From: Phormidesmis priestleyi ULC007 | GTDB taxonomy: Bacteria; Cyanobacteriota; Cyanobacteriia; Leptolyngbyales; Leptolyngbyaceae | NCBI RefSeq assembly: GCF_001895925.1 | Contig: NZ_MPPI01000001.1 | Location: 128,099-192,098, forward strand | Direction of reading: 5' to 3' | Length of the DNA stretch: 64,000 bases | Part shown: in pieces, positions 1-64,000 of the stretch | Position numbering within the stretch: the first letter of the stretch is position 1 | How the letters are laid out: every line of letters starts with the position of its first letter | Made by a program: the position numbers and the translations under genes | Notes under the pieces: model-generated | What the model was told of the DNA's origin: nothing | What the model saw: only the letters and a program-made list of their open reading frames with translations | The model's database searches: none

Positions 1-829
1 CATCTAATAACGCTTGGGGTTCGTCGGCTCGAATCGAGTGACCACTTTTTTCAAAGATTCGCAGATCTGAGTTGGGAATGGCATTGGCAATTTCTTCTGA
101 AAATTCTGGCTGACAGATCCAATCATGCCGCCCGGCGATCACCAGAGTTGGAGCGGTGATTTTAGGTAGCTCAGAGAGAATGTTGTAAGAGCGCAGAAAT
201 CCGCCAAACGCCACATTAATCGCATCGACTGAGAGAATTGTGCGATCCCAGCTTTCTTGCTTGGCATCGGGATCGTAAGTGACAGAATACATGGAACGCA
301 TTAGCCGAAAATATTCCCGCAACTGGTCTTCGGTTTCAAAGTTGCCGTTCCACAGATATTGGGCGATCGCGTTCTGTTCTGGAGTGCCCCGTTCTTCTAA
401 AATTTCTCGTGCGCGGCTTAAAAAACGAGAATCGGGAACGGTGGCGATCGCTATCAAATGAGACACGTTTTGCGGATAGCGAGTGGCGTAGGTCAGCGCC
501 ACCATGCCGCCATAAGAGCCGCCAATCACCACGATTTTGTTGAGTCCCAAATATTGCCGCAGCGCTTCCATGTCTTCGACGTTGTTGTCTAGTGTGTAGG
601 TAGACTTGTCGCCACGCGCCGATCGACCTTGCCCGCGATGGTCAAAATACACCAACTGCATTTTGCGACTCAGCGCCGAGAAGGTTGGCTTGTAGCTGCT
701 GTGATCAGCTCCCGGCCCGCCGTGAATGAGAAACGCGACTGGTTTCTCGCGCATCTGGGCCCGATCGGGCACGAGTCCCGACCCTTCGACATCAAAATAA
801 ATTTCAGTATCGCGAATTTTGGCAAACAT
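1..829 (-). CDS. alpha/beta hydrolase, proline iminopeptidase-like (3' end outside window)
   Basis: Reading from the ATG at 829 to the window edge stays open for about 276 codons, so the C-terminus is cut off. The translation shows the oxyanion-hole motif HGGPG near residue 36, the nucleophile elbow GGSYGG near residue 99, an acidic residue in a RHDW context, and a GHS near the end of the visible part, which is the expected catalytic His. This Ser-Asp-His order and the HGGPG motif are typical of the proline iminopeptidase branch of alpha/beta hydrolases. That group includes many esterases and haloperoxidase-like enzymes, so the substrate cannot be given. The ATG shares one base with the TGA of the upstream DUF39 gene, so the two are probably translated together. 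Confidence 0.85.
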   Translation of the reverse strand, partial: MFAKIRDTEIYFDVEGSGLVPDRAQMREKPVAFLIHGGPGADHSSYKPTFSALSRKMQLVYFDHRGQGRSARGDKSTYTLDNNVEDMEALRQYLGLNKIVVIGGSYGGMVALTYATRYPQNVSHLIAIATVPDSRFLSRAREILEERGTPEQNAIAQYLWNGNFETEDQLREYFRLMRSMYSVTYDPDAKQESWDRTILSVDAINVAFGGFLRSYNILSELPKITAPTLVIAGRHDWICQPEFSEEIANAIPNSDLRIFEKSGHSIRADEPQALLD

Positions 830-2013
830 CAACTACCTCGCAAGTCTTGCGGAATAAACACCCGATCGTGAGGAATCGGGGCAACGGCTTCACTCAGCAT
901 AAACGTCCCCCTCTCGATCCACTGCTTTAACTCTAGGGCGACTTGCCGAGACAGATAAAGACTCGCGAGTGGGGCAACGCGAACTGATTTGCCGTCGATC
1001 GTCAGTCTGCCAGATTTGAGTTGGGCATAGCTCACCAGCCCAAACGTGGGACGAACGCGCCGAGGAATCGAAAAATCGACGACCGGAGCCACCAAATCTT
1101 TGTCTTGCACCGCGCAATGAGCGACCACTTCTTCGTTCAGCACTGGCAGCGGAATGCCGACTCCTAGCATCAGAGACGAACCATAGCCTTTGAAATAGCA
1201 GCCTCTCACCCATCGGGCATCCATCTGTTTTGCGTCGCCAATTAGCGCCAGCGTAGCCGCAGGCCCGATCGGAGTGCGATTGGGCAGTCGCTTTTGCAAT
1301 GGAAAGTGCTGAGTGCCTTCCCAAGTGACATAGCCGATCGCGCCGCCTAAAAAAACCCGCGTCCCGATGCCAATCAGTTGCAGATCGGGGTCATTGAGCA
1401 ACGGAGAAATCTCGCCAGGATTGGAATAGACAGCATTTCCTAACTGGGGCTGAAGTGGGCCCAAATAGGTGAATAGAGGACGATCGCCGCCATTCACACC
1501 CACAATAAAATTTTGATAGAGATTGCGCGGATTGAATAAATAAAACTGATTGATTCTGTCTCGCGAAATGGTCGTCTCAAACGACGCACGGGGATAGCAA
1601 TCGGTCACTTGCCCGATCGCCCTCAAAGGCACCGATTTACCCGCAATCAAATCTTCGATTACGTGCCCACCACCGCGAGTAGAACTGCGCGATTCATCGC
1701 CATCCGCCTCCATGCTTGAGTATTCGACCATCTGCGAGGCTCCTAGATAGAGATCGACGGCTCCAAACCCCGCATAGGCAGAGACTCCATCGATCCAGCA
1801 TTGACGAATTTTGATCGGCGGATCGGTCTGTCCGAGGTTGAGAATTGCCCCCGAAGATTCCATCGGCTCAAAGGTGCCTGTCGTCACGACATCGACCTCT
1901 TTAGCAGTCTGAGTGACTCCGACCTCCGCAACCCGTGCTTTCAACTCTTCGACTGTGAGGACGATCGCTTGTTGGCGACTAATTTTGTCATTGATTTCGG
2001 CGATCGTTCTCAT
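829..2013 (-). CDS. DUF39 / HcyBio homocysteine biosynthesis protein
   Basis: This 394-residue protein starts MRTIAEINDKI and carries the DUF39 hallmarks VVTTGTFEPM-SSGA near residues 43-56 and TDPPIKI just after. DUF39 proteins were linked in methanogens and some anaerobes to an L-aspartate semialdehyde sulfurtransferase that makes homocysteine; there a separate NIL/ferredoxin protein assists. No such partner is seen next to this gene. The Cys residues of interest are in RQCWIDG, TDCYPR, RGCYFKG and AHCAV, but I cannot assign the catalytic one. The stop overlaps the start of the downstream hydrolase by one base, which suggests an operon. The family call is firm; the role in cyanobacteria is inferred from the family. 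Confidence 0.8.
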   Translation of the reverse strand: MRTIAEINDKISRQQAIVLTVEELKARVAEVGVTQTAKEVDVVTTGTFEPMESSGAILNLGQTDPPIKIRQCWIDGVSAYAGFGAVDLYLGASQMVEYSSMEADGDESRSSTRGGGHVIEDLIAGKSVPLRAIGQVTDCYPRASFETTISRDRINQFYLFNPRNLYQNFIVGVNGGDRPLFTYLGPLQPQLGNAVYSNPGEISPLLNDPDLQLIGIGTRVFLGGAIGYVTWEGTQHFPLQKRLPNRTPIGPAATLALIGDAKQMDARWVRGCYFKGYGSSLMLGVGIPLPVLNEEVVAHCAVQDKDLVAPVVDFSIPRRVRPTFGLVSYAQLKSGRLTIDGKSVRVAPLASLYLSRQVALELKQWIERGTFMLSEAVAPIPHDRVFIPQDLRGS

Positions 2014-2150
2014 GGGTCACTTCCTAGCTGCTGACCGTTATTATCCTCCGATCGCTCTTGCCTTAACTGTCCCTACGGTAGATGAGAATAAATGGCTAAA
2101 CACAGGATTGTAAGAACGTCATCGAAATAATCTGTTATTGGAGAACGTTA

Positions 2151-2363
2151 ATGCTTTTACAAGATAAACAAACTGGAAATCTAGTTGAAATCCTAGACCT
2201 AGAAGAACTCTTTAACCCGGTGCAAGACGCGATCCACGGTCGAGTGCAATCTGGGCAAGAAGAGCAAGACCCAGAGCCGATCAGCAAAAACACCCTGCTA
2301 TTTCCCTCTGGAGAAAGTCTACCTCGCTGCTGGACGGATGCTGACTATCACAGTGTTGATTAA
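2151..2363 (+). CDS. small conserved cyanobacterial protein, function unknown
   Basis: A 70-residue acidic protein (MLLQDKQTGNLVEIL...) that begins just after the ribosome-site-like ggagaacgtta. The pattern of a short LVEILDLEELFNP segment, an acidic middle and a C-terminal FPSGE-LPxCW motif resembles a small protein I recall as common in cyanobacterial genomes. It has no signal peptide or membrane segment. It lies between the divergent DUF39 operon and tRNA-Asp. No function is offered. Confidence 0.6.
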   Translation: MLLQDKQTGNLVEILDLEELFNPVQDAIHGRVQSGQEEQDPEPISKNTLLFPSGESLPRCWTDADYHSVD

Positions 2364-2391
2364 TTTCAGTCCGGTTGGGTCGATCGTGATT

Positions 2392-2462
2392 GCCTGTAGG
2401 GGTAGCGCCCCCGTGCCTACCCCTGACGAATGGAGGGCAACCCCAGGGAAATTGCCCCGACC
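2392..2462 (+). repeat. dispersed palindromic repeat, family R4 copy a
   Basis: The segment has the core GCGCCCCCGTGCCTACCCCT flanked by a G-rich stretch and ATGGAGGGC. The same sequence, inverted and slightly diverged, occurs at 28541-28602. It contains the self-complementary part GTAGGGG...CCTACCCC. No gene overlaps it. It probably is a small non-coding mobile or regulatory repeat. Confidence 0.7.
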
Positions 2463-2509
2463 CAAATCATCCCGCTATTCAGCGATGCCGAATTTCTAAA
2501 ACGATTTGT

Positions 2510-2538
2510 TTGACAAAAGGGCGCACGATCGGCACAAT
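2510..2538 (+). promoter_or_regulatory. sigma70-type promoter for tRNA-Asp
   Basis: A perfect -35 box TTGACA (2510-2515) is followed after 17 bases by CACAAT (2533-2538), close to the TATAAT consensus. Transcription would start near 2545, about 32 bases before the mature tRNA. There is no other gene it could serve before gltX. Confidence 0.6.
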
Positions 2539-2576
2539 AGAGACTGCGCTGATAAAAAAAGCGTACTCGGCAACGA

Positions 2577-2650
2577 GGGACTGTAGTTCAATTGGTTAGA
2601 GCACCGCCCTGTCACGGCGGAAGTTGCGGGTTCGAATCCCGTCAGTCCCG
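2577..2650 (+). tRNA. tRNA-Asp (anticodon GTC)
   Basis: A full cloverleaf is visible. The acceptor stem GGGACTG (2577-2583) pairs with CAGTCCC (2643-2649), the discriminator is G2650, the anticodon GTC lies at 2611-2613 in a CCGCC/GGCGG stem, and the T arm contains GGTTCGAATCC. The 3' CCA is not encoded. gltX starts 100 bases downstream, so the two could share a transcript. Confidence 0.97.
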
Positions 2651-2750
2651 TTCAAAAAAAGGATGAAGAATTAAAAGGTGAAGGATGAATTAGAATTCAT
2701 TCAGCATCGTTCTGACTTCATCTTTTTTGTTGTTTCATCCCCCTTTCCCT

Positions 2751-4199
2751 ATGACCGTTCGTGTCCGCATCGCCCCCAGTCCTACCGGAAATTTGCATAT
2801 TGGCACCGCCCGAACTGCCGTCTTTAACTGGCTGTTTGCTCGTCACAATGGCGGCCAGTTTGTGCTGCGAGTTGAAGACACTGATCTGGAGCGATCGCGC
2901 CCTGAGTTTACAGATAACATCCTTGAGGGCTTGACCTGGCTGGGTCTGACTTGGGATGAAGGCCCATTTTTTCAATCCCAACGAATGGATTTGTATCGCC
3001 AGTCCATTCAGACTTTGCTAGACAAGGGTCTGGCCTATCGCAGCTATGAAACGCCTGAAGAACTTGACGCGATGCGAGAAGTGCAGAAAGCCAAAAATGA
3101 GGCTCCTCGTTATGACAACCGCCATCGCGATCTGACTCCAGATCAGCAAGCTGCTTTTGCCGATGAAGGTCGCAAACCTGTGATCCGGTTCAAAATAGAG
3201 AACGATCGCGAAATCTCCTGGAATGACCTCGTGCGCGGCACCGTTTCCTGGAAGGGTCGCGATCTGGGTGGCGATATGGTGATTGCCCGCGCCTCAGAAG
3301 GTGATGACATCGGTCAGCCGCTCTACAACTTTGTCGTTGTCGTCGATGACATTGATATGCACATCACTCAGGTGATTCGGGGCGAAGATCACATCGGCAA
3401 CACTCCCAAACAGATTTTGCTTTATGAAGCGCTCGGCGCGACGGTGCCAGAGTTTGGGCATACGCCGTTGATTCTCAATCAAGCAGGCGCAAAACTCTCG
3501 AAGCGGGATGGAGTCACCTCGATCGCTGACTTTAAAAAAATGGGCTATACCCCCGAAGCCCTAGTTAACTACATGACACTGCTGGGCTGGTCGCCTCCAG
3601 ACTCGACGATCGAGATTTTTAGCCTCTCTGAATCGGCAAAGCAGTTCAGCTTCGATCGCGTCAATAAAGCTGGAGCCAAGTTCGATTGGGACAAACTGAA
3701 TTGGATCAACGGGCAATATCTTCACGCGATGCCTGTTGATCAACTCACGGATCTGCTGATTCCTTACTGGCAAGAGGCGGGTTATGAGTTTGATCCGGTT
3801 GGCGATCGTCCCTGGTTAGACCAAATCTCAGCGGTGATTGGGGCAAGTTTGTCTCGTCTTCAAGAAGCCGTTGAGATGACGCGCTATCTATTTATTGTCG
3901 AGGTTGGATTTGATGAAGAAGCCACTACGCAACTTCAGCAACCAGGTTTAGCGGCGGCATTAAAAGCAGTTTTAGAGTCCATTCCTTCTGAAGCCTTAAC
4001 GGATGCGACGATTCAAGAAATCGTTAAGCAGGTAGTGAAAGCACAAACCATCAAAAAAGGCTTCTTAATGAAATCTCTGCGGGCTGCTCTAACAGGTGCC
4101 CTGAAAGGCCCTGACTTGGTGCAATCTTGGTTGATTTTGAACCAGCGAGGCATGGATCGGCATCGCTTGCAGCAGGCAATCGCGATCGCACAAGCTTAA
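2751..4199 (+). CDS. gltX: glutamyl-tRNA synthetase
   Basis: A class I aminoacyl-tRNA synthetase of 482 residues that charges tRNA-Glu in the cytoplasm. The HIGH-type motif is in [10 protein letters not shown] (residues about 9-18) and the KMSKS-type motif is KLSKR near residue 247, followed by the helical anticodon-binding half. The length fits the family. I chose the ATG at 2751 rather than an upstream in-frame TTG at 2727, because [13 protein letters not shown] is the usual N-terminus. Cyanobacterial GltX normally also makes Glu-tRNA-Gln for GatCAB; that is family knowledge and is not shown here. Confidence 0.97.
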
Positions 4200-4219
4200 A
4201 GGCACAACAAAGACTCCGC

Positions 4220-4286
4220 TATCCCCCAAGGAGAAGAGGAACCAGACTCTAGCTCCCTCTCCTTGGGGAAAGGGTTGGGATGAGGG
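4220..4286 (+). repeat. palindromic repeat family R3, intact copy 1
   Basis: CCCCCAAGGAGAA at the left pairs with CCTCTCCTTGGGG at the right and is followed by AAAGGGTTGGGATGAGGG. The same unit occurs at 31097-31320, 44711-44982 and 56937-57193, each time split by an insertion. This copy is uninterrupted and gives the pre-insertion structure. The rest of the 4200-4530 gap is AT-rich leader sequence for ftsH with no other feature I can support. Confidence 0.75.
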
Positions 4287-4530
4287 CAAATTAATTCGCG
4301 TTCTAAGCGGGTTGATTGCTCGAAGTCTCACAATTAAGTTAAATTTAGTTAAGATACTTCTCATTAAACGTCTGGAAACCGCTCGATCGACGGTCTAGGT
4401 TAGAAGTTCGCTCTTACGCAGGAGAAAATTGTTTCTCTTAGCATAAGTAGGTGGTTTCTATTGTGAAAATTCCACTTTTGTTTACGATTGAGATTTAATC
4501 ATTGTTGCCGTATTTAGAGGTTGCCAGTTT

Positions 4531-6414
4531 ATGAAAGCTTCTTGGAGAACCATACTGCTGTGGGCAGTGCCCGCCTTAGTGATTGGGTTTTTCCTCTGGC
4601 AAGGGTCGTTTGCACCCAATCCTGCCGCCGTGAGCAAAAACACCGCCAGTACCCGCATGACCTACGGGCGCTTCTTAGAATATTTAGATGCCAATCGGGT
4701 CAAGAGCGTTGATCTCTATGATGGTGGGCGCACTGCCATTGTTGAAGCCGTCGATCCTGAACTGGACAATCGTCTACAGCGTCTGCGCGTTGACCTCCCT
4801 GGCAGCGCCCCCGAACTCGTGACTCGCTTGAGAAATTCGGGCATCAGCTTTGATTCTCACCCTGCCCGCAATGATGGCGCGGTGTGGGGGCTGCTTGGAA
4901 ACTTAGTGTTCCCAATTCTGCTTTTGGGAGGTTTGTTCTTCCTGTTCCGTCGCTCTAACAACGTCCCTGGCGGGCCTGGGCAGGCGATGAGTTTTGGCAA
5001 GTCTCGCGCTCGGTTCCAAATGGAGGCGAAGACGGGCGTAATGTTTGATGACGTGGCAGGCATCGAAGAAGCGAAAGAAGAACTGCAAGAAGTCGTCACC
5101 TTTTTGAAAAAGCCTGAGCGCTTTACGGCAGTGGGGGCCCGAATTCCTAAAGGAGTGTTGTTGATTGGGCCACCTGGAACGGGTAAGACTCTGTTGGCAA
5201 AAGCGATCGCAGGCGAAGCCGGGGTTCCATTCTTCTCGATCTCTGGCTCTGAATTCGTCGAAATGTTTGTCGGTGTGGGTGCATCTCGCGTCCGTGACTT
5301 GTTCAAGAAAGCCAAAGAAAACGCGCCTTGTATCATCTTTATCGATGAAATTGACGCGGTGGGTCGTCAACGGGGTGCAGGCATCGGCGGCGGCAACGAT
5401 GAGCGAGAGCAAACGCTCAACCAGTTGTTGACCGAGATGGATGGCTTTGAAGGCAACACGGGCATTATCATCATTGCCGCGACCAACCGCGCTGATGTCC
5501 TCGATTCTGCCTTGCTGCGTCCGGGTCGCTTCGATCGTCAGGTGATGGTTGATGTGCCTGATATCAAAGGTCGCCTAGAGGTTTTGAACGTTCACGCTCG
5601 CGACAAGAAAATCTCGGATGAGGTTTCCCTGGAAGTCATTGCTCGTCGTACTCCTGGATTTTCTGGGGCTGACCTCGCTAACCTGCTCAATGAAGCTGCA
5701 ATTCTCACCGCTCGTCGTCGTAAAGAAGCGATGACCATGTTGGAAATTGACGATGCAGTCGATCGGGTTGTTGCGGGTATGGAAGGCACTCCGCTCGTAG
5801 ACAGTAAGAGCAAGCGTTTGATTGCTTATCACGAGATTGGACACGCCGTAATCGGCACCCTGGTGAAGGATCACGATCCGGTGCAAAAAGTGACGCTGGT
5901 TCCTCGTGGGCAGGCTCAAGGCTTGACCTGGTTTACGCCTTCAGAAGATGGGTTAATTTCTCGCAGTCAAATCATGGCCCGAATTCAAGGTGCTTTGGGT
6001 GGACGGGCGGCTGAAGAAGTAATTTTTGGCGATGCAGAAGTCACGACTGGAGCCGGAAACGACTTGCAGCAAGTGACAGGTATGGCGCGTCAGATGGTGA
6101 CTCGCTATGGAATGTCTGATTTGGGGCCTTTGTCGCTCGAAAGTCAGCAAGGCGAAGTCTTCTTAGGGGGCGGTTGGACGAATCGATCGGAGTATTCCGA
6201 AGTGATCGCGGCTCGTATTGATGGTCAAGTGCGCGAGATTGTCGCCCATTGCTATGAACAAGCCTGTCGGATCATGCGCGAAAATCGTGAAGTCATCGAT
6301 CGCTTGGTGGACTTGCTGATTGAGAAAGAAACGATCGACGGTGACGAGTTCCGTCAGATTATGGCTGAGTATACGGTGGTTCCTGAGAAAGAACGCTACG
6401 TTCCTCAACTGTAG
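4531..6414 (+). CDS. ftsH: FtsH ATP-dependent zinc metalloprotease (FtsH2/slr0228 type)
   Basis: A 627-residue membrane-anchored AAA+ protease. It has an N-terminal membrane segment (residues about 9-26), a lumenal/periplasmic domain, a second membrane segment near residues 115-137 ([13 protein letters not shown]), Walker A GPPGTGKT near residue 213, Walker [10 protein letters not shown], an SRH region and the zinc site HEIGH near residue 434. The start [11 protein letters not shown], the [10 protein letters not shown] motif and the length of 627 match the Synechocystis slr0228 pattern from memory. In cyanobacteria that protein works as an FtsH2/FtsH3 hetero-oligomer degrading damaged D1 of photosystem II. 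The long leader (over 300 bases) may carry regulation. A strong terminator follows. Confidence 0.96.
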
Positions 6415-6443
6415 ATTTAGAACTCAAACTTTATCGGTTAGGC

Positions 6444-6472
6444 GGGGATGGCGAAGGCTGTCCCCATTTTTT
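6444..6472 (+). terminator. rho-independent terminator of ftsH
   Basis: A nine-base-pair stem (GGGGATGGC/GCTGTCCCC with two G-U pairs) closes a GAAG tetraloop and is followed by ATTTTTT. It lies 30 bases after the ftsH stop and next to the 3' end of the convergent Uma2 gene. Confidence 0.85.
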
Positions 6473-6476
6473 GCGA

Positions 6477-7067
6477 CTAGCGCCCCATGGCGAATAAGCG
6501 ATCGATCGTCAAATCAAACGATGGAATCACCTCGGACTCAATCCGATGACCGCCACTGAATATCGCGTCTTCATATTGACCATCCACCCATTTGCAAACC
6601 GTGACTTGTCTGGTTTCTGGGTCAACGATCCAATATTCAGAAATCCCCCGCGCTGCATATTCGGTGCGTTTGTGGCGATAGTCACGAGCGCGATTGGTGC
6701 TGCCGGGTGAGACGATTTCGATCACCAGAGCGGGCGGCGGCATATCACGAGTAATCGTGCCGCGAGTTGCACCCGCCAGTGCGGTGTAGGATTCTTCAGT
6801 GTGAACCATCAGATCAGGTAGGCGACATCTGGCTCGCCGCCCGATCGTCTCAATTTCAATATCTTTGTGGGTCAGCAAAGTCAAGGATACATGCTTTGCT
6901 AGTTCAAACAATAGAAACCTGGCTAGTTCTGAGTTTTCGGGAGCTTCTGGTGGCATTTCAACTAGCTCCCCGTCCACCAATTCATACTGAGTATCGGTGC
7001 CATCGTCATAGGCAAGATATTCCTCAAAGGTTAGAAGTTTTGATTTTGGCTCGGCGCTTTGGGTCAT
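6477..7067 (-). CDS. Uma2 family (DUF820) PD-(D/E)xK nuclease-like protein
   Basis: A 196-residue protein with the Uma2 layout: an N-terminal LLTFEEYLAY-DG, YELVDGELVEMPP, then the nuclease core RLPDLMVH (Asp), PALVIEIVSPGS (Glu) and the DYRHKRTEYAARG Lys region, ending EYWIVDP and a short beta tail. The key Asp, Glu and Lys are all present, so the fold should be active. The family is greatly expanded in cyanobacteria and its biological role is not settled. It stands alone, convergent with ftsH and divergent from the ABC exporter. Confidence 0.85.
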   Translation of the reverse strand: MTQSAEPKSKLLTFEEYLAYDDGTDTQYELVDGELVEMPPEAPENSELARFLLFELAKHVSLTLLTHKDIEIETIGRRARCRLPDLMVHTEESYTALAGATRGTITRDMPPPALVIEIVSPGSTNRARDYRHKRTEYAARGISEYWIVDPETRQVTVCKWVDGQYEDAIFSGGHRIESEVIPSFDLTIDRLFAMGR

Positions 7068-7239
7068 GGTGATTGCCCAGATACGATCGGGATTAATGCA
7101 ATTTTAACGGTTGAAGCAAGGAGAACTTTATCATCGTGCTTTCTAACTGTTGCGGAATTAGTGTGTAGCATGTTGTAGTATATGTAGTGTTGATGCAATT
7201 TCAACCGCGTTTACTTCAGTCGATCGTCAGGGAGACTCT

Positions 7240-9057
7240 ATGGCTAAATTTCTAGGTATCATTGACTACTTTCGCAACTACTGGAAGATTTCGATTTTTA
7301 GCATTGCGATGGTCAGTCTCTTCGAGATTGTTGACCTATTTGTCCCTTATGCGGTGGGTCAAATTCTCAACGTCTTGTCTGGACAAGCGGTCGATCGCCC
7401 CATTCAAGCGATCGTGACCACGACTTCACAAATCACTGGGTTTGCCAGTGACAAAACGCTGTCTCTCGCCGTCTTGCTGATGCTCGTGTGTCTCATCTCA
7501 GTCGGGCGCGCTCCGATTCAGCCCTGGCTAGGTGCCTGGTTTCAGTGGGATACTGCCTTTCGTGCCCGACGAGAACACGCCGAAAAAGCTCTAGAGAAAG
7601 TGTTGACGCTGCCGCTAGAGTTCTACGATGAGAACAATCCTGGACGGGTTGCTGCCAGAGTTGCTAAAGGTTTGTCTAACTACACCTGGACTTATCCAGA
7701 GATTACAGGACAACTGTTGCCGAAGTTCTTTCGAGTGGTTGGCATCTTTGCGGTGATCTGGCTGATTGATTGGCGCATTGCCCTACTGCTGTTGATTTCA
7801 TTCGTGAGTATTGTTGGCTTTAGCCTCACAGGTTTGAAACGGCTTTCTGACCAAGAGGCGCGGCTCGACAAGTATATGGAAGATACCGACAGCCGCACGT
7901 CTGAGATCATCACCAATATCAAAACAGTGAAGGCGTTTGCTACTGAAACGTCAGAGTTAAAACGGCAACGGCAACGGCTCGATCGCGAGTTCAAAGTGCT
8001 AGATTATCGCATTCACTTAGGTTATGTGAAGTTGGGAATGTGGGAGCGGTTGATCGTGCAGTCTTGCGTCTTCCTCGTGCTTGCATTCACCGTGATGGCA
8101 ACCGTTCAGGGCAAAATCTCGCTCGGACATTTCATCACTACGCTGACGATTTCTAGCATGGCCTATGCCGAAATAGAGCCGATTAGCCAACTCGCTGAAG
8201 TGTTTGCGCGTCGCTATGCGTCGATGGTTCGCTTTCATGAGTTTATGCAGCTTCCAGTTGGCACTGATGCCAGCACTCTGACCCAACAACCCGAAGCCGT
8301 GCCGACCTATCAGTTCACCGGAAAAGTCGAGTTTTCTCACCTGACTTTTGGCTATAACTCAGAGCGTCCGGTGTTGAAAGACATCAATTTGTTGATTGAA
8401 CCTTATCAAACGATCGCGCTTGTTGGTCGATCGGGTTCCGGCAAATCCACGTTAGTCAAACTCTTGTTCCGCTATTTTGAACCTAATCAGGGTGCGGTGT
8501 TGATGGATGGTCAAGATATCCGCAGATTGGATGTAACGGGCTATCGCAAACGACTCGCGATCGTGCACCAAGAAGTCGATGTCTTCAATGGCACTCTGCT
8601 CGATAACCTGATTTACGGCAACCCCAACGCCAGCCGTGATCATGTGCGTGAAGCGTGTAGAATTGCCCAAGTCGATGAGTTTATTCGTCAGATGCCGATG
8701 GGATATTCGACGATCGTCGGTGAGCGCGGCGTTCGACTCTCAGGCGGACAGCGACAACGACTTGGCATTGCTCGTGCGCTGATTGTTGACCCTGATGTGC
8801 TGATCTTCGACGAAGCGACTTCGAGTTTAGACTATGAGTCAGAGCGATCGATTCAACTGGCGATGCGCTCGATTCTCGGCACTCGCACGCTGGTGATTAT
8901 CGCGCATCGTCTCAGCACAATTCGAGAAGCAGACAAAATTGTGGTGTTAGATCAGGGCAGCATTGTTGAAGTTGGGAGTCACGAGGAGTTAGTGCGTCGG
9001 GGTGGCATCTACCAGCGATTGCACTCGCTGCAAGAAACTGGGCAACTGCTAGCGTAA
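7240..9057 (+). CDS. ABC exporter, fused membrane and ATPase domains
   Basis: A 605-residue half-transporter. Six membrane helices span residues about 15-320. The nucleotide-binding domain follows, with Walker A GRSGSGKST near residue 397, signature LSGGQRQR, Walker B VLIFDEATSSLD and switch His in IIAHRLSTI. A good ribosome site, GGGAGA, precedes the ATG. It should work as a homodimer or heterodimer exporting lipid, peptide or drug, but the substrate is not readable. It appears monocistronic. MsbA-like lipid flippases and multidrug exporters share this layout. Confidence 0.93.
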   Translation: MAKFLGIIDYFRNYWKISIFSIAMVSLFEIVDLFVPYAVGQILNVLSGQAVDRPIQAIVTTTSQITGFASDKTLSLAVLLMLVCLISVGRAPIQPWLGAWFQWDTAFRARREHAEKALEKVLTLPLEFYDENNPGRVAARVAKGLSNYTWTYPEITGQLLPKFFRVVGIFAVIWLIDWRIALLLLISFVSIVGFSLTGLKRLSDQEARLDKYMEDTDSRTSEIITNIKTVKAFATETSELKRQRQRLDREFKVLDYRIHLGYVKLGMWERLIVQSCVFLVLAFTVMATVQGKISLGHFITTLTISSMAYAEIEPISQLAEVFARRYASMVRFHEFMQLPVGTDASTLTQQPEAVPTYQFTGKVEFSHLTFGYNSERPVLKDINLLIEPYQTIALVGRSGSGKSTLVKLLFRYFEPNQGAVLMDGQDIRRLDVTGYRKRLAIVHQEVDVFNGTLLDNLIYGNPNASRDHVREACRIAQVDEFIRQMPMGYSTIVGERGVRLSGGQRQRLGIARALIVDPDVLIFDEATSSLDYESERSIQLAMRSILGTRTLVIIAHRLSTIREADKIVVLDQGSIVEVGSHEELVRRGGIYQRLHSLQETGQLLA

Positions 9058-9320
9058 AGTCTGTGACGTGTGGATTGAAAGTTAGTGGAGGGTGCAGAAT
9101 ACGCTCCACCAGCTTTCCACTAGTCGTAACTGGACGATGTGAACGAGAAGTGGAGTCAAAAAACGTCAACCTTAAATATCCCTTACCACTCCGAAACACT
9201 TAAATAACTTGAGTATTAAATCAGGCACCATCAAAACCTATAGTTCTTATAACGCTCAAGGAATCTGGTATTTTACCAATGCGTGTAATGGACAGATGGG
9301 TGTGATTCACTCTAGCCAAA
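9058..9320. other. intergenic gap, no gene seen
   Basis: This 263-base stretch separates the ABC exporter from the convergent aspartoacylase-like gene. A weak hairpin GTGGAG...CTCCAC lies near 9085-9110 without a T run. Otherwise it is AT-rich with no supported feature. Confidence 0.5.
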
Positions 9321-10205
9321 TTAGATTTTAGAGACGCTGACGGTCTGCTTTTGGGTCAAGGTTAAAGCAACGCCTTTCTCGTAATAAGCGGCTTCGTTGA
9401 TAAAAATGGGATAGACCGTTGTGCCCTCATAGACGATCGTATGACCATCCAATCCTAAAAACATTGGGTCGCCAGACTTGAGCGGCTGATAATCTCTCCC
9501 TTGCAAATCAGGGTGAATCATTGCCTGAATCTCGCCTGCCTCGTTGCGCGGATAGTCGATCGAGCCAATGGTTTCATAAAAAGTTAGGGGACGATCGGCG
9601 ATTGTCAGCGTACCTTGATTGCAATCGTGCAAATAATCCAAAATTATGTAAATCAACGCTTCTGTCTGCTGAAACCAATAAGCATCCAGTACCCCCTGAG
9701 CGACTGCACCGACTTCAATCACCACCCCTAACTCAGAGAGCGATCGCAACAATCCACTTTCTGAATCAGTCCGCGTCAAACAGACTTTGACAAGCGGATT
9801 TGTCCCACTCACGTAGCTGGCTAGTCTCAAGCTATCAGGACTGCGATTTGCCATCAAGAGAGACAGCCCCATGTTGGCCGTGGTCGAGTGCAGATCGATA
9901 ATTACATCAACTTGAGCGCTGCCTTTTGTTCCAAGTTGTTGAGCAATGGCTTTGGCTTGCTGCGCTTCATAGTCAGAAAGATTTGAGTTTTGCAGATCTT
10001 GATTGAGAAATGCCCGATTTAAGTCTTGATCAATGTATCGGCGAGTAGCGGCAAACGCTTGAGGATTTGCAAGTAGCGTTTGGGTTTCAAAACTCGATCG
10101 CCGCACCAATTCTGGATATTGCTCAAACTTTTTAATTAAATAAGCTCCGGTGAACTCGTTGCCGTGAGTTCCGCCTACGATCGCGACGCGCTTAATGGGG
10201 TTCAT
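9321..10205 (-). CDS. aspartoacylase / succinylglutamate desuccinylase family hydrolase
   Basis: A 294-residue zinc amidohydrolase of the AspA/AstE (M14-like) group. The Zn ligands are in [10 protein letters not shown] (His14, Glu17) and in DLHST (about residue 105). The catalytic Glu lies in [12 protein letters not shown] near residue 167, the usual aspartoacylase context. Aspartoacylases cleave N-acetyl-aspartate to acetate and aspartate. Length and motif order match the short cyanobacterial proteins normally named aspartoacylase. The true substrate in cyanobacteria is not known to me. A second, more distant member of the superfamily is at 52522-53610. Confidence 0.88.
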
Positions 10206-10241
10206 GATAATAATTCTGGACGGCTCTTCTCAAGATAAAGG

Positions 10242-11063
10242 CTAGAGCGTAGGAAAAAATAGTCGTAGATAGCCTGAGAGCAGCGCCTCACCGTAGAAGA
10301 CACTCAAAGCGGCTCCCAGTGCCAAAAACGGCCCAAATGGGATTGGCTGGCGGCGATTGATCAGTCCCAATGCGATCGCGCCTCCGCCTGCAAATGCCCC
10401 CGCAGCACACGCTAAAAATCCGCCAATCAGCAGCAGTTTCCAGCCTAACCAAGCGCCCATCATCGCCGCAAGTTTGGCATCACCTGCCCCCATGGCGGGT
10501 TGCCCCAGCACGATCGAACCTGCAAACGAGACGGCATCGAGTAGCCAGACTCCTAACACCGCGCCGATCACGCCTGCAAAGAGATATTGAATCGCGCCCG
10601 TCAAACTAGAGGTGATCATAAATCCTGATATTGCCTGAAACGCCAATCCTAAAATCAACCCCGACTGAGTGAGCGGGTTAGGCAGCGTCATCGTGTCTAA
10701 GTCAATCAAAGACAGCGCCAGCAGCCAGCTTAAAAAGAGCCAATAGCCGATCGTGGCGATCGAGAAACCAAACATCCAAAACACCAGCAAAAACAGAATT
10801 CCAGTTGCCGCCTCTACTAACGGATAGCGGGCAGAAATTGGGCTTTTGCAGTGACTACACTGCCCTTTGAGCCACAGCCATCCTAATACGGGTACATTTT
10901 CCCGTTTTCGCAGGCGAGTCAGGCAATGTGGGCAGCGAGACGGCGGATAGAGCAGCGACAAGCTTGCGGGCAGTCGATAGACGACAACGTTTAGAAAGCT
11001 GCCGATCGAAGCTCCGAGCCAAAACACAATCAGAGAAGCGGGAAGGGCAAGCAGAAAATCCAT
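10242..11063 (-). CDS. pilD: type IV prepilin peptidase / N-methyltransferase
   Basis: A 273-residue inner-membrane aspartic protease that cleaves and methylates type IV prepilins. The N-terminal domain has the two CPHC / CSHC zinc pairs (residues about 45-75). The two catalytic aspartates are in DLDTMTLPN and in GAGDAKLAAMMG, and about eight membrane helices can be traced. It is complete. In cyanobacteria it serves pili for motility and DNA uptake. It is 36 bases upstream of the aspartoacylase-like gene on the same strand and may share its transcript. Confidence 0.95.
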   Translation of the reverse strand: MDFLLALPASLIVFWLGASIGSFLNVVVYRLPASLSLLYPPSRCPHCLTRLRKRENVPVLGWLWLKGQCSHCKSPISARYPLVEAATGILFLLVFWMFGFSIATIGYWLFLSWLLALSLIDLDTMTLPNPLTQSGLILGLAFQAISGFMITSSLTGAIQYLFAGVIGAVLGVWLLDAVSFAGSIVLGQPAMGAGDAKLAAMMGAWLGWKLLLIGGFLACAAGAFAGGGAIALGLINRRQPIPFGPFLALGAALSVFYGEALLSGYLRLFFPTL

Positions 11064-11354
11064 AGCAGGTTTTAGGAGTCAGGGGAGCAAAACATAGGCT
11101 GATTGAGAAGGGTGCAAGATGTCAGTTAGTTTAACTCAATCCCTATCCCAATCTAGATAAGCGCACTCGGAAGATCACTCCGTCTCTTTAAAGACTTTAC
11201 TTCCAACCATAAATTAAGCGTAAAGCTTAGACCTTATATCTGAATGAAGAGTAGTCTGAGTAGTGAGGAAATAGTTGTGTATAAAAATATACGTTTTATA
11301 CGTAGATAACTGTTTCAACCTCCAACTTAGTACTCAAATGTCAAGGAGAAAGAA
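11064..11354. promoter_or_regulatory. divergent intergenic region before the NRPS-like gene
   Basis: This region separates pilD (-) from the adenylation-reductase gene (+). It is AT-rich from 11270 on and contains the symmetrical run ATATACGTTTTATACGTA at about 11288-11305. The ribosome site AAGGAG lies at 11343-11348. The symmetrical run could be an operator or a promoter part, but this is weak. Confidence 0.35.
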
Positions 11355-14300
11355 ATGTCGTTCGCGTCAGCAAGTGTTGCTATCCATCAACTTATAGAAC
11401 TGCAAACCCTAAAAACTCCCGATGCCGCAGCAATCGTTTTTCAAAATCAACGACTGACATATCGAGAACTCAATCAAAAGGCGAACCAATTAGCGCACTA
11501 TTTACAGATATTAGGAGTAAAGCCAGAAACCTTAGTTGGAATTTGCGTAGAGCGATCGCTAGATATGCTTGTGGCGCTTCTTGGCATTCTGAAAGCAGGC
11601 GGTGCTTACGTTCCGCTAGACCCCAGCTATCCTCAAGATCGATTAGCCTTCGTCATTGAAGATACTCAACTTCCAGTTCTCATTACTCAGCAACATCTCT
11701 GTGCAATTTTGCCGCAGACCCAACACGCACAGCTTGTTTGTCTCGATACTGATTGGCAAACCGTGGCTCAACAGAGTGAAGCAAATCCTGAAAGTAGTGT
11801 CACAGCCGAAAATTTAGCCTATGCCATTTACACGTCCGGCTCTACTGGCAAGCCTAAAGGAGTCCAGATTACGCATCAAGCGGTGGTCAACTTCCTGCGA
11901 TCGATGCAAGCAGAACCAGGACTTTGCCAACAGGATGTTCTCTTAGCAATTACAACCATTTCGTTTGACATTGCCGTTTTAGAACTGTTCTTACCGCTGA
12001 TTGTGGGTGCTGAAATTCTCCTGGTGAGCCGTGACATCGCATCCAGCGGAACCCTTCTATCGAATCTTCTTTCAGAGTCGAATGCAACGGTCATGCAAGC
12101 GACTCCAGCGACCTGGCGAATGTTGGTGGCGGCTGGATGGAAAGGGAATAAACCACTCAAAATGCTGTGTGGTGGAGAAGCGCTGACGCGATCGCTGGCA
12201 GACCAATTGCTCGAAAGAGGCAGTTCACTCTGGCAGATGTATGGACCGACTGAAACGACGGTCTGGTCAATGGTGCATCACGTCGAATTTGGCGATCGGG
12301 CTGTCCCTCTGGGTCATGCGATCGCCAATACCCAGATTTATATTGTGCAAGAACCCGCTCGTCGAAAAAATGACTCCCTGCAAATTGTATCAGGGGAAGG
12401 AGAAGGCGAGATCTATATTGGAGGTCAGGGTGTCTCGCAAGGGTATTTGAACCGCCCAGACTTAACCCGTGAAAAGTTCATTCCTGATCCATTTAGTGCT
12501 GATCCAAACGTTCGCCTTTATAAGACGGGTGATCTCGCTCGTCTTTTACCCAACGGCGACATTGAGATGATTGGACGCATTGATCATCAGGTCAAGATTC
12601 GCGGCTACCGGATTGAGTTGGGAGATATTGAAACTGCGCTCTCGCAGCACCCTAATGTGCGAGAATCTGTTGTCATTACGAGAGAAGATGAGTCGGGTGA
12701 GCGTCGGTTGGTTGCTTATGTTGTGTTGAAGGCGCAATCGTTGCAGTTGCGATCAACAGAATTACGAGCGTGGCTTAAAGATAAACTGCCTGAGTATATG
12801 GTTCCTGCCATTGTGGTCTTTATGGAAAACTTGCCGCTGACCCCAAACCTTAAGGTCGATCGTCGGGCACTTCCAGTTCCCACTCTCGATGCTCAAGAAG
12901 AGTTTGTCTCTCCCCGAACCGAGCTAGAGCGCCAACTTGCCCAAATCTGGACGGCGGTGTTGGGAGTAGAAGTCGGCATCTACCACAACTTTTTTGAATC
13001 GGGCGGCGATTCACTACGCACCGCCTTGCTTCTATCTCGTGTGCGTGAAGCATTCCAAGTGGAATTGTCTTTAGATTGTTTATTCAAAGCGCCGACTGTT
13101 GCTGGATTCGCTGAAGTAATTCAAGCCGTTCAGTCCTGTGGTTCTACGGCTGGGTTTAACACGACTCCCACCGAGCTGTGGGCAGATGCGAACTTAGATG
13201 ATGCAATCCGTCCCCATGCAATCAGCGCTTTGCACAACTCTGACGCGGTTCTTTCGGAGTTGCGCTCTGGGCTAATCGCCGCTCAACCCATCTTTTTGAC
13301 AGGTGCAACAGGGTTTATCGGTGCGTTTCTGCTGCAAGAACTGCTGCTCCATAATCCTCAAATGACTGCTTACTGTCTAGTCCGTGCAGATGATTGTGAA
13401 GCGGCAAGCGATCGCTTACGCAAAAGTCTAGAGCGCTATGAACTTTGGCAAGACACATTTGGTTCAAGGATTATTCCCGTGCTTGGAGACTTATCGCAAC
13501 CGCTCTTTGGTCTATCTGAATCGCAGTTTAGAGAATTGGCAGATCGAGTTGATGTGATTTATCACAGTGGTGCCTATGTGAATCTTGTCTATCCCTATAC
13601 TGCACTGCGAAACGCCAACGTGTTGGGAACTCAAGAGGTGTTACGCCTAGCCACTCAGACGCGAACCTTGCCAGTTCACTACATTTCCACCATTGATGTC
13701 TTTCATTCTTCTGAATATGAAGAGGCGACCTTTATTTCAGAAACCGATCAGCTACTCAGTTGCGATGGATATACAGAAGGGTATGCCCAGAGTAAGTGGG
13801 TTGCTGAAAAGTTAGTCATGCAGGCTCGCGATCGCGGTTTGCCCGTCTGCATCTATCGACTAGGAATGATCACAGGGCACAGTCAAACGGGTGCGTTTCA
13901 ACTCAACAATATGATTTGTAGGCTAATCAAGGGCTTTATTCAATTAGGGTGCGCGCCTGAGTTGGATCTAAAGATGTCTCTAGCTCCTGTAGATTACATT
14001 GTTCAAGCAATTCGGCATTTGTCTAGTCAGCCAGCCTCGTTTGGTCAAACATTTCATCTGGTCAGTCCGCATCTGTTCACGCTCAAACAACTCGTTGCTG
14101 ATTTAAATGTACTCGATTACTGGGTGACTCTGATGCCCTATCAGCAGTGGCAAACAAAGCTACTCGCTATGCCTCCAGAGAATGCGTTAACTTCAATGGC
14201 ATCCATGTTTACAAAAAGACCTGACAAGCAACAAACCCCGATCGAAACCGCCACTTTTGTATCTCAAGCGTTTGATACTCGCAACACTGACATCGGGCTA

Positions 14301-14417
14301 GATGGAACTGATATTGTTTGTGCGCCGATCGACAGTTCAGTTTTGCGAATTTATCTACTTTATTTTATGCAAAACGGCTTTCTGCCACAAAATTCTCAGT
14401 TAACCTGTATGCCGTGA
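11355..14417 (+). CDS. orphan NRPS-like protein: adenylation - carrier - thioester reductase
   Basis: A 1020-residue A-PCP-R protein. The adenylation domain (about 10-530) has TSGSTGKPKG near residue 161, YGPTETT near 296 and a KTGDLAR / IEMIGRIDHQVKIRGYR core near 390-420. The carrier domain has ESGGDSL with the phosphopantetheine Ser near 553. The reductase domain (about 645-1020) has the Rossmann motif TGATGFIG near 648 and the YAQSK catalytic pair near 809. There is no condensation domain, so it should activate one amino or carboxylic acid and release it by reduction as an aldehyde or alcohol. Aligning by eye to the GrsA pocket gives roughly D-I-L-T-L-G-M-V-W, close to a code I recall for glycine; treat this as tentative. 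No phosphopantetheinyl transferase is adjacent. Confidence 0.9.
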   Translation: MSFASASVAIHQLIELQTLKTPDAAAIVFQNQRLTYRELNQKANQLAHYLQILGVKPETLVGICVERSLDMLVALLGILKAGGAYVPLDPSYPQDRLAFVIEDTQLPVLITQQHLCAILPQTQHAQLVCLDTDWQTVAQQSEANPESSVTAENLAYAIYTSGSTGKPKGVQITHQAVVNFLRSMQAEPGLCQQDVLLAITTISFDIAVLELFLPLIVGAEILLVSRDIASSGTLLSNLLSESNATVMQATPATWRMLVAAGWKGNKPLKMLCGGEALTRSLADQLLERGSSLWQMYGPTETTVWSMVHHVEFGDRAVPLGHAIANTQIYIVQEPARRKNDSLQIVSGEGEGEIYIGGQGVSQGYLNRPDLTREKFIPDPFSADPNVRLYKTGDLARLLPNGDIEMIGRIDHQVKIRGYRIELGDIETALSQHPNVRESVVITREDESGERRLVAYVVLKAQSLQLRSTELRAWLKDKLPEYMVPAIVVFMENLPLTPNLKVDRRALPVPTLDAQEEFVSPRTELERQLAQIWTAVLGVEVGIYHNFFESGGDSLRTALLLSRVREAFQVELSLDCLFKAPTVAGFAEVIQAVQSCGSTAGFNTTPTELWADANLDDAIRPHAISALHNSDAVLSELRSGLIAAQPIFLTGATGFIGAFLLQELLLHNPQMTAYCLVRADDCEAASDRLRKSLERYELWQDTFGSRIIPVLGDLSQPLFGLSESQFRELADRVDVIYHSGAYVNLVYPYTALRNANVLGTQEVLRLATQTRTLPVHYISTIDVFHSSEYEEATFISETDQLLSCDGYTEGYAQSKWVAEKLVMQARDRGLPVCIYRLGMITGHSQTGAFQLNNMICRLIKGFIQLGCAPELDLKMSLAPVDYIVQAIRHLSSQPASFGQTFHLVSPHLFTLKQLVADLNVLDYWVTLMPYQQWQTKLLAMPPENALTSMASMFTKRPDKQQTPIETATFVSQAFDTRNTDIGLDGTDIVCAPIDSSVLRIYLLYFMQNGFLPQNSQLTCMP

Positions 14418-14495
14418 GATGGATTACTGTTTGGGGAATTCTAACTTTTAGTAGTGCAATCACGTACAAGCCCTTGAAGTTTGCTGGTAATCCCC

Positions 14496-17400
14496 ATGAA
14501 GAGTCCGCAGACAGATCTCGCTTCAACCCCTCGCCTTCCCCGTAGTCTCAACCTTGTCGAAACCTGGGGCTTTGGGTTAGCAGGTCCTCCAGGTTGGACT
14601 GGGTTAGTTCCGGCTATGAAAGTCGCGCTAGGGTCACAGGCAATCTTTGTCTGGATTCCGGCAACGCTGATTGGCATCTTGATCAACTATCAAGTGAAAA
14701 GTTTGGGGGAGCGCCAGATCGATGTAGCGGGTGGAACTCCCAACTATATTGCCAGGTTGCTAAAGCGATATCCCACGATCGCTAGCTATGCTGCGATCGG
14801 ATATTTACTCAACTGGGTTTCAACAATTCCTCTAAATGCCATCATTCTGACCGACGTAGTTCAAGCAAATCTAGAACCCTTTGGAATCCATATTCCAACA
14901 ATAGCCATGCGGATCGGTTTTATGCTGTTGCCCTTCGTTGTGGCATTCAATGGAACTCGTGCATTAAGCATTTTGCTTTTATTCTTTATCGTTCCATCAA
15001 TGGGGTTGCTCATAGCGTTCAGTTTACAAGGGCTAGTCTGGCTAGGACTATCGCCTGAGAGTCCTGGGTTTCTGCCAACCGATTGGAACTGGGGTTCAAT
15101 GGGCTTCGCAGATTGGGCAAAGTGGTTTTTCTTTGCAACCTTTGCAACCTACAGTAGTGAAACAGCTTCCTCATTTGTGGCAGACAGTCGCCGCCCATCT
15201 GAAACGCTACGGTTTTTAGATGCCGCCGCCTGGACTGGAGCTATTATTTTTATCGCGGGAAGTTGGGTCATCACCCGATTAGCGCCTGCTAACGATACAA
15301 GTGGTGATGTGTTGCTATATTTGGTGACGGCAGCTAAACCATTTTGGGGGCAATCTGCATCCCTGATTGTGACCTTCTTGTTAGCCTCTTCATGTTTGCT
15401 AACAATGGCAACAGCAGTTTCCAACAGTCCTCGAATCTTGTATCAGCTTGCTCTAGACAAACACCTCGCACCCGTCTTGGGCATCACGTCGCGGCGAGGA
15501 GTCTTTGGACCGGCTCTAACGATCGTGTTTGGGCTTTCGCTGTTCTTTCTGTTTTGGGGAAATGTAGCTCAGATTGTGGTCGTTGGCAATGTGGGTTGGT
15601 TTGTCTCCTTCACATTAATGCAGTTAGCGCTTTGGTCACAACGAGGTCAACCGGGAGTATTAGCGCCTCGATTGGCGTTCGCGATTTTCCTATTGCAAAC
15701 AGTCGTGTTGTTTGTGGGCGGTCTAGCATGGGGCTGGCAGGACTTTTTGATTGGATTGTTGTTTCCCGCCGGAATCTTGGTGATAGATGCTGCTATCCGA
15801 CGGATTCGGTTTGCTCCGTTTCGCCCTAATTGGTGGATACGATTATATCAATCAAACACGTCCCCTATTAAGGATCTGGTGCTGTTCCAAGTTTCGACTC
15901 TGATCGTTTTGATTTGTGGCTCGGTTTTGGTCGGTTGGGGGTTCCGATCGCTACTGAATCAAAAAGCAGTCGAGCAGGGTAACAATCTGATCCTTGTGTT
16001 GCTGATCATTGTGGCGTTTGTGGGAGTCGCGATCGCATGTTGGACGACACTACCGCAAGTGATTGCCGTTGAAGAAGCCCGCGAAAATGCCGAAACCCTC
16101 AACCAAGATTTGGAAATTCGGGTTGGGCAACGTACTGTTGAACTCAGAAAAGCCAAAGAAGTCGCTGACCAAGCCAAAGAAGTCGCTGACAGTGCAAATC
16201 ACGCCAAAAGCGAATTTCTTGCCAATATGAGCCATGAGTTACGCACTCCTCTAAATGGCATCTTGGGCTACACTCAGATTTTGCAGCGATCGCCATCTGT
16301 GGTCGAGAAAGATCAGCAAGGCATTGGAGTGATTCACCAATGTGCATCTCATCTGCTGACTCTGATTAACGATGTGCTTGATTTATCAAAGATTGAGGCT
16401 CGAAAATTAGAACTCCATCCTCACGATCTTCGCCTTGCTCCTTTCCTGCAAGGTGTTGTAGAAATCTGTCGCATTCGAGCCGATCAAAAAGGTCTAGATT
16501 TTATCTACCCTTTAAATCAGCAACTCCCGGTGATGATTCATGCCGATGAGAAGCGGTTAAGACAGGTTTTGATCAACCTGTTGGGAAATGCCATCAAGTT
16601 TACGGATGCAGGAAGTGTGACGTTCGCGGTATCGGTTGTTGAAAACCCTGAACAGAAGTCTCCTTACCCAACTCATACCATCCGGTTTCAGGTTGAAGAC
16701 ACTGGCATTGGTATGCAACCCACTCAGCTAAAGAGTATCTTTTTGCCGTTTGAGCAAGTTGGCAATCGTGAAAAGCAATCAGAAGGAACAGGCTTAGGAT
16801 TGGCGATTAGTCACAAGATCGTCAATATGATGGAAAGCACGATCGCGGTTGAAAGCCAATTAGGAAAAGGCAGCAAATTCTGGTTTGAAGTAGCGTTACC
16901 TAAAGCGCATGACAGTAAGCAATCAGAACAGCAATTTGCGATTAAGTCAATTTCTGGATTCAGAGGAAACAAACGAAAGATCCTTGTCGTAGACGATCGC
17001 TGGGAAAATCGTTTAATCGTGAAAAATCTTCTCGAACCGATCGGCTTTGAGGTGTTTGAAGCCAAAGACGGCCAAGCAGGCTTAGACACCGCCCTTCAAA
17101 AACAGCCAGATTTAATCATTAGCGATATTTCAATGCCTCGTATGAATGGTTATGAGATGATGACGCAAATACGAGCGATGCCTGCATTAGATGAGGTCAT
17201 AATCGTGGTTTCATCTGCCAACGTGTTTCAAGAGGATCAATACAAAAGTCTTGAGGCAGGAGCCGTTGAGTTTCTACCCAAACCGATTGATGTCAATTCT
17301 CTGTTTGAGATGCTACAGCGACAACTGAATCTAGAGTGGCTTTATTCTCCAAAACTTCAGGCAACTAGTTTGAATTTACCCAGTGAACAGGGAATATTAG

Positions 17401-17669
17401 AGAAACAAATCTCATCTGCAAATTCTCAGAGCTTGACACCCTTAAGTGTATCCACTGCGATCGTGATCCCATCTCCTCAAGAGATATCTGTACTCTACGA
17501 CCTCGCCCGCAAAGGATTAATAAAAGATCTACTTCATCAGATCGATCAACTTGAGAAATCTGATGCGAGATTATCTGAATTTTGTCAGTCCCTTCGACAG
17601 TGGTCGAAAGGATTTCAGTTGAAAAAGATTCGAGCATTTCTTGAACAATATTTAGAGAGTCATACGTGA
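14496..17669 (+). CDS. amino-acid-permease / hybrid histidine kinase fusion
   Basis: About 1057 residues. The first ~500 residues are a full APC-type amino-acid permease with about twelve helices, beginning [15 protein letters not shown]. Then follow a short coiled coil with [12 protein letters not shown] repeats, a HisKA domain with phosphoacceptor [10 protein letters not shown] near residue 580, a HATPase ([15 protein letters not shown]), a receiver domain near residues 827-945 with ILVVDD and SDISMP, and a roughly 100-residue alpha-helical tail. The ATG at 14496 is preferred over an upstream TTG. The layout recalls CbrA and other transporter-kinases, where the permease part senses a nutrient. 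Its stop overlaps the start of the next kinase by one base, and the NRPS-like gene ends 79 bases upstream. Confidence 0.9.
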
Positions 17670-19024
17670 TGGAACTCAAGAACGAGTCTCAAATTGTCCT
17701 TATCGTGGATGACAATCCCATAAACTTAGAGGTTTTGTCAGAAGCGCTGACTAGGGCTGGGTTACAAGTTGCCGTTGCGCTAGATGGCGAAAGCGCGATC
17801 GAGCAAGTTCAATATCATCTTCCTGCTCTGATCTTGCTAGATGTGATGATGCCAGGAATTGATGGCTTTGAAACGTGTCGTCGTCTCAAAGCCAATCCTC
17901 TCACAAACGAGATTCCGATCATCTTTATGACGGCTCTCTCAGAAACAGAGAGTAAAGTCAAAGGACTGAGCGTTGGTGCAGTAGACTACATCACTAAACC
18001 CTTTCAACAAGAAGAAGTTTTAGCGCGGGTCAGAGTTCACTTACAATTGAATTATCTGAATCAGAAGTTAGAAGCGCAAAACATTTTACTCCAGCACTTT
18101 AATGAGTCTTTAGAACAAAAAGTTCAAGAACGGACTGCTGATTTACAGCAGGCTCAAGCTCAACTGATTCAACAAGAAAAGTTATCTGCACTCGGACAAC
18201 TGGTTGCAGGAGTTGCCCACGAAATCAATAACCCTGTAAATTTCATTTATGGTAATTTTCCGCCCGCAAAGAACTACATTCGAGATTTGCTTGACTTAAT
18301 CGATTTATATCAAGAACATCACTCTGATCCTGCATTGGAGATTCAGAACAAGATCGAAGAAATTGATTTAGATTTTTTGCGCTTGGATCTTCCGAAATTA
18401 TTAAACTCAATGCAGCTAGGCTCTGAACGTATTCAAGAAATTGTTTTGTCGCTACGCAATTTCTCGCGCTTGGATGAAGCTGGTTTTAAGAAGGTTGATT
18501 TGCATGAGGGAATTGAGAACACATTGCTGATCTTGGGGCATCGGCTAAAAGCAAAATCAGCGCTGTCTAGAATTCAAATCACTAAAGACTATGGGGATCT
18601 TCCTGGTGTGACTTGCTTGGCGGGACAACTGAATCAAGTGTTTATGAATCTGTTAGCGAATGCGATCGATGCATTAGAAGAAGCGCTCTCTGAAAAGCGA
18701 GGACCTGCTTCTCCTACGATTCATATTTGCACGAGTCTAATCGAAGAGAATCGAATTCAGATTCAGATTACGGATAACGGTTCCGGCATCCCGGCGAAGG
18801 TTCAACAAAAAGTGTTCGATCCGTTTTTTACAACTAAACCGATTGGAAAAGGAACCGGATTAGGCTTGTCGATTAGTTATCAAATCATCGTTGAAAAGCA
18901 CCATGGAACGATCGAATGTCATTCTATGTTGGGGCAGGGAACCAAGTTTGTGATTGAGATTCCGATCGAGCAAGTAGATCTCAGATCCTGCACCGTTCTC
19001 AACAAGGAGTTGCTTAAAATCTAA
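17669..19024 (+). CDS. receiver - histidine kinase, partner of the permease kinase
   Basis: A 451-residue cytoplasmic protein. An N-terminal receiver domain (residues about 8-125) has VDDNP, the phosphoacceptor Asp in LLDVMMPG and the conserved Lys in ITKPF. A coiled coil with QQAQAQLIQQEK follows, then a HisKA domain with AHEINNPVNFIYGN and a HATPase with DNGSGIP and GTGLGLSIS. This architecture is common in cyanobacteria, often acting after a hybrid kinase. The ATG shares a base with the upstream stop (TGATG), so coupling is likely. No DNA-binding output domain is present; a target outside the window or a phosphotransfer role is expected. Confidence 0.93.
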   Translation: MELKNESQIVLIVDDNPINLEVLSEALTRAGLQVAVALDGESAIEQVQYHLPALILLDVMMPGIDGFETCRRLKANPLTNEIPIIFMTALSETESKVKGLSVGAVDYITKPFQQEEVLARVRVHLQLNYLNQKLEAQNILLQHFNESLEQKVQERTADLQQAQAQLIQQEKLSALGQLVAGVAHEINNPVNFIYGNFPPAKNYIRDLLDLIDLYQEHHSDPALEIQNKIEEIDLDFLRLDLPKLLNSMQLGSERIQEIVLSLRNFSRLDEAGFKKVDLHEGIENTLLILGHRLKAKSALSRIQITKDYGDLPGVTCLAGQLNQVFMNLLANAIDALEEALSEKRGPASPTIHICTSLIEENRIQIQITDNGSGIPAKVQQKVFDPFFTTKPIGKGTGLGLSISYQIIVEKHHGTIECHSMLGQGTKFVIEIPIEQVDLRSCTVLNKELLKI

Positions 19025-19195
19025 AAGCTTGAAAGAAAGGGTGTAGAAACACATCCTCTTCATTCGATTTCAGAGGAGCAGGTTTGGCCATAATCGCTAG
19101 TGTCATGAGCTTCTTCAAACTCGCTGCTTTGATAGTAGCAAACCCTAGCCTGTGACAGTCACTCAGCCCCTAACTCCCCCCTCATCTCTGCTTGC

Positions 19196-19462
19196 CTAAT
19201 ACGCCTCTGATTCAATCCATTCAAACGGCACAAAGCACTCCTGCGGCAGCAAGATCGCCTTGCCTGTAAAGATCAGTTTGCCTCGATGTGTGAGCCGATT
19301 GATCGCTACCCCTAAAGGTGGCTCCGTCAATTCGGGATGCACTTCATAATAAACCTGATAAATCAGCCGCGCCGATCGCACGACCGCCGGATCAACATAC
19401 GCCGTTACGCTTTCATCATCCACACCCACACCTACTTGTTCGATCGTGTTAACCACCAGCAC
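19196..19462 (-). CDS. hypothetical conserved protein
   Basis: An 88-residue protein starting with GTG (MLVVNTIEQVGVG...). It shows no signal peptide or membrane helix. The regular beta-type pattern and the ending FVPFEWIESEAY look like a folded small domain. The codon use resembles its neighbours. I do not recognise the family with certainty. It is 67 bases downstream of leuB on the same strand and could be co-transcribed. Confidence 0.55.
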   Translation of the reverse strand: MLVVNTIEQVGVGVDDESVTAYVDPAVVRSARLIYQVYYEVHPELTEPPLGVAINRLTHRGKLIFTGKAILLPQECFVPFEWIESEAY

Positions 19463-19529
19463 TGCCCTCGATTGACGTTCCGACTGTATCCTATTGCAAA
19501 AATCGAAATTGGCACGAAAAAAATACGCT

Positions 19530-20615
19530 TTATTTGTTGAGCGCTTTGATTAACGCATCGCCGATAGCCTGACACCCAAATAGAGTTTTGCCCTCCGACA
19601 TGATATCCCCGGTTCGATAATCTTGGTCTAGAACGGTAAGAACGGCTTGTTCAATATAGTCTGCGGCAGTCGGCTGATTGAGTCCATAGCGCAACATCAT
19701 CGCCGCACTCAGCACTTGGGCAAGTGGATTGGCTTTATCTTGTCCAGCGATGTCGGGCGCAGACCCGTGAACAGGTTCATACAGACCGGGGTTTGACGCG
19801 CCCAAACTGGCAGACGGCAACATCCCAATGCTGCCTGTTAACATGGCGGCAGCATCAGAGAGAATATCGCCAAAGAGATTGCTGGTGACGATCGTGTCAA
19901 ACTGCGTGGGCTGTCTCACTAGCTGCATGGCGGCGGCATCGACGTACATATGAGACAGTTCGACATCGGGATACTCGGCTGAGAGAGTCGTGATGCGATC
20001 GCGCCACAGTTGCGAGACTTCTAACACGTTTGACTTATCGACTGAGCAGAGTTTTTTGCCTCGCTTTTGAGCGGTTTCAAAAGCAACTCGTCCGATGCGC
20101 TCAATTTCTGATTCGGTATACGCCATTGTGTTTACGCCCCGCTTTTCACCCGTCTCAGTGGTAAAAATTCCTCTCGGTTGCCCAAAATAAATGCCGCCTG
20201 TTAGCTCTCGCACGACCATAATATCGACTCCTTCCACGATTTCTCGCTTCAGGGAAGATGCATCAATAAGCTGCGGCAAAATGGTTGCCGGACGCAGGTT
20301 TGCAAATAAGCCTAATCCCGCTCGAAGCCCTAACAGCCCGGTTTCAGGACGTAAATGCCGAGGCAACGTGTCCCATTTATAGCCCCCGATCGCTGCCAGC
20401 AACACCGCGTCACTGTTCTTGCACTGCGCTAAAGTTTCGGCAGGCAGCGGTTCGCCTGTGGCATCGATCGCCGCCCCTCCCAGCAGCGCTGCTTGAAACT
20501 CAAACGTCAGGTCAAATTTCTCACCGACGACTTTGAGAACTTGAACGGCGATCGCCATAATTTCAGGGCCGATGCCATCGCCAGAGAGAAGCGTGATCCG
20601 ATATTGCTGTGCCAT
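19530..20615 (-). CDS. leuB: 3-isopropylmalate dehydrogenase
   Basis: A 361-residue NAD-dependent beta-decarboxylating dehydrogenase of leucine synthesis. It has the N-terminal [11 protein letters not shown] motif, [17 protein letters not shown] near residues 92-108, the catalytic Tyr in [12 protein letters not shown], the metal-binding aspartates in [14 protein letters not shown] and the cofactor loop [12 protein letters not shown]. All key residues and the family length are present. The start ATG follows no strong ribosome site. No other leu genes lie nearby, as is usual in cyanobacteria. Confidence 0.97.
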
Positions 20616-20723
20616 CGGTTTAATAAAGTTGCGGCTAAGACTGCGGGCTATATCATACCCTGAGCGGTGACGATCGCTGGGTGCAGCCTAGAATTGAGTT
20701 TGAAGATTTAGATCAGAAGTCAG

Positions 20724-21179
20724 TTGAAAAAGCGTCCGTTTGGCTTGCTTGCCATTGTGGTTTACAAATCGTTTGTGGCTTCTCTGTTGATGGTGACAGC
20801 GATCGCGCTCTTATTGGCGATGAATAACTACGAAGGTCTTCAAGACTTTGCTAGTAATTATGAACTCGAAGGCAAAGCCGGGATCATCGAATGGATTTTA
20901 GACAAAATTCTCAATCTCAATCCGAGAACGCTGCAATTTAGTGGTGTTGGTGCAGCGACTTATGCGATCGTGACGGCGATCGAAGCGATCGGGTTATGGC
21001 ATGAAAAACGCTGGGCACACATTTTAGTTTTAGGGCTGGTAGGAATTAGTATTCCGCCAGAAATCTATGAATTGACGCAAGGTTTCTCGTTTCTAAAATT
21101 CATCGTCTTTGTTGTAAATGTGGCGGTCTTTTGGTATTTGATTCGCACTTTTCCAAAACACAAAGAACACAAACATTAA
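20724..21179 (+). CDS. DUF2127 family membrane protein
   Basis: A 151-residue integral membrane protein with helices at about 7-28, 70-92, 97-118 and 122-142. It shows the DUF2127 features of RPFGLLAIVVYKS at the start and GLWHEKRWAHIL near residue 91. The apparent start is TTG at 20724; no ATG fits upstream. The function is unknown. It diverges from leuB. Confidence 0.7.
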   Translation: MKKRPFGLLAIVVYKSFVASLLMVTAIALLLAMNNYEGLQDFASNYELEGKAGIIEWILDKILNLNPRTLQFSGVGAATYAIVTAIEAIGLWHEKRWAHILVLGLVGISIPPEIYELTQGFSFLKFIVFVVNVAVFWYLIRTFPKHKEHKH

Positions 21180-21225
21180 TATGTAATTGGATTGATGTTT
21201 TGCGGTTTAATTTAGCGATCGAGGT

Positions 21226-21468
21226 TCAGGACAACTCCGATTCATGCAGGGGGAGAAGTTCATCGCGGTACGACTCGAAAGCAGGAAAGTCAGGAACTCC
21301 TTCATAAAACAGGATTACATCCGACCACTGGGACATAGAGCTAGGTGTCGTTTGGATTATCTGACGCAAGGCTTGGAGAACCAAAGTTTGGAGCGGAACA
21401 CTGGATTGGGCTGCTTGGCGGATCAGGTCTTGTTCAAGATCTGGAGGTAGGTCGATCGTGATTTGCAT
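21226..21468 (-). CDS. small antitoxin-like or ribbon-helix-helix-type protein
   Basis: An 80-residue protein starting MQITIDLPPDLEQDL. The N-terminal strand followed by LIRQAAQSSVPLQTLVLQAL resembles the ribbon-helix-helix style of cyanobacterial antitoxin-like proteins. The acidic C-terminus could bind a toxin. No toxin gene is adjacent: upstream is DUF2127 on the other strand and downstream there is only a short gap. The call rests on pattern only. Confidence 0.5.
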   Translation of the reverse strand: MQITIDLPPDLEQDLIRQAAQSSVPLQTLVLQALRQIIQTTPSSMSQWSDVILFYEGVPDFPAFESYRDELLPLHESELS

Positions 21469-21568
21469 AGTGCTTTGCTTTGTCTAATACCAACTTTCTC
21501 TAACTGCCTTTGGTTATTGTACCAACGAGGCTCAAGAATCTCTTTGCTAGGCTGCGATCGCAATTAAC

Positions 21569-23779
21569 TCAACGATCACGCCTCCCCGCCTTAACTTGAT
21601 TCATCTCCTCAGTGTCATCGGTGTCACGTCCCGAAACGGTGACTGAGTGCGGATGAGACTGCGCCATCATCGCCTCCTCAACTGCTCGCGGAAGCTGAAT
21701 GTCCACGCCATTAATGATTGCTCCCAGCAACTTGTGATCTTCTGTCTCGCTGAGATGGTCGATCGCTTCAGTCAAGATGCTTTCTTGCGTCACACCCGGA
21801 CGGGTGACAATCACCAATCCATCGCTGTAGGGTTCTAACAACAGCGCGTCATTACAGTGGCTCAAAGCAGGCGTATCTAGCACGACGAGATCAAATCGCC
21901 CTCTGGCATCTTCTAATAGGCGGCGCATCTCGCTCGATTCAAGAATCGAAGCCGCTTGACGTTGCGGACCAACACTCGGCACCACATAAAGATTTTCGAC
22001 CTCTGGAGCGAGACGAACACACTCGCTAATCTGCCCGTAATAGCGCAAGGGTTCGACGATGCTGTCGGGGTCAGTCGCAAGATCGACGTAAGCTGCTTTG
22101 GATGCCGATCGCAAGTCTGCCTCAATCAACAACGTTCGCTTTCCGGCTCTGGCAGACGCGATCGCTAGATTGTAAGCGCTGACAGTTTTACCTTCATCGG
22201 CGATTGTGCTGGTCAACAAGATCACTCGCAGCGTTTTGTTTTCTGTCAGGCGCAGCTTACTGCGAAACCGCTCATAATACTCAAAGTAAGGAGAATCTGG
22301 GCGCACTAAAACCGGAGAATCTGTGACATCCCAGCCTTTCACTAGCGGCAGTGAACCGAGAATCGTCACATCGCGCGATCGCAGCGCTTCTCGCAGATCG
22401 TCTTCGGTGTAGAATTTGCCCTCCATTGTGTCGAGCAAGAAGATCAAACCACCGCCGACGAGTAAGCCGACCAAGCCCCCGATCGCCAACATCAACGGAA
22501 TGCTCTTAGTGGCGTTGGGCAGAGGCGGCACCACGGAAGGCGCTTTGGCGAGACTGAGGCTGCTCACCGTTTCGGCTTCGGCGGCTCTAGCATCGACTAG
22601 TTTGACTTGCATCTGATCGTGGAGGGCTTTCTTGAGCCGAACTTGATCTTCTAGCCGAGTGCGCTCTAACTGGCGATTGGGGACGACCGAAAATTGTTGG
22701 CGGAGTGTTTGCTCCGATCGCGCTGTCGAGCCTAACTGCTGCTGCAAGGCTTCCTGCTGGGTCTTGAGTCCGACTAGGGTGTTTGCTAACTGCTGTCGAG
22801 CCGGGTCGAGACTGCTGTTTTGCCGCACCGTGCTAGAAAATGGAGCCGCCGATCCGTTGCCGCCCATCACTTCTCTAGCGCGTTTTTGAAGCTGTTCTTC
22901 TAGCGTCTGCTGCTGTTTTTGGAGGTTGATCAGATCGGGATGTTCTGGGCGCAGATCCTTACTTTTGAGCGAAATCTGTGCCTCAACTTGCTGAATCTGA
23001 GCGCGGAGGTTTGCCAACAGTGGGTCAGCACTCAGAGCCGCAGAGATATACGCCTGACTGGGGTCTAAGCCTAGTCGCTGTTCTAAACTGCGAATCTGAG
23101 CATTAGTGCCATCGAGTTGCAGTTGTAGCTGTCGCTGCTGAGTTTGGCTGCCTGTGATTGCGCCGATCAGCGTTCCATTTTGAGCCGCCAGCAGTTGAGG
23201 CCCTTCAACCCGATCGTATTCTTCTAACACTTGTTCGGAGGCTCTCAGATCGTTCGACACCTTGGGCAATCGCTGATTAATCGATTCGATCACGGCGCGC
23301 AATCGGGCTGAATTGTTGAGCCGACTCTGTTCGACAATGCGCTGACTAAATTGTTGAACCACCGCGATCGCGCGATTAGGATCGCCATCGTTGTAAGAGA
23401 CATCAACTTGCGCCGAGCTACTCGTCGGAACTGTTGCACCTTTAGCTACTTTCGGAATGTCTACTTCTACCTTGGTATTCCTAGCCACCTCTAGCGGTGG
23501 GATGCCGACTTCTTTGGCAACTGCTTCGATCATCTCTTTGGGCACGAGAGAATCGCTGGTAAAAGTCTCGATCGGCTGTCTGACTTCAGTGCCGATCGTC
23601 GAAAATGCGATCGGCGGACGATTTGAAACCAGTAACGCATTTGCCTGATAAACCGGGGCTGGGTCAGGACGAGAGGCGACTACACCTGCCGCCGCCATGC
23701 CGACAAACACCCCGGCTGGAATGGCCCATTTATAGCGATCGACGGCCAGAAGATAGCGCTTAACGATTGGCGGAGTCAT
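21569..23779 (-). CDS. Wzc-like polysaccharide co-polymerase / BY-kinase
   Basis: A 736-residue inner-membrane protein of exopolysaccharide export. It has a membrane helix at about 18-36, a long periplasmic coiled-coil region (Wzz domain and GNVR-type part, 40-420), a second helix at about 424-447 and a cytoplasmic ATPase. The P-loop is present as STIADEGKT near residue 531, unlike the usual PGEGKS, followed by Walker A' LLIEADLR and Walker B LVVLDTPA. The C-terminal tail is short and has no tyrosine cluster, so autophosphorylation may be weak or absent. It lies 39 bases after the Wza-like gene and ends the operon. Confidence 0.88.
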   Translation of the reverse strand: MTPPIVKRYLLAVDRYKWAIPAGVFVGMAAAGVVASRPDPAPVYQANALLVSNRPPIAFSTIGTEVRQPIETFTSDSLVPKEMIEAVAKEVGIPPLEVARNTKVEVDIPKVAKGATVPTSSSAQVDVSYNDGDPNRAIAVVQQFSQRIVEQSRLNNSARLRAVIESINQRLPKVSNDLRASEQVLEEYDRVEGPQLLAAQNGTLIGAITGSQTQQRQLQLQLDGTNAQIRSLEQRLGLDPSQAYISAALSADPLLANLRAQIQQVEAQISLKSKDLRPEHPDLINLQKQQQTLEEQLQKRAREVMGGNGSAAPFSSTVRQNSSLDPARQQLANTLVGLKTQQEALQQQLGSTARSEQTLRQQFSVVPNRQLERTRLEDQVRLKKALHDQMQVKLVDARAAEAETVSSLSLAKAPSVVPPLPNATKSIPLMLAIGGLVGLLVGGGLIFLLDTMEGKFYTEDDLREALRSRDVTILGSLPLVKGWDVTDSPVLVRPDSPYFEYYERFRSKLRLTENKTLRVILLTSTIADEGKTVSAYNLAIASARAGKRTLLIEADLRSASKAAYVDLATDPDSIVEPLRYYGQISECVRLAPEVENLYVVPSVGPQRQAASILESSEMRRLLEDARGRFDLVVLDTPALSHCNDALLLEPYSDGLVIVTRPGVTQESILTEAIDHLSETEDHKLLGAIINGVDIQLPRAVEEAMMAQSHPHSVTVSGRDTDDTEEMNQVKAGRRDR

Positions 23780-23818
23780 AACAGCACACGAGAGAAGGTG
23801 AGTTCAGTGGACAATGGA

Positions 23819-25096
23819 CTAATTTCGGTTGTTAGTCGGGCCGAAGAGATTACTGGCACCGTTACCCAGTTCTCTAAAAAATAATAGGAAGCCTAAAACA
23901 TCTCGAAAAGGTTGAGTGAACACGTTGAGGGCATAGGTAACTCTTCCCACTAAATTGCGACCGATCACAATCACATCATTGTCTTCGAGCGCAATGTTTT
24001 GAGCCATATCTCCCATGATCACCTTTTTGCCGTCGATTTCTCGTGAAACAGCTTTTTGCTGCACTGGGTCAAATCGAATTAGGGCAATTCTTCGCAAGTC
24101 GGACGCATCGGGGTTGACGGCGGCGGCGGTAAGTGCGTCTAAAAAGGTGCTGCCACTGGGAAGCGTGACATTACCTAACCCGCCTCTGGCATAGCTTAAA
24201 ACTCGAACTGAGATCTGAGGTTTCACCAGTGTAGATCGAGCCACCAACCCGCGATCGTAGTCTTTTTCTGCCCCCGGCGCTAATCTGGAAACCACCACGA
24301 CATCACCATCTTGTAGCCGCAGATCGGGCAGAGCGGTGCCATTTTTAAGCGGGGCGATCAGATTCAGGGTTTCTTCTAAAGTCGAGCCATCGCTCAAAGT
24401 ACGGCGCACAATCACTGATCGCAGGTCTGCCATTTGGGTCGCTCCTCCCGCCGTGAGCAATGCAGAAGAGATCCGGCTCGGTGCTTGGAGCGGATACACG
24501 CCCGGTCGGGTAATTTCTCCGGTGAGCGTCACCAGCACTGGGCGCTGATTCGTTAGTGCCAATAGGACGATCGGGTCAATCACAAATCGATTGACACCTT
24601 GACGGACTTTTTCTTGAGCTTGCTCGATCGTCAACCCCTGAAGCGCGACTTTGCCCAACAGAGGCGTAGTGATATTGCCGTCTTGATCGATAACTGCCTG
24701 AAAGTTTAAATCTGGAAATCTCTGAACGACTACGCCAACCGCATCTCCGGCTCCTAAGCGATAGAGATTAAATGAGCTTGGGGTCGTGGGTGCGGTTGGA
24801 ACGGGTTGAACGATCGGAGGCGGTTGAACGATCGGAGCCACAGGTTTAGAAGACGGTGCAGATGGGTTAGGAAGCTCTCCGCGATCGCGCAGTCGCTGTC
24901 TAGCTTGCTCAACTAAATCAATCGCAGTCGGAGGCGTTGACGGTTGGGTGGTCGGAGGAAGTGGGGTTTGACTGAGAGCGGCTTGAGGAGACTGACCTGC
25001 AATCGTCCACAGCAAAATTGCAACGGGCACAGAGGTGGCATAAACGCCTGCAAGAGACAAAGCTGTAAACTGACGAATCAGGGCGATCGGGGTCAT
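23819..25096 (-). CDS. Wza-like polysaccharide export protein (SLBB domains)
   Basis: A 425-residue outer-membrane export protein. It has an N-terminal hydrophobic signal (about 8-40), a proline-rich linker (about 43-115, many PPT and QPP repeats), then the Poly_export domain starting YRLGAGDAVGVVV, and SLBB domains beginning VTLTGEITRPGVYPL and VRVLSYARGG. The C-terminal segment may form the amphipathic membrane-spanning helix. No lipobox cysteine is obvious. It partners the Wzc-like protein encoded just downstream. Confidence 0.85.
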   Translation of the reverse strand: MTPIALIRQFTALSLAGVYATSVPVAILLWTIAGQSPQAALSQTPLPPTTQPSTPPTAIDLVEQARQRLRDRGELPNPSAPSSKPVAPIVQPPPIVQPVPTAPTTPSSFNLYRLGAGDAVGVVVQRFPDLNFQAVIDQDGNITTPLLGKVALQGLTIEQAQEKVRQGVNRFVIDPIVLLALTNQRPVLVTLTGEITRPGVYPLQAPSRISSALLTAGGATQMADLRSVIVRRTLSDGSTLEETLNLIAPLKNGTALPDLRLQDGDVVVVSRLAPGAEKDYDRGLVARSTLVKPQISVRVLSYARGGLGNVTLPSGSTFLDALTAAAVNPDASDLRRIALIRFDPVQQKAVSREIDGKKVIMGDMAQNIALEDNDVIVIGRNLVGRVTYALNVFTQPFRDVLGFLLFFRELGNGASNLFGPTNNRN

Positions 25097-25125
25097 GCGG
25101 GATGGGATAGGTAAACGATCGTTGA

Positions 25126-25297
25126 CTTAACGTGAATTCGATGAAGCTTTTCGCTGCGGTTGCAAATCCGATCTGCCCCCTAAATCCGCCATTCTGAAGG
25201 ACTTCAAGCCCAGGATTTAAGTTCCAATTTTGGGGGGATTTAGGGGGCAGAAGCCGCTAACAACGAAGCGAAAAAACTCATCGAACTGACATTAACT
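25126..25297 (+). mobile_element. MITE-like element, subfamily A copy 1
   Basis: The left end TTAACGTGAATTCGATGA is nearly the reverse complement of the right end TCATCGAACTGACATTAA. Inside are the shared core halves GCCCCCTAAATCC and GGGGGGATTTAGGGGGC, then AGAAGCCGCTAACAACGAAG. There is no coding capacity. The element sits within the exopolysaccharide operon between the exosortase-associated gene and the Wza-like gene. Related copies are at 30642, 46692 and 61746. The rest of the 25100-25430 gap is AT-rich with no gene. Confidence 0.8.
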
Positions 25298-25430
25298 TAA
25301 ATCCTGTGATGAAATTTTTAGACCATCAGTTCCAGACGGTCAAAAGATCGCGGATTAAATGGTAATGCCATGCCCTTAAAGATGTTGCTATTGTATCTCT
25401 CACACTTCAGAGCGACGATTTAAGTTCACA

Positions 25431-26147
25431 CTAAGGCTTCAAAACCCCTGACATCAGAGTTGATTGAACGCTTTGAGCAAATGATTCCACTTCTGACCAG
25501 TGCTGATCGATCGTATCCAGTGGCTCGATCGGCATCAAAACGCTGACTGCCACCCAGGGAATGCGACGATTTTGCCACTGAGCGGCGCGATCGGCAAAAA
25601 ACCACTGACTCGGTGCTGGGTGTCCGCCCGTTGACCATGCATACCATTGCAGCACGGCGTAGGTCTGTCGGCGAATGGCTTGAAGGCTGCCCGGTTTTGG
25701 TTTAGTCAAACCTCGAAAAAATTGCGCCGTCACTTTAGTAGCGGGTTCAGACACCGTGAATTCAATTTGACGATCGGAGTCAGTTTCCCAACTTTGAAAG
25801 CCATTGACATCGCTCCACTCGACTTCGGGCTGTTCTCGGTTGCCCTTTTGCGGAAACAATAGCAAAATCGCCTTGTTTTGCTTGGCACCGACCATCTCTT
25901 GCATCAACCATTTGTGCTCTCCAACCTGCGGAGTTTGACGATCGACGATCTGCCACCCCGGCACGGCTAATCCGACCTGACGCAGCTTAGTCAATTGAGA
26001 TAAGGTCGCCACCTTGGGAGGTTCTGCCCAACGCCACTTGCCTGATAGATAACCGGGGACTGCTCCGATCGCGACCAAAATCAGCAGCAGCAAGAGCAGC
26101 GAAACCTTAGACCATTGAAGATGCAGAGATTTGAAGGACATGATCAT
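25431..26147 (-). CDS. exosortase-associated protein (EpsI-like)
   Basis: A protein of about 238 residues with one N-terminal membrane helix (about 12-32) and a mixed alpha/beta soluble domain. Position directly after an exosortase, the size, a single anchor and the late segment STGGHPAPSQWF fit the EpsI-like proteins that accompany cyanobacterial exosortases. The start is chosen at the ATG at 26147; a TTG lies two codons upstream. It begins 27 bases after the exosortase stop. The role in the system is unknown. Confidence 0.7.
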   Translation of the reverse strand: MIMSFKSLHLQWSKVSLLLLLLILVAIGAVPGYLSGKWRWAEPPKVATLSQLTKLRQVGLAVPGWQIVDRQTPQVGEHKWLMQEMVGAKQNKAILLLFPQKGNREQPEVEWSDVNGFQSWETDSDRQIEFTVSEPATKVTAQFFRGLTKPKPGSLQAIRRQTYAVLQWYAWSTGGHPAPSQWFFADRAAQWQNRRIPWVAVSVLMPIEPLDTIDQHWSEVESFAQSVQSTLMSGVLKP

Positions 26148-26173
26148 CGCCAAAATTAAAAGAGGATTGCAGC

Positions 26174-27058
26174 TTAAGCCGGAGAAAAATGTTTATCAAG
26201 CAGGCTCACAAGCACGACGAGCAAGCCCAACATCAGGGCAGAATAGACATCGCCGCCCCAACCTTCGTGTAGCCAGCCAAAGGCCTGATCTTGACCAGTG
26301 CCGTGAAAGTAAGTCAGGAGGGTGTTGCGAAGGATGTTAGCCGTGACGCTAATGATCACAGTGCAGCCGAGAAACAGGATTGAGATCAGGCGCGATCGCA
26401 GCAAATCTGTCCAATAAAGCAGCATCAACGCCACATATAAACTAGTGAATAACATCTTTAGCCCCGCGCAGTAGGGCGCTACTTCGACAATTTGCCCGTT
26501 GACGTAGAGATAGATTTGCTCAACGGTGACATTCAAACCCAGTTGATTGAGAATAAACCCAGCCGTGCCTGCGATGAAACTTTGCAGGGGCAATGTATAA
26601 GGCGCAATCAAATAAGGAATCTCGCTCGGCGTTGCCAGAAACACGAGCAGCAGTGCAAAGCTTTGGAGCTTTAAGCCAGGTAATCCTTTGAGCCACAGGC
26701 AAATCCCCGTCAGCAAAATTGGGAGAGACAGGTTGACAAAATCGGGCAAGCCACTTAGATAGAAAATTCCAGCGACTAGCAGCAGGAGTGCGCCGATGAA
26801 TTTTTCTAACCCGATCGTCGGCTGACTCGGCTCAATCAGTCGTTGCCACCGTTTGCGATTGATCCAGGCGACATAAGCCGCAAAAGGCAATCCGATCACA
26901 CCGTGACTAAAATATTCGTGCTCGATGCTAATGCTTTTGCGAAGCCAGCCATCAACCCAATGCAGCAGAATTGGGGCATAGAGCAGCGTCAATAAACCAA
27001 TCAGGGCAGCGTTGCTCCAATAGCGATCGACGAGTTTAGAAGAAAGACGGATTCGCAT
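26174..27058 (-). CDS. cyanoexosortase, probably type B
   Basis: A 294-residue multi-pass membrane protein. The exosortase triad is visible: Cys in VAPYCAGLKML (about residue 197), Arg in ANILRNTLL (about 241) and His in WLHEGWGGDVYS (about 264). About eight helices can be traced. Exosortases are thought to process C-terminal PEP-CTERM-type signals on exported proteins, often together with exopolysaccharide production. The motif HEYFSHGVIGLPFAAY is as I remember for the type B group; type A is the alternative. No protein with a PEP-CTERM tail was found in this window. Confidence 0.85.
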   Translation of the reverse strand: MRIRLSSKLVDRYWSNAALIGLLTLLYAPILLHWVDGWLRKSISIEHEYFSHGVIGLPFAAYVAWINRKRWQRLIEPSQPTIGLEKFIGALLLLVAGIFYLSGLPDFVNLSLPILLTGICLWLKGLPGLKLQSFALLLVFLATPSEIPYLIAPYTLPLQSFIAGTAGFILNQLGLNVTVEQIYLYVNGQIVEVAPYCAGLKMLFTSLYVALMLLYWTDLLRSRLISILFLGCTVIISVTANILRNTLLTYFHGTGQDQAFGWLHEGWGGDVYSALMLGLLVVLVSLLDKHFSPA

Positions 27059-27062
27059 AACG

Positions 27063-28250
27063 TTACGCTGAAATCTTGAGGGCTGACTGAACGATTAAAG
27101 AAGCTTCTAGGACATCTACGATCCGGTGAATTTGCAGGTCACTCAACCCTGGATACATCGGTAGAGACAAGATCTCTTGACACAAGGTTTCAGCGATCGG
27201 AAAATCGCCCGCTCGATAGCCCAACTCTTGAAACGCTGGCTGAAGGTGACACGGCAGCGGGTAGTGAATTCCGGTTTGAATCGCTTGCTGGGCAAATTGC
27301 GCTTGCAGAGCCTCGCGATCGAGCGCACAAACAGGCAAGCCGTCACGATTTTCTGTCACTACTCTGATTACATAAAGATGATAGGCGTGTCCTTTCCCAC
27401 ACTGGTTCTGAATCGGCAAAATCCCGTGCGCGTGCAGTGGTTTGAGGAGAGTATTGTATTGGTCGGCAATGTAGACGCGATCACGGTTCCAACCCGCCAG
27501 ATAAGGCAACTTCACGTTTAACACCGCCGCTTGAATCGTGTCTAGACGGCTGTTTGTGCCTTGATCGGTGTGGAAATATTTGCGGGGTGCCCCATAGTTT
27601 CGTAGCGATCGGAGTTTCTGAGCAACGCTTTCATCGTGGGTGATGACCATGCCCCCATCGCCCAAAGCGCCCAAATTCTTAGCCGGATAGAAACTAAAGG
27701 CGGCAGCAACGCCGATCGATCCGGCTCGATAGCCTTCTCGCTCGGCTAAGTGGGCTTGAGCCGCGTCTTCAAAAATCATCAAGTCGTAAGTGTGAGCGAG
27801 ATTGAGCAAAAGGCTGGGCGACACCATCTGCCCATAAAGATGCACTGGAACAATGGCGCGAGTTTTGGGCGTAATCGCTTTTTCGGCTGCTGCGAGGTCA
27901 ATCAGGGCTGTTTTAGCCTCGCAGTCAACCAAAACCGGAGTCGCTCCTGACCGCAGCACCCCAATCAGCGTGGCGATAAACGTGTTGGCGGGCAAAATCA
28001 CTTCATCCCCTTTGCCAATGCCACAGGCTTGCAGTCCGAGGGCGATCGCGTCAGTTCCGCAGGCAACCCCGATGCCGTGGTGCGATCGACAGACCGCCGC
28101 AAATGCTTGCTCAAACTCTCTCAGGGCTTGACCTAAGACATAATCGCCCCGTTGCATTACGTCTCTAATTGCCTGCTCAATCTGGTCTTGAAGCGGCTGA
28201 TGTTGAGCCAAGAGGTCAACAAACGGAATTGTAGCTGAAACGCTCTGCAT
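27063..28250 (-). CDS. DegT/DnrJ/EryC1/StrS sugar aminotransferase
   Basis: A 395-residue PLP enzyme that transaminates keto-sugar nucleotides. The PLP lysine is in SFYPAKNLGALGDGG near residue 190. PFVDLLAQHQPL opens the domain, and FEDAAQAH contains the PLP-ring Asp. It is complete. The first gene of the exopolysaccharide/exosortase operon, it ends five bases before the exosortase start. I took the ATG at 28250; in-frame ATG and TTG codons lie three and four codons upstream. The product is likely an amino sugar for the extracellular polymer. Confidence 0.93.
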   Translation of the reverse strand: MQSVSATIPFVDLLAQHQPLQDQIEQAIRDVMQRGDYVLGQALREFEQAFAAVCRSHHGIGVACGTDAIALGLQACGIGKGDEVILPANTFIATLIGVLRSGATPVLVDCEAKTALIDLAAAEKAITPKTRAIVPVHLYGQMVSPSLLLNLAHTYDLMIFEDAAQAHLAEREGYRAGSIGVAAAFSFYPAKNLGALGDGGMVITHDESVAQKLRSLRNYGAPRKYFHTDQGTNSRLDTIQAAVLNVKLPYLAGWNRDRVYIADQYNTLLKPLHAHGILPIQNQCGKGHAYHLYVIRVVTENRDGLPVCALDREALQAQFAQQAIQTGIHYPLPCHLQPAFQELGYRAGDFPIAETLCQEILSLPMYPGLSDLQIHRIVDVLEASLIVQSALKISA

Positions 28251-28540
28251 AAAAAGCATCAAAGATGAAGGGTGGGGAGCTAGGTATAAACGCTAATCTA
28301 GTTATGGGTCATGAGTTAGTGAGCAAACACACTTAAAGCGTGAAGAGTCTGTAAATTTCTTTAGAGACTCTGTGAACTTCGCGTCATTCTTCTTCAATCT
28401 CTGCAAAAACTAGGAAGCGATCGGACTTCGCAAGTGAGCAGAATTACCTTTCCGGCAATCTTGAACTCAGAGTACCCACTGCACCCGGCTTCATCTCAGG
28501 TTTAAAAATTTCGGCATTGCTGGATAGAAAGATTTGGGTA

Positions 28541-28602
28541 GGGGCAATCCCTCCATACAGCAGGGGTAGGCACGGGGGCGCTCCCCCTACAACCATTTTG
28601 TC
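28541..28602 (-). repeat. dispersed palindromic repeat, family R4 copy b
   Basis: This is the inverted counterpart of the repeat at 2392-2462. It has the core AGGGGTAGGCACGGGGGCGC and a GGGGCAATCCCTCC flank. It lies in the 28263-28620 gap, which holds no gene I can support. Confidence 0.7.
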
Positions 28603-28624
28603 GCCCATTTTGCAAGTTTCGCGA

Positions 28625-28696
28625 TGGGGGTTACTGGACTTGAACCAGTGACATCTTGCTTGTCGAGCAAGCGCTCTACCACTGAGCTAAACCCCC
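28625..28696 (-). tRNA. tRNA-Val (anticodon GAC)
   Basis: On the minus strand the acceptor stem GGGGGTT pairs with AACCCCC, and D stem GCTC/GAGC, anticodon stem CTTGC/GCAAG and T arm ACTGG-TTCAAGT-CCAGT all form. The seven-base anticodon loop reads TCGACAA, so the anticodon is GAC. Position 33 is C instead of the nearly universal U. The CCA end is not encoded. Confidence 0.9.
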
Positions 28697-28932
28697 GTTT
28701 CTTAAAATCAATCAGATCGAAGCAATGATTTGCTACTGACCCAATCGCCTCTGAGAGCATAACATAGGGTTCGCATCGATCGCAAACCCCATCTCAACCC
28801 TCAAAAAATCTTCCCTCCACTCCTCCTTACGAATGATTAAAGTTCATTACGAACTACTTCGAGGACGATCGGGTCTGTGATAATTTCAGGGAAGTGAATC
28901 AACGAATGCAGCATTTAGGAGAGGAGAACACT

Positions 28933-29133
28933 TTGGAATCGCGCTCAAACCAAACGCCCAACCCTGCCCTTCGAGAAGACTTCAGCGAATATGTCGCCCA
29001 CCTTCAACTGCATATGGCGCTGCAAGCTCGCAACCTAATGCCCAAACTCACCAACACTGCCGATAGCCGCGAACAGTTGTTACATCAAACCCAAGCCACA
29101 GTTGAGAAACTGGTATCTCGTCAAGGCTTCTGA
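28933..29133 (+). CDS. small hypothetical protein with TTG start
   Basis: An in-frame TTG at 28933 follows the strong ribosome site AGGAGAGGAG (28917-28926) at six bases, so I prefer it over a GTG at 28894 and ATG at 28906, which have none. The product is about 66 residues, mostly helical, with a central FSEYVAHLQLHMALQARNLMPKL. There is no membrane segment. A strong terminator follows. Family unknown. Confidence 0.6.
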   Translation: MESRSNQTPNPALREDFSEYVAHLQLHMALQARNLMPKLTNTADSREQLLHQTQATVEKLVSRQGF

Positions 29134-29149
29134 GCAAATCAATATTTAG

Positions 29150-29195
29150 AAATGGGTAGTAGATGGGTCTCGATCGTCTGCTACCCATTTCTTTT
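29150..29195 (+). terminator. rho-independent terminator
   Basis: AAATGGGTAGTAGA pairs with TCTGCTACCCATTT (one G-T pair) across a 13-base loop and is followed by CTTTT. It ends the small gene at 28933-29133. Confidence 0.85.
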
Positions 29196-29289
29196 AAAGC
29201 GAATTCTTGCGACCACTTCACCCCGAAGCTGATTAGAATTGTTAAAGCTTAACTATTAGCAACATTTGGGGAGCCAATCGCGGAGCATT

Positions 29290-29466
29290 ATGGAAGCCGA
29301 AACCATCAAAGAACGGATCAAATTGATTGAAGGAAAACGCGAGTCATTGCTGCGTCTACTAGAACAGCCCGATTTAGGGGTTTTACGCATTGATGTCAAT
29401 CAGGCATTAGAAGAAATGGACGACCTGATCGACGAATTTAGACGGACATTTCCTACCGAAAACTAA
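29290..29466 (+). CDS. small hypothetical helical protein
   Basis: A 58-residue acidic protein MEAETIKERIKLIEGKRES... that looks like a helical hairpin or coiled coil. The ATG at 29290 follows GGAG at 29282-29285; upstream in-frame starts have no ribosome site. It has no membrane helix. Function unknown. Confidence 0.6.
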   Translation: MEAETIKERIKLIEGKRESLLRLLEQPDLGVLRIDVNQALEEMDDLIDEFRRTFPTEN

Positions 29467-29479
29467 CAAAGAGATTTCG

Positions 29480-29504
29480 TAGGGGCAAATGCCTTTTGTC
29501 CCTA
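29480..29504. terminator. bidirectional terminator between convergent genes
   Basis: TAGGGGCAAA pairs with TTTGTCCCTA and is followed on the plus strand by TGTTTCTT. It lies between the stop of the small gene at 29466 and the stop of the permease (29502), which it overlaps. Confidence 0.55.
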
Positions 29505-30407
29505 TGTTTCTTCGCCTGATCGTAGCTGCCAATAAACCAATATCAGCGTCACAGCCAGCAAAACCGTTGCCGCTGCCGCCGCATATCCAAAATCGAACTG
29601 AGCAAATGCCTGGTCATAGACATAATAAACCAGCAGATTGGTCGAGTTGAGCGGCCCACCCCCTGTAATCACGTAGACCTGCTCAAAGCTGCGAAGCGTA
29701 AAAATCGCAGTTGTGACCACCGCAAACACGATCGTCGGACGCAAACCGGGCAGCGTCACATACCAAAATTTTTGCCGCGCGTCTGCCCCGTCCAATTCTG
29801 CTGCCTCATAGCGACTGACTGGAATGGTTTGCAATCCTGCCAGAAAGACTACCAGGTTGAATCCCAACTGCTTCCAGATGCTCAACAAAATCAAGACGGG
29901 CATTGCCCACGCTGTATCTTGCAGCCACGCGATCGGGGCGATTCCGATCGCGCCTAACCAATCGTTCACGACTCCATCGGTTTGAAACAGCCAGCGAAAT
30001 CCTAGCCCCGCCGCCACGAGTGACGTAATCGATGGAATAAAATAAGCGGCTCTGAGCAACCCTCTCAAAGCGAAGGATCGATCGAGCAATACCGCCAACC
30101 CCAACGGAATGACCACACTGGGGATCACGGTCGCGATCGTAAAATAAGCCGTGTTGCCCAAGACCTGCCAAAAATCAGGACTGACCAACAGCCGCCAATA
30201 GTTTCGCAACCCTACCCAGCGCACCCCCGCTCTGGTAAAGCTGCCAGTCGTGAAGCTCAGATAGCCTAGATAAGCGATCGGATACAGCACAAACACGCCC
30301 AGCAAAATCAGTGCCGGAGACAGAAAAACCCAGGCAGCGATCGTCTCATTATCAAGTAAGTGCGATCGGGCATTAGCGGGTTTGCGATCGGAAAGATCAG
30401 ATGACAT
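29502..30407 (-). CDS. ABC sugar transporter permease (MalF/UgpA type)
   Basis: A 301-residue inner-membrane permease with six helices. The EAA loop that binds the ATPase reads EAAELDGADARQKFWYVTLP near residue 207. This is the first of two permeases normally found in sugar importers. The second permease, the binding protein and the ATPase are not adjacent, so it is an orphan here. I chose the ATG at 30407 (MSSDLSDRKP); another lies 12 codons upstream. Substrate could be glycerol phosphate, maltose, trehalose or other oligosaccharides. Confidence 0.88.
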   Translation of the reverse strand: MSSDLSDRKPANARSHLLDNETIAAWVFLSPALILLGVFVLYPIAYLGYLSFTTGSFTRAGVRWVGLRNYWRLLVSPDFWQVLGNTAYFTIATVIPSVVIPLGLAVLLDRSFALRGLLRAAYFIPSITSLVAAGLGFRWLFQTDGVVNDWLGAIGIAPIAWLQDTAWAMPVLILLSIWKQLGFNLVVFLAGLQTIPVSRYEAAELDGADARQKFWYVTLPGLRPTIVFAVVTTAIFTLRSFEQVYVITGGGPLNSTNLLVYYVYDQAFAQFDFGYAAAAATVLLAVTLILVYWQLRSGEET

Positions 30408-30547
30408 GAGGAAATTGTGCTTGAGTGTGGGATGACATTTCATTAAGGTTAGCTAACGGCATTGAGCAGCAGCAACCTCGAACTTAGTCACAACCTTGCC
30501 TGGCTGACCGATCCAACAAAGTGTTCGATCGCTTTTACACTCATCAC

Positions 30548-30640
30548 CTTAAGATTGTGAATTAAATGTAAGACCAGAATTTGCGTACGGGCATGGCCCT
30601 GCCGTGCCCATTGACGTTGCAAGTAACCAACATTATTTAA
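30548..30640 (-). repeat. dispersed repeat, family R5 copy a
   Basis: Contains GGTTACTTGCAACGTCAATG followed by GGCACGGCAGGGCCATGCCC on the minus strand. An inverted, near-identical stretch occurs at 63515-63583. Its right end abuts the A2 MITE fragment. Confidence 0.65.
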
Positions 30641-30641
30641 T

Positions 30642-30762
30642 TTAACGTCAGTTCGACAGAAGTGGTTTGCTCCGGTTGTGAATTCGGGAGAGCTACCTAA
30701 ATCCCTCATTTTTGGTAGACTTCAAGCCAAAATTTCCGGTTCAAAGTCCCCCAATTTGGGCA
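30642..30762 (+). mobile_element. truncated MITE-like element, subfamily A copy 2
   Basis: It begins with TTAACGTCAGTTCGACAGAA and continues collinear with the copy at 46692 up to TTCAAAGTCCCCCAATTTGGG. After that the similarity stops and IS200/IS605-like end sequence follows. The right terminal repeat is missing. Confidence 0.75.
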
Positions 30763-30787
30763 GGGCAGTTTCATTGTCATTGAAGAG

Positions 30788-31050
30788 AAGTCATTGACAT
30801 ACTCACCGTCCTGAAGGAGCGGTGATTCTCCAAACCTCGCGATTTAGATTTCTGCTTCATTGCAACTGCCTCCACCTCTAAGGTTTTTTGGTCTTATGTT
30901 CGCTCCACAGACTTTCCGCTTTAACCCGCGTTCCCGGATGCCCCTCGGTATGGGCGGGAGAAACTTGGTTATCGTCCCTCCCGCTCAAACTATAGATCGT
31001 TCAAATGTACTTGTAAAGCCGTCGTAGAACGACGGGGTTTCTAACCCACT
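30788..31050 (-). mobile_element. IS200/IS605-family remnant with both end hairpins
   Basis: At the left, TCATTGACATACTCACCG with the hairpin CACCGTCCT...GGAGCGGTG looks like the right end of an IS605-type element. At the right, the hairpin CGTCGTAGAACGACG followed by GGGTTTCTAACCC looks like the left end. Only a fragment of the tnpB coding sequence remains between them, so this is a non-autonomous deletion derivative on the minus strand. Confidence 0.65.
30878..30975 (-). pseudogene. TnpB C-terminal fragment
   Basis: The minus strand reads about 30 codons including PAHTEGHPGTRVKAESLWSE and ending KTKKP before a stop at 30878-30880. This is the style of the variable C-terminus of cyanobacterial TnpB proteins, placed just before the right-end hairpin as expected. 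The catalytic RuvC part is absent. Confidence 0.55.
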
Positions 31051-31096
31051 TTTCTGATGAGACGTAAAAACCTGCTCTACCCTCCTCACGAAGTGG

Positions 31097-31320
31097 GGCG
31101 AAGCCCTCGCCAGCCCTTCTCCCATCCAGGGAGAAGGGAGAAAATTAGGCTCTTGCTCCCCTCTCGCCCTTGTGGGAGCAGGGTGGTTTCATACAAGAAA
31201 AGAATAGTACAGGCTCCTGATTCCTTCGTTGAGGCTCTCTCAAAATTGTGATTGCAGAAACCTAGGAATGAAACCACCCTGCCTCTCGCCCTTGTGGGAG
31301 GGCTGGGGAGACAGGGCAAA
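31097..31320 (+). repeat. palindromic repeat family R3 copy 2, split by an insertion
   Basis: GAAGCCCTCGCCAGCCCTTC at the left and GGGAGGGCTGGGGAGACAGG at the right are the two arms of the R3 palindrome. The tip is interrupted by the 104-base element at 31179-31282. Confidence 0.7.
31179..31282. mobile_element. 104-base element with terminal inverted repeats and 18-base direct repeats
   Basis: CAGGGTGGTTTCAT (31179-31192) is exactly the reverse complement of ATGAAACCACCCTG (31268-31281). Outside lie identical 18-base copies CTCTCGCCCTTGTGGGAG at 31161-31178 and 31283-31300, which look like a long target duplication. There is no ORF inside. No second copy is seen in the window. Confidence 0.7.
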
Positions 31321-31342
31321 TCATTTCTTTATTCAGCAATGC

Positions 31343-32041
31343 CTATTTTTGAACGGTGGTCGCCGATTGATTAAACAGCAGCGATCGAGACTTCTCAAGG
31401 TCCATCTGCTGAGTCTTAAACGCGTCGGCTTGCTCATAAGCGCGAATCGTCGCAGAGCGAGATTGAATGGCTTCAAACCAGCGTTTGAGGTGGGGGAAAC
31501 CTTCTAATTTTTGCCCTTGGCGATCGTAAGGAACAATCCACGGATAGGCGGCGATATCGGCGATCGAATACTCACCTGCCACAAATTCACGATCGGCTAG
31601 TCGCTGATTCAGCACTGCATACAACCGTCCTGTCTCGTTGACGTATCGGTCGATCGCGTAAGGAATTTTTTCGGGTGCATATTGATTGAAGTGATGATTT
31701 TGTCCTGCCATTGGGCCTAACCCGCCCATCTGCCAAAACAACCATTGCAAGGCCTCTACCCGACCTCGCAGATCAGCAGGAATCAGCTTTCCGGTCTTTT
31801 CTGCGAGATAGAGTAAGATTGCTCCTGACTCAAACACCGAGATTGGATCGCCTCCTCCAGTAGGTTCGTGATCGACAATGGCTGGAATTCGATTGTTAGG
31901 CGAAATTTTGAGAAACTCAGGCTTAAACTGATCACCCGCTCCAATGTTGATTGGCACGATCGTATAAGGCAGTTCAGCCTCTTCTAAAAACATCGTGATT
32001 TTGTGACCGTTTGGCGTTGTCCAATAATAAAGCTCAATCAT
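31343..32041 (-). CDS. glutathione S-transferase (YfcG/Ure2p-like)
   Basis: A 232-residue cytosolic protein. The thioredoxin-like domain starts IELYYWTTPNGHKITMFLEE with the TPNGxK motif typical of the nu/YfcG group. The glutathione site includes NNRIPAIVD and FESGAILLYLAEK (residues about 50-90), and the C-terminal helical domain has YSIADIAAYPW. The ATG at 32041 follows CAGGAG. It lies 36 bases downstream of the ene-reductase gene, so both probably form a detoxification operon. Confidence 0.92.
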   Translation of the reverse strand: MIELYYWTTPNGHKITMFLEEAELPYTIVPINIGAGDQFKPEFLKISPNNRIPAIVDHEPTGGGDPISVFESGAILLYLAEKTGKLIPADLRGRVEALQWLFWQMGGLGPMAGQNHHFNQYAPEKIPYAIDRYVNETGRLYAVLNQRLADREFVAGEYSIADIAAYPWIVPYDRQGQKLEGFPHLKRWFEAIQSRSATIRAYEQADAFKTQQMDLEKSRSLLFNQSATTVQK

Positions 32042-32077
32042 GTTAAGAGTCTCCTGCTGTAAGTTGAACAAATTTGT

Positions 32078-33166
32078 TTAAGCGAGTTGAAGCTCTTTGA
32101 GCGTTGGATAATCGGTATAACCTTGTTCACCTCCGCCATAAAACGTGTCGGGATTGGGTGGATTTAAAGGCGCGTTAAGCTTAAATCGCTCTGGTAAATC
32201 TGGGTTTGCAATAAACGCTTTGCCAAATGAGATCAGATCGGCATTGCCACTTGCGATCGCGGCATTGGCTTTTGCTTGGTCATAGTCCCAGTTTGCCATC
32301 AAATTGCCCTGGTAAATCGGACGAAAATAAGCAGTCGGAACGGCTTGTCCTCCGTGTCTCAAATCCGATTCGCTGGGTTCTAATAAGTGCAGATATGCCA
32401 GGTCAAAATGATTCAGTTGTTCAACTACATAGCCAAACGTGGCTTCGGGGTTTGAGTCAGACATACTGTTAAATGTGCTGCTGGGCGAGAGACGAATTCC
32501 GACCCGATTGTTTCCCCAAACTCCCACAACCGCTTCAGTGACTTCTAAATGTAACCGGGCACGGTTCTCGATCGAGCCACCATAATCATCGGTGCGTTTG
32601 TTTGCCCCATCTCGTAAAAATTGATCCAACAAATAGCCATTTGCCCCGTGAATTTCAACGCCATCAAAGCCCGCTTCTAGTGCGTTTTCCGCCCCCTGAC
32701 GAAATTGTTCGACAATGCCAGAAATTTCATGCCGTTCTAAAGCGCGAGGAGTCTCATAAGGCTTCATGCCTTCGTAGGTGAGCAACTCGCCATCAATCGC
32801 GATCGCGCTGGGTGCAACGGGCAAGGCTCCACCAGGCTGAAATGAGGAGTGAGAACTTCTGCCAACGTGCCACAATTGCAGAAAAATTCGTCCGCCCTGT
32901 TGATGGACAGCCTCGGTGACAAGTTTCCAGCCAGCAATCTGCTCTGACGAGTGAATGCCGGGAGTCGCCGGGTAGCCCATCCCTTGCTGAGAAACCTGGC
33001 TGGCTTCGCTAATGATTAGCCCAGCCGATGCCCGTTGAGCATAATAATTGACGTTTAAAGCAGTGGGAACGTTTCCTGCCCCGGCACGGCAGCGAGTTAA
33101 GGGTGCCATAATGACGCGATTAGGAAGCGTATAATATCCTAGCTGAATTGGAGTGAAGAGATCCAT
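32078..33166 (-). CDS. Old Yellow Enzyme-type ene-reductase
   Basis: A 362-residue FMN-dependent TIM-barrel flavoprotein that reduces activated alkenes, nitro-esters or similar electrophiles with NADPH. Visible motifs are NRVIMAPLTRCRA at the start, LWHVGRSSH near residue 100, the substrate-binding pair in EIHGANGYLLDQFLRDG near 172-188 and the phosphate loop LISFGKAFIANPDLPERF near the end. It heads the operon with the GST. The divergent region 33167-33441 contains repeated TCTAGCG motifs that may bind a regulator. Confidence 0.95.
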   Translation of the reverse strand: MDLFTPIQLGYYTLPNRVIMAPLTRCRAGAGNVPTALNVNYYAQRASAGLIISEASQVSQQGMGYPATPGIHSSEQIAGWKLVTEAVHQQGGRIFLQLWHVGRSSHSSFQPGGALPVAPSAIAIDGELLTYEGMKPYETPRALERHEISGIVEQFRQGAENALEAGFDGVEIHGANGYLLDQFLRDGANKRTDDYGGSIENRARLHLEVTEAVVGVWGNNRVGIRLSPSSTFNSMSDSNPEATFGYVVEQLNHFDLAYLHLLEPSESDLRHGGQAVPTAYFRPIYQGNLMANWDYDQAKANAAIASGNADLISFGKAFIANPDLPERFKLNAPLNPPNPDTFYGGGEQGYTDYPTLKELQLA

Positions 33167-33263
33167 AAAAACCTTGTAGGAGAGGGTGAATAGGCGTTAA
33201 TGTTAGTGACTATGAATGAATGGGATCACGACGTAGGTTTGTTGTGATCTCAATCAGACTAGT

Positions 33264-33374
33264 AATCTAGCGGGTAGTCTAAAAAGGGTTTTCTAGCGTG
33301 TTTACTAGAGCTACTCTAAATTCCATCGTTCACTAGTTCGAGATTCTCGAATAATTAGACTATAGCGCTAGATT
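33264..33374. promoter_or_regulatory. candidate operator with repeated AATCTAGCG motifs
   Basis: AATCTAGCG (33264-33272) recurs exactly inverted as CGCTAGATT (33366-33374), with a further TCTAGCG at 33292-33298 and several ACTAG words between. The region is AT-rich and lies between the ene-reductase (-) and the Fe-S fusion gene (+). A regulator binding here could control either. No regulator gene is adjacent. Confidence 0.4.
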
Positions 33375-33441
33375 GTTTGGAATGCAACTATCTGAACGAG
33401 TAAGATTATGAAGTAAAAAACTACTCAGAAAAAATTTATCT

Positions 33442-36255
33442 ATGTTTGCACAACTGCCAGAACGTCAAATGCACTGGGTTCGCTGGATACTGACGATCGG
33501 GTGGCTGCTTGTGATCGCCTCTCTGTTTTACGATCCCTGGACTGCGGCATTAACCGAGCCAGATCATCCTTGGAGTCCGCTGCGGATCTCTGGTGAGTGT
33601 GTGCAGGTGCAGGGCAACTGTTTGGTTGAACAGCCTTACCCATTAGGAGCTACCCTGTTTTGGGGCGCGATCGTTCCATCGGGAATCCTCATTTTGCTGG
33701 TGTTTGGACATGAACTGTGGCGGCGGATCTGTCCCCTATCATTTCTATCTCAAATTCCTCGCGCTTTGGGTTGGCAACGACAGTTCAAACGGGAAAATAA
33801 AAAAACTGGAAAGGTGCGCTACGAGTTGGCAAAAGTCAAATCTGATTCGTGGCTGGGCAGGAACTATTCATACGTGCAATTTGGCTGGCTGTTTGTAGGA
33901 TTGTGTGGGCGAATTCTATTTTTCAATGCCGATCGTTTGATATTAGGGCTGTGGTTATTGTTCACGATCGCCGCCGCAATTGCAGTTGGATACTTTTATG
34001 GCGGTAAGTCGTGGTGCCAATACTTCTGCCCAATGGCACCTGTTCAGACAATTTTTAGTGAACCCAGGGGCTTGCTGGGGAGTAAGGCCCATGTGAGCGA
34101 ACAACGGATTACTCAATCTATGTGCCGCACAGTGTTACCGGATGGCAACGAGCAAAGTGCTTGTGTTGCTTGTCAAAGTCCTTGTTTTGATATCGACTCT
34201 GAGAGAACCTACTGGGATGAATTGAACAAGCCCGAAGAATCGTTGATTCGATATGGCTACGTGGGTTTAGTAATTGGCTATTTTGTTTACTACTATCTAT
34301 ACGCGGGCAACTGGAATTATTACTTTTCGGGCATCTGGAATCGTGACCCCAATCAACTTGCAGCCCTGATGAATCCTGGACTATATGTGTTTGGGAATGT
34401 CATTAATATTCCTAAGTTGTTTGCTGTTCCATTGGTGCTAGGTGGATCTACAGCGATCGGGTATATCATTGGCAAATTCATTGAGAAACGCGCAAAATCC
34501 TATAGTCGTCAGCATCATGCAATGAATCCCGACACGGTTCGGCATCGGATTTTTGCCATTTGCACGTTCGGAATTTTTAACTTTTTTTTCTTCTTTGCAG
34601 GTCGTCCCCTACTCCGGTTAACGCCGCTGTGGGTGCAGTTTGGGTTTGATGTGAGCATTGTTTTCCTGAGTACCCTGTGGCTGCAACAAACTTGGCGACG
34701 CAATCCAGATCTCTATTCTCGTGAAAGTTTGGCAAGTCGATTCCGCAAACAGTTAGAGAAATTGCAGCTAGACGTTTCCCAGTTTTTAGAGGGTCGTTCT
34801 CTAGATGACCTCCACGCTAATGAAGTCTATGTGTTAGCAAAAGTGCTTCCCGGTTTCACTCGTGAAAAACGGCACGAGGCATACAAAGGAGTGGTGCGAG
34901 AAGCGTTAGAAGAAGGCTACGTCAACACTTCTAGTAGTTTGGAAGTGTTGCAACAAATGCGTCAAGAGTTGGGCATTCCTGATGATGAACATCGCGAAGT
35001 GCTAGAAGAATTGGGCATTGAAGACGCAGAGTTGCTCAACCCACACCACCAACGGACTTTAGAAAATCAGATCCGATTAAGCGGCTACCAAAAATCACTG
35101 GAGCGGTTGATGCGACTACAACAAAGACAGCCTGACTTGGCGACGTTTGATCCATCTCAACAAGATTCCGCTACAATTCGCTCTTTGCGCCGCGAGTATT
35201 CAATTACGCAACAAGAAGAAGACTGGATTTCGAGTGGGTTTGCTCCTGAGGTAGGCGAAGTTCAAAAAGCTGAAGTTCTGTTGGCTCGATTATCAGAATG
35301 GGTGGCTTGCGATCGTGCATTTAGTCATCTCACACTCCATGAACATCAAGCGGTGTTAACACTATTGAGAGAAAGCGTACAACGCAAACAAGAATTGATT
35401 GTGCGATCGCTTTTGGAAACGCTAACGACCCTACAAGACAACCCAAACGCGATTGCGATCGCTCAGTCTCTAAAGCAGCGATCGCCCCAACTTGTAGCAG
35501 ACTATTTAAACCGTGAGCATTGGCAAAATCACCTACATCCAGAGATTGTTCAGTCTCTGACGCAACCCGAAGAACCCCTCACTAATTCTCTAGAATTCTC
35601 TACTCAAGAGACTTTGAGCTATTTAGAAATCCTGCTACAGCACTACAATCCTTTGGTTAAAGCGGCTGCGCTCTATTTGATTGCTCAACTCGATTCAGAA
35701 CGTGTTCAGACAATTGCTCCCGAACTGCGCTACGAGTCACATCCACTCATACGAGAAACCGCAGAACAACTGCTATCCCTGCCGCCTTCACCGCCTCTAA
35801 CGGCATTTCCAACGCTAGAGAAATTGGTGTATTTGTTTAACAGTGACTTCTTTCATCGCATCCAAACCGAAACTCTGATGGCTCTGGGCGATCGGGCTGA
35901 GGTGAAAACTTACTCAACAGGCGACGTAATCACAGAAGCAGGCGATACCTGTCGAGAATTGTTGCTGTTGCTCGAAGGCGATGCCAGCATTCACTATCAA
36001 CTTGCAGATGGGGTTCGAGTTGAACGCCTCCATCCTGGACAAACGTTGGATGAGCTAGAGGTTTTAACCCACAGCAACTCAGAAAATACTATCATTGCGG
36101 ATAGTGAAAAGACGCGCATTTTGGCAATCTCAGTCGATGCCTTTGATGATCTGCTTGACCATGACCCTGATTTTGCCCGACGAATTCTAGAACTCGAAAG
36201 TCAGCAACTTCAGCGGCTCGTAAAATCGGGACAGGGGCGCATCCAGGGAACCTAG
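33442..36255 (+). CDS. membrane Fe-S protein fused to HEAT-like and cNMP-binding-like regions
   Basis: 937 residues. The N-terminal part (about 1-415) has roughly eight helices and cysteine motifs RRICPLSF, KSWCQYFCPMAP, MCRTV and CVACQSPC, reminiscent of NapH/RnfE-type quinol-ferredoxin proteins. A long soluble helical part follows (about 420-770) with repeat-like HEAT segments such as NPLVKAAALYLIAQL. The C-terminus (about 790-930) is a cyclic-nucleotide-binding fold (STGDVITEAGDTCRELLLLLEG). In that fold the phosphate cassette is degenerate: LDELEVL and NTIIA replace the usual FGE and RxA residues, so cAMP binding is doubtful. An electron-transfer protein with a built-in sensor or interaction part is my inference. 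The MscS gene starts 63 bases downstream. Confidence 0.8.
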   Translation: MFAQLPERQMHWVRWILTIGWLLVIASLFYDPWTAALTEPDHPWSPLRISGECVQVQGNCLVEQPYPLGATLFWGAIVPSGILILLVFGHELWRRICPLSFLSQIPRALGWQRQFKRENKKTGKVRYELAKVKSDSWLGRNYSYVQFGWLFVGLCGRILFFNADRLILGLWLLFTIAAAIAVGYFYGGKSWCQYFCPMAPVQTIFSEPRGLLGSKAHVSEQRITQSMCRTVLPDGNEQSACVACQSPCFDIDSERTYWDELNKPEESLIRYGYVGLVIGYFVYYYLYAGNWNYYFSGIWNRDPNQLAALMNPGLYVFGNVINIPKLFAVPLVLGGSTAIGYIIGKFIEKRAKSYSRQHHAMNPDTVRHRIFAICTFGIFNFFFFFAGRPLLRLTPLWVQFGFDVSIVFLSTLWLQQTWRRNPDLYSRESLASRFRKQLEKLQLDVSQFLEGRSLDDLHANEVYVLAKVLPGFTREKRHEAYKGVVREALEEGYVNTSSSLEVLQQMRQELGIPDDEHREVLEELGIEDAELLNPHHQRTLENQIRLSGYQKSLERLMRLQQRQPDLATFDPSQQDSATIRSLRREYSITQQEEDWISSGFAPEVGEVQKAEVLLARLSEWVACDRAFSHLTLHEHQAVLTLLRESVQRKQELIVRSLLETLTTLQDNPNAIAIAQSLKQRSPQLVADYLNREHWQNHLHPEIVQSLTQPEEPLTNSLEFSTQETLSYLEILLQHYNPLVKAAALYLIAQLDSERVQTIAPELRYESHPLIRETAEQLLSLPPSPPLTAFPTLEKLVYLFNSDFFHRIQTETLMALGDRAEVKTYSTGDVITEAGDTCRELLLLLEGDASIHYQLADGVRVERLHPGQTLDELEVLTHSNSENTIIADSEKTRILAISVDAFDDLLDHDPDFARRILELESQQLQRLVKSGQGRIQGT

Positions 36256-36318
36256 CCGCTTTGGTTTCCAAGAACGGGTAACAAAGCAAGTTGTCAGTCA
36301 AATTTTTAGCGTCCAGTT

Positions 36319-38127
36319 ATGGCTACAGCGATCGCATCTATGTTCAACCGTCAATGGAAAAGAACCCGTCTGCTGCGCCCATTCATTGCGTGCAGCATCG
36401 CGATACTCATTGTGTTGATGAATCCCGCGATCGCCCGATCGATCCCCCTGGGGCAATTGCCATCCTTGACGACCCCAAGCGGAACACAGCCCCTTCCCAA
36501 CGGGGTCGAACGGCGAGGCACCCTAGAATCTACTGAGGTGCGCCTAGACGGGAAAGAATTGTTTAGAATTGCTTCTCCGGCTGTGCTCAATCGCAGCGAA
36601 CCCGGTAGCCAGGTTCCCGTCGAAGTTCGCGCCACGCAGATAGAACGCAATCTGGAACAACTGGTCACTGGTAATGGATTGTCGGACAAGGAGGTGCTGA
36701 ACCCCAACACATTCCAGGTTTTGAGCGAAACCGTGAATGGGCTGCCTGTTTTATCTGTCAAAGATGCCACCTTGTCTGAAGCAAAGGTTTTGCTAACAGT
36801 GACCGATACAGATGCTCAATATGCTTCAATCAGCAAAGACCTATTGGCAACCCGATGGAAAGAGATTCTAGAGCGAGAACTCCGGCAGGCGCTAGAACTA
36901 CGCCAACCCGAAGCCTTGCAGCAACAAGTTTCTACAGTGATCAAAGTCTTGGTTGCAACCTTGCTATTGACGCTGGTGTTAGGGACGGCGTGGGCATTTT
37001 TTAGCCGACGCAGACAACAACTTGAGCAACACCAGGTAGCAGAGTCTGCAATGATTCACGCCCACGAGCTTCACATTCCAGAACTTGCTGTAGAACCATC
37101 GGATACAAATCAAGGGCTGCAACTGTTTCAAGGACTGCGCCATCATTTCAGCCTACAGCGACGACTGCAAATGGTTCAGTTTTTGCAATGGTTTCTGTTT
37201 TGGGCGATCGCCCTGATCTGGGTGGTTGGGGTTGCTTACAGTCTCAATGCCTTTCCCCAAACGCGCCAGTTTGCTAAAAAGGTTGTTACGATTCCTATTG
37301 TGATTTTGATCACCTGGTTTGTAACGGGGTTAACGAATCGGCTGACCGATTTGCTCGTTGATCAGTTCATCCAAAATCGGGAGCAGGAACAATCTTTGAC
37401 TGAAGCGAATCTGCAACGGATCGCCACGATCGCCAACGTGGTCAAAGGGTTAAAAATGGTTGTGGTTTACATGGTCGCGATCCTTTGGGTGCTCCAATGG
37501 TTGAACTTAGTGCCAGGTTCGGTTCTGACGTTAGGGGCGTTGCTTGCACTGGCAGTTTCGTTCGCAGCACAAAGTCTGGTCAAAGATCTCGTCAATGGCT
37601 TCCTGATTTTGCTCGAAGATCAGTTTCGGATTGGAGACAATATCAGAGTTGCCGATATCTCTGGAATGGTGGAAAATCTGAACCTGCGGGTTACTCAGAT
37701 TCGCAGTGACGAAGGTAATTTGATTACTCTACCCAATAGCTTAATCGCCAAGGTGGAAAACAGGTCACGCACTTGGGCCCGCACCGATTTTCGCATTGAA
37801 GTCGCTTATAACACTGATGTCGATCGCGCCCTCGCCGTAGTTCGCGAAACGGTCGATCGTATGGCACAAGATCCAGCATGGCAATCTGTGATCCTGGATA
37901 CCCACGAATTGTTTGGGGTTGAGCAGATTTCCCATACTGGAATCGTGATCCGAATCTTGATTAAAACCGCTCCGCTCAAACAGTGGAACACTGCGCGAGA
38001 ATTGCGTCGTCGTCTCAAAATTGACTTCGATCGCAACCACATCCAAATTGGCATTCCTCAACAAGTTGTCATGGAAAACGGTTTTAGCGAACCCAGCACT
38101 GTTGAGCGTTCACAAGCAGTTGAGTAG
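36319..38127 (+). CDS. MscS-family mechanosensitive channel with N-terminal extension
   Basis: 602 residues. There is a signal-like helix at about 15-35, a periplasmic domain of about 170 residues, a helix near 211-230 and more near 287-308, 320-340, 374-395 and 397-420. The MscS pore and beta domain follows, with LALAVSFAAQSLVKDLVNGFLI and LEDQFRIGDNIRV. The C-terminal alpha/beta vestibule ends in a short acidic tail. The protein should open under membrane tension. The stop codon lies at the edge of an R2 repeat. Close spacing suggests co-transcription with the Fe-S fusion gene. Confidence 0.9.
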   Translation: MATAIASMFNRQWKRTRLLRPFIACSIAILIVLMNPAIARSIPLGQLPSLTTPSGTQPLPNGVERRGTLESTEVRLDGKELFRIASPAVLNRSEPGSQVPVEVRATQIERNLEQLVTGNGLSDKEVLNPNTFQVLSETVNGLPVLSVKDATLSEAKVLLTVTDTDAQYASISKDLLATRWKEILERELRQALELRQPEALQQQVSTVIKVLVATLLLTLVLGTAWAFFSRRRQQLEQHQVAESAMIHAHELHIPELAVEPSDTNQGLQLFQGLRHHFSLQRRLQMVQFLQWFLFWAIALIWVVGVAYSLNAFPQTRQFAKKVVTIPIVILITWFVTGLTNRLTDLLVDQFIQNREQEQSLTEANLQRIATIANVVKGLKMVVVYMVAILWVLQWLNLVPGSVLTLGALLALAVSFAAQSLVKDLVNGFLILLEDQFRIGDNIRVADISGMVENLNLRVTQIRSDEGNLITLPNSLIAKVENRSRTWARTDFRIEVAYNTDVDRALAVVRETVDRMAQDPAWQSVILDTHELFGVEQISHTGIVIRILIKTAPLKQWNTARELRRRLKIDFDRNHIQIGIPQQVVMENGFSEPSTVERSQAVE

Positions 38128-38213
38128 CGATAGCAATCCTATTTCAGTTGTCAGACTGGGATAGGCTTCTAGCCTGTACGGGCAAGATGCCCATCCCACC
38201 ATTCATTTAGGAC
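38125..38213 (+). repeat. palindromic repeat family R2 copy a
   Basis: The repeat starts TAGCGATAGCAATCCT and includes GGGATAGGCTTCTAGCCTGT and GGCAAGATGCCCATCCCACC. An inverted copy is at 55552-55656. The first TAG is the stop of the MscS gene. Confidence 0.75.
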
Positions 38214-38395
38214 GGCTATCTCTCAAGCATCAAGGTAACCATTTTTACCTCTGCAAGGGGTTGAATTCCCTTGTGTGATAGAGTACGGGAGTGGTAATAT
38301 CTTCTCGACCATCCGCAAGTCTCACCCGATCGATGATCATCGGGCAGAACGCTCTTTATTTCAAATTAGGCAAGGTTCGCCGGAGAGAGTTCGCA

Positions 38396-39532
38396 ATGAA
38401 GATCCTTTTTATAGAAGACGATCAACCGACTAGTGAATTGATCTCCGCAACGCTCTCTGCTCATCGTTATGCTGTGGATACGATCGCAGATGGATCAGTC
38501 GGGCTAGAACTGGCAACCCAATGGAGTTACGACCTGATTCTCTTAGATGTTTTGATCCCCACGTTAAATGGAATTGAAGTTTGCCGTCGCCTCCGCGCTC
38601 AGGGCTGTCAAACTCCAATTTTGATGCTAACCACAAAAGACGCAGACGAAGATGTCATTGCCGGACTAGATGCGGGTGCCGATGACTATGTAGCCAAGTC
38701 TTGTGCCCCCTCTCAGCTACTAGCGCGAGTGCGAGCACTTTTGCGGCGTGGGGGAAATGCTGCATCGGCCCCCGTGTTGACCTGGGAACTACTTTGCCTT
38801 GATCCCGCTTTGGCTCAGGTTACTTACAATCACGAACCGATCGCCCTCCGACCCAAAGAATATAGCCTACTAGAACTATTTCTTCGCCCTCCTCAACGTA
38901 TCCTCAGCCGCAGTAACATTATTGATCACCTGTGGTCGATGGAGGAAACTCCGGTTGAAGGTTCTGTCACCAATTTGATTAAAGACTTGCGACAACGGTT
39001 GAAGTCTTCAGGCATGGTGACTGACATGATTGAGACAGTATATGGGTTGGGATATCGGTTAAAAGCAGCACCAATAGAGGATAGGAAGACACTGGGGCGC
39101 AAGGATAAAGAGACAGCAAGAGATCAGGGAGAAATTGCCTCGCACCCAGTTTTGGCAGTAGATTGGGATCACGGGCAGGCTAGAGAGCAGCGGGGCGTGA
39201 TGGCAATTCAGCAAATTGCCGAGCGATTTCACGTATCGCTAGAGCAGCGATTCACCGTGTTAGAAACAGCGGAGCGATCGTTGCAAGCAGGCAATTTTAG
39301 TTTGAAGCAACGCCAAGCCGCGCAAACAGAAGCGCACAAACTGGCAGGAGGGTTAGGAACGTTTGGCTATGTCAAAGCTTCGGAGGTCGCACAAGCCATT
39401 GAACGCTTGTTAGAAAACGAGTCGAGCCAGAAAACGCGATTAGCAGATCAGTTGTGTCAATTGCTGGAGGAGTTGAAGCACGAGTTAGCTAAACCGATAA
39501 TGAGTGACGTATCGGGCTGCAACTTGGTTTGA
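38396..39532 (+). CDS. OmpR-type response regulator with C-terminal Hpt domain
   Basis: 378 residues. The receiver domain (1-120) has IEDDQPT and the phosphoacceptor Asp in LLDVLIP; the conserved Lys lies in YVAKSCAPSQL, with an unusual Ser instead of Pro after it. A winged-helix DNA-binding domain follows (about 130-225, LRPKEYSLLELFL). After a linker, an Hpt domain (about 265-365) carries the phospho-His in EAHKLAGGLGTFG. The ATG at 38396 follows GGAGAGAG. The Hpt suggests a phosphorelay with the giant kinase that starts 55 bases downstream. Confidence 0.92.
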   Translation: MKILFIEDDQPTSELISATLSAHRYAVDTIADGSVGLELATQWSYDLILLDVLIPTLNGIEVCRRLRAQGCQTPILMLTTKDADEDVIAGLDAGADDYVAKSCAPSQLLARVRALLRRGGNAASAPVLTWELLCLDPALAQVTYNHEPIALRPKEYSLLELFLRPPQRILSRSNIIDHLWSMEETPVEGSVTNLIKDLRQRLKSSGMVTDMIETVYGLGYRLKAAPIEDRKTLGRKDKETARDQGEIASHPVLAVDWDHGQAREQRGVMAIQQIAERFHVSLEQRFTVLETAERSLQAGNFSLKQRQAAQTEAHKLAGGLGTFGYVKASEVAQAIERLLENESSQKTRLADQLCQLLEELKHELAKPIMSDVSGCNLV

Positions 39533-39587
39533 GATACCGATTCAGTCTGATATAAGTTGTTTATTCTCTTAGCGTTAAGCATTCTTC

Positions 39588-42500
39588 ATGCCGATCGCCC
39601 TGCCCCAAACCCTCCGCCGCTTGATAGCAAACGTCCCTCTGCATGAGGTACTAGTAGTTCCCTTTGTGTTGCAAACGGTGGCAGCGGTGGCACTAGTGGG
39701 TTACCTATCTTACCGGAGTGGACAAGAGTCTGTGGCTGATTTGGGGCAGCGATTAGTTGCAGAGACAAACGAGCGGGTGACACAAGAACTCAAGACCTAT
39801 CTGCAAACACCCCTATTGATTAATCGGTTGAATGTCGATGCCGTCAATCAGGGGCAGATTGATCCCCAAGATGTTCCAGCCCTGGAAGCTGCTTTGTTTA
39901 ATCGGTTGCAGCAATTTGATCAGGTATCGGCGGTTCTATTTGCTAATCCGCAAGGCACGTTTAGAGTGGTTGAACGATTGCCAGAGTTGCATTTGGTCGT
40001 TGCCGATCCCCCTCGTCCAGACAAAATGCTGGTTTACCGTCTAGACAACCAGGGCAAACGGGGGCAACTTGTCTACACTGAAAATGGTCTGGATATTCAT
40101 GATCGCCCCTGGTATAAACGAGCCGTCAAAACGGGTCAGCCTGGATGGGCACCGATTTCTCAGTATGGTTCTTTGGAAGCGCTAACCTTAAACACCTCCC
40201 AACCTGTTTATGATCCCATCACGAAGCGCCTGTTGGGAGTTTTCACAGTCCATACTCAGCTAGATTATTTGAGTAAGGTTCTCCAGCGCTTGGATATCAG
40301 CCGCTTTGGTCGAGTCATGATCACCGATCAAGGCGGTGCCCTGATCGCCACGTCTCTACAAGAGAAACTCTATAAAGTCGGGGCTGGAACAGGCGTTCAC
40401 AAACAGCTTAAGCAACTAACCCTTGATCAAAGTCGGGATGATTTGACGCGATCGCTAGGTGAATATTTGCGCGATCGCCCAGGCACGTTGAGATCTCTAG
40501 ATAAACCCCAATACCTAGAATTTAGTTACAAAGGTGAACTGCAAAACGTCAAAATCACGCCCTTTCAAGATCAGTACGGGCTGAATTTGCAAGTTGTGAC
40601 GGTAATTCCGAAGTCCCATTTCATGGCAGCCATTCAGGACAATACGTACATAACAGTTTTATTCTCTCTGCTGACTCTCGGCGCGGCGATCTCGCTGGGG
40701 CTGCTCACTGCCCACTATCTCACCGCCCGCTTTGCCCAATTAAATCGGGTTAGTCGAGAACTGGCAGCAGGCAATCTCAATCAACGCTTGCCCACCAATA
40801 CCCCAATCTACGAGTTAAACAGTCTGGCGCAGACATTTAACCAAATGGCAGACCAACTGCAACAGTCTTTCGATCGCATCAAAACAGCCCTGGCAGAATC
40901 AGAGGAAAAATTCACCATCATCTTTCACTCCAGCCCTGACCTAATTGCCCTTTCAACGTTGGCAGAAGAACGCTGTGTAGAAGCCAACGAAAGCTTTTTG
41001 GATGTGCTGGAATATTCGCGTGAGGAGTTGATCGGGCAGCGGTTTCTGGATCTCGGAATTTGGGGCGACCTGGACGATCGTGCCCATTTCCACGAAGTGT
41101 TGCAGCAGAACGGTTGTGTCCGTAATCTGGAAGTGCATAGCCAGACTCGATCGGGACAAATTAAAACGGTACTGTTATCTGCCGAACTGATTGAAATCAA
41201 CAGCGAAATCTATGTGCTGGGCATTGGCAGGGATATTAGCGATCGCAAACAAATTGAAGAACAACTGCATAAAACTGAACAATGGTTGCATCAATACAAT
41301 CAACTATCACCGGGTAACATCTACACACTTGTGCAAGAACCGACGGGACATACCTGGTTTGAATACATGAGTTCAGCAGTAGAGATCATTCATGAAGTAG
41401 ATGCAGAGCAAATTTTGCAAGATGCCAGCATATTATTGAATGCCATCCATCCTGATGATCAGGGCAGTTATCGGGATGCAGTGAGCGAGAGTATGCAAAC
41501 CCTCAATCTATTTAGTCACCAGTGGCGCATTATTCCTCCGTCTGGTCAGATTAAATGGCTACAAGGCAATTCTCAACCTGAGCGGCGACAGAACGGTGCG
41601 ACTGCTTGGCATGGAGTGGTCGTAGATATCACCGATCGCAAACAAGCAGAAGAGACGCTGAGACAGAGCGAAACCCTCAATCGCACCATTCTGAATGCCT
41701 TACCAGATTTAATCATTCGGATGCATCGAGATGGAACCTACTTAGACTTCAAGCCCACAAAGGCTTTTCCGATCGCCTTTCCAAATTTAAGAAGAGGGGA
41801 AAACATTCGCAATATTCTGCCACTCGAAGCGGCAGAACAGCGCCTGACCGCTGCGATCACAGCCTTGCAAACCGGAGAAATCCAGGTCTATGAGTTTCCA
41901 CTCTGGGTTGAAGGACAGTATCTCTGGCAAGAAGCCAGGATTGTGCCGCTTGACACCGACGAAGTGCTAGTCGTGATTCGAGATTTGACCCAACGCAACC
42001 AGATAGAAGCCGCTTTGCAACTGAGCGAAGCCCGCTATCGCAGCATCATCGAAGATCAAACAGAGCTGATCTGCCGATATCAGCCAGATGGCACAATCAC
42101 CTTTGTGAATGAAGCTTACTGTCGCTATTTTGGGCTAGACCCAGAAAAGGCGGTTGGGAGCCGTTATCAGCCTGTAATTTTTGCAGCAGACCAAGATCGG
42201 GTCGCTCAACTGATCAACTCTATGAGCTTAGAGAATCCTACAGTAACCATTGAAAATCGGGCTTTCTCTCATGGAGAAATTCGTTGGACTCAGTGGAACT
42301 GTCGAGCCATCTTCGATCAACAAGGGCGCTTCATTGAATACCATTCTGTTGGCTGGGATATCACCGAACGCAAACAAGCAGAAGCGGCTCTGCAAGCCAG
42401 TGAAAACCGCTTCCGGCAATTAGCAGAAACCGTGCAGGAGGGGTTTTTTGTTTTTGAAATAGCATCTTGTCACTACTCCTACGTGAATCCTGCCTATGAA

Positions 42501-44705
42501 GCCATTATTGGAACATCACCCCAATCTTCCGACCAAGGGATGTCTCATTGGCTGGACAATATTCACCCCGACGATCGCGATCGCATCCAAGAAAAGCTAC
42601 AGCGAGAAAATCAAGGCGAAAACTTTAATGAAGAGTATCGTTTCATCTGCCCGAATGATGAAATACGCTGGCTGCAATCGCAAGCATTCCCTCTGCGAGA
42701 CGAGTCTGGAGCCATTGTTCGAGTGGTGGGTACGGTAGAGGATATTAGCGATCGCAAACGGGCTGAGATTGCGCTGCAAGAAAGTCAAGCTCGTTTTCAG
42801 GAGATTGCTCAAACTGTCAACCAGGTAGTCTATGTGATATCTGTCACGACAGGACAGTATCTCTACATCAGTCCGTCTTACGAAAAACTATGGGGCTACT
42901 CCTGCGAGAGCCTTTATCAAAATCCAAGCTCCTGGCTCGATCGGATTCATCCTGAAGATTTAGAGTATGTTTTGTGGGGGTTCAATCAGTTACTCTCTGG
43001 CAACCAGGCGCGCCTCCAATACCGCATCGCTTGCTCAGATGGCGAAGTTCGGTGGATTGAGTCAGAATCTTTGGTTGTGCACGACGAGAACGGAAACCCT
43101 TTACGAGTTGTGGGGTTGGCAGAAGATATTACCGATCGCAAACAAGCCGAAGCCGAAATTCAGCAGCTTAACCAGCAACTGACCCGCCGGGTTAGCGAGC
43201 TACAAACCCTGTTTGAGGTGCTGCCCATTGGCGTAGCAATCGGGGAAGACCCAGAGTGCCGAGTCGCTCACGTCAATCCCTGCTTATCTGAACTGCTGAA
43301 AGTTCCTCTTGGCGAGAATGCTTCCCCCAGTGCATCGGCTGACGATCGTCCCGCTTATCGAGTCTATAGAGAGGGTCAAGAACTGTCTGCCGAAAACCTA
43401 CCGATGCAGTATGCGGCAGCCCATAACGTTGAAGTGAGGGATGAAGTAGTTGACATTGTGCGTCTAGACGGAACCGTGGTTCAGTTGCTCTCTTATGCCT
43501 CTCCATTGCTCGATGAGCAGGGCAAAGTCAGAGGCGTGATTGGGGGGTTTGTAGACATTACCGAGCGCAAACAGACTGAAGCAGCGCTACGCGCCAGTGA
43601 AGAACTATTCCGTAATGCGTTTGACGATGCCCCGATCGGGGTTTCTCTGGTTTCATCGACAGGGCAGTTTCGGAAAGTGAATGCTTGCTATTGTGACATA
43701 GTTGGATATCCCGAAGCAGAGCTATTAGAACTGAATTTTCAGGATATTACGCATCCAGCAGATCTAGAGACAGATCTGGAGGGGTTTCGGCAAATGCTGT
43801 CAGGTGAGACCCCTTCTTTTCAAATAGAAAAACGATATATCACCAAACGAGGAACAATCGTGCCAGTGCTCGTCAATGCAGCACCCGTTCGAGATCACAA
43901 TGGACAACTGCTCTACGTCGTGGCACACATTCAAGACATTCGCGATCGGCTGAAAATTGAACGCATGAAAAACGAGTTTGTTTCGATTATTAGCCACGAA
44001 CTTCGCACGCCATTAACCTCGATTCGAGGTGCTCTCGGCATTTTGGGCACAGGTGTTTTCGACGATCGACCCGAAAAAGCCAAACACATGCTGCAAGTTG
44101 CGATTAATAACAGCGAGCGCCTCGTGCGTCTGGTCGATGATATTCTCAGTTTAGAACGGTTAGAGTCGGGCAAAGTTCAGCTTGCGATGGAGGGCTGCCA
44201 GTTGACTGACCTGATGCAACAGGCAGTCGATAGCATTCAATCGATCGCCGATCAGTCAGCCATTACCCTTTCGCTCACTTCCCTCTCGATCATCGTTCGG
44301 GTCGCCCCCGATGCCATTCTTCAAACCCTGATCAACCTGTTGAGCAATGCTATCAAGTTTTCATCTCCAGGCGATACAGTTTGGCTAAAGGCTGAAATGG
44401 AGAATGGAGAACGGAGGATGGGGAATGGGAAAACGATTTCTATCCCGACTCCCTACCTCCTTTTCTCGATCGCTGACCAAGGTCGTGGCATTCCGCCAGA
44501 CAAACTCGAAATGATTTTTGAAGAGTTCCAGCAGGTAGATATGTCCGATTCTCGCGAAAAAGGGGGAACCGGATTGGGATTGGCGATTTGCAAAAAAATT
44601 GTGCAACAACACGGCGGACAAATTTGGGCAGAGAGCAGTTTGGGTAAAGAAAGCATCTTTTACTTCACGTTGCCTTTGACTGGGAACAATGAACACCCTA
44701 TATGA
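39588..44705 (+). CDS. giant multi-PAS sensor histidine kinase
   Basis: 1705 residues. An N-terminal helix (about 20-40), a dCache-like extracellular sensor (about 45-345), a second helix near 352-376 and a HAMP domain (about 378-432) are followed by eight PAS/PAC modules, recognisable by closing motifs such as ISDRKQ, ITDRKQAEE, ITERKQAEA and IRDRLKIER. The kinase core has [10 protein letters not shown] with the phospho-His near residue 1470 and a HATPase with DQGRGIP and GTGLGLAI. A low-complexity stretch of about 20 residues (about 1603-1622) interrupts the HATPase. It probably passes phosphate to the regulator just upstream or to the small receivers downstream. Confidence 0.93.
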   Translation: MPIALPQTLRRLIANVPLHEVLVVPFVLQTVAAVALVGYLSYRSGQESVADLGQRLVAETNERVTQELKTYLQTPLLINRLNVDAVNQGQIDPQDVPALEAALFNRLQQFDQVSAVLFANPQGTFRVVERLPELHLVVADPPRPDKMLVYRLDNQGKRGQLVYTENGLDIHDRPWYKRAVKTGQPGWAPISQYGSLEALTLNTSQPVYDPITKRLLGVFTVHTQLDYLSKVLQRLDISRFGRVMITDQGGALIATSLQEKLYKVGAGTGVHKQLKQLTLDQSRDDLTRSLGEYLRDRPGTLRSLDKPQYLEFSYKGELQNVKITPFQDQYGLNLQVVTVIPKSHFMAAIQDNTYITVLFSLLTLGAAISLGLLTAHYLTARFAQLNRVSRELAAGNLNQRLPTNTPIYELNSLAQTFNQMADQLQQSFDRIKTALAESEEKFTIIFHSSPDLIALSTLAEERCVEANESFLDVLEYSREELIGQRFLDLGIWGDLDDRAHFHEVLQQNGCVRNLEVHSQTRSGQIKTVLLSAELIEINSEIYVLGIGRDISDRKQIEEQLHKTEQWLHQYNQLSPGNIYTLVQEPTGHTWFEYMSSAVEIIHEVDAEQILQDASILLNAIHPDDQGSYRDAVSESMQTLNLFSHQWRIIPPSGQIKWLQGNSQPERRQNGATAWHGVVVDITDRKQAEETLRQSETLNRTILNALPDLIIRMHRDGTYLDFKPTKAFPIAFPNLRRGENIRNILPLEAAEQRLTAAITALQTGEIQVYEFPLWVEGQYLWQEARIVPLDTDEVLVVIRDLTQRNQIEAALQLSEARYRSIIEDQTELICRYQPDGTITFVNEAYCRYFGLDPEKAVGSRYQPVIFAADQDRVAQLINSMSLENPTVTIENRAFSHGEIRWTQWNCRAIFDQQGRFIEYHSVGWDITERKQAEAALQASENRFRQLAETVQEGFFVFEIASCHYSYVNPAYEAIIGTSPQSSDQGMSHWLDNIHPDDRDRIQEKLQRENQGENFNEEYRFICPNDEIRWLQSQAFPLRDESGAIVRVVGTVEDISDRKRAEIALQESQARFQEIAQTVNQVVYVISVTTGQYLYISPSYEKLWGYSCESLYQNPSSWLDRIHPEDLEYVLWGFNQLLSGNQARLQYRIACSDGEVRWIESESLVVHDENGNPLRVVGLAEDITDRKQAEAEIQQLNQQLTRRVSELQTLFEVLPIGVAIGEDPECRVAHVNPCLSELLKVPLGENASPSASADDRPAYRVYREGQELSAENLPMQYAAAHNVEVRDEVVDIVRLDGTVVQLLSYASPLLDEQGKVRGVIGGFVDITERKQTEAALRASEELFRNAFDDAPIGVSLVSSTGQFRKVNACYCDIVGYPEAELLELNFQDITHPADLETDLEGFRQMLSGETPSFQIEKRYITKRGTIVPVLVNAAPVRDHNGQLLYVVAHIQDIRDRLKIERMKNEFVSIISHELRTPLTSIRGALGILGTGVFDDRPEKAKHMLQVAINNSERLVRLVDDILSLERLESGKVQLAMEGCQLTDLMQQAVDSIQSIADQSAITLSLTSLSIIVRVAPDAILQTLINLLSNAIKFSSPGDTVWLKAEMENGERRMGNGKTISIPTPYLLFSIADQGRGIPPDKLEMIFEEFQQVDMSDSREKGGTGLGLAICKKIVQQHGGQIWAESSLGKESIFYFTLPLTGNNEHPI
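44394..44430 (+). repeat. purine-rich short tandem repeat inside the kinase gene
   Basis: Degenerate units of GAAATGGAGAATGGAGAACG and GGATGGGGAATGGG are read in frame as EMENGERRMGNG. They lie between two strands of the HATPase domain and add no stop. Similar GGAGAATGGG-type repeats are usually intergenic in cyanobacteria. Confidence 0.65.
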
Positions 44706-44710
44706 ATCTG

Positions 44711-44982
44711 AACAGCCCTCGCCAACCCTTCACCCCAAGGAGAAAGGAGCCAGAACTCTCTTGTTCCCTCTCCTTGGGGCTACTGTGTGTACACAAATTG
44801 TTTAAGCTCGGATTGGCTGGGGATTTGCCCCCTAAATCCCCATTCTGGGAGACTTTGACCCCAGACTCTCAGTTTCAAAGTCCCCCAATTTTAGGGGATT
44901 TAGGGGGCAGAAGCCGCTCACAACGAAGCGAAAGGACTTATGTATACACGGTAGTTGGGGAGAGGGCTAGGGTGAGGGAAGA
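44711..44982 (+). repeat. palindromic repeat family R3 copy 3, split by MITE B1
   Basis: The left arm CTCGCCAACCCTTCACCCCA with AGGAGAAAGG and the right arm GGGGAGAGGGCTAGGGTGAG are the two halves of the R3 repeat. They are separated by the MITE at 44780-44954. Confidence 0.75.
44780..44954 (+). mobile_element. MITE-like element, subfamily B copy 1
   Basis: The left end CTACTGTGTGTACACAAA and right end TGTATACACGGTAG are imperfect inverted repeats. The core has GCCCCCTAAATCCCC, CTGGGAGACTTTGACCCC and GGGGATTTAGGGGGCAGAAG. TTGGGG flanks both sides (44774-44779 and 44955-44960), a possible target duplication. It sits just before a receiver gene whose transcript may cross it. Confidence 0.8.
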
Positions 44983-44999
44983 TTCGTGCAGGAGATCTA

Positions 45000-45383
45000 A
45001 TGAACGTGACTAAGCGGATTCTAATTGTGGATGATGAAGAAGATATTCGCGAGGTCGTGCGGGTATCGCTAGAAGAATTTGCAGGCTGGCTGACGGTCAC
45101 GGCTACATCCGGTGTTGAAGGCTTGCAGATTGCCCAGACTCAAACCCTAGATGCCATTCTGTTAGATATCTCAATGCCAGATATGGATGGTTTTCAGATG
45201 TGCGAAGAACTTCAGGCAGATCCTAAAACTCAGAAGATTCCAGTGATTGTGTTAACGGCTAAAGTGTTGCCCAACGATCGCCGCCGATTAACAGATTTAG
45301 ACGTTGCAGGGGTGATCACAAAGCCCTTCGACCCGATGACCATTTGGAGAAAAGTCGCCGGAATCCTGGGATGGAGAGTATAA
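45000..45383 (+). CDS. single-domain response regulator (CheY-like)
   Basis: 127 residues forming a complete receiver domain. It has the acidic pair in IVDDEED, the phosphoacceptor Asp in LLDISMPDMDG, Thr in VLTAKVL and Lys in ITKPFDP. There is no output domain. Together with the giant kinase upstream it may be a mobile phosphate carrier or a decoy. The ATG lies just after AGGAGATCTA, a fair ribosome site. Confidence 0.92.
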   Translation: MNVTKRILIVDDEEDIREVVRVSLEEFAGWLTVTATSGVEGLQIAQTQTLDAILLDISMPDMDGFQMCEELQADPKTQKIPVIVLTAKVLPNDRRRLTDLDVAGVITKPFDPMTIWRKVAGILGWRV

Positions 45384-45444
45384 AAACATTCTTTCATATC
45401 AGCTTCATATTTTTTTGGTCTAATCTAAAAGACAAATCAACCCA

Positions 45445-45684
45445 GTGACTTACAAAGTTACTTCCGTCATGTTCAGCGATGACTTATCCAAAGTTAGCCG
45501 TGTTGAAGTTGCGACCCATGTTTTAAGTGAAGCTTTACAAAAGCTGCACGAGCATGATTATGCATCTGCACAGGTTATGGTCGCGATCGCCAGACAAGCT
45601 TTGGAGGATCTGCAATTGGATCTCGATCGTCATTTTCAGATTGAAGGAATGCTCCAAAAGCTTCTCAAACAATCATTCCAGTGA
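45445..45684 (+). CDS. small helical protein, function unknown
   Basis: A 79-residue protein with GTG start (MTYKVTSVMFSDDLSKV...). The main part is helical (HVLSEALQKLHEHDYASAQVMVAIARQALEDL across residues 26-58; no membrane part). It overlaps the possible upstream start of the next receiver gene, which hints at coupling. It might be a partner of the two receivers. The family is not recognised. Confidence 0.6.
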   Translation: MTYKVTSVMFSDDLSKVSRVEVATHVLSEALQKLHEHDYASAQVMVAIARQALEDLQLDLDRHFQIEGMLQKLLKQSFQ

Positions 45685-45713
45685 AGGCTGTCCTCACTAA
45701 TGGCAGGTTATTC

Positions 45714-46103
45714 ATGTCTACTAAATCAATTCTATTGATTGAGCATGAAGCCAGCATCCGAGAAGTTTTACACACTTCTTTGAGCGAGTTTGGGGGCTGG
45801 AGGGTTACTCTATCGGACTCGATTCAAGAGGGCGTTAATTTGTGTATGATTACCTACCCTGATGCCATTTTGCTGGACGCTTCTACTTCAGAAACAGATG
45901 CCCTCATATTTATTGAGCAACTGAAGCGACACTCAATGACTCGATCTATTCCAATTTTGCTGATTACTGCTAGAGCCAGTTGGTTTACCTCAAACCAGCT
46001 TCAGCAAATGGGATTTGCCGGAGCAATCACAAAACCGTTCAATCCTTCTACTTTACCCGCTCAAGTTTCTCGCTTGCTTGGTTGGAGTAATGGAGATCTA
46101 TAG
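45714..46103 (+). CDS. degenerate single-domain receiver
   Basis: 129 residues with the receiver fold pattern. The usual acidic pair is replaced by Glu-His (LIEHEAS). The Asp in LLDAST is kept at the phosphorylation position, although the usual Met-Pro that follows is lost, and Lys is present in ITKPFNP. With a broken metal site it probably is not phosphorylated normally. I start at the ATG at 45714 behind GCAGG; a GTG at 45681 is possible. It is clearly related to the receiver at 45000, so a duplication followed by decay or change of role is likely. Confidence 0.8.
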   Translation: MSTKSILLIEHEASIREVLHTSLSEFGGWRVTLSDSIQEGVNLCMITYPDAILLDASTSETDALIFIEQLKRHSMTRSIPILLITARASWFTSNQLQQMGFAGAITKPFNPSTLPAQVSRLLGWSNGDL

Positions 46104-46185
46104 CAAGCCTATCTGACATCTAGATAGCTGTTTGATATAGGCAAACCAACTCATTAACATTTGACGACTAAACTAGGAGAAAACC

Positions 46186-46680
46186 ATGTCAACATTAACC
46201 GTCTGGAAATTCAATACTGCTACTGGTGCAGAGAATGCGCTGACGAAGTTAGGAGACTTACAAAAACAGCAGATCGTGCAAGTTTTAGATGCCGCGATCG
46301 TCTCTTGGCCCCAGGGGCGGAAAAGCCCTAAAACCAACCAGGCCTTCAATACGGTTGGAGCGGGTGCGCTGGGCGGTGCATTCTGGGGAATGTTGTTTGG
46401 TCTCCTGTTTTTTGCTCCTTTATTAGGGGTGATAGTGGGTGCCACAGCAGGCGCGATTTCAGGTAAGTTTACTGACTATGGCATCAGTGACAATTTCATT
46501 CAAGATGTGCAAAGCAAAGTCACGGAAGGCACTTCTGCCCTGTTTTTGTTGACGGGCCAGGTGACTGTTGACAAGGTTAGTGCCGCTTTTGCACCCGAAG
46601 AAAAAGGTGAATTGATTCAATCCAACCTATCGACCGAGCAAGAAACCAAACTGCGCGAAGACTTTGGTTCAGAAGTGTAG
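46186..46680 (+). CDS. DUF1269 family membrane protein
   Basis: 164 residues. A soluble N-terminal ferredoxin-like part (STLTVWKFNTATGAENAL...) is followed by a glycine-rich membrane hairpin near 68-95 (GGAFWGMLFGLLFFAPLLGVIVGATAG) and a second soluble half ending LREDF. This matches DUF1269 proteins, which are widespread and of unknown role. The ATG follows AGGAGAAAACC. A MITE follows directly. In the arginine island nearby a DUF6325 protein is a possible distant relative. Confidence 0.85.
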   Translation: MSTLTVWKFNTATGAENALTKLGDLQKQQIVQVLDAAIVSWPQGRKSPKTNQAFNTVGAGALGGAFWGMLFGLLFFAPLLGVIVGATAGAISGKFTDYGISDNFIQDVQSKVTEGTSALFLLTGQVTVDKVSAAFAPEEKGELIQSNLSTEQETKLREDFGSEV

Positions 46681-46691
46681 TTGATTGTTCC

Positions 46692-46872
46692 TTAACGTCA
46701 GTTTGATAGAAGTGGTTCGCTTCGATTGTGAAGTCGGAGAGCTGCCTAAATCCCCCAATTTTGGGAGACTTCAAGCCAAAATCTCCGGTTCAAAGTCCCC
46801 CATTCTGGGGGATTTAGGGGGCAGAAGCCGCTGACAACGAAGCGAGAAAACTCGTCGAACTGACGTTTACTT
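46692..46872 (+). mobile_element. MITE-like element, subfamily A copy 3 (most complete)
   Basis: The left end TTAACGTCAGTTTGATAGAA and right end TCGTCGAACTGACGTTTACT are imperfect inverted repeats about 35 bases long including the GCTTCG part. The core matches the other copies (CTAAATCCCCCAATTTTGGG, CCCCCATTCTGGGGG, GATTTAGGGGGCAGAAGCCG). It fills the gap between the DUF1269 gene and the secreted protein gene. Confidence 0.85.
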
Positions 46873-46942
46873 AGATCTGCTTCCTAAACAAAAACTTAGG
46901 AGGCACTGATTTTCTGTTTTGTAATTTCGAGGAGTCACAACC

Positions 46943-47395
46943 ATGAAAAAGCTTTTAACCCTTGCGACCGGACTTTCTGTAGCGACAGCAGCCGTGATGT
47001 TGCAACCCACGCAGGCACAAGCACTACCCGCTGCGCCCGCAACCTGCGTTTACCTCAGAGAAATTTCTACCGGACAACGCGCAGTTCGGCAGATCATTGC
47101 TCTCAACAACTCTAATGCCAACACTGATTTTGCGGTGCCTACAGGGAGGAGTTTTAGCAGTTATGTTGCCAAACTCATCCCTGAAAATAATTCGCGCTAT
47201 ACGGCAGAAGTGAATCTTAAGTATAACGACGGCTCATCGTCACGAGCGGTGTCGCGCACGATCGAGGCAAGGCGCTTTTACCTCTACAACCAGCCCTTTC
47301 GACCCCCGACAAATCGGCAGCCTTTCCAGATCAACACCCGAATCACAGGCAGTCGCAATACTGCCTATCAAGTTTTTGTTTTAGCGTGCCCGTAA
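46943..47395 (+). CDS. small secreted protein, novel two-cysteine family (paralog 1)
   Basis: 150 residues with a clear signal peptide (about 1-28, KKLLTLATGLSVATAAVML, cleavage near AQA-LPA). The mature part has one Cys near the start (TCVYLREI) and one near the end (LACP), and beta-type segments TDFAVPTGRSFSSYVAKL, LKYNDG and RQPFQINTRI. The protein at 57271-57741 shares these positions (TDFVVPGGVRFTRYIATI, FKYGD, RQPFQVNMNI, SGC). I do not recognise the family. A disulfide between the two Cys is likely. The ATG follows CGAGGAGTC. Confidence 0.75.
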   Translation: MKKLLTLATGLSVATAAVMLQPTQAQALPAAPATCVYLREISTGQRAVRQIIALNNSNANTDFAVPTGRSFSSYVAKLIPENNSRYTAEVNLKYNDGSSSRAVSRTIEARRFYLYNQPFRPPTNRQPFQINTRITGSRNTAYQVFVLACP

Positions 47396-47490
47396 GCGCC
47401 ATTGCTACTGTTTTACCTTCATCTCATCCGTGAAAGCCGAGTGATTCAAAGGTTGACAGTATGGCATCTAGCAGTACATAGGAGCATTGT

Positions 47491-48966
47491 ATGGCATCAG
47501 AACAGAACTACAATACGGCATCAGAACAGTCTCCTAGCCTAGCATCAGATAAGCAAACGCTTTCTGTCGCGGCACTCACTGCACTGGTCGTTGGTTCGAT
47601 GGTGGGCGCGGGCATCTTTACCATCCCTTCCGCGTTTGGCCGCGCAACCGGAGTATTGGGTGGGCTGATTGCCTGGGTGATCGCGGGTGTCGGTATGCTG
47701 ATGCTGGCATTTGTCTTCCAAAATTTGGCACAACGCAAGCCCGATCTAGATTCGGGTATTTTCGCATACGCCAAAACCGGGTTTGGCAATTATATTGGGT
47801 TCCTTGCGGCGCTGGCTTTCTGGGCAAGTACCTGTGTAGGGAACACTTCTTACTTCGTCCTGATCAAATCGACCTTGGGGGAATTCTTTCCTGTATTTGG
47901 AGACGGCAACACGGTTACGGCGGTGTTTTTTGCATCGATCATTTTGTGGATTTTTCACTTTATGATCTTGCGGGGTGTCAAGCAGGCGACGGGGCTAAAC
48001 ACGATCGTCACGATCGCCAAGATTGTGCCGATCGTCATTTTTATCTTTGTCCTCTTATTCGCGTTCAAACCAGATATCTTTGCCGCAAATTTTTGGGGCG
48101 GTCAAGGCTATGATGCCGAGTCTTTATTCAGTCAGGTTCGCAACACGATGCTGGTCACCGTGTTTGTGTTTATCGGCATTGAAGGCGCAAGTGTCTACTC
48201 TCGCTATGCCGAGAAACGATCTGACGTGGGTGTCGCTACGGTGTTGGGATTTGTGGGGGTACTCTGTCTGCTGATCCTGGTTACGGTTTTGCCCTACGGG
48301 ATTTTGCCACGAGCAGAACTGGGGGTATTGCGAAATCCGTCGATGGCAGGTTTATTTGAGTCGGTTGTGGGTCGCTGGGGTAACATATTCATCAGCCTCG
48401 GTCTGCTAGTCTCGGTACTCGGTGCCTTCCTGGCATGGACTCTGTTTGCCTCCGAGGTTCCGTTCATGGCTGCCAAAAGCAATCTCATGCCGAGTTTCCT
48501 AGCGCGGGAAAACAGCAATGGAGTACCCTCGGCATCGCTCTGGATGACCAATATTACGGTTCAGGCATTTTTGATTGCGACTCTGTTCAGTCAACAGGCA
48601 TTCATCCTTGCCCTAGAGTTGACGAGTTCGCTGGCTTTGATTCCCTACCTGCTGGTTGCTGCCTTCGCGCTAAAACTGGCTTGGAGCGGAGAAACCTACG
48701 ATCGCGATTCTCGCAACCGCACCAAGGAGTTAGTCATTGCTGCGATCGCCACGGCTTATTCTATCTTGATGATCTACGCAGGTGGTCTAGAGAAGTTATT
48801 GTTGTCGGGGCTAATCTTAGCGCCAGGAACAATTCTGTTCTTCATGGCCCGCCGGGAGCAGAACAGAAAAGTATTTACGTTCGGAGAGTGGTTCCTTTTC
48901 TCTCTGGCTACGATCGCGGCTCTTTCAGCCCTTTTTGCACTTTCGACAGGTCGGATCACTATCTAA
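47491..48966 (+). CDS. arcD: basic amino acid antiporter, arginine/ornithine type (ArcD-like)
   Basis: 491 residues, about thirteen helices, APC superfamily. The first helix begins VVGSMVGAGIFTIPSAFGRATG, with the GAGIF substrate motif; GIEGASVYSRYAEKR lies in helix 6. The sequence is of the arginine:ornithine antiporter kind, and the next enzyme gene is arginine deiminase. It should import arginine and export ornithine or a related product. The name rests on family and context together. The start ATG follows AGGAGCATTGT. Confidence 0.85.
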   Translation: MASEQNYNTASEQSPSLASDKQTLSVAALTALVVGSMVGAGIFTIPSAFGRATGVLGGLIAWVIAGVGMLMLAFVFQNLAQRKPDLDSGIFAYAKTGFGNYIGFLAALAFWASTCVGNTSYFVLIKSTLGEFFPVFGDGNTVTAVFFASIILWIFHFMILRGVKQATGLNTIVTIAKIVPIVIFIFVLLFAFKPDIFAANFWGGQGYDAESLFSQVRNTMLVTVFVFIGIEGASVYSRYAEKRSDVGVATVLGFVGVLCLLILVTVLPYGILPRAELGVLRNPSMAGLFESVVGRWGNIFISLGLLVSVLGAFLAWTLFASEVPFMAAKSNLMPSFLARENSNGVPSASLWMTNITVQAFLIATLFSQQAFILALELTSSLALIPYLLVAAFALKLAWSGETYDRDSRNRTKELVIAAIATAYSILMIYAGGLEKLLLSGLILAPGTILFFMARREQNRKVFTFGEWFLFSLATIAALSALFALSTGRITI

Positions 48967-48982
48967 ACAGTGTGAGGGCGTT

Positions 48983-49165
48983 ATGCCAAATGTGGCTATG
49001 GGTAAGGCAGTAGGGCGATCGCTGAGTCTATCCGTTCTGGCAAGCGGTAGTTTGTTATGGGAAAACTCTGCCTGGGCAATTGAGGATCTACCTACTGAAG
49101 TGGGTGCGATCGCTACTAGCCAAGATGAGGACATGAACCTCATGGAACAAGTCACCGTTTTTTAA
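48983..49165 (+). CDS. small secreted peptide or N-terminal remnant
   Basis: A 60-residue product (MPNVAMGKAVGRSLSL...) with a signal-like stretch (about 10-32, cleavage near AWA) and a short acidic tail ending MEQVTVF. GAGGG lies four bases before the ATG. It lies 16 bases after arcD and could be a real small exported peptide. The tail resembles the region just before the plug of TonB receptors, so it might instead be the broken N-terminus of a larger lost gene. Confidence 0.45.
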   Translation: MPNVAMGKAVGRSLSLSVLASGSLLWENSAWAIEDLPTEVGAIATSQDEDMNLMEQVTVF

Positions 49166-49274
49166 CTTAACAGTCCGCTGATGGATGCCAGAGACGGGAG
49201 AAGACCATTCCTACAGAGATCAATGAGAATCGTGAATGTAACACTCGGATCGAAATCTAATCAACGGAGTTATT

Positions 49275-50555
49275 ATGACTGTCACAACCAATACTGCTAC
49301 CACCAATCCAACTGCTGTTTCCTATGGTGTACACTCCGAAGTTGGCAAACTGCGAAAAGTAATGGTTTGCTCACCGGGTTTAGCCCATTCTCGTTTGACT
49401 CCCTCAAACTGCGACGATCTGCTATTTGATGACGTGCTGTGGGTAGATATGGCAAAGCGCGACCACGCTGACTTCGTGATGAAGATGCGCGGTCGCGGGG
49501 TCGAAGTCATTGAACTACACGAAATCCTGGCAGAAACCCTCGATATTCCAGAGGCAAAAAAATGGATCTTAGATCAGCAAATTGTCCCTAATGAGGTGGG
49601 GCTGGGGCTAGTTGAAGATGTGCGCGCCTTCTTAGAAAGCTTGAGTTCTCGTCACTTGGCTGAATACCTGATCGGCGGGCTTGCCATCTATGACATTCCC
49701 AAAGAGGCGGGTGGTGACTTCCTTCGGGCAGCGCAAGAAGCCAGCGGCGTGACTGGATACCTGCTGCCACCATTGCCCAATACCATCTTCACCCGCGATA
49801 CGACCTGTTGGATTTACGGCGGTGTGACTCTGAACCCGCTCTACTGGCCGGCTCGCCATGAAGAAACCGTTCTCGCAACGGCGGTCTACAAGTTTCACCC
49901 TAGCTTTACTCAGGCGAAGTTTGAGGTTTGGTGGGGCGATCCTACTCAACATCACGGCTCTGCCACGTTTGAAGGGGGGGATGTGATGCCGATCGGCAAT
50001 GGGGTTGTCCTAGTCGGCATGAGCGAACGCACTTCCCGTCAGGCAATTACTCAAGTGGCGGCGGCGTTGTTTGCTAAAGGAGCGGCAGAACGGGTGATTG
50101 TTGCCGGAATGCCTAAACTCCGCGCGGCGATGCACCTCGATACCGTGTTCACCTTCTGCGATCGCGATCTGGTTAGCCTGTATGCTGACATTATGAATCA
50201 GGTCACAACGTTCTCTCTGCGACCCAGTGACAAAGCACCGGGGTACGAGTTGACCAAAGACTCCGGTACTTTTGTTGATGTCGTTGCTTCATCGCTGGGG
50301 TTGAAGAAGATGCGCGTCGTGGAAACCCAGGGCAATGCTTACGCCAGAGAGCGGCAGCAGTGGGACAGCGGCAACAACTTTGTCTGCTTAGAACCCGGTG
50401 TGGTGGTTGCCTACGATCGCAATGTCTTGACCAACACGGCTCTCCGTAAAGAAGGCATCGAAGTCGTGACGATCGCGAGTTCTGAACTGGGACGCGGACG
50501 GGGCGGCGGACACTGTATGACCTGTCCCATCATTCGGGATGCGGTTGACTTTTAG
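49275..50555 (+). CDS. arcA: arginine deiminase
   Basis: 426 residues. It hydrolyses arginine to citrulline and ammonia. The N-terminal signature [15 protein letters not shown], the substrate-binding FTRDTT, the EGGDVMPI loop, the His in AMHLDTVFT and the catalytic Cys in [10 protein letters not shown] near residue 415 are all present. The length is right. The ATG at 49275 follows CGGAG. The next genes for citrulline use (ornithine carbamoyltransferase, carbamate kinase) are not in the window, so the citrulline must be handled elsewhere. Confidence 0.96.
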
Positions 50556-50596
50556 TGCCACTCGTCGATCGAAGCTTAAAACTAGGAGAGCAAGTC

Positions 50597-51028
50597 ATGT
50601 CTTTAGGTCCGGTTGAAATGCTGTGCGTCAAGTTTCCCAGCAACTTTATCAAAGACGAAATTTCGTCGGCATTGAAAGCGTTAGTGGAGAACAAGACGAT
50701 TCGTATCATCGATATCCTCTTCATCAAGAAGAGTGATAATGGTGAAGTGACGATGACCGAAATTGATGAGATGGATGATGTTGATCACAGCCTATTAGAT
50801 CCAATCATTGCCGACATTTCTGGGCTGATCGCTGAGGAAGATGTGCAACAGATCTCTCAATCTTTGGATAACAACTCGTTCGCAGCCCTAATGCTGTTTG
50901 AAAACATCTGGGCAACTGCATTCCGGGATGCGGTTTTGAATGCCGACGGTCAACTTTTACTCAGCGAACGAATTCCCAGCAGCGTGATTGATGAAGTCAT
51001 AGCGGCTCAGACTCAGGTAACAGTATAA
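50597..51028 (+). CDS. DUF6325 family protein
   Basis: 143 residues, soluble. It opens SLGPVEMLCVKFPSNFIKDEI, has a central VENKTIRIIDILFIKKSDNG and ends with FENIWATAFRDAVLNADGQLLLSERIP. This is as I remember for DUF6325, found in actinobacteria and some cyanobacteria next to a SHOCT protein. The ATG at 50597 follows AGGAGAG; an upstream start at 50555 has no site. It lies 41 bases after arcA. Function unknown. Confidence 0.75.
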   Translation: MSLGPVEMLCVKFPSNFIKDEISSALKALVENKTIRIIDILFIKKSDNGEVTMTEIDEMDDVDHSLLDPIIADISGLIAEEDVQQISQSLDNNSFAALMLFENIWATAFRDAVLNADGQLLLSERIPSSVIDEVIAAQTQVTV

Positions 51029-51054
51029 ATTCTCTTTCTCTACAGGAGGCTCAA

Positions 51055-51411
51055 ATGGTCAGAAGGCGAGGGGGTCGAGGTTTGTTAGGTACTGTGGCAA
51101 GAACAGCCGTGATCAGCAGTACCGCAACGGCGGCAAGCAGAGCAACGAGCGGCGCAATGAATCAGAGTGCGATTCAGGCGCAGCAAGAACAGGCAGCAAA
51201 GATACAGACTCAAGCCGAGATGGAGCAAATAAAAGCTCAACTTGCCGCTGTCCAATCTATGCAAGTCCAAGCGGCGGCAGTTCCAGCGGCACCAGCAGCA
51301 CCAGCACAGACCGATCTGTTGGCTCAACTGACTCAACTGACGCAGCTTAAAGAGGCCGGCGCACTGTCTGAAGAAGAATTTCAGCTTGCCAAAGCAAAGA
51401 TACTCGGTTAG
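51055..51411 (+). CDS. SHOCT-domain protein
   Basis: 118 residues. A basic N-terminus (RRRGGRGLLGTVARTAV) and an Ala-rich, Gln-rich low-complexity middle (about 45-85) precede a C-terminal SHOCT module, LLAQLTQLTQLKEAGALSEE-EFQLAKAKIL. It lies 26 bases after the DUF6325 gene with AGGAGG before the ATG. SHOCT modules are thought to mediate protein or membrane assembly. It probably works with the DUF6325 protein. Confidence 0.8.
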   Translation: MVRRRGGRGLLGTVARTAVISSTATAASRATSGAMNQSAIQAQQEQAAKIQTQAEMEQIKAQLAAVQSMQVQAAAVPAAPAAPAQTDLLAQLTQLTQLKEAGALSEEEFQLAKAKILG

Positions 51412-51439
51412 TGCAACCCGTTTTTTGGAACGCGATCCT

Positions 51440-51613
51440 AACTATGTACACACAAGTGTTTAATCGTTCATTGCTGAGATCTTGCCCCCTAAATCTCCCA
51501 ATCTGGGGGACTTTGAACTCGGAGTCTTGGCTTGAAGTCCCCCAATTTTGGGGGATTTAGGGGGCTGAAGCTGACTGAAACGGAGCGATAAACGACTTGT
51601 GTGTACACAGTAG
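51440..51613 (+). mobile_element. MITE-like element, subfamily B copy 2
   Basis: The left end ACTATGTACACACAAGTG and right end CTTGTGTGTACACAGTAG are inverted repeats. The core halves are GCCCCCTAAATCTCCC, GGGGGACTTTGAAC and GTCCCCCAATTTTGGG. It lies between the SHOCT gene and cyanophycinase, splitting the arginine island. Confidence 0.8.
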
Positions 51614-51708
51614 TAGAAAGCGATCGAGTGGCAGGCATTGCACAACTTGCTCATCGATCCAAAAGATTGTTGAGTGCTGCAAGGGCAGACACATTGGGAG
51701 GAATCAGT

Positions 51709-52512
51709 ATGGGTATTAAACCAACACACGGCGCTTTAGTGATCATTGGCGGTGCCGAAGATAGGGACGGCGATTGCGTAGTCTTGCGAGAATTTGTCAG
51801 ATTGGCGGGTGGCATGAAAGCCCACATTGCGGTGATGACTGCTGCCACCGGACACCCCGAAGAAGTCGGGGAGGTTTACATCCGCGCGTTCAAGCGATTA
51901 GGTGCAGAATCGGTGGAAGTGGTGGGTACAGAGCGCCGCAAAGATTCCGAGTGCGAAGAAGGGATATACACGATCGAACAGGCAACTGGCATTTTCTTCA
52001 CAGGGGGCGACCAATCGCGCATTGTGGAGTTTATCAAAGGTTCTCCTTTGTGCGATGCCATTCGTAAGCGGCATCAGGAGGGAGTCGTGATTGGCGGCAC
52101 CAGTGCGGGTGCTGCTATGATGCCCGACGAAATGATTGTAGGCGGGGCATCTGTATCTAACCCTAGTATCAATGCGGTCAGCATGGCTCCCGGTATGGGC
52201 TTTTTACCCGACATTATGGTAGACCAGCACTTTGCTCAACGGGGTCGCCTGGGTCGCCTGCTGGCAGCTCTGGTGCTGCACCCTGCGGTACTCGGTCTGG
52301 GCATTGACGAAGACACCGCCATTATTGTCAAGGGCGATGAATTTGAGGTAGTTGGACAGGGCGCGATTACGGTTGTGGATGAATCAACCGCTACCCACAA
52401 CAACCTGGAGGGATTGCTCAAAGATGAAGCGATCGCGCTCTGTGGAGTCAAGTTACACATTTTGCCGAGCGGCTATCGCTTCAACTTAAAAACGCACCTA
52501 CCAGTGCTGTAG
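51709..52512 (+). CDS. cphB: cyanophycinase
   Basis: 267 residues of the S51 serine peptidase family. It cuts the storage polymer cyanophycin into beta-Asp-Arg dipeptides. ALVIIGGAEDRDGD lies near the start, FFTGGDQSRIVEF near 104, and the nucleophile Ser is in GGTSAGAAMM near residue 132. The length is as expected for the intracellular type; there is no signal peptide. I start at the ATG at 51709 behind GGGAGG. An open upstream extension runs into the MITE and is not real. The M14 gene starts nine bases after its stop. Confidence 0.95.
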   Translation: MGIKPTHGALVIIGGAEDRDGDCVVLREFVRLAGGMKAHIAVMTAATGHPEEVGEVYIRAFKRLGAESVEVVGTERRKDSECEEGIYTIEQATGIFFTGGDQSRIVEFIKGSPLCDAIRKRHQEGVVIGGTSAGAAMMPDEMIVGGASVSNPSINAVSMAPGMGFLPDIMVDQHFAQRGRLGRLLAALVLHPAVLGLGIDEDTAIIVKGDEFEVVGQGAITVVDESTATHNNLEGLLKDEAIALCGVKLHILPSGYRFNLKTHLPVL

Positions 52513-52521
52513 AAGGTGAGT

Positions 52522-53610
52522 ATGACAACGCTAATCAGTTCTGAGAAGACGGTTTACACGGGCGATCAGATCCAGGGCGCACCTGTGATCAGTCAGTTGA
52601 ATGTCAATGACCTCGAACCCGGTAAGACGCACCGCTTTTTCTTCCAGGGGGTACAGATGGGCACCGGACAGCATTGGTATGTTCCTGTAGTGGTTGCGAA
52701 AGGCGATCGCGATGGCAAGCGCATCTCGCTGACCGCTGGTGTACATGGTGATGAGTTGAGTCCGGTGAATGCAGTGCAGCGCATCATGGCGAGTCTCGAT
52801 CCGGCAAAGATGTCGGGGACAGTGATTGCAATCTACGACCTCTCTCGCCCCGCTAAGGAGTATACACAGCGGATGTGGCCGACGGCTCAGAGCGGCGGCT
52901 CGTTAGTTGACCTCAATCGCGTGTGGCCCGGCGACGAAATAGGCGACAACGCACCGACCCGTCACGCGGGTATTCTCTGGAATCGTCTATTTAAGCACAA
53001 CATTGATGTGGCACTCGACTATCATACAGGGGCGACTGGTGGTGATTTCACAATGTTCATCTTCGCTGATCTTCGCAAGCCAGAGATCCGACAGATAGCC
53101 GAATTGTTTCCGATCGAGCAGATCAAGAACGATCCCGGTGAAGACGGTACGCTCGAAATGGCGTTCGTCGATGCAGACATTCCAGTCATGACCATTGAGA
53201 TCGGAGGGCCGCGAAGCTTCGATGCGCGAAAGATCGCGATGACTGTTGAAGGCAGCCTGAACGTACTCAAGCATTACAAACTGATTGACGGGAACATCGA
53301 TCGCACGTCTAGGGAAGCCAGAACCTTCTTCGGCGACACGTTTGAAACTATCCGTTCCACGATGGGCGGCTACCTTGAGTTGTTGGTTGATCTGAGAGAC
53401 AAAGTAACACCGGGTCAGAGAGTCGCGATTCAGCGCAATTCATTTGGCGATGTTGTTGCTGAGTATGCGGCGAGTGTGTCTGGGGAAGTTGCCACGATCG
53501 CGCGCGACGCACTCAGCGAACCAGGCTCACGGGTGATGCAGATCTTATACAACAGCATGGACTCGAAGCGCAATACTGATATCTGCCACGAACCCGGAGA
53601 CGACTATTAA
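52522..53610 (+). CDS. AstE/AspA-type zinc metallohydrolase
   Basis: 362 residues. It has Zn ligands in AGVHGDELSPVNA (His and Glu, near residue 76) and in DYHTG (near 172), and a catalytic Glu in MTIEIGGP near 230. The last ~100 residues form a beta-rich extension with GGYLELLVDLRDKVTPGQRV, as in the AspA/AstE group. Succinylglutamate desuccinylase acts in arginine breakdown; here the tight link to cyanophycinase suggests a substrate from cyanophycin or arginine. The start is ATG 52522 after AAGGTGAG; a GTG lies two codons upstream. Confidence 0.85.
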   Translation: MTTLISSEKTVYTGDQIQGAPVISQLNVNDLEPGKTHRFFFQGVQMGTGQHWYVPVVVAKGDRDGKRISLTAGVHGDELSPVNAVQRIMASLDPAKMSGTVIAIYDLSRPAKEYTQRMWPTAQSGGSLVDLNRVWPGDEIGDNAPTRHAGILWNRLFKHNIDVALDYHTGATGGDFTMFIFADLRKPEIRQIAELFPIEQIKNDPGEDGTLEMAFVDADIPVMTIEIGGPRSFDARKIAMTVEGSLNVLKHYKLIDGNIDRTSREARTFFGDTFETIRSTMGGYLELLVDLRDKVTPGQRVAIQRNSFGDVVAEYAASVSGEVATIARDALSEPGSRVMQILYNSMDSKRNTDICHEPGDDY

Positions 53611-53659
53611 TTCCTATTTTCAGTCATTCAACTTGTCTACAATTTATCTACTTTTAGCA

Positions 53660-54034
53660 ATGAATAACAAAGATGAATTCAATCGATTTTTACCAGACGA
53701 GAGTTTAGACCCAGACAAACTTTCGATTGGAATTCCGGCTGAACAAACGCCCCTAAACCCCGATAGAATTCCCTCTGGCTTTGATCCGATGGGCGAAATC
53801 CAGCTTCGGGGTCGAGCTTATCGAAGTTTAGCGGGAGGGCAAGCCCCGTGGTGGGTTCTGATCTCAGGCTGGGTGATCTTTGGCGGTTTTGTCTGGATAA
53901 TGGTGCGTCTCACAGTGCTCTCATCGTCCTTCGTGCTCTTGATTCCTTTGGCGATCGCCACCATTCCACTGTTCATTTTGCTGAAAGGAACAAAGGCTAA
54001 ACTTGCCAGCCAGAGGCACCGAAGAAGACGCTAA
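53660..54034 (+). CDS. small membrane protein, function unknown
   Basis: 124 residues. A soluble acidic N-terminal half (NKDEFNRFLPDESLDPDKLSI) is followed by two helices near 68-90 and 93-110, and a basic C-terminus HRRRR. The start at the ATG at 53660 is chosen over a TTG at 53633. It lies between the metallohydrolase and NhaC genes. The family is not recognised. Confidence 0.6.
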   Translation: MNNKDEFNRFLPDESLDPDKLSIGIPAEQTPLNPDRIPSGFDPMGEIQLRGRAYRSLAGGQAPWWVLISGWVIFGGFVWIMVRLTVLSSSFVLLIPLAIATIPLFILLKGTKAKLASQRHRRRR

Positions 54035-54090
54035 TCAGCGATCGTTCTCTTCAGAGTTTTTGCAGTTATTTATGAAATGAGGATACTCCC

Positions 54091-55581
54091 ATGTCTAGTC
54101 ACCCTCCTCCCCCACGCACCATCAAAGAACCGTCATATTTAGACGCGATCGTTCCACTCGTGGTGCTGATTGCGCTGATCGCAGGCTCTGTTGTGCTGTT
54201 TGGGCTGGGTGCGATCGATGGCCCTACTCAAGTCGCGTTGATACTCAGTACTATGGTTGCCGCCATCATCATTCTCAAGAATGGACATCCTTGGGACAAA
54301 ATCGCGGCATCGGGAGGGAGGGCGCTGGCATCGATTGTTAGCGCAATTTTCATTTTGTTGGCGGTGGGGGCACTGATTGGCACCTGGAATATGTCTGGCA
54401 CGATCCCAACCTTAGTTCATTACGGCATTCAACTGCTTCAACCCAATTGGTTCTACCTGGCAACCGCTATAATCTGTGCCATTGTTTCTGTAGGCATTGG
54501 CAGTTCGTGGACGACGGCTGGAACCATTGGGGTCGGGCTAGTCGGCATTGCGTCGTTGGTTGGGGTTTCCCCTGTTATTACTGCGGGTGCTGTAATTTCA
54601 GGTGCTTATTTTGGTGACAAGACCTCTCCCCTTTCCGAGACAACGCTGTTGAGCGCACAGTTGGCAGGGGCAGACATCTACACGCATATCCGTGCCCAGC
54701 TTTGGACATCGGTTCCGGCGTTTGTCATTTCGATGGTCGTCTTTGCGATTTTGGGACTCCGGGAGGACGTGATTGATAACGTCGAAACAGCGACCGATCT
54801 CGCTAAGTTGGATCAGCTTTTTTGGATCACACCCCTGAACTTAATTCCCTTGATATTTCTAGTCGTGCTGTCTATTCGCAAAATCCCGGCATCCCTGGCG
54901 ATTATGAGTGCGGCGCTGGTAGGGGGCATCATGGGCGCGATTCTCCAACCGCAAGCTATTGTGCGCTTTGTTAACGATCCGGCACTGGCTACCCCACTGG
55001 TCTACATCAAAGGCATTTGGGCGGCAATGGCAACTGGCTATCAGGAAAATTCCGGCATCCAAGATATCGATCGGTTGCTTTCACGCGGTGGCATGGACAG
55101 TATGTTGTTGACACTGTGGATCATCATCGGCGCGGTGACATTTGGCACACTGATGGAAGAATTTGGACTGTTGGCTAAACTGATTAATCCGGTGCTGTTA
55201 CGGGCAAAAACTACGGGTCTTTTGTTTGCCACGCTCGTAACGACCGCGATCGGGTTAAATATTGTTGCGGGGGATCAATATATTGCGCTGGTGCTGCCCG
55301 TACGCATGTTTCGCATCGAGTTCCAAAAGCGCGGATTGCAACCACAAAACCTGTCGCGTGTAGCCGCTGATGCTGGAACTGTAACGTCACCTCTGGTACC
55401 GTGGAATTCCTGTGGCGCATTTATGTCTGCCACGCTGGGTATCTCGACCTTCCTGTATTTACCGTATGCCATCTTCAATATTGCCAGTCCAATTTTGTCG
55501 CTTGCTTACGGGATCACAGGCTTTAAGATCGAGCGTATACCCTCCACAACAGCTATATATAGCAATAGCAATCCTGAATGA
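54091..55581 (+). CDS. NhaC-family Na+/H+ antiporter
   Basis: 496 residues, about eleven helices. Typical NhaC patterns include VGIGSSWTTAGTIGVGLVGIA, ISGAYFGDKTSPLSETTLLSAQLAG and AGTVTSPLVPWNSCGAF. Some members of this family exchange organic ions such as malate or lactate rather than H+. In this setting it may balance ions after arginine breakdown. The last residues, about IYSNSNPE, come from an R2 repeat that has joined the 3' end. Confidence 0.9.
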   Translation: MSSHPPPPRTIKEPSYLDAIVPLVVLIALIAGSVVLFGLGAIDGPTQVALILSTMVAAIIILKNGHPWDKIAASGGRALASIVSAIFILLAVGALIGTWNMSGTIPTLVHYGIQLLQPNWFYLATAIICAIVSVGIGSSWTTAGTIGVGLVGIASLVGVSPVITAGAVISGAYFGDKTSPLSETTLLSAQLAGADIYTHIRAQLWTSVPAFVISMVVFAILGLREDVIDNVETATDLAKLDQLFWITPLNLIPLIFLVVLSIRKIPASLAIMSAALVGGIMGAILQPQAIVRFVNDPALATPLVYIKGIWAAMATGYQENSGIQDIDRLLSRGGMDSMLLTLWIIIGAVTFGTLMEEFGLLAKLINPVLLRAKTTGLLFATLVTTAIGLNIVAGDQYIALVLPVRMFRIEFQKRGLQPQNLSRVAADAGTVTSPLVPWNSCGAFMSATLGISTFLYLPYAIFNIASPILSLAYGITGFKIERIPSTTAIYSNSNPE

Positions 55582-55656
55582 TTGGTGGGATGGGCATCCT
55601 GCCTGTACAGGCTAGAAGCCTATCCCACTCTTACAACTGAAGTGGAATCGCTATAG
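55552..55656 (-). repeat. palindromic repeat family R2 copy b
   Basis: The inverted version of the repeat at 38125-38213: GGTGGGATGGGCATCCTGCC, GTACAGGCTAGAAGCCTATC and flanks TATAGCAATAGCAATCCTGA and AATCGCTATAG. It overlaps the 3' end of the NhaC gene. Confidence 0.75.
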
Positions 55657-55706
55657 AACCGTTGCTCACAGTTCGTAAAACCAGTTCAAAAAATGAGGTG
55701 AACACT

Positions 55707-56264
55707 ATGATTACTGATTTTCAATCTGAAGTAGCTATCAAGAAATCGACGGGTTGGGTGATCGCCCTCAGCATTAGTCTGATTATTCTCGGCGGACTGG
55801 CGATTATCATGCCAGGGATTGCCTCAGCATTCTTCACCGTTGCGATCGGTTGGATTACGCTGATTAGTGGCGTGGTGATGATTGTTCAGTCGTTTCAGTC
55901 AAAGCCAGTCAGAGGGTTTTGGCTAAATCTGATTGTGGGTATCTTCTATGTGGTTGCGGGCACTTACATTCTATTTAATGTCGGAGCCGCGCTGCTAGCA
56001 CTGACCTTAGCCTTTGGGATTTTGTTCATTGTTGAAGGGATTTTTACCATCATCATGGCGTTTACCAATCGGGCAGGGCACAGAATGTTTTGGCTGGTGG
56101 CGTTCAACGGAATTATTACTCTGATTCTGGGCATCATGGTGCTGAATCGGTTTCCCTTCAGCGCGATTTGGCTGATTGGTCTGTATGTAGGCATCAGCAT
56201 TCTGATGAGCGGTGTCTCACTCCTAGCCGCTGCTCTGGCAGCTCGACGGACGATCGCCGCTTAG
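55707..56264 (+). CDS. HdeD-family (DUF308) membrane protein
   Basis: 185 residues with six helices in three pairs, typical of the HdeD repeat: ALSISLIILGGLAIIMPGIAS, WITLISGVVMIVQSF, and the later GIMVLNRFP motif. HdeD is linked to acid or stress resistance in other bacteria. The ATG at 55707 follows GAGGTGAACACT; an earlier ATG is unlikely. The role here is not known. Confidence 0.88.
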   Translation: MITDFQSEVAIKKSTGWVIALSISLIILGGLAIIMPGIASAFFTVAIGWITLISGVVMIVQSFQSKPVRGFWLNLIVGIFYVVAGTYILFNVGAALLALTLAFGILFIVEGIFTIIMAFTNRAGHRMFWLVAFNGIITLILGIMVLNRFPFSAIWLIGLYVGISILMSGVSLLAAALAARRTIAA

Positions 56265-56347
56265 TCGCCTAGATTCTCAACACGATTTCAATAGGGTCTT
56301 CATTCGTTGTAACAAACGTCTAGAGACAGCCAGACCTGAGCAGAATC

Positions 56348-56920
56348 ATGAAAAGAGATAGTTTTAGCGAGATCTACAAAATCGATGAATCGACAGATCG
56401 CTACATGATCGAGATTGCCCTGGATCAGTACACTGATATCTTCAACGAATGGGACCCTGCTCCCTTTAAACGTCGAGAACTCAATCCTGATCTGAAACTC
56501 TACTTGGAGGAATACTCTGACGAAATTCCTAGTAAGTATGCGATCGAATTATGTTTCGCAGTCCCAGCCGGAATGCGCGATGAACGAGTAGAGGAAGAAT
56601 CTCGGATTGGTCTCAAGAACAGTTTCATCTCCAAACGATACTTTCTAGGAAAGGAGATCAAGAAGAGTAACACCCGGATGCTGCTGTTTGTCGTCATCGG
56701 TCTTGTGCTTCTATGGGTAGCAAAGACTGCTGCAAGTCGTTTTGCAGAAGCGGATGCATCATCCATCCTGTTTGAAGGGCTGGCGATTACTGGATGGGTT
56801 TTTCTATGGGAAGCGGTCTCGCTATTCTTTTTCACAAACCGTGAACTCTATCACCGTTATCAGACCCACAAAAGATTGCAAAATGCCCCCGTGATTTTCC
56901 AAGAAGCAGAAAAATACTAA
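56348..56920 (+). CDS. hypothetical protein with membrane segments
   Basis: 190 residues. A charged N-terminal two-thirds (residues 1-110, EIALDQYTDIFNEWDPAPFKRRELN) is followed by two helices near 113-130 and 142-163 (LFVVIGLVLLWVA, LFEGLAITGWVFLWEAVSLFFF) and a basic tail. I recognise no family. It stands alone between HdeD and a nested repeat. Confidence 0.65.
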   Translation: MKRDSFSEIYKIDESTDRYMIEIALDQYTDIFNEWDPAPFKRRELNPDLKLYLEEYSDEIPSKYAIELCFAVPAGMRDERVEEESRIGLKNSFISKRYFLGKEIKKSNTRMLLFVVIGLVLLWVAKTAASRFAEADASSILFEGLAITGWVFLWEAVSLFFFTNRELYHRYQTHKRLQNAPVIFQEAEKY

Positions 56921-56936
56921 AAGTAACCTCATTCCC

Positions 56937-57193
56937 TAGCACTTCTCCCCCAAGAGCAGGTGAACCGGACTCTTGCCCCCTCTCCTGCGGACTACCGTGT
57001 ATACACAAATTGCTTTAAGTTCGGATTGTTGGGGTTTGCCCCCTAAATCCCCCAGTCTGGGGGACTTTGACCCCGGACTTTCAGTTTCAAAGTCCCCCAA
57101 TTTTGGGGATTTAGGGGGCAGAAGCTGCTCATAACGAAGCGAAATGACTGATGTATACACGGTAGCTCCTGCGGGAGAGGGCTGGGGTGAGGG
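56937..57193 (+). repeat. palindromic repeat family R3 copy 4, split by MITE B3
   Basis: The left arm CAGGTGAACCGGACTCTTGC with CCCCTCTCCTGCGG and the right arm CTCCTGCGGGAGAGGGCTGG are halves of R3. The insertion at the tip is the MITE at 56991-57165. Confidence 0.75.
56991..57165 (+). mobile_element. MITE-like element, subfamily B copy 3 with 9-base target duplication
   Basis: The left end ACTACCGTGTATACACAA and right end GATGTATACACGGTAG are inverted repeats. CTCCTGCGG directly flanks both sides (56982-56990 and 57166-57174), an exact 9-base duplication. The core is as in the other copies. There is no ORF. Confidence 0.85.
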
Positions 57194-57270
57194 TAAATCC
57201 GGGTCTTATTTAATTCACAATCCTAAGTGTCCATTGTTACCCATTTTTGTTCTGTAATCTGAGGTTTTTT

Positions 57271-57741
57271 ATGACTTACGATCGCCCACTTTCCAAAGCC
57301 TTGATTGTCCTATTAGGTCTGAGCATTCCCCTTGTTAGTCATTCACGAGCAAATGCGGCTGAACGGTGTATCTCTTTTAGACCGATCGGCACTTCAGGAT
57401 ACGAGGTTAGGAAAACTGTTTCTTCAGCAGGGGTGACTCCAGGTGTTAGAAACAACTGGGACACCGATTTTGTGGTACCCGGCGGTGTAAGATTTACCCG
57501 CTACATCGCCACCATCACTTCAGAATTGCCAGCAAACTACAACATCATCCAGAATTTTAAGTACGGTGACAGAACTTCTAGACAGGTTTTTAGACGAGAT
57601 GATGCCCGATTAGTGGGTGGAGTTCCTTTTCAAGTGCAAGTCGTCCCGTCAGGTCGTCAACCGTTTCAAGTTAATATGAACATCAATGGAAGACAGGGAT
57701 CTGTTTATAGAGTCAGGGCTTCAGGTTGCACTCCAAGATGA
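57271..57741 (+). CDS. small secreted protein, novel two-cysteine family (paralog 2)
   Basis: 156 residues with a signal peptide (about 1-30, cleavage near NAA-ERC). The mature part shows RCISFRPIGTSGYEVRKTV, TDFVVPGGVRFTRYIATI, NFKYGDRTSRQVF, PSGRQPFQVNMNI and a C-terminal SGCTPR. These align with the protein at 46943-47395, though the gap between shared blocks differs. The start is the ATG at 57271; an earlier ATG at 57247 has no good site. Confidence 0.75.
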   Translation: MTYDRPLSKALIVLLGLSIPLVSHSRANAAERCISFRPIGTSGYEVRKTVSSAGVTPGVRNNWDTDFVVPGGVRFTRYIATITSELPANYNIIQNFKYGDRTSRQVFRRDDARLVGGVPFQVQVVPSGRQPFQVNMNINGRQGSVYRVRASGCTPR

Positions 57742-57790
57742 GCTTGATTTGAAGTCGTGCATCTACCCCGCTGTCACTTCTCCTTAGCTC

Positions 57791-59224
57791 ATGAGTGCCC
57801 CTTCATCTATGGAAAATCAGTTGACCGATCGTTCTTTCAAGCATCAGGCTGAGGGTCGTTCTGTCGCAGAGCGTCTCGCTGCCGGAAAAGCCCTGCGCCA
57901 AAAAGTAAAGCGCACTGACCTTGCTGAATATCACCCGCCTGCTAACCGCCAAGACCCGATCGCAATTCTGGAAGCTCAGACAAAGACCCGCCTACCAGAG
58001 CTGGTGCCCATCTGCTACGCCCGGATGTTAACCTCTCCCTTCGCATTTCTACGGGGTTCGGCCGCAGTGATGATTCAGGATATTGCACTCGCCCCAACGA
58101 CGGGCATCAACGTGCAAGCCTGTGGAGATATGCATCTGTCCAATTTTGGCGTGTTTGCCTCTGCCGAGCGCAACCTGGTGTTTGGCATCAACGACTTCGA
58201 TGAAACCTATCCAGGAGCCTGGGAATGGGATCTGAAACGGTTGGTGGCGAGTGCAGTTGTGGCGGGGCGGTTTTTGGGAGGCGATCGTGTTCTTTGCGAA
58301 GCTGCTGTACGGGCAGTGGTGCAGTCCTATCGGCAACACTTATACGAGTATGCCGAAATGGGCTATCTCGACTTGTGGTATGCCAACATCACAGAAGCTG
58401 ACTTGCTTCAGAAGTTGCCTACCCAATCTCACAAAAGAGCAACCCAACTTTTAGTAAAAGCTCGTCAGCGCACCCATCTTCAAGTGTTGGAAAAAATGAC
58501 CGATCTGGTGGACGATCAGCATCACATTATCGAAGATCCTCCTCTAGTAGTACGAATAGAAACAACCCCCCGTGGAAAGCCGATGGTTGAGGCCATTGAA
58601 CAGCTAATGCAAGATTACCTCACCTCTCTGAGCGCCGATCGCCGCTTTCTAGTGTCGCGATATCGCATTGTGGACGTTGCCCGGAAAGTTGTGGGCGTGG
58701 GCAGTGTTGGGACTCGCTGCTGGGTTATTTATCTAGAAGGTATCGATGCGGGCGACCCACTATTTTTGCAAATCAAGGAAGCCCAGCCCTCGATATTAGC
58801 TCCCTATGCTGAAACCCTCTGTAACTACAGGTTGCCAGATGACCATCAGGGGCACCGAGTTGTGACTGGACAGCGACTGATCCAAGGGGCACCCGACATC
58901 TTTCTGGGATGGGGTGAGATGGATGGTATTCAATACTACATCCGCCAGTTGCGGGATATGAAAGGGGGAGTCAAGCTTGAACCCAGCAAGTTTCGACTAG
59001 CAGAACTGTCAAACTACTGCGGGGTATGTGGCTGGGCGCTGGCACTAGCTCATGCCAAATCCAGTGATGCCGCTATGCTGTCCGGCTATGTCGGCAAAAG
59101 CGAAGCATTGGATGAGGCATTGACAAAATTCGCCCATGCTTATGCAGATCAAACCGATCGAGATTATGACCAGTTGGCAGCCGCAGCAAAACAGGGACGC
59201 ATTCAGGTTGCTAGCGAATTTTGA
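57791..59224 (+). CDS. DUF2252 family protein
   Basis: 477 residues, soluble. Visible features are RMLTSPFAFLRGSAAVMIQD near residue 77, CGDMHLSNFGVF near 112 with FGINDFDETYPGAWEWDLKRL soon after, and a later RQLRDMKGGV. The fold recalls aminoglycoside-kinase-like (APH) proteins: GDMHLSNF and INDFDE would be the catalytic and metal-binding parts. The substrate is unknown. It lies 30 bases before the P-type ATPase gene and may be co-transcribed. Confidence 0.85.
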   Translation: MSAPSSMENQLTDRSFKHQAEGRSVAERLAAGKALRQKVKRTDLAEYHPPANRQDPIAILEAQTKTRLPELVPICYARMLTSPFAFLRGSAAVMIQDIALAPTTGINVQACGDMHLSNFGVFASAERNLVFGINDFDETYPGAWEWDLKRLVASAVVAGRFLGGDRVLCEAAVRAVVQSYRQHLYEYAEMGYLDLWYANITEADLLQKLPTQSHKRATQLLVKARQRTHLQVLEKMTDLVDDQHHIIEDPPLVVRIETTPRGKPMVEAIEQLMQDYLTSLSADRRFLVSRYRIVDVARKVVGVGSVGTRCWVIYLEGIDAGDPLFLQIKEAQPSILAPYAETLCNYRLPDDHQGHRVVTGQRLIQGAPDIFLGWGEMDGIQYYIRQLRDMKGGVKLEPSKFRLAELSNYCGVCGWALALAHAKSSDAAMLSGYVGKSEALDEALTKFAHAYADQTDRDYDQLAAAAKQGRIQVASEF

Positions 59225-59254
59225 CGTGGCATCATACCAAACTAGTCTGAAACC

Positions 59255-61525
59255 ATGCAATCTACTCCAAGTCAGCTTCCAGGGTTGAGCGATCGCGAAG
59301 CAGCAAACCGTCGTGCAGCCGGACAAGGGAACAACATTCCGATTCAAACCAGTCGCACCTACTGGGATATTTTTCGGGACAACTTGTTCACGTTCATTAA
59401 CGGGGTCTACTTCTTCCTGAGCTTGGTGCTGATTGCGCTAGGACTTGTCAGTGATGTACTGGTACTTGCCTGTGTGATCTTGCTGAACGTTGTAGTTAAC
59501 GTGATTCAAGAGATTCGCGCTAAGAAGAAACTAGACAAAATTGCCTTGCTCACGCGCCCTAAAGCCAGCATCATCCGCGAGGGACAACAACGGGACATCG
59601 ATCCGAGTCAGATTGTGGTGGGCGATGTGCTGGTGGTCAGTCCAGGCGATCAAATTGTGGTCGATGGCTCCATCATGGGTGAGGGCGAAATCAAAGTAGA
59701 TGAGTCTCTGCTGACGGGCGAATCAGATTTGATTGCAAAGCAGGTCAGCGATCCGGTCTACTCTGGGAGCTTTTGCGTCAGCGGCACCGCTTGCTATGAA
59801 GCCGAAAAAGTGGGTGCCGATAGTTTAGCCAGCAAAATGACGGCGGAAGCCCGCAAGTTTCGCAAGGTGCTGACTCCATTGCAACACCGCATCAATATGA
59901 TCATTCGCCTGTTGTTGGGTGTTGCGCTTCTTCTGGGCTTGATCACCGCACTACGGATCACTTTGGGAGTCATTTCTCTGACAACAGGCGTTCAAAACAC
60001 TGCGGTTATTGTGGGTCTTGTTCCCAGCGGGTTGTATTTAATGATTACCCTCGCCTACACGTTTGGAGCGGTGCGAATTGCTCAACAGAGCGCGTTGGTG
60101 CAGCAGGCAAATGCAGTGGAATCGATTAGTAATGTGGATGTGATGTGCCTGGACAAAACGGGGACGCTGACTGCAAATCGGATTCAATTGCAAACGGTGT
60201 ATCCCATTGACCTCGATCGCGCCAAGCTAGAAACCATTTTGGGAAATTACGCTGCCACTGCTTCTACGAGTAACAAGACCAATGAGGCGATCGCCACCAC
60301 ATTACCCAGAGAAAAGCGCCCGCTGAAGACCGAAATTTCTTTTGGCTCGGCTCATAAGTGGAGCGCGATCGCGTTTGGTGACTCGCCGGGTGTATATATT
60401 CTCGGTGCCCCAGAGATTTTAGGCACGGTCATACCGCTTCAAACAGACCTCCAGGCATATATCCGCGAAGGTGCAGATCAGGGGTTGCGTGTACTCTTAT
60501 TTGCCTACAGTCCGACTGTGACTGAGCTACGAGACGGGACAGGCGATCCAGTGTTGCCCCCCAATCTTCAGCCGCTGGGCATTCTGCGCTTTGGTGATGA
60601 ACTGCGCCCCGATGCCCGTCAAACCTTGGCAGAATTTCGTCAGGCAGGCATTCAAGTCAAAGTTATTTCTGGCGACAATCCGGCGACTGTTGCGGCGTTA
60701 GCAAAACAAGCCGGGTTAAGTAATGACATTATTGCAGTATCGGGTCAGGATTTGGCTCAAATGGATGACGCGGTGTTCACCCAAACTGCCGAAGAAAGTA
60801 CGATTTTTGGACGGATTACGCCTGAGCAGAAAGCCCGTCTGGTCAAGAGCCTTCAGTCTCGCAAACACTACGTTGCCATGATGGGAGATGGGGTAAATGA
60901 TGTGCTGTCACTCAAACAAGCAAATGTGGGTATTGCGATGGAAAGTGGCAGCCAAGCGACTCGCGGTGTTGCCGATATTGTGTTGCTCAAAGATAAGTTT
61001 AGTGCGCTACCCAAAATCTTTTTAGAAGGACAACGAATTCGCAATGGAGTTGCCGATATCAGCAAACTGTTTATGGTGCGAATTTTTTCGTTTATTCTGG
61101 CGATCGTAGCCGTTGGCATGATTACGCTGTCGTTTCCCTTTGGAATTAAAACCAGTACGATCGTCATGTTCCTCACCGTTGGCATTCCGCCTTTCTTTGT
61201 CACCTTATGGGCAAAACCAGACAAACCCAAAGGGCTTGAGGGAAACTCTTTCCTGCATTTTGTGATACCCGCCACGTTGACCCTTTCTCTAGCGAGTATT
61301 CTTGTCTATCTCTACTTTCTGGCGGAAAACATTACACCTGTTTTTGAGTGGCTCAACGGTCAAATCCCGTTTGATGAACTCGGTCGTCGGATCGCCTTTG
61401 AGGATATTGCCAGGGCACAACAGGTTGCAGAAACAGCAATGATCACGCTGCAAGTGTTGGGGGGTTATTCTTGCTCCCATTCCTCAAGCCACCCACTTCC
61501 GCTTGGGTTGGAGGTGAGCCGCTGA
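59255..61525 (+). CDS. P-type cation ATPase (CtpE-like), reading frame broken near the 3' end
   Basis: The open part is 756 residues. It has actuator motif LLTGESD near residue 154, the phosphorylation site CLDKTGTLT near 299, and the hinge MMGDGVNDVLSLKQA near 546. Helices are at about 38-55, 60-80, 213-240, 250-275 and four or more after 610. It lacks the N-terminal metal-binding CxxC, so a Ca/Mg or other light cation is more likely than copper. The sequence style matches the CtpE branch, which moves calcium in mycobacteria. The last ~20 residues after GGYSCSHSSS are out of frame compared with the family, because the true C-terminus continues in another frame from about 61462. Confidence 0.88.
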   Translation: MQSTPSQLPGLSDREAANRRAAGQGNNIPIQTSRTYWDIFRDNLFTFINGVYFFLSLVLIALGLVSDVLVLACVILLNVVVNVIQEIRAKKKLDKIALLTRPKASIIREGQQRDIDPSQIVVGDVLVVSPGDQIVVDGSIMGEGEIKVDESLLTGESDLIAKQVSDPVYSGSFCVSGTACYEAEKVGADSLASKMTAEARKFRKVLTPLQHRINMIIRLLLGVALLLGLITALRITLGVISLTTGVQNTAVIVGLVPSGLYLMITLAYTFGAVRIAQQSALVQQANAVESISNVDVMCLDKTGTLTANRIQLQTVYPIDLDRAKLETILGNYAATASTSNKTNEAIATTLPREKRPLKTEISFGSAHKWSAIAFGDSPGVYILGAPEILGTVIPLQTDLQAYIREGADQGLRVLLFAYSPTVTELRDGTGDPVLPPNLQPLGILRFGDELRPDARQTLAEFRQAGIQVKVISGDNPATVAALAKQAGLSNDIIAVSGQDLAQMDDAVFTQTAEESTIFGRITPEQKARLVKSLQSRKHYVAMMGDGVNDVLSLKQANVGIAMESGSQATRGVADIVLLKDKFSALPKIFLEGQRIRNGVADISKLFMVRIFSFILAIVAVGMITLSFPFGIKTSTIVMFLTVGIPPFFVTLWAKPDKPKGLEGNSFLHFVIPATLTLSLASILVYLYFLAENITPVFEWLNGQIPFDELGRRIAFEDIARAQQVAETAMITLQVLGGYSCSHSSSHPLPLGLEVSR

Positions 61526-61749
61526 GTCAAGACAAACGCTTTACCATTCTCGCGGGCATTGTTTTATTGGTTTACGGATTGATTCTTGCGGTGCCATTTT
61601 TGCGTAACTTTTTTGAACTCTATCCACTTGATTTAATTCATTATTTAGGAATCGGATTGGTTGCCTTAATTTGGGCGTTAGTCGTGCGGTTTACCTGGAG
61701 AAATAGATTACTCGATCGCTTTCTTGGCGTTAAGATTAGTCCGTTTTAA
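61462..61749 (+). pseudogene. C-terminal part of the P-type ATPase in the -1 frame
   Basis: This frame reads LFLLPFLKPPTSAWVGGEPLS, then helices AGIVLLVYGLILAVPFL and YLGIGLVALIWALVVRF, ending RLLDRFLGVKISPF. This is the family's conserved C-terminus. It joins the upstream frame at the six-G run 61459-61464 by a -1 shift. The stop TAA at 61747-61749 lies in the left end of an A-type MITE. Confidence 0.8.
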
Positions 61750-61917
61750 CGTGAATTCAACGAATTCGTTACAAGTCTGTCGCGCCCCCTAAATCCCCCA
61801 TTCTGGGGAACTTTGAACCGGAAATTTTGGTTTGAAGTCCCCCAAATTGGGGGATTTAGGGGGCTTCCCGAATTGGCAATCGTCGTGAGAAATCTCATCG
61901 AATTCAAGTCGTTTTAA
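61746..61917 (+). mobile_element. MITE-like element, subfamily A copy 4
   Basis: The left end TTAACGTGAATTCAACGAAT and right end CTCATCGAATTCAAGTCGTT are imperfect inverted repeats. Core: CCCCCTAAATCCCCCATTCT, GAAGTCCCCCAAATTGGGGG and GATTTAGGGGGC. It fills the whole space between two convergent genes and touches both stop codons. Confidence 0.8.
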
Positions 61918-62755
61918 GCCACAAGTCTCGATAATCTCGAACATAGTCGCGAAGCTTACGAGGTGGGTGCCCCAGAAGTTTTGCCAACGTATTGGCTACT
62001 GCCTCAGCCTGTCCAAATCGAAGTCCTACATGAAGGATGGTTTGGACGAGGATTTGTTCCAGAGGCATTTTACGTCGAAACAGATGGGAGAAGTAGCCCG
62101 GAACACTCGCTGGCTGATAGACGATCGCTCGACCCAGTTCGTCAGATAAAGCAGTTGCCACTTCAACAAACGAAAGGGATTCAGATCCCGTCAGGGTATA
62201 GATTTGCGCCTGGTGAGATGCGGGATTAATCAGCACGTTAACCGCAACTTCGGCAATGTCACGCCCATCGATGAAGGCAACTCGACCAGCACCCGCAGGC
62301 AGGAAGATGCGATCGTCCTGAACAATATCGTCTCGGTAAGCATCGCCGAGATTTTGGGCAAAGAAACCGGGTCTGAGAATTGTCCATCCCTCAGATTTTT
62401 GACGAAGGTGTTGCTCGACTGCGTGATGGGGCACGAGAGGATTGTCTGCGGCACCTGCGACGGAAACAAACACGATATGCTGCACACCCTGAGAGCGCGC
62501 CACATCAAGAAACGAGTTGAGCGTTTTACGGGTGTCGGAGATGGCTGGAGGGCGCAGCAGAAAAACAGCATTGCAGCCTTGCACCGCCGATCGGAAAGTA
62601 CTCGCATTGAGGAAATCGAATGGAACAATCTCAGCACCATCTTGCGAAACAGAGTTCGGCTTGCGTGAGCCGATGCGAAATGGAGCCTGACGAGCGCGGA
62701 GACATTCAACCACTGTCGTTCCAATGTTCCCAGAAGCTCCTGTTATAAGAATCAT
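61904..62755 (-). CDS. NmrA-like NAD(P)H-binding oxidoreductase
   Basis: 283 residues. The Rossmann motif TGASGNIGTTV is at residues 5-15. FLLRPP and FVSVAGA follow, with AVEQHLRQKSEGWTILRPGFFAQN near 115-138, typical of the atypical SDR/NmrA quinone-reductase-like group (the catalytic YxxxK is replaced by a His context). The last residues LKTT and the stop come from the end of the MITE. Substrate unknown. Confidence 0.87.
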   Translation of the reverse strand: MILITGASGNIGTTVVECLRARQAPFRIGSRKPNSVSQDGAEIVPFDFLNASTFRSAVQGCNAVFLLRPPAISDTRKTLNSFLDVARSQGVQHIVFVSVAGAADNPLVPHHAVEQHLRQKSEGWTILRPGFFAQNLGDAYRDDIVQDDRIFLPAGAGRVAFIDGRDIAEVAVNVLINPASHQAQIYTLTGSESLSFVEVATALSDELGRAIVYQPASVPGYFSHLFRRKMPLEQILVQTILHVGLRFGQAEAVANTLAKLLGHPPRKLRDYVRDYRDLWLKTT

Positions 62756-62904
62756 GATGTTTCACACTATCGTTAGTACTTTCTTGGGATGATAAAATTA
62801 GCCTGTATTGAAGCAGTAATTAGTGCAGGCATGATACTGGCTCGATCGCTCACTGCTACCAAACACGGAGATTATCAAAACGGTTCATTATTTGGTGCTT
62901 ATTT

Positions 62905-63432
62905 ATGAACTATAAGTCTTCCAGCCAACAATTAACGGGTTGTATAGTAACTTTGACGATCGGGCTAGTTGGAGTAACTGCTGCAAATTCTGCAATCGCA
63001 TACCCTGTCTCTGGAAAACCTCTGCTTATGGCTCAATCTGCTTCCTCAATTGCAGGTAGTTGGCGATTGGTCATTATGGCAGAGCCAACCTCTCCGGGTG
63101 TTGTTCCGCAAGCTACTAAACTGACAGCCGACTTTTCGGGCAATTCTTCAGAACCTGGGAAAGCCAATCACCTCACGGGTTCGGGTGGATGCAACCGCTT
63201 TATGGGAAGCTACCAAATCAAGGGGAATCACTTGAGTATTGGTACTCTTGCATCAACGCGCAAGGCTTGTGAGGAGTCTATCCTGAACCAGGAGTTCCGG
63301 TATCTCAAGGCTTTAGAAGGCGCTCAACGGTATGAGGTGGATAGTCAGGGTCAATTGACAATCTTTTATCAGACCGGGCAGGAGTCAGGGGTTTTGCGTT
63401 TTACCTCTCAAACTGTCCGAGAGTTATGGTAA
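62905..63432 (+). CDS. META-domain secreted protein (HslJ-like)
   Basis: 175 residues with a signal peptide (about 12-32, cleavage near AIA). The META domain starts SIAGSWRLV and has the signature GSGGCNRFMGSYQIKGNHLS near 93-112, followed by TRKACEES. The two Cys may form a disulfide. META proteins such as HslJ are linked to outer-membrane or drug stress. It diverges from the NmrA-like gene. Confidence 0.88.
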   Translation: MNYKSSSQQLTGCIVTLTIGLVGVTAANSAIAYPVSGKPLLMAQSASSIAGSWRLVIMAEPTSPGVVPQATKLTADFSGNSSEPGKANHLTGSGGCNRFMGSYQIKGNHLSIGTLASTRKACEESILNQEFRYLKALEGAQRYEVDSQGQLTIFYQTGQESGVLRFTSQTVRELW

Positions 63433-63514
63433 GAGGTAATATTTGAACACTCAACTGAATAAAGCCAATCCGCAGATCGGGAGTATCAATGTCACACGAT
63501 CGCTCCTCAGGATC

Positions 63515-63583
63515 GTGAATTAAATAACGTCGGTTACTTGCAACGTCAATGGGCACGGCAGTGCCATGCCCCTACGTAATCGG
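63515..63583 (+). repeat. dispersed repeat, family R5 copy b
   Basis: ATTAAATAACGTCGGTTACT, TGCAACGTCAATGGGCACGG and CAGTGCCATGCCCC match, inverted, the stretch at 30548-30640. Non-coding, in the leader of the DUF3611 gene. Confidence 0.65.
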
Positions 63584-63628
63584 AAACCCCGACTCACCCT
63601 TCACATTCCTTCTATAGGAAACCCTTCT

Positions 63629-64000
63629 ATGTTTAACTTCCTCGATTCTGAAGCACCAAAACCGACTCCTCAACAGATTGCTCATTCCTTCCGCTGGTTG
63701 GGCTGGACTGGCTTCTGGCTGCAAGCTCTGCTGGGGTTTATTCCGATCTTAGTAGTGGTCGTGAACGTTCTGTTTAAACCAGGACAGAGCGGCGGATTTT
63801 CCTTTGGTTTGTGGTTGGCGATCGCCTGCTTAGTCGCCCTGATCTTCAGTATTTACTGGTGTTTTCGCTATACGCGGCTGGCAAGTAAGTTAGAGGTGCG
63901 GGATCAGCGCCCTGCAAAGTCTCAGGTCATGCGAGATGTCAAACTTGGGCTGCTGGCTAATATCGGTATTATGACGATCGCCGTGCTGATCGCGATGATG
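63629..64000 (+). CDS. DUF3611 family membrane protein (3' end outside window)
   Basis: The reading frame is open from the ATG at 63629 to the window edge (124 codons). It starts MFNFLDSEAPKPTPQQIAHS and has SFRWLGWTGFWLQALLGFIP, with helices near 29-50, 62-82 and 105-124. This is the DUF3611 pattern, a family found in cyanobacteria and plant chloroplasts (the plant member may bind Ca-dependent partners). Function unknown here. Confidence 0.85.
   Translation, partial: MFNFLDSEAPKPTPQQIAHSFRWLGWTGFWLQALLGFIPILVVVVNVLFKPGQSGGFSFGLWLAIACLVALIFSIYWCFRYTRLASKLEVRDQRPAKSQVMRDVKLGLLANIGIMTIAVLIAMM

Follow-up and report, generated by a model that had tools for sequence, protein, structure and literature searches.

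Cyanobacteria are the best-known makers of cyanophycin, and the dipeptidase generally assumed to serve them is IaaA. In Phormidesmis priestleyi ULC007, a block of genes within the window (the whole stretch of 64,000 nucleotides analysed here) places a second cyanophycinase gene, cphB2, directly upstream of a gene for an AstE/AspA-fold hydrolase and close to a gene for arginine deiminase (ArcA). This raises the question of whether the hydrolase acts on the cyanophycin dipeptide β-Asp-Arg. In the reading that we prefer, to which we give an even chance, cphB2 and the hydrolase gene form a two-gene core encoding a dedicated β-Asp-Arg hydrolase that feeds ArcA, and in this genome the core would be joined to an arginine-use unit consisting of the antiporter, ArcA, DUF6325, and NhaC.

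Gene content of the block

The original prediction read positions 47491–55581 as an ArcD-like antiporter, ArcA, a cyanophycinase, an AstE/AspA-type hydrolase, and then an NhaC antiporter, all in the same direction. This was borne out by profile searches, in which each of the five genes, all on the plus strand, matched the expected family (Table 1). The ArcD-like antiporter also scored just below the cut-off for arginine-ornithine antiporters (TIGR03810: 564.3, cut-off 591), and NhaC scored 300.7 against 650 on the ArcD family NF052307. MITE-like repeats occur at 46739–46845, 51482–51588, and 57036–57142. The mechanically called cphB2 ORF (51601–52512) begins inside the repeat element, and the ATG at 51709, with GGAGG upstream, is the likelier start. 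For the hydrolase (ORF 52516–53610), the likeliest start is the ATG at 52522, nine bases past the cphB2 stop; the homologues at L047, L048, and L050 (see below) begin with the same residues, MTTLI. A promoter scan returned 7 sites against 8.0 by chance, and therefore no promoter is claimed.

The block showed neither an ornithine transcarbamylase (OTC) nor a carbamate kinase nor an isoaspartyl dipeptidase. The predicted absence of the ArcA partners thus stands for the block itself; genome-wide, carbamate kinase was represented by weak matches below the cut-off. No match exceeded the cut-off in any of seven genomes, including this one, and weak matches occurred in all seven and in 14 of 14 controls. 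The block resembles the arginine deiminase pathway (ArcD-ArcA-ArcB-ArcC) in its adjacent ArcD-like antiporter and ArcA, but differs in that the block lacks OTC and the genome lacks carbamate kinase over the cut-off. The predicted absence of the usual isoaspartyl dipeptidase did not survive the genome-wide search: IaaA is encoded away from the block (PF01112, 361.7 bits), only the block is without one, and IaaA was found in seven of the seven genomes checked.

Table 1. Features in and next to the block (positions in the window; scores in bits)
Feature	Position	Strand	Match or remark
ArcD-like APC-family basic amino acid antiporter	47491..48966	+	TIGR00905 530.6, cut-off 409
Classical arginine deiminase ArcA (~426 aa)	49275..50555	+	TIGR01078 506.6, cut-off 489.1
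DUF6325 protein	50555..51028	+	ORF start overlaps arcA stop
Small protein, C-terminal SHOCT match	51055..51411	+	26.5, just under cut-off 27
MITE-like palindromic element, terminal inverted repeats	51441..51611	.	just upstream of cphB2
Second cyanophycinase, CphB2 type	51709..52512	+	TIGR02069 319.4, cut-off 126.6
AstE/AspA-fold hydrolase	52522..53610	+	PF24827 84.2, cut-off 25
Hydrolase invariant residues (coding positions)	52744 (His), 52753 (Glu), 52918 (Arg), 53023 (His), 53197 (Glu)		
Small ORF, putative membrane protein (visual assessment)	53633..54034	+	matches no Pfam or NCBIfam family
NhaC-family antiporter	54091..55581	+	TIGR00931 386.5, cut-off 370
HdeD-like membrane protein (DUF308)	55662..56264	+	membership in block uncertain

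Recurrence of the cphB2–hydrolase pair

Among the best 80 of 439 hydrolase relatives (592 stretches), CphB2 was encoded upstream of the hydrolase, on the same strand, on at least four further cyanobacterial contigs, confirming that the linkage recurs in other genomes. These loci come from Phormidium tenue (L047), Nodosilinea (L048 and L050), and a Leptolyngbyaceae MAG (L049), and their products are 72–79% (CphB2) and 63–66% (hydrolase) identical to those of the window. The hydrolases of L047, L048, and L050 lie close together in the hydrolase tree, and therefore the adjacency does not represent four independent events. Kovacikia minuta has both genes, with the hydrolase gene far from cphB2 and its frame broken in the record. 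The original prediction was to be given up if the genome carried a normal isoaspartyl dipeptidase and the linkage occurred in no other genome; such a dipeptidase is present, but the linkage is found on four other contigs.

In a search of 37 genomes, cyanophycinase exceeded the cut-off in four, namely the present genome and those of L047, L049, and L050, each with two matches (one of those in G293 is partial). The hydrolases of the other 33 genomes are more distant from that of the window: 29 belong to the rhizobial branch, two are of the Vibrio type, and two are more distant still. None of these genomes had a cyanophycinase over the cut-off, and four had weak matches.

In alignments, the cyanophycinase of the window carries the GTSAG motif, whose serine we take to be the nucleophile. 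The genome also has the usual cphB–cphA1 pair, located elsewhere, and CphB2 is about 39–40% identical to CphB1 of the same genome. A proteobacterial origin of CphB2, guessed from this identity, was dropped, because the protein belongs to the cyanobacterial CphB2 clade. In the cyanophycinase tree, which omits the L049 CphB2 (cut by the contig end), the CphB2 proteins of the window, L047, L048, L050, K. minuta, and G123 formed one clade (98/97), and the window protein grouped with cphA2-linked cyanophycinases in a 26-row clade (99/97). For both this tree and the hydrolase tree, the program warned of long branches meeting at the base, outside the clades used.

A CphA2-like gene stood beside CphB2 relatives at 13 of the 20 loci fetched, out of 27 further CphB2 places, and two of these neighbouring proteins scored 332 and 341 bits on TIGR02068. 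In the present genome, the TIGR02068 search gave zero matches in the window and a second-best match of 88.8 bits; because this compares with 332–341 bits and the assembly is about 99% complete, the genome appears to be without CphA2. The window shares the CphB2 clade with the cyanobacterial cphA2–cphB2 pair, but has a hydrolase gene beside cphB2. At the nearest CphB2 relatives (L187, L189, and L190), neither CphA2 nor the hydrolase adjoins, and therefore the change of partner was not a clean swap.

Fold and relatives of the hydrolase

The window hydrolase has both the AstE/AspA metallohydrolase fold and the conserved His/Glu/Arg/His/Glu set, according to the alignment and the predicted structure (pLDDT 93). 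In the AstE/AspA family, these residues are the metal ligands and catalytic residues. The model superposed on CphZ of Acinetobacter baylyi with bound β-Asp-Arg (PDB 8eip) with Z 28.6 over 300 residues at 14–15% identity. 8eip is an E251A mutant, and the window Glu encoded at 53197 falls at about that position as judged by range ends, not by residue-level alignment. The nearest solved relatives were the structures 6twm and 6twl of DoeB/EutE (N-acetyl-diaminobutyrate deacetylase), together with 3na6 and 3cdx, which have no assigned function; in the alignment, the five invariant positions agree with those of DoeB/EutE. In the PDB sequence search, 6twm was found at E 1e-10, whereas the single-sequence search missed CphZ at E 0.1 and only the profile search recovered it (E 7e-7). 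DoeB-type deacetylases gave Z about 33 (30–34) at about 20–23% identity, and their chains outscored 8ein/8eip in both sequence and fold, so CphZ is not the AstE/AspA branch to which the hydrolase is most closely related. The idea that it is a CphZ orthologue was dropped, because DoeB-type proteins were nearer in the PDB sequence, profile, and fold comparisons. The hydrolase thus probably belongs to a branch apart from CphZ, and we propose that it works like CphZ.

An AstE/AspA-type enzyme acting on the cyanophycin dipeptide has already been published as CphZ, and AstE/AspA-annotated genes adjoin cyanophycin genes (PMC10206079). The same kind of linkage is seen here: in the window, cphB2 immediately precedes the hydrolase gene, and at L047–L050 it also lies upstream. 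The partner in the window, however, is not CphA1 but CphB2, and ArcA is encoded close by. The hydrolase tree contains no bona fide CphZ sequence, and none was obtained from Pseudomonadales, where CphA exceeded the cut-off in 12 of 341 genomes and all 12 neighbourhoods were examined. At 11 of these 12 loci, an IadA-like gene near cphA was recognised by eye from the first ORF residues (not seen in L135). In a TIGR01975 scan of two of these genes, that of L141 scored 398.6, above the cut-off of 331.25, and that of L168 scored 308, below it. BLAST with the window hydrolase covered ten loci (L168 and L169 were read by eye) and found one relative, at 1206–2234 of L140, about 2.6 kb from cphA; this relative is probably DoeB-like, since one of its neighbours looks like DoeA.

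Since the DoeB structures are nearer (Z 33, 21–23% identity) than CphZ (Z 28.6, 14%), the substrate could differ from the dipeptide. The hydrolase might be a DoeB-kind N-acyl amino acid deacylase, its substrate being, for instance, a basic amino acid with an N-acetyl or other N-acyl group. It would then be encoded with CphB2 in an island for arginine salvage, the dipeptide being left to IaaA. Besides the presence of IaaA, this is consistent with the only NCBIfam match of the hydrolase, which was DoeB (TIGR02994, 60.1 bits, far under the cut-off of 402.7), and with the 33 genomes whose distant relatives lack a cyanophycinase over the cut-off. However, no ectoine or deacylation gene was found among the ten neighbouring ORFs scanned, and cyanophycinase is the recurring neighbour in the cyanobacterial branch of the hydrolase. 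We consider such a deacylase unlikely, although it is the alternative that survives best.

The cyanobacterial branch was joined, at 100/99, with Tat-signal, mostly rhizobial AstE/AspA proteins (about 46–53% identity). A twin-arginine motif was present in 21 of 22 rows of this sister branch and in none of the six cyanobacterial rows; judged from sequence, the lack of the motif in the cyanobacterial hydrolases would fit a cytosolic substrate. The rhizobial-type and Vibrio-type cousins had no constant neighbour in 14 loci read by eye. At two of the five Vibrio-type loci listed (L085 and L089), the gene directly upstream of the hydrolase relative encodes YfcC, putatively an antiporter for basic amino acids.

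Arginine-use genes and the proposed route

For the two-gene core feeding ArcA, we infer a route in which the genes would share transcription and CphB2 would convert cyanophycin into β-Asp-Arg. The metal-dependent hydrolase would then split the bond that links the side-chain carboxyl of aspartate to the α-amino group of arginine, releasing aspartate and arginine; chemically, this would be cleavage of an N-acyl-arginine, and enzymes of this fold act on similar compounds, namely N-succinyl and N-acetyl amino acids. Arginine would flow into ArcA, giving citrulline and ammonia. Because no carbamate kinase was found, citrulline may be rebuilt into arginine, used otherwise, or, as a presumed transporter substrate, exchanged outward via the antiporter. 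That the metallohydrolase offers an alternative dipeptide route, as originally proposed, is favoured by the cphB2 linkage, the CphZ-like fold, and G123, in which ArcA immediately precedes CphB2 with 25 bases between them, but IaaA can perform the dipeptide step, and therefore a second enzyme is not required.

CphA2 rebuilds the polymer from the dipeptide (PMC10206079). The choice posed is between polymer remaking by CphA2 and breakdown by the hydrolase and ArcA. We suggest, tentatively and with somewhat less than even confidence, that, in cyanobacteria, a branch of AstE/AspA hydrolases that does not include CphZ was enlisted as a separate, second hydrolase for the cyanophycin dipeptide, placed beside CphB2 where many relatives have CphA2, for one-way breakdown of the dipeptide that in some strains leads straight into classical ArcA. 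If so, this fold has turned to the β-Asp-Arg bond more than once, some strains have a separate path leading in one direction, from the cyanophycin store to ammonia, and a cyanophycinase otherwise paired with a dipeptide-recycling synthetase now serves breakdown, in a phylum in which ArcA is rare. The principle of a hydrolase taking the dipeptide is already published as CphZ; new would be that the fold was taken up for this task a second time, in cyanobacteria. No description of the cyanobacterial cphB2–hydrolase pair was found in the open-licence literature surveyed, which consisted mostly of titles and the beginnings of abstracts.

In the phylum sample, the ArcA family exceeded the cut-off in 3 of 292 genomes, this one included. 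No ArcA was present within the stretches examined of L047, L048, L049 (3.1 kb), and L050, and therefore the link between the hydrolase and ArcA rests on the window. In K. minuta pA and in G170, ArcA has a relative of the antiporter beside it, which is split over two frames in K. minuta, and DUF6325 is close to ArcA in both. In G170, DUF1269, the antiporter, ArcA, DUF6325, and a full-length NhaC are grouped, and CphB2 and the hydrolase are absent from that stretch. This grouping, together with the recurrence of HdeD-like and DUF1269 genes near either the cphB2–hydrolase unit or the arginine-use unit (in L048 and L050, HdeD-like relatives follow the pair), would fit a pH or ion stress island, in which ArcA, the HdeD-like protein, NhaC, and the SHOCT and DUF proteins protect against acid or salt by producing ammonia, and CphB2 and the hydrolase supply the arginine. 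We regard this as improbable; in L047 and L048, NhaC is fragmented, its pieces lying between the genes of the pair, and therefore the pair seems not to need it. Least probable of all is chance packing of genes that do not act together in a shuffling, repeat-bearing region, as the varying outer gene order among the genomes compared, the split pair of K. minuta, and the three MITE-like repeats might suggest, because CphB2 still precedes the hydrolase despite 63–66% hydrolase identity and changed outer neighbours.

The genes for the DUF6325, SHOCT-like, and small putative membrane proteins, which did not figure in the original prediction, are interspersed among the five named genes. Relatives of the small ORF at 53633–54034 adjoin the hydrolase gene in K. 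minuta and L049.

Gene row and the classical ArcA unit

All gene places in the original prediction were confirmed, and profile searches supplied the identities. Also interspersed in the row are DUF6325, a SHOCT-like protein, and a small ORF resembling a membrane protein, and the start of the DUF6325 ORF overlaps the arcA stop. The mechanical cphB ORF starts at 51601, within a MITE-like element; 51709 was taken as the best start, because GGAGG precedes its ATG and it agrees with the homologues. Only nine bases separate the cphB stop from the ATG of the AstE/AspA-fold hydrolase, whose N-terminal MTTLI is common to the homologues in Phormidium tenue (L047) and Nodosilinea (L048 and L050). Given this close spacing, the genes for the second cyanophycinase (cphB2) and the hydrolase probably form a single transcription unit in the window. 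The window contains MITE-like palindromic repeats at 46739-46845, 51441-51611, and 56975-57182, the latter two with terminal inverted repeats; the element at 51441-51611 lies directly upstream of cphB2 and parts it from the arcA unit.

Genes of the arginine and cyanophycin row in the window
Feature	Coordinates	Basis
APC-family ArcD-like antiporter	47491-48966	profile search
Classical arginine deiminase (arcA)	49275-50555	profile search
Cyanophycinase (cphB2)	best start 51709, stop 52512	profile search
AstE/AspA hydrolase	best start 52522, stop 53610	profile search
NhaC-family antiporter	54091-55581	profile search

Classical ArcA is rare in the 292-genome phylum sample used for the hydrolase, ArcA, and cyanophycinase surveys: it exceeded the cut-off in three genomes, including that of P. 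priestleyi ULC007 (the match in genome G041, 285.7 bits, was under the cut-off). In one of the other two, G123, arcA is followed by cphB2 with 25 bases between them, and no match to the window hydrolase was found there. The other, G170, has the order DUF1269, antiporter, arcA, DUF6325, NhaC; its best cyanophycinase match was 41% and its best hydrolase match 26%. These orders, together with the cphB2-hydrolase pairs found elsewhere, therefore identify the window as the junction of two recurring units, antiporter-arcA-DUF6325(-NhaC) and cphB2-hydrolase. At the G170 locus, a baeRF family 3 protein (L163, 5600-6730) is encoded between ArcA and the DUF6325-NhaC genes.

Recurrence of the cphB2-hydrolase pair

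The original prediction called for a survey of whether cphB and the hydrolase adjoin in other genomes that lack the isoaspartyl dipeptidase; the adjacency itself recurs at four further cyanobacterial loci among the best 80 of at least 439 relatives. In the phylum sample, 25 of the 292 genomes matched the window hydrolase, all at 33% identity or less apart from its own gene. The relatives came from a genome-collection scan with an eight-sequence alignment, from which the best 80 loci were retained. Four of these were cyanobacterial and close (63-66% identity to the window hydrolase), and all four have a second cyanophycinase gene 5' of the hydrolase gene in the same orientation, the matched parts being separated by about 275 to 1,200 bases. 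No cyanophycinase was found at the other 76 of the best 80 loci within the stretch examined, which at several was less than 10 kb on one side. One of these 76, L077, is labelled Cyanobacteria, yet its hydrolase protein groups with the rhizobial proteins, and no cyanophycinase match was found in its genome. When 37 whole genomes were searched, cyanophycinases exceeded the cut-off only in the P. priestleyi genome and three linked-pair genomes, with two hits each (one of those in G293 partial, at a contig end); weak matches under the cut-off occurred in four of the remaining 33. Between cphB2 and the hydrolase gene, L047 (9513-9929) and L048 (8830-9933) contain broken NhaC pieces with a changing frame.

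Kovacikia minuta has a hydrolase and an ArcA that are 81% and 91% identical, respectively, to those of the window. Its cphB2 and hydrolase genes are on the same large plasmid, far apart, and at least about 12 kb separates cphB2 from the antiporter, arcA, and DUF6325. The frame of the hydrolase is broken in that record. On this plasmid, pA (L046 and L041), the antiporter, hydrolase, DUF2252, and ATPase homologues each appear in two matched pieces, three of the four with a frame change, a pattern that points to sequencing indels more than to decay of the genes.

Fold and relatives of the hydrolase

The AstE/AspA catalytic domain scored 84.2 bits in the window hydrolase (cut-off, 25), and the residues coded at 52744 (His), 52753 (Glu), 52918 (Arg), 53023 (His), and 53197 (Glu) were invariant in two alignments (41/41 and 44/44 rows). 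We take these residues to be the metal ligands and catalytic residues of the family, putative roles with which the alignment to 3na6 and DoeB, an N-acetyl-diaminobutyrate deacetylase, agrees. The structure model was confident (pLDDT 93, pTM 0.89), and its top matches were 3cdx (Z 33.6), DoeB (6twm, Z 33.0), and 3na6 (Z 32.6). CphZ, a published beta-Asp-Arg hydrolase, matched with its bound beta-Asp-Arg (8eip) at Z 28.6 over 300 residues (rmsd 2.6, 14% identity). Succinylglutamate desuccinylases scored well below this (Z about 18-20), as did carboxypeptidases (Z about 17-18). The 2023 CphZ paper reportedly also covers the Pseudomonas aot operon.

In a tree of 59 rows, which included no CphZ sequence, the six cyanobacterial proteins formed a group (96/92), and the adjoining branch of 26 (100/100) was mostly rhizobial. 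Of the 22 rows of this branch that were examined, 21 have a twin-arginine motif close to the N terminus, against none of the six cyanobacterial and none of the 13 Vibrio-type rows. No constant neighbour was seen in the mostly rhizobial Tat-signal branch (L051-L075, L038, L039, L044). At two Vibrio-type loci, a putative basic amino acid antiporter, YfcC (L085, 8387-9913; L089, 8385-9911), is directly followed by a hydrolase cousin.

Proposed route of cyanophycin breakdown and the origin of CphB2

In the proposed route, CphB2 would release beta-Asp-Arg from cyanophycin, the hydrolase would cleave this dipeptide, and ArcA would convert the arginine to citrulline and ammonia. Because the bond is an N-acyl-arginine bond, cleaving it would be in keeping with the chemistry known for this fold, and CphZ demonstrates that an AstE/AspA-type fold can split beta-Asp-Arg (PMC10206079, available excerpt). 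Judged from neighbourhood and fold, the chances that beta-Asp-Arg is the main substrate are about even. The predicted absence of the usual isoaspartyl dipeptidase holds for the block but not for the genome, because a normal enzyme (IaaA) is encoded elsewhere in it; IaaA exceeded the cut-off in all seven genomes checked. The hydrolase would therefore supplement IaaA as a dedicated enzyme and would not substitute for it. The genome also encodes CphA1 with an adjoining canonical cphB, on another contig. It further contains a 715-aa ORF with a PF04455 domain, a domain that we take to be carried by the 699-710-aa cyanobacterial enzymes presumably later named arginine dihydrolase (ArgZ/AgrE). The ORF fits these by size, and they are described as arginine deiminase in the available part of PMC2242806, where carbamate kinase was found in only one of 24 genomes. 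Carbamate kinase exceeded the cut-off in none of the seven genomes checked, the P. priestleyi genome included; weak matches occurred in all seven and in 14 of 14 control genomes.

According to the portion of PMC10206079 available, which cites the 2023 CphZ paper, enzymes annotated as succinylglutamate desuccinylase/aspartoacylase family whose genes adjoin cyanophycin genes are beta-Asp-Arg hydrolases, and excerpts of a 2025 article on cyanobacterial cyanophycinase (PMC12661447) refer in general terms to CphZ as acting next. In the literature searched, as far as its accessible text extends, we found no description of the cyanobacterial hydrolase branch, of its position next to CphB2 with CphA2 apparently absent, or of the ArcA-CphB2 contact.

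Matches to the window cyanophycinase with at least 53% identity occurred at 29 places in 28 of the 292 genomes; below them, the next group began at 43%. Neighbourhoods were taken for 20 of the 27 such places beyond the P. priestleyi genome and G123. At 13 of these 20 loci, a CphA1-matching gene (30-37%), mostly of about 636 residues, lies beside the CphB2 relative (in pieces at L185), and at none of the 20 was the hydrolase or ArcA found. On the cyanophycin synthetase model, two of the neighbours reached 332 and 341 bits, under its cut-off of 850. We take these proteins to be putative CphA2, the enzyme that rebuilds cyanophycin from beta-Asp-Arg (PMC10206079, available excerpt). CphA2 seems to be missing from the P. 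priestleyi genome, because its second-best match to the synthetase model reached only 88.8 bits. In a tree of 46 cyanophycinases, those of the window, L047, L048, L050, K. minuta, and G123 formed one clade (98/97) nested in a cyanobacterial CphB2 clade (26 rows, 99/97). Because its nearest relatives (L187, L189, and L190) have neither CphA2 nor the hydrolase beside them, the hydrolase may have arrived only after the CphA2 link was gone.

Two further arrangements were observed at Pseudomonadales cyanophycin loci. At L169 (5512-7746) and L168 (5534-7537), a long cyanophycinase-like ORF that matches TIGR02069 in two separate places is transcribed divergently from cphA, and an IadA-like gene is close by. 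Three Pseudomonadales genomes encode, directly 3' of cphA, another CphA-like protein that is 562-592 residues long and 33-38% identical to CphA1 (L134, 1848-3623; L135, 3056-4741; L136, 11222-12949).
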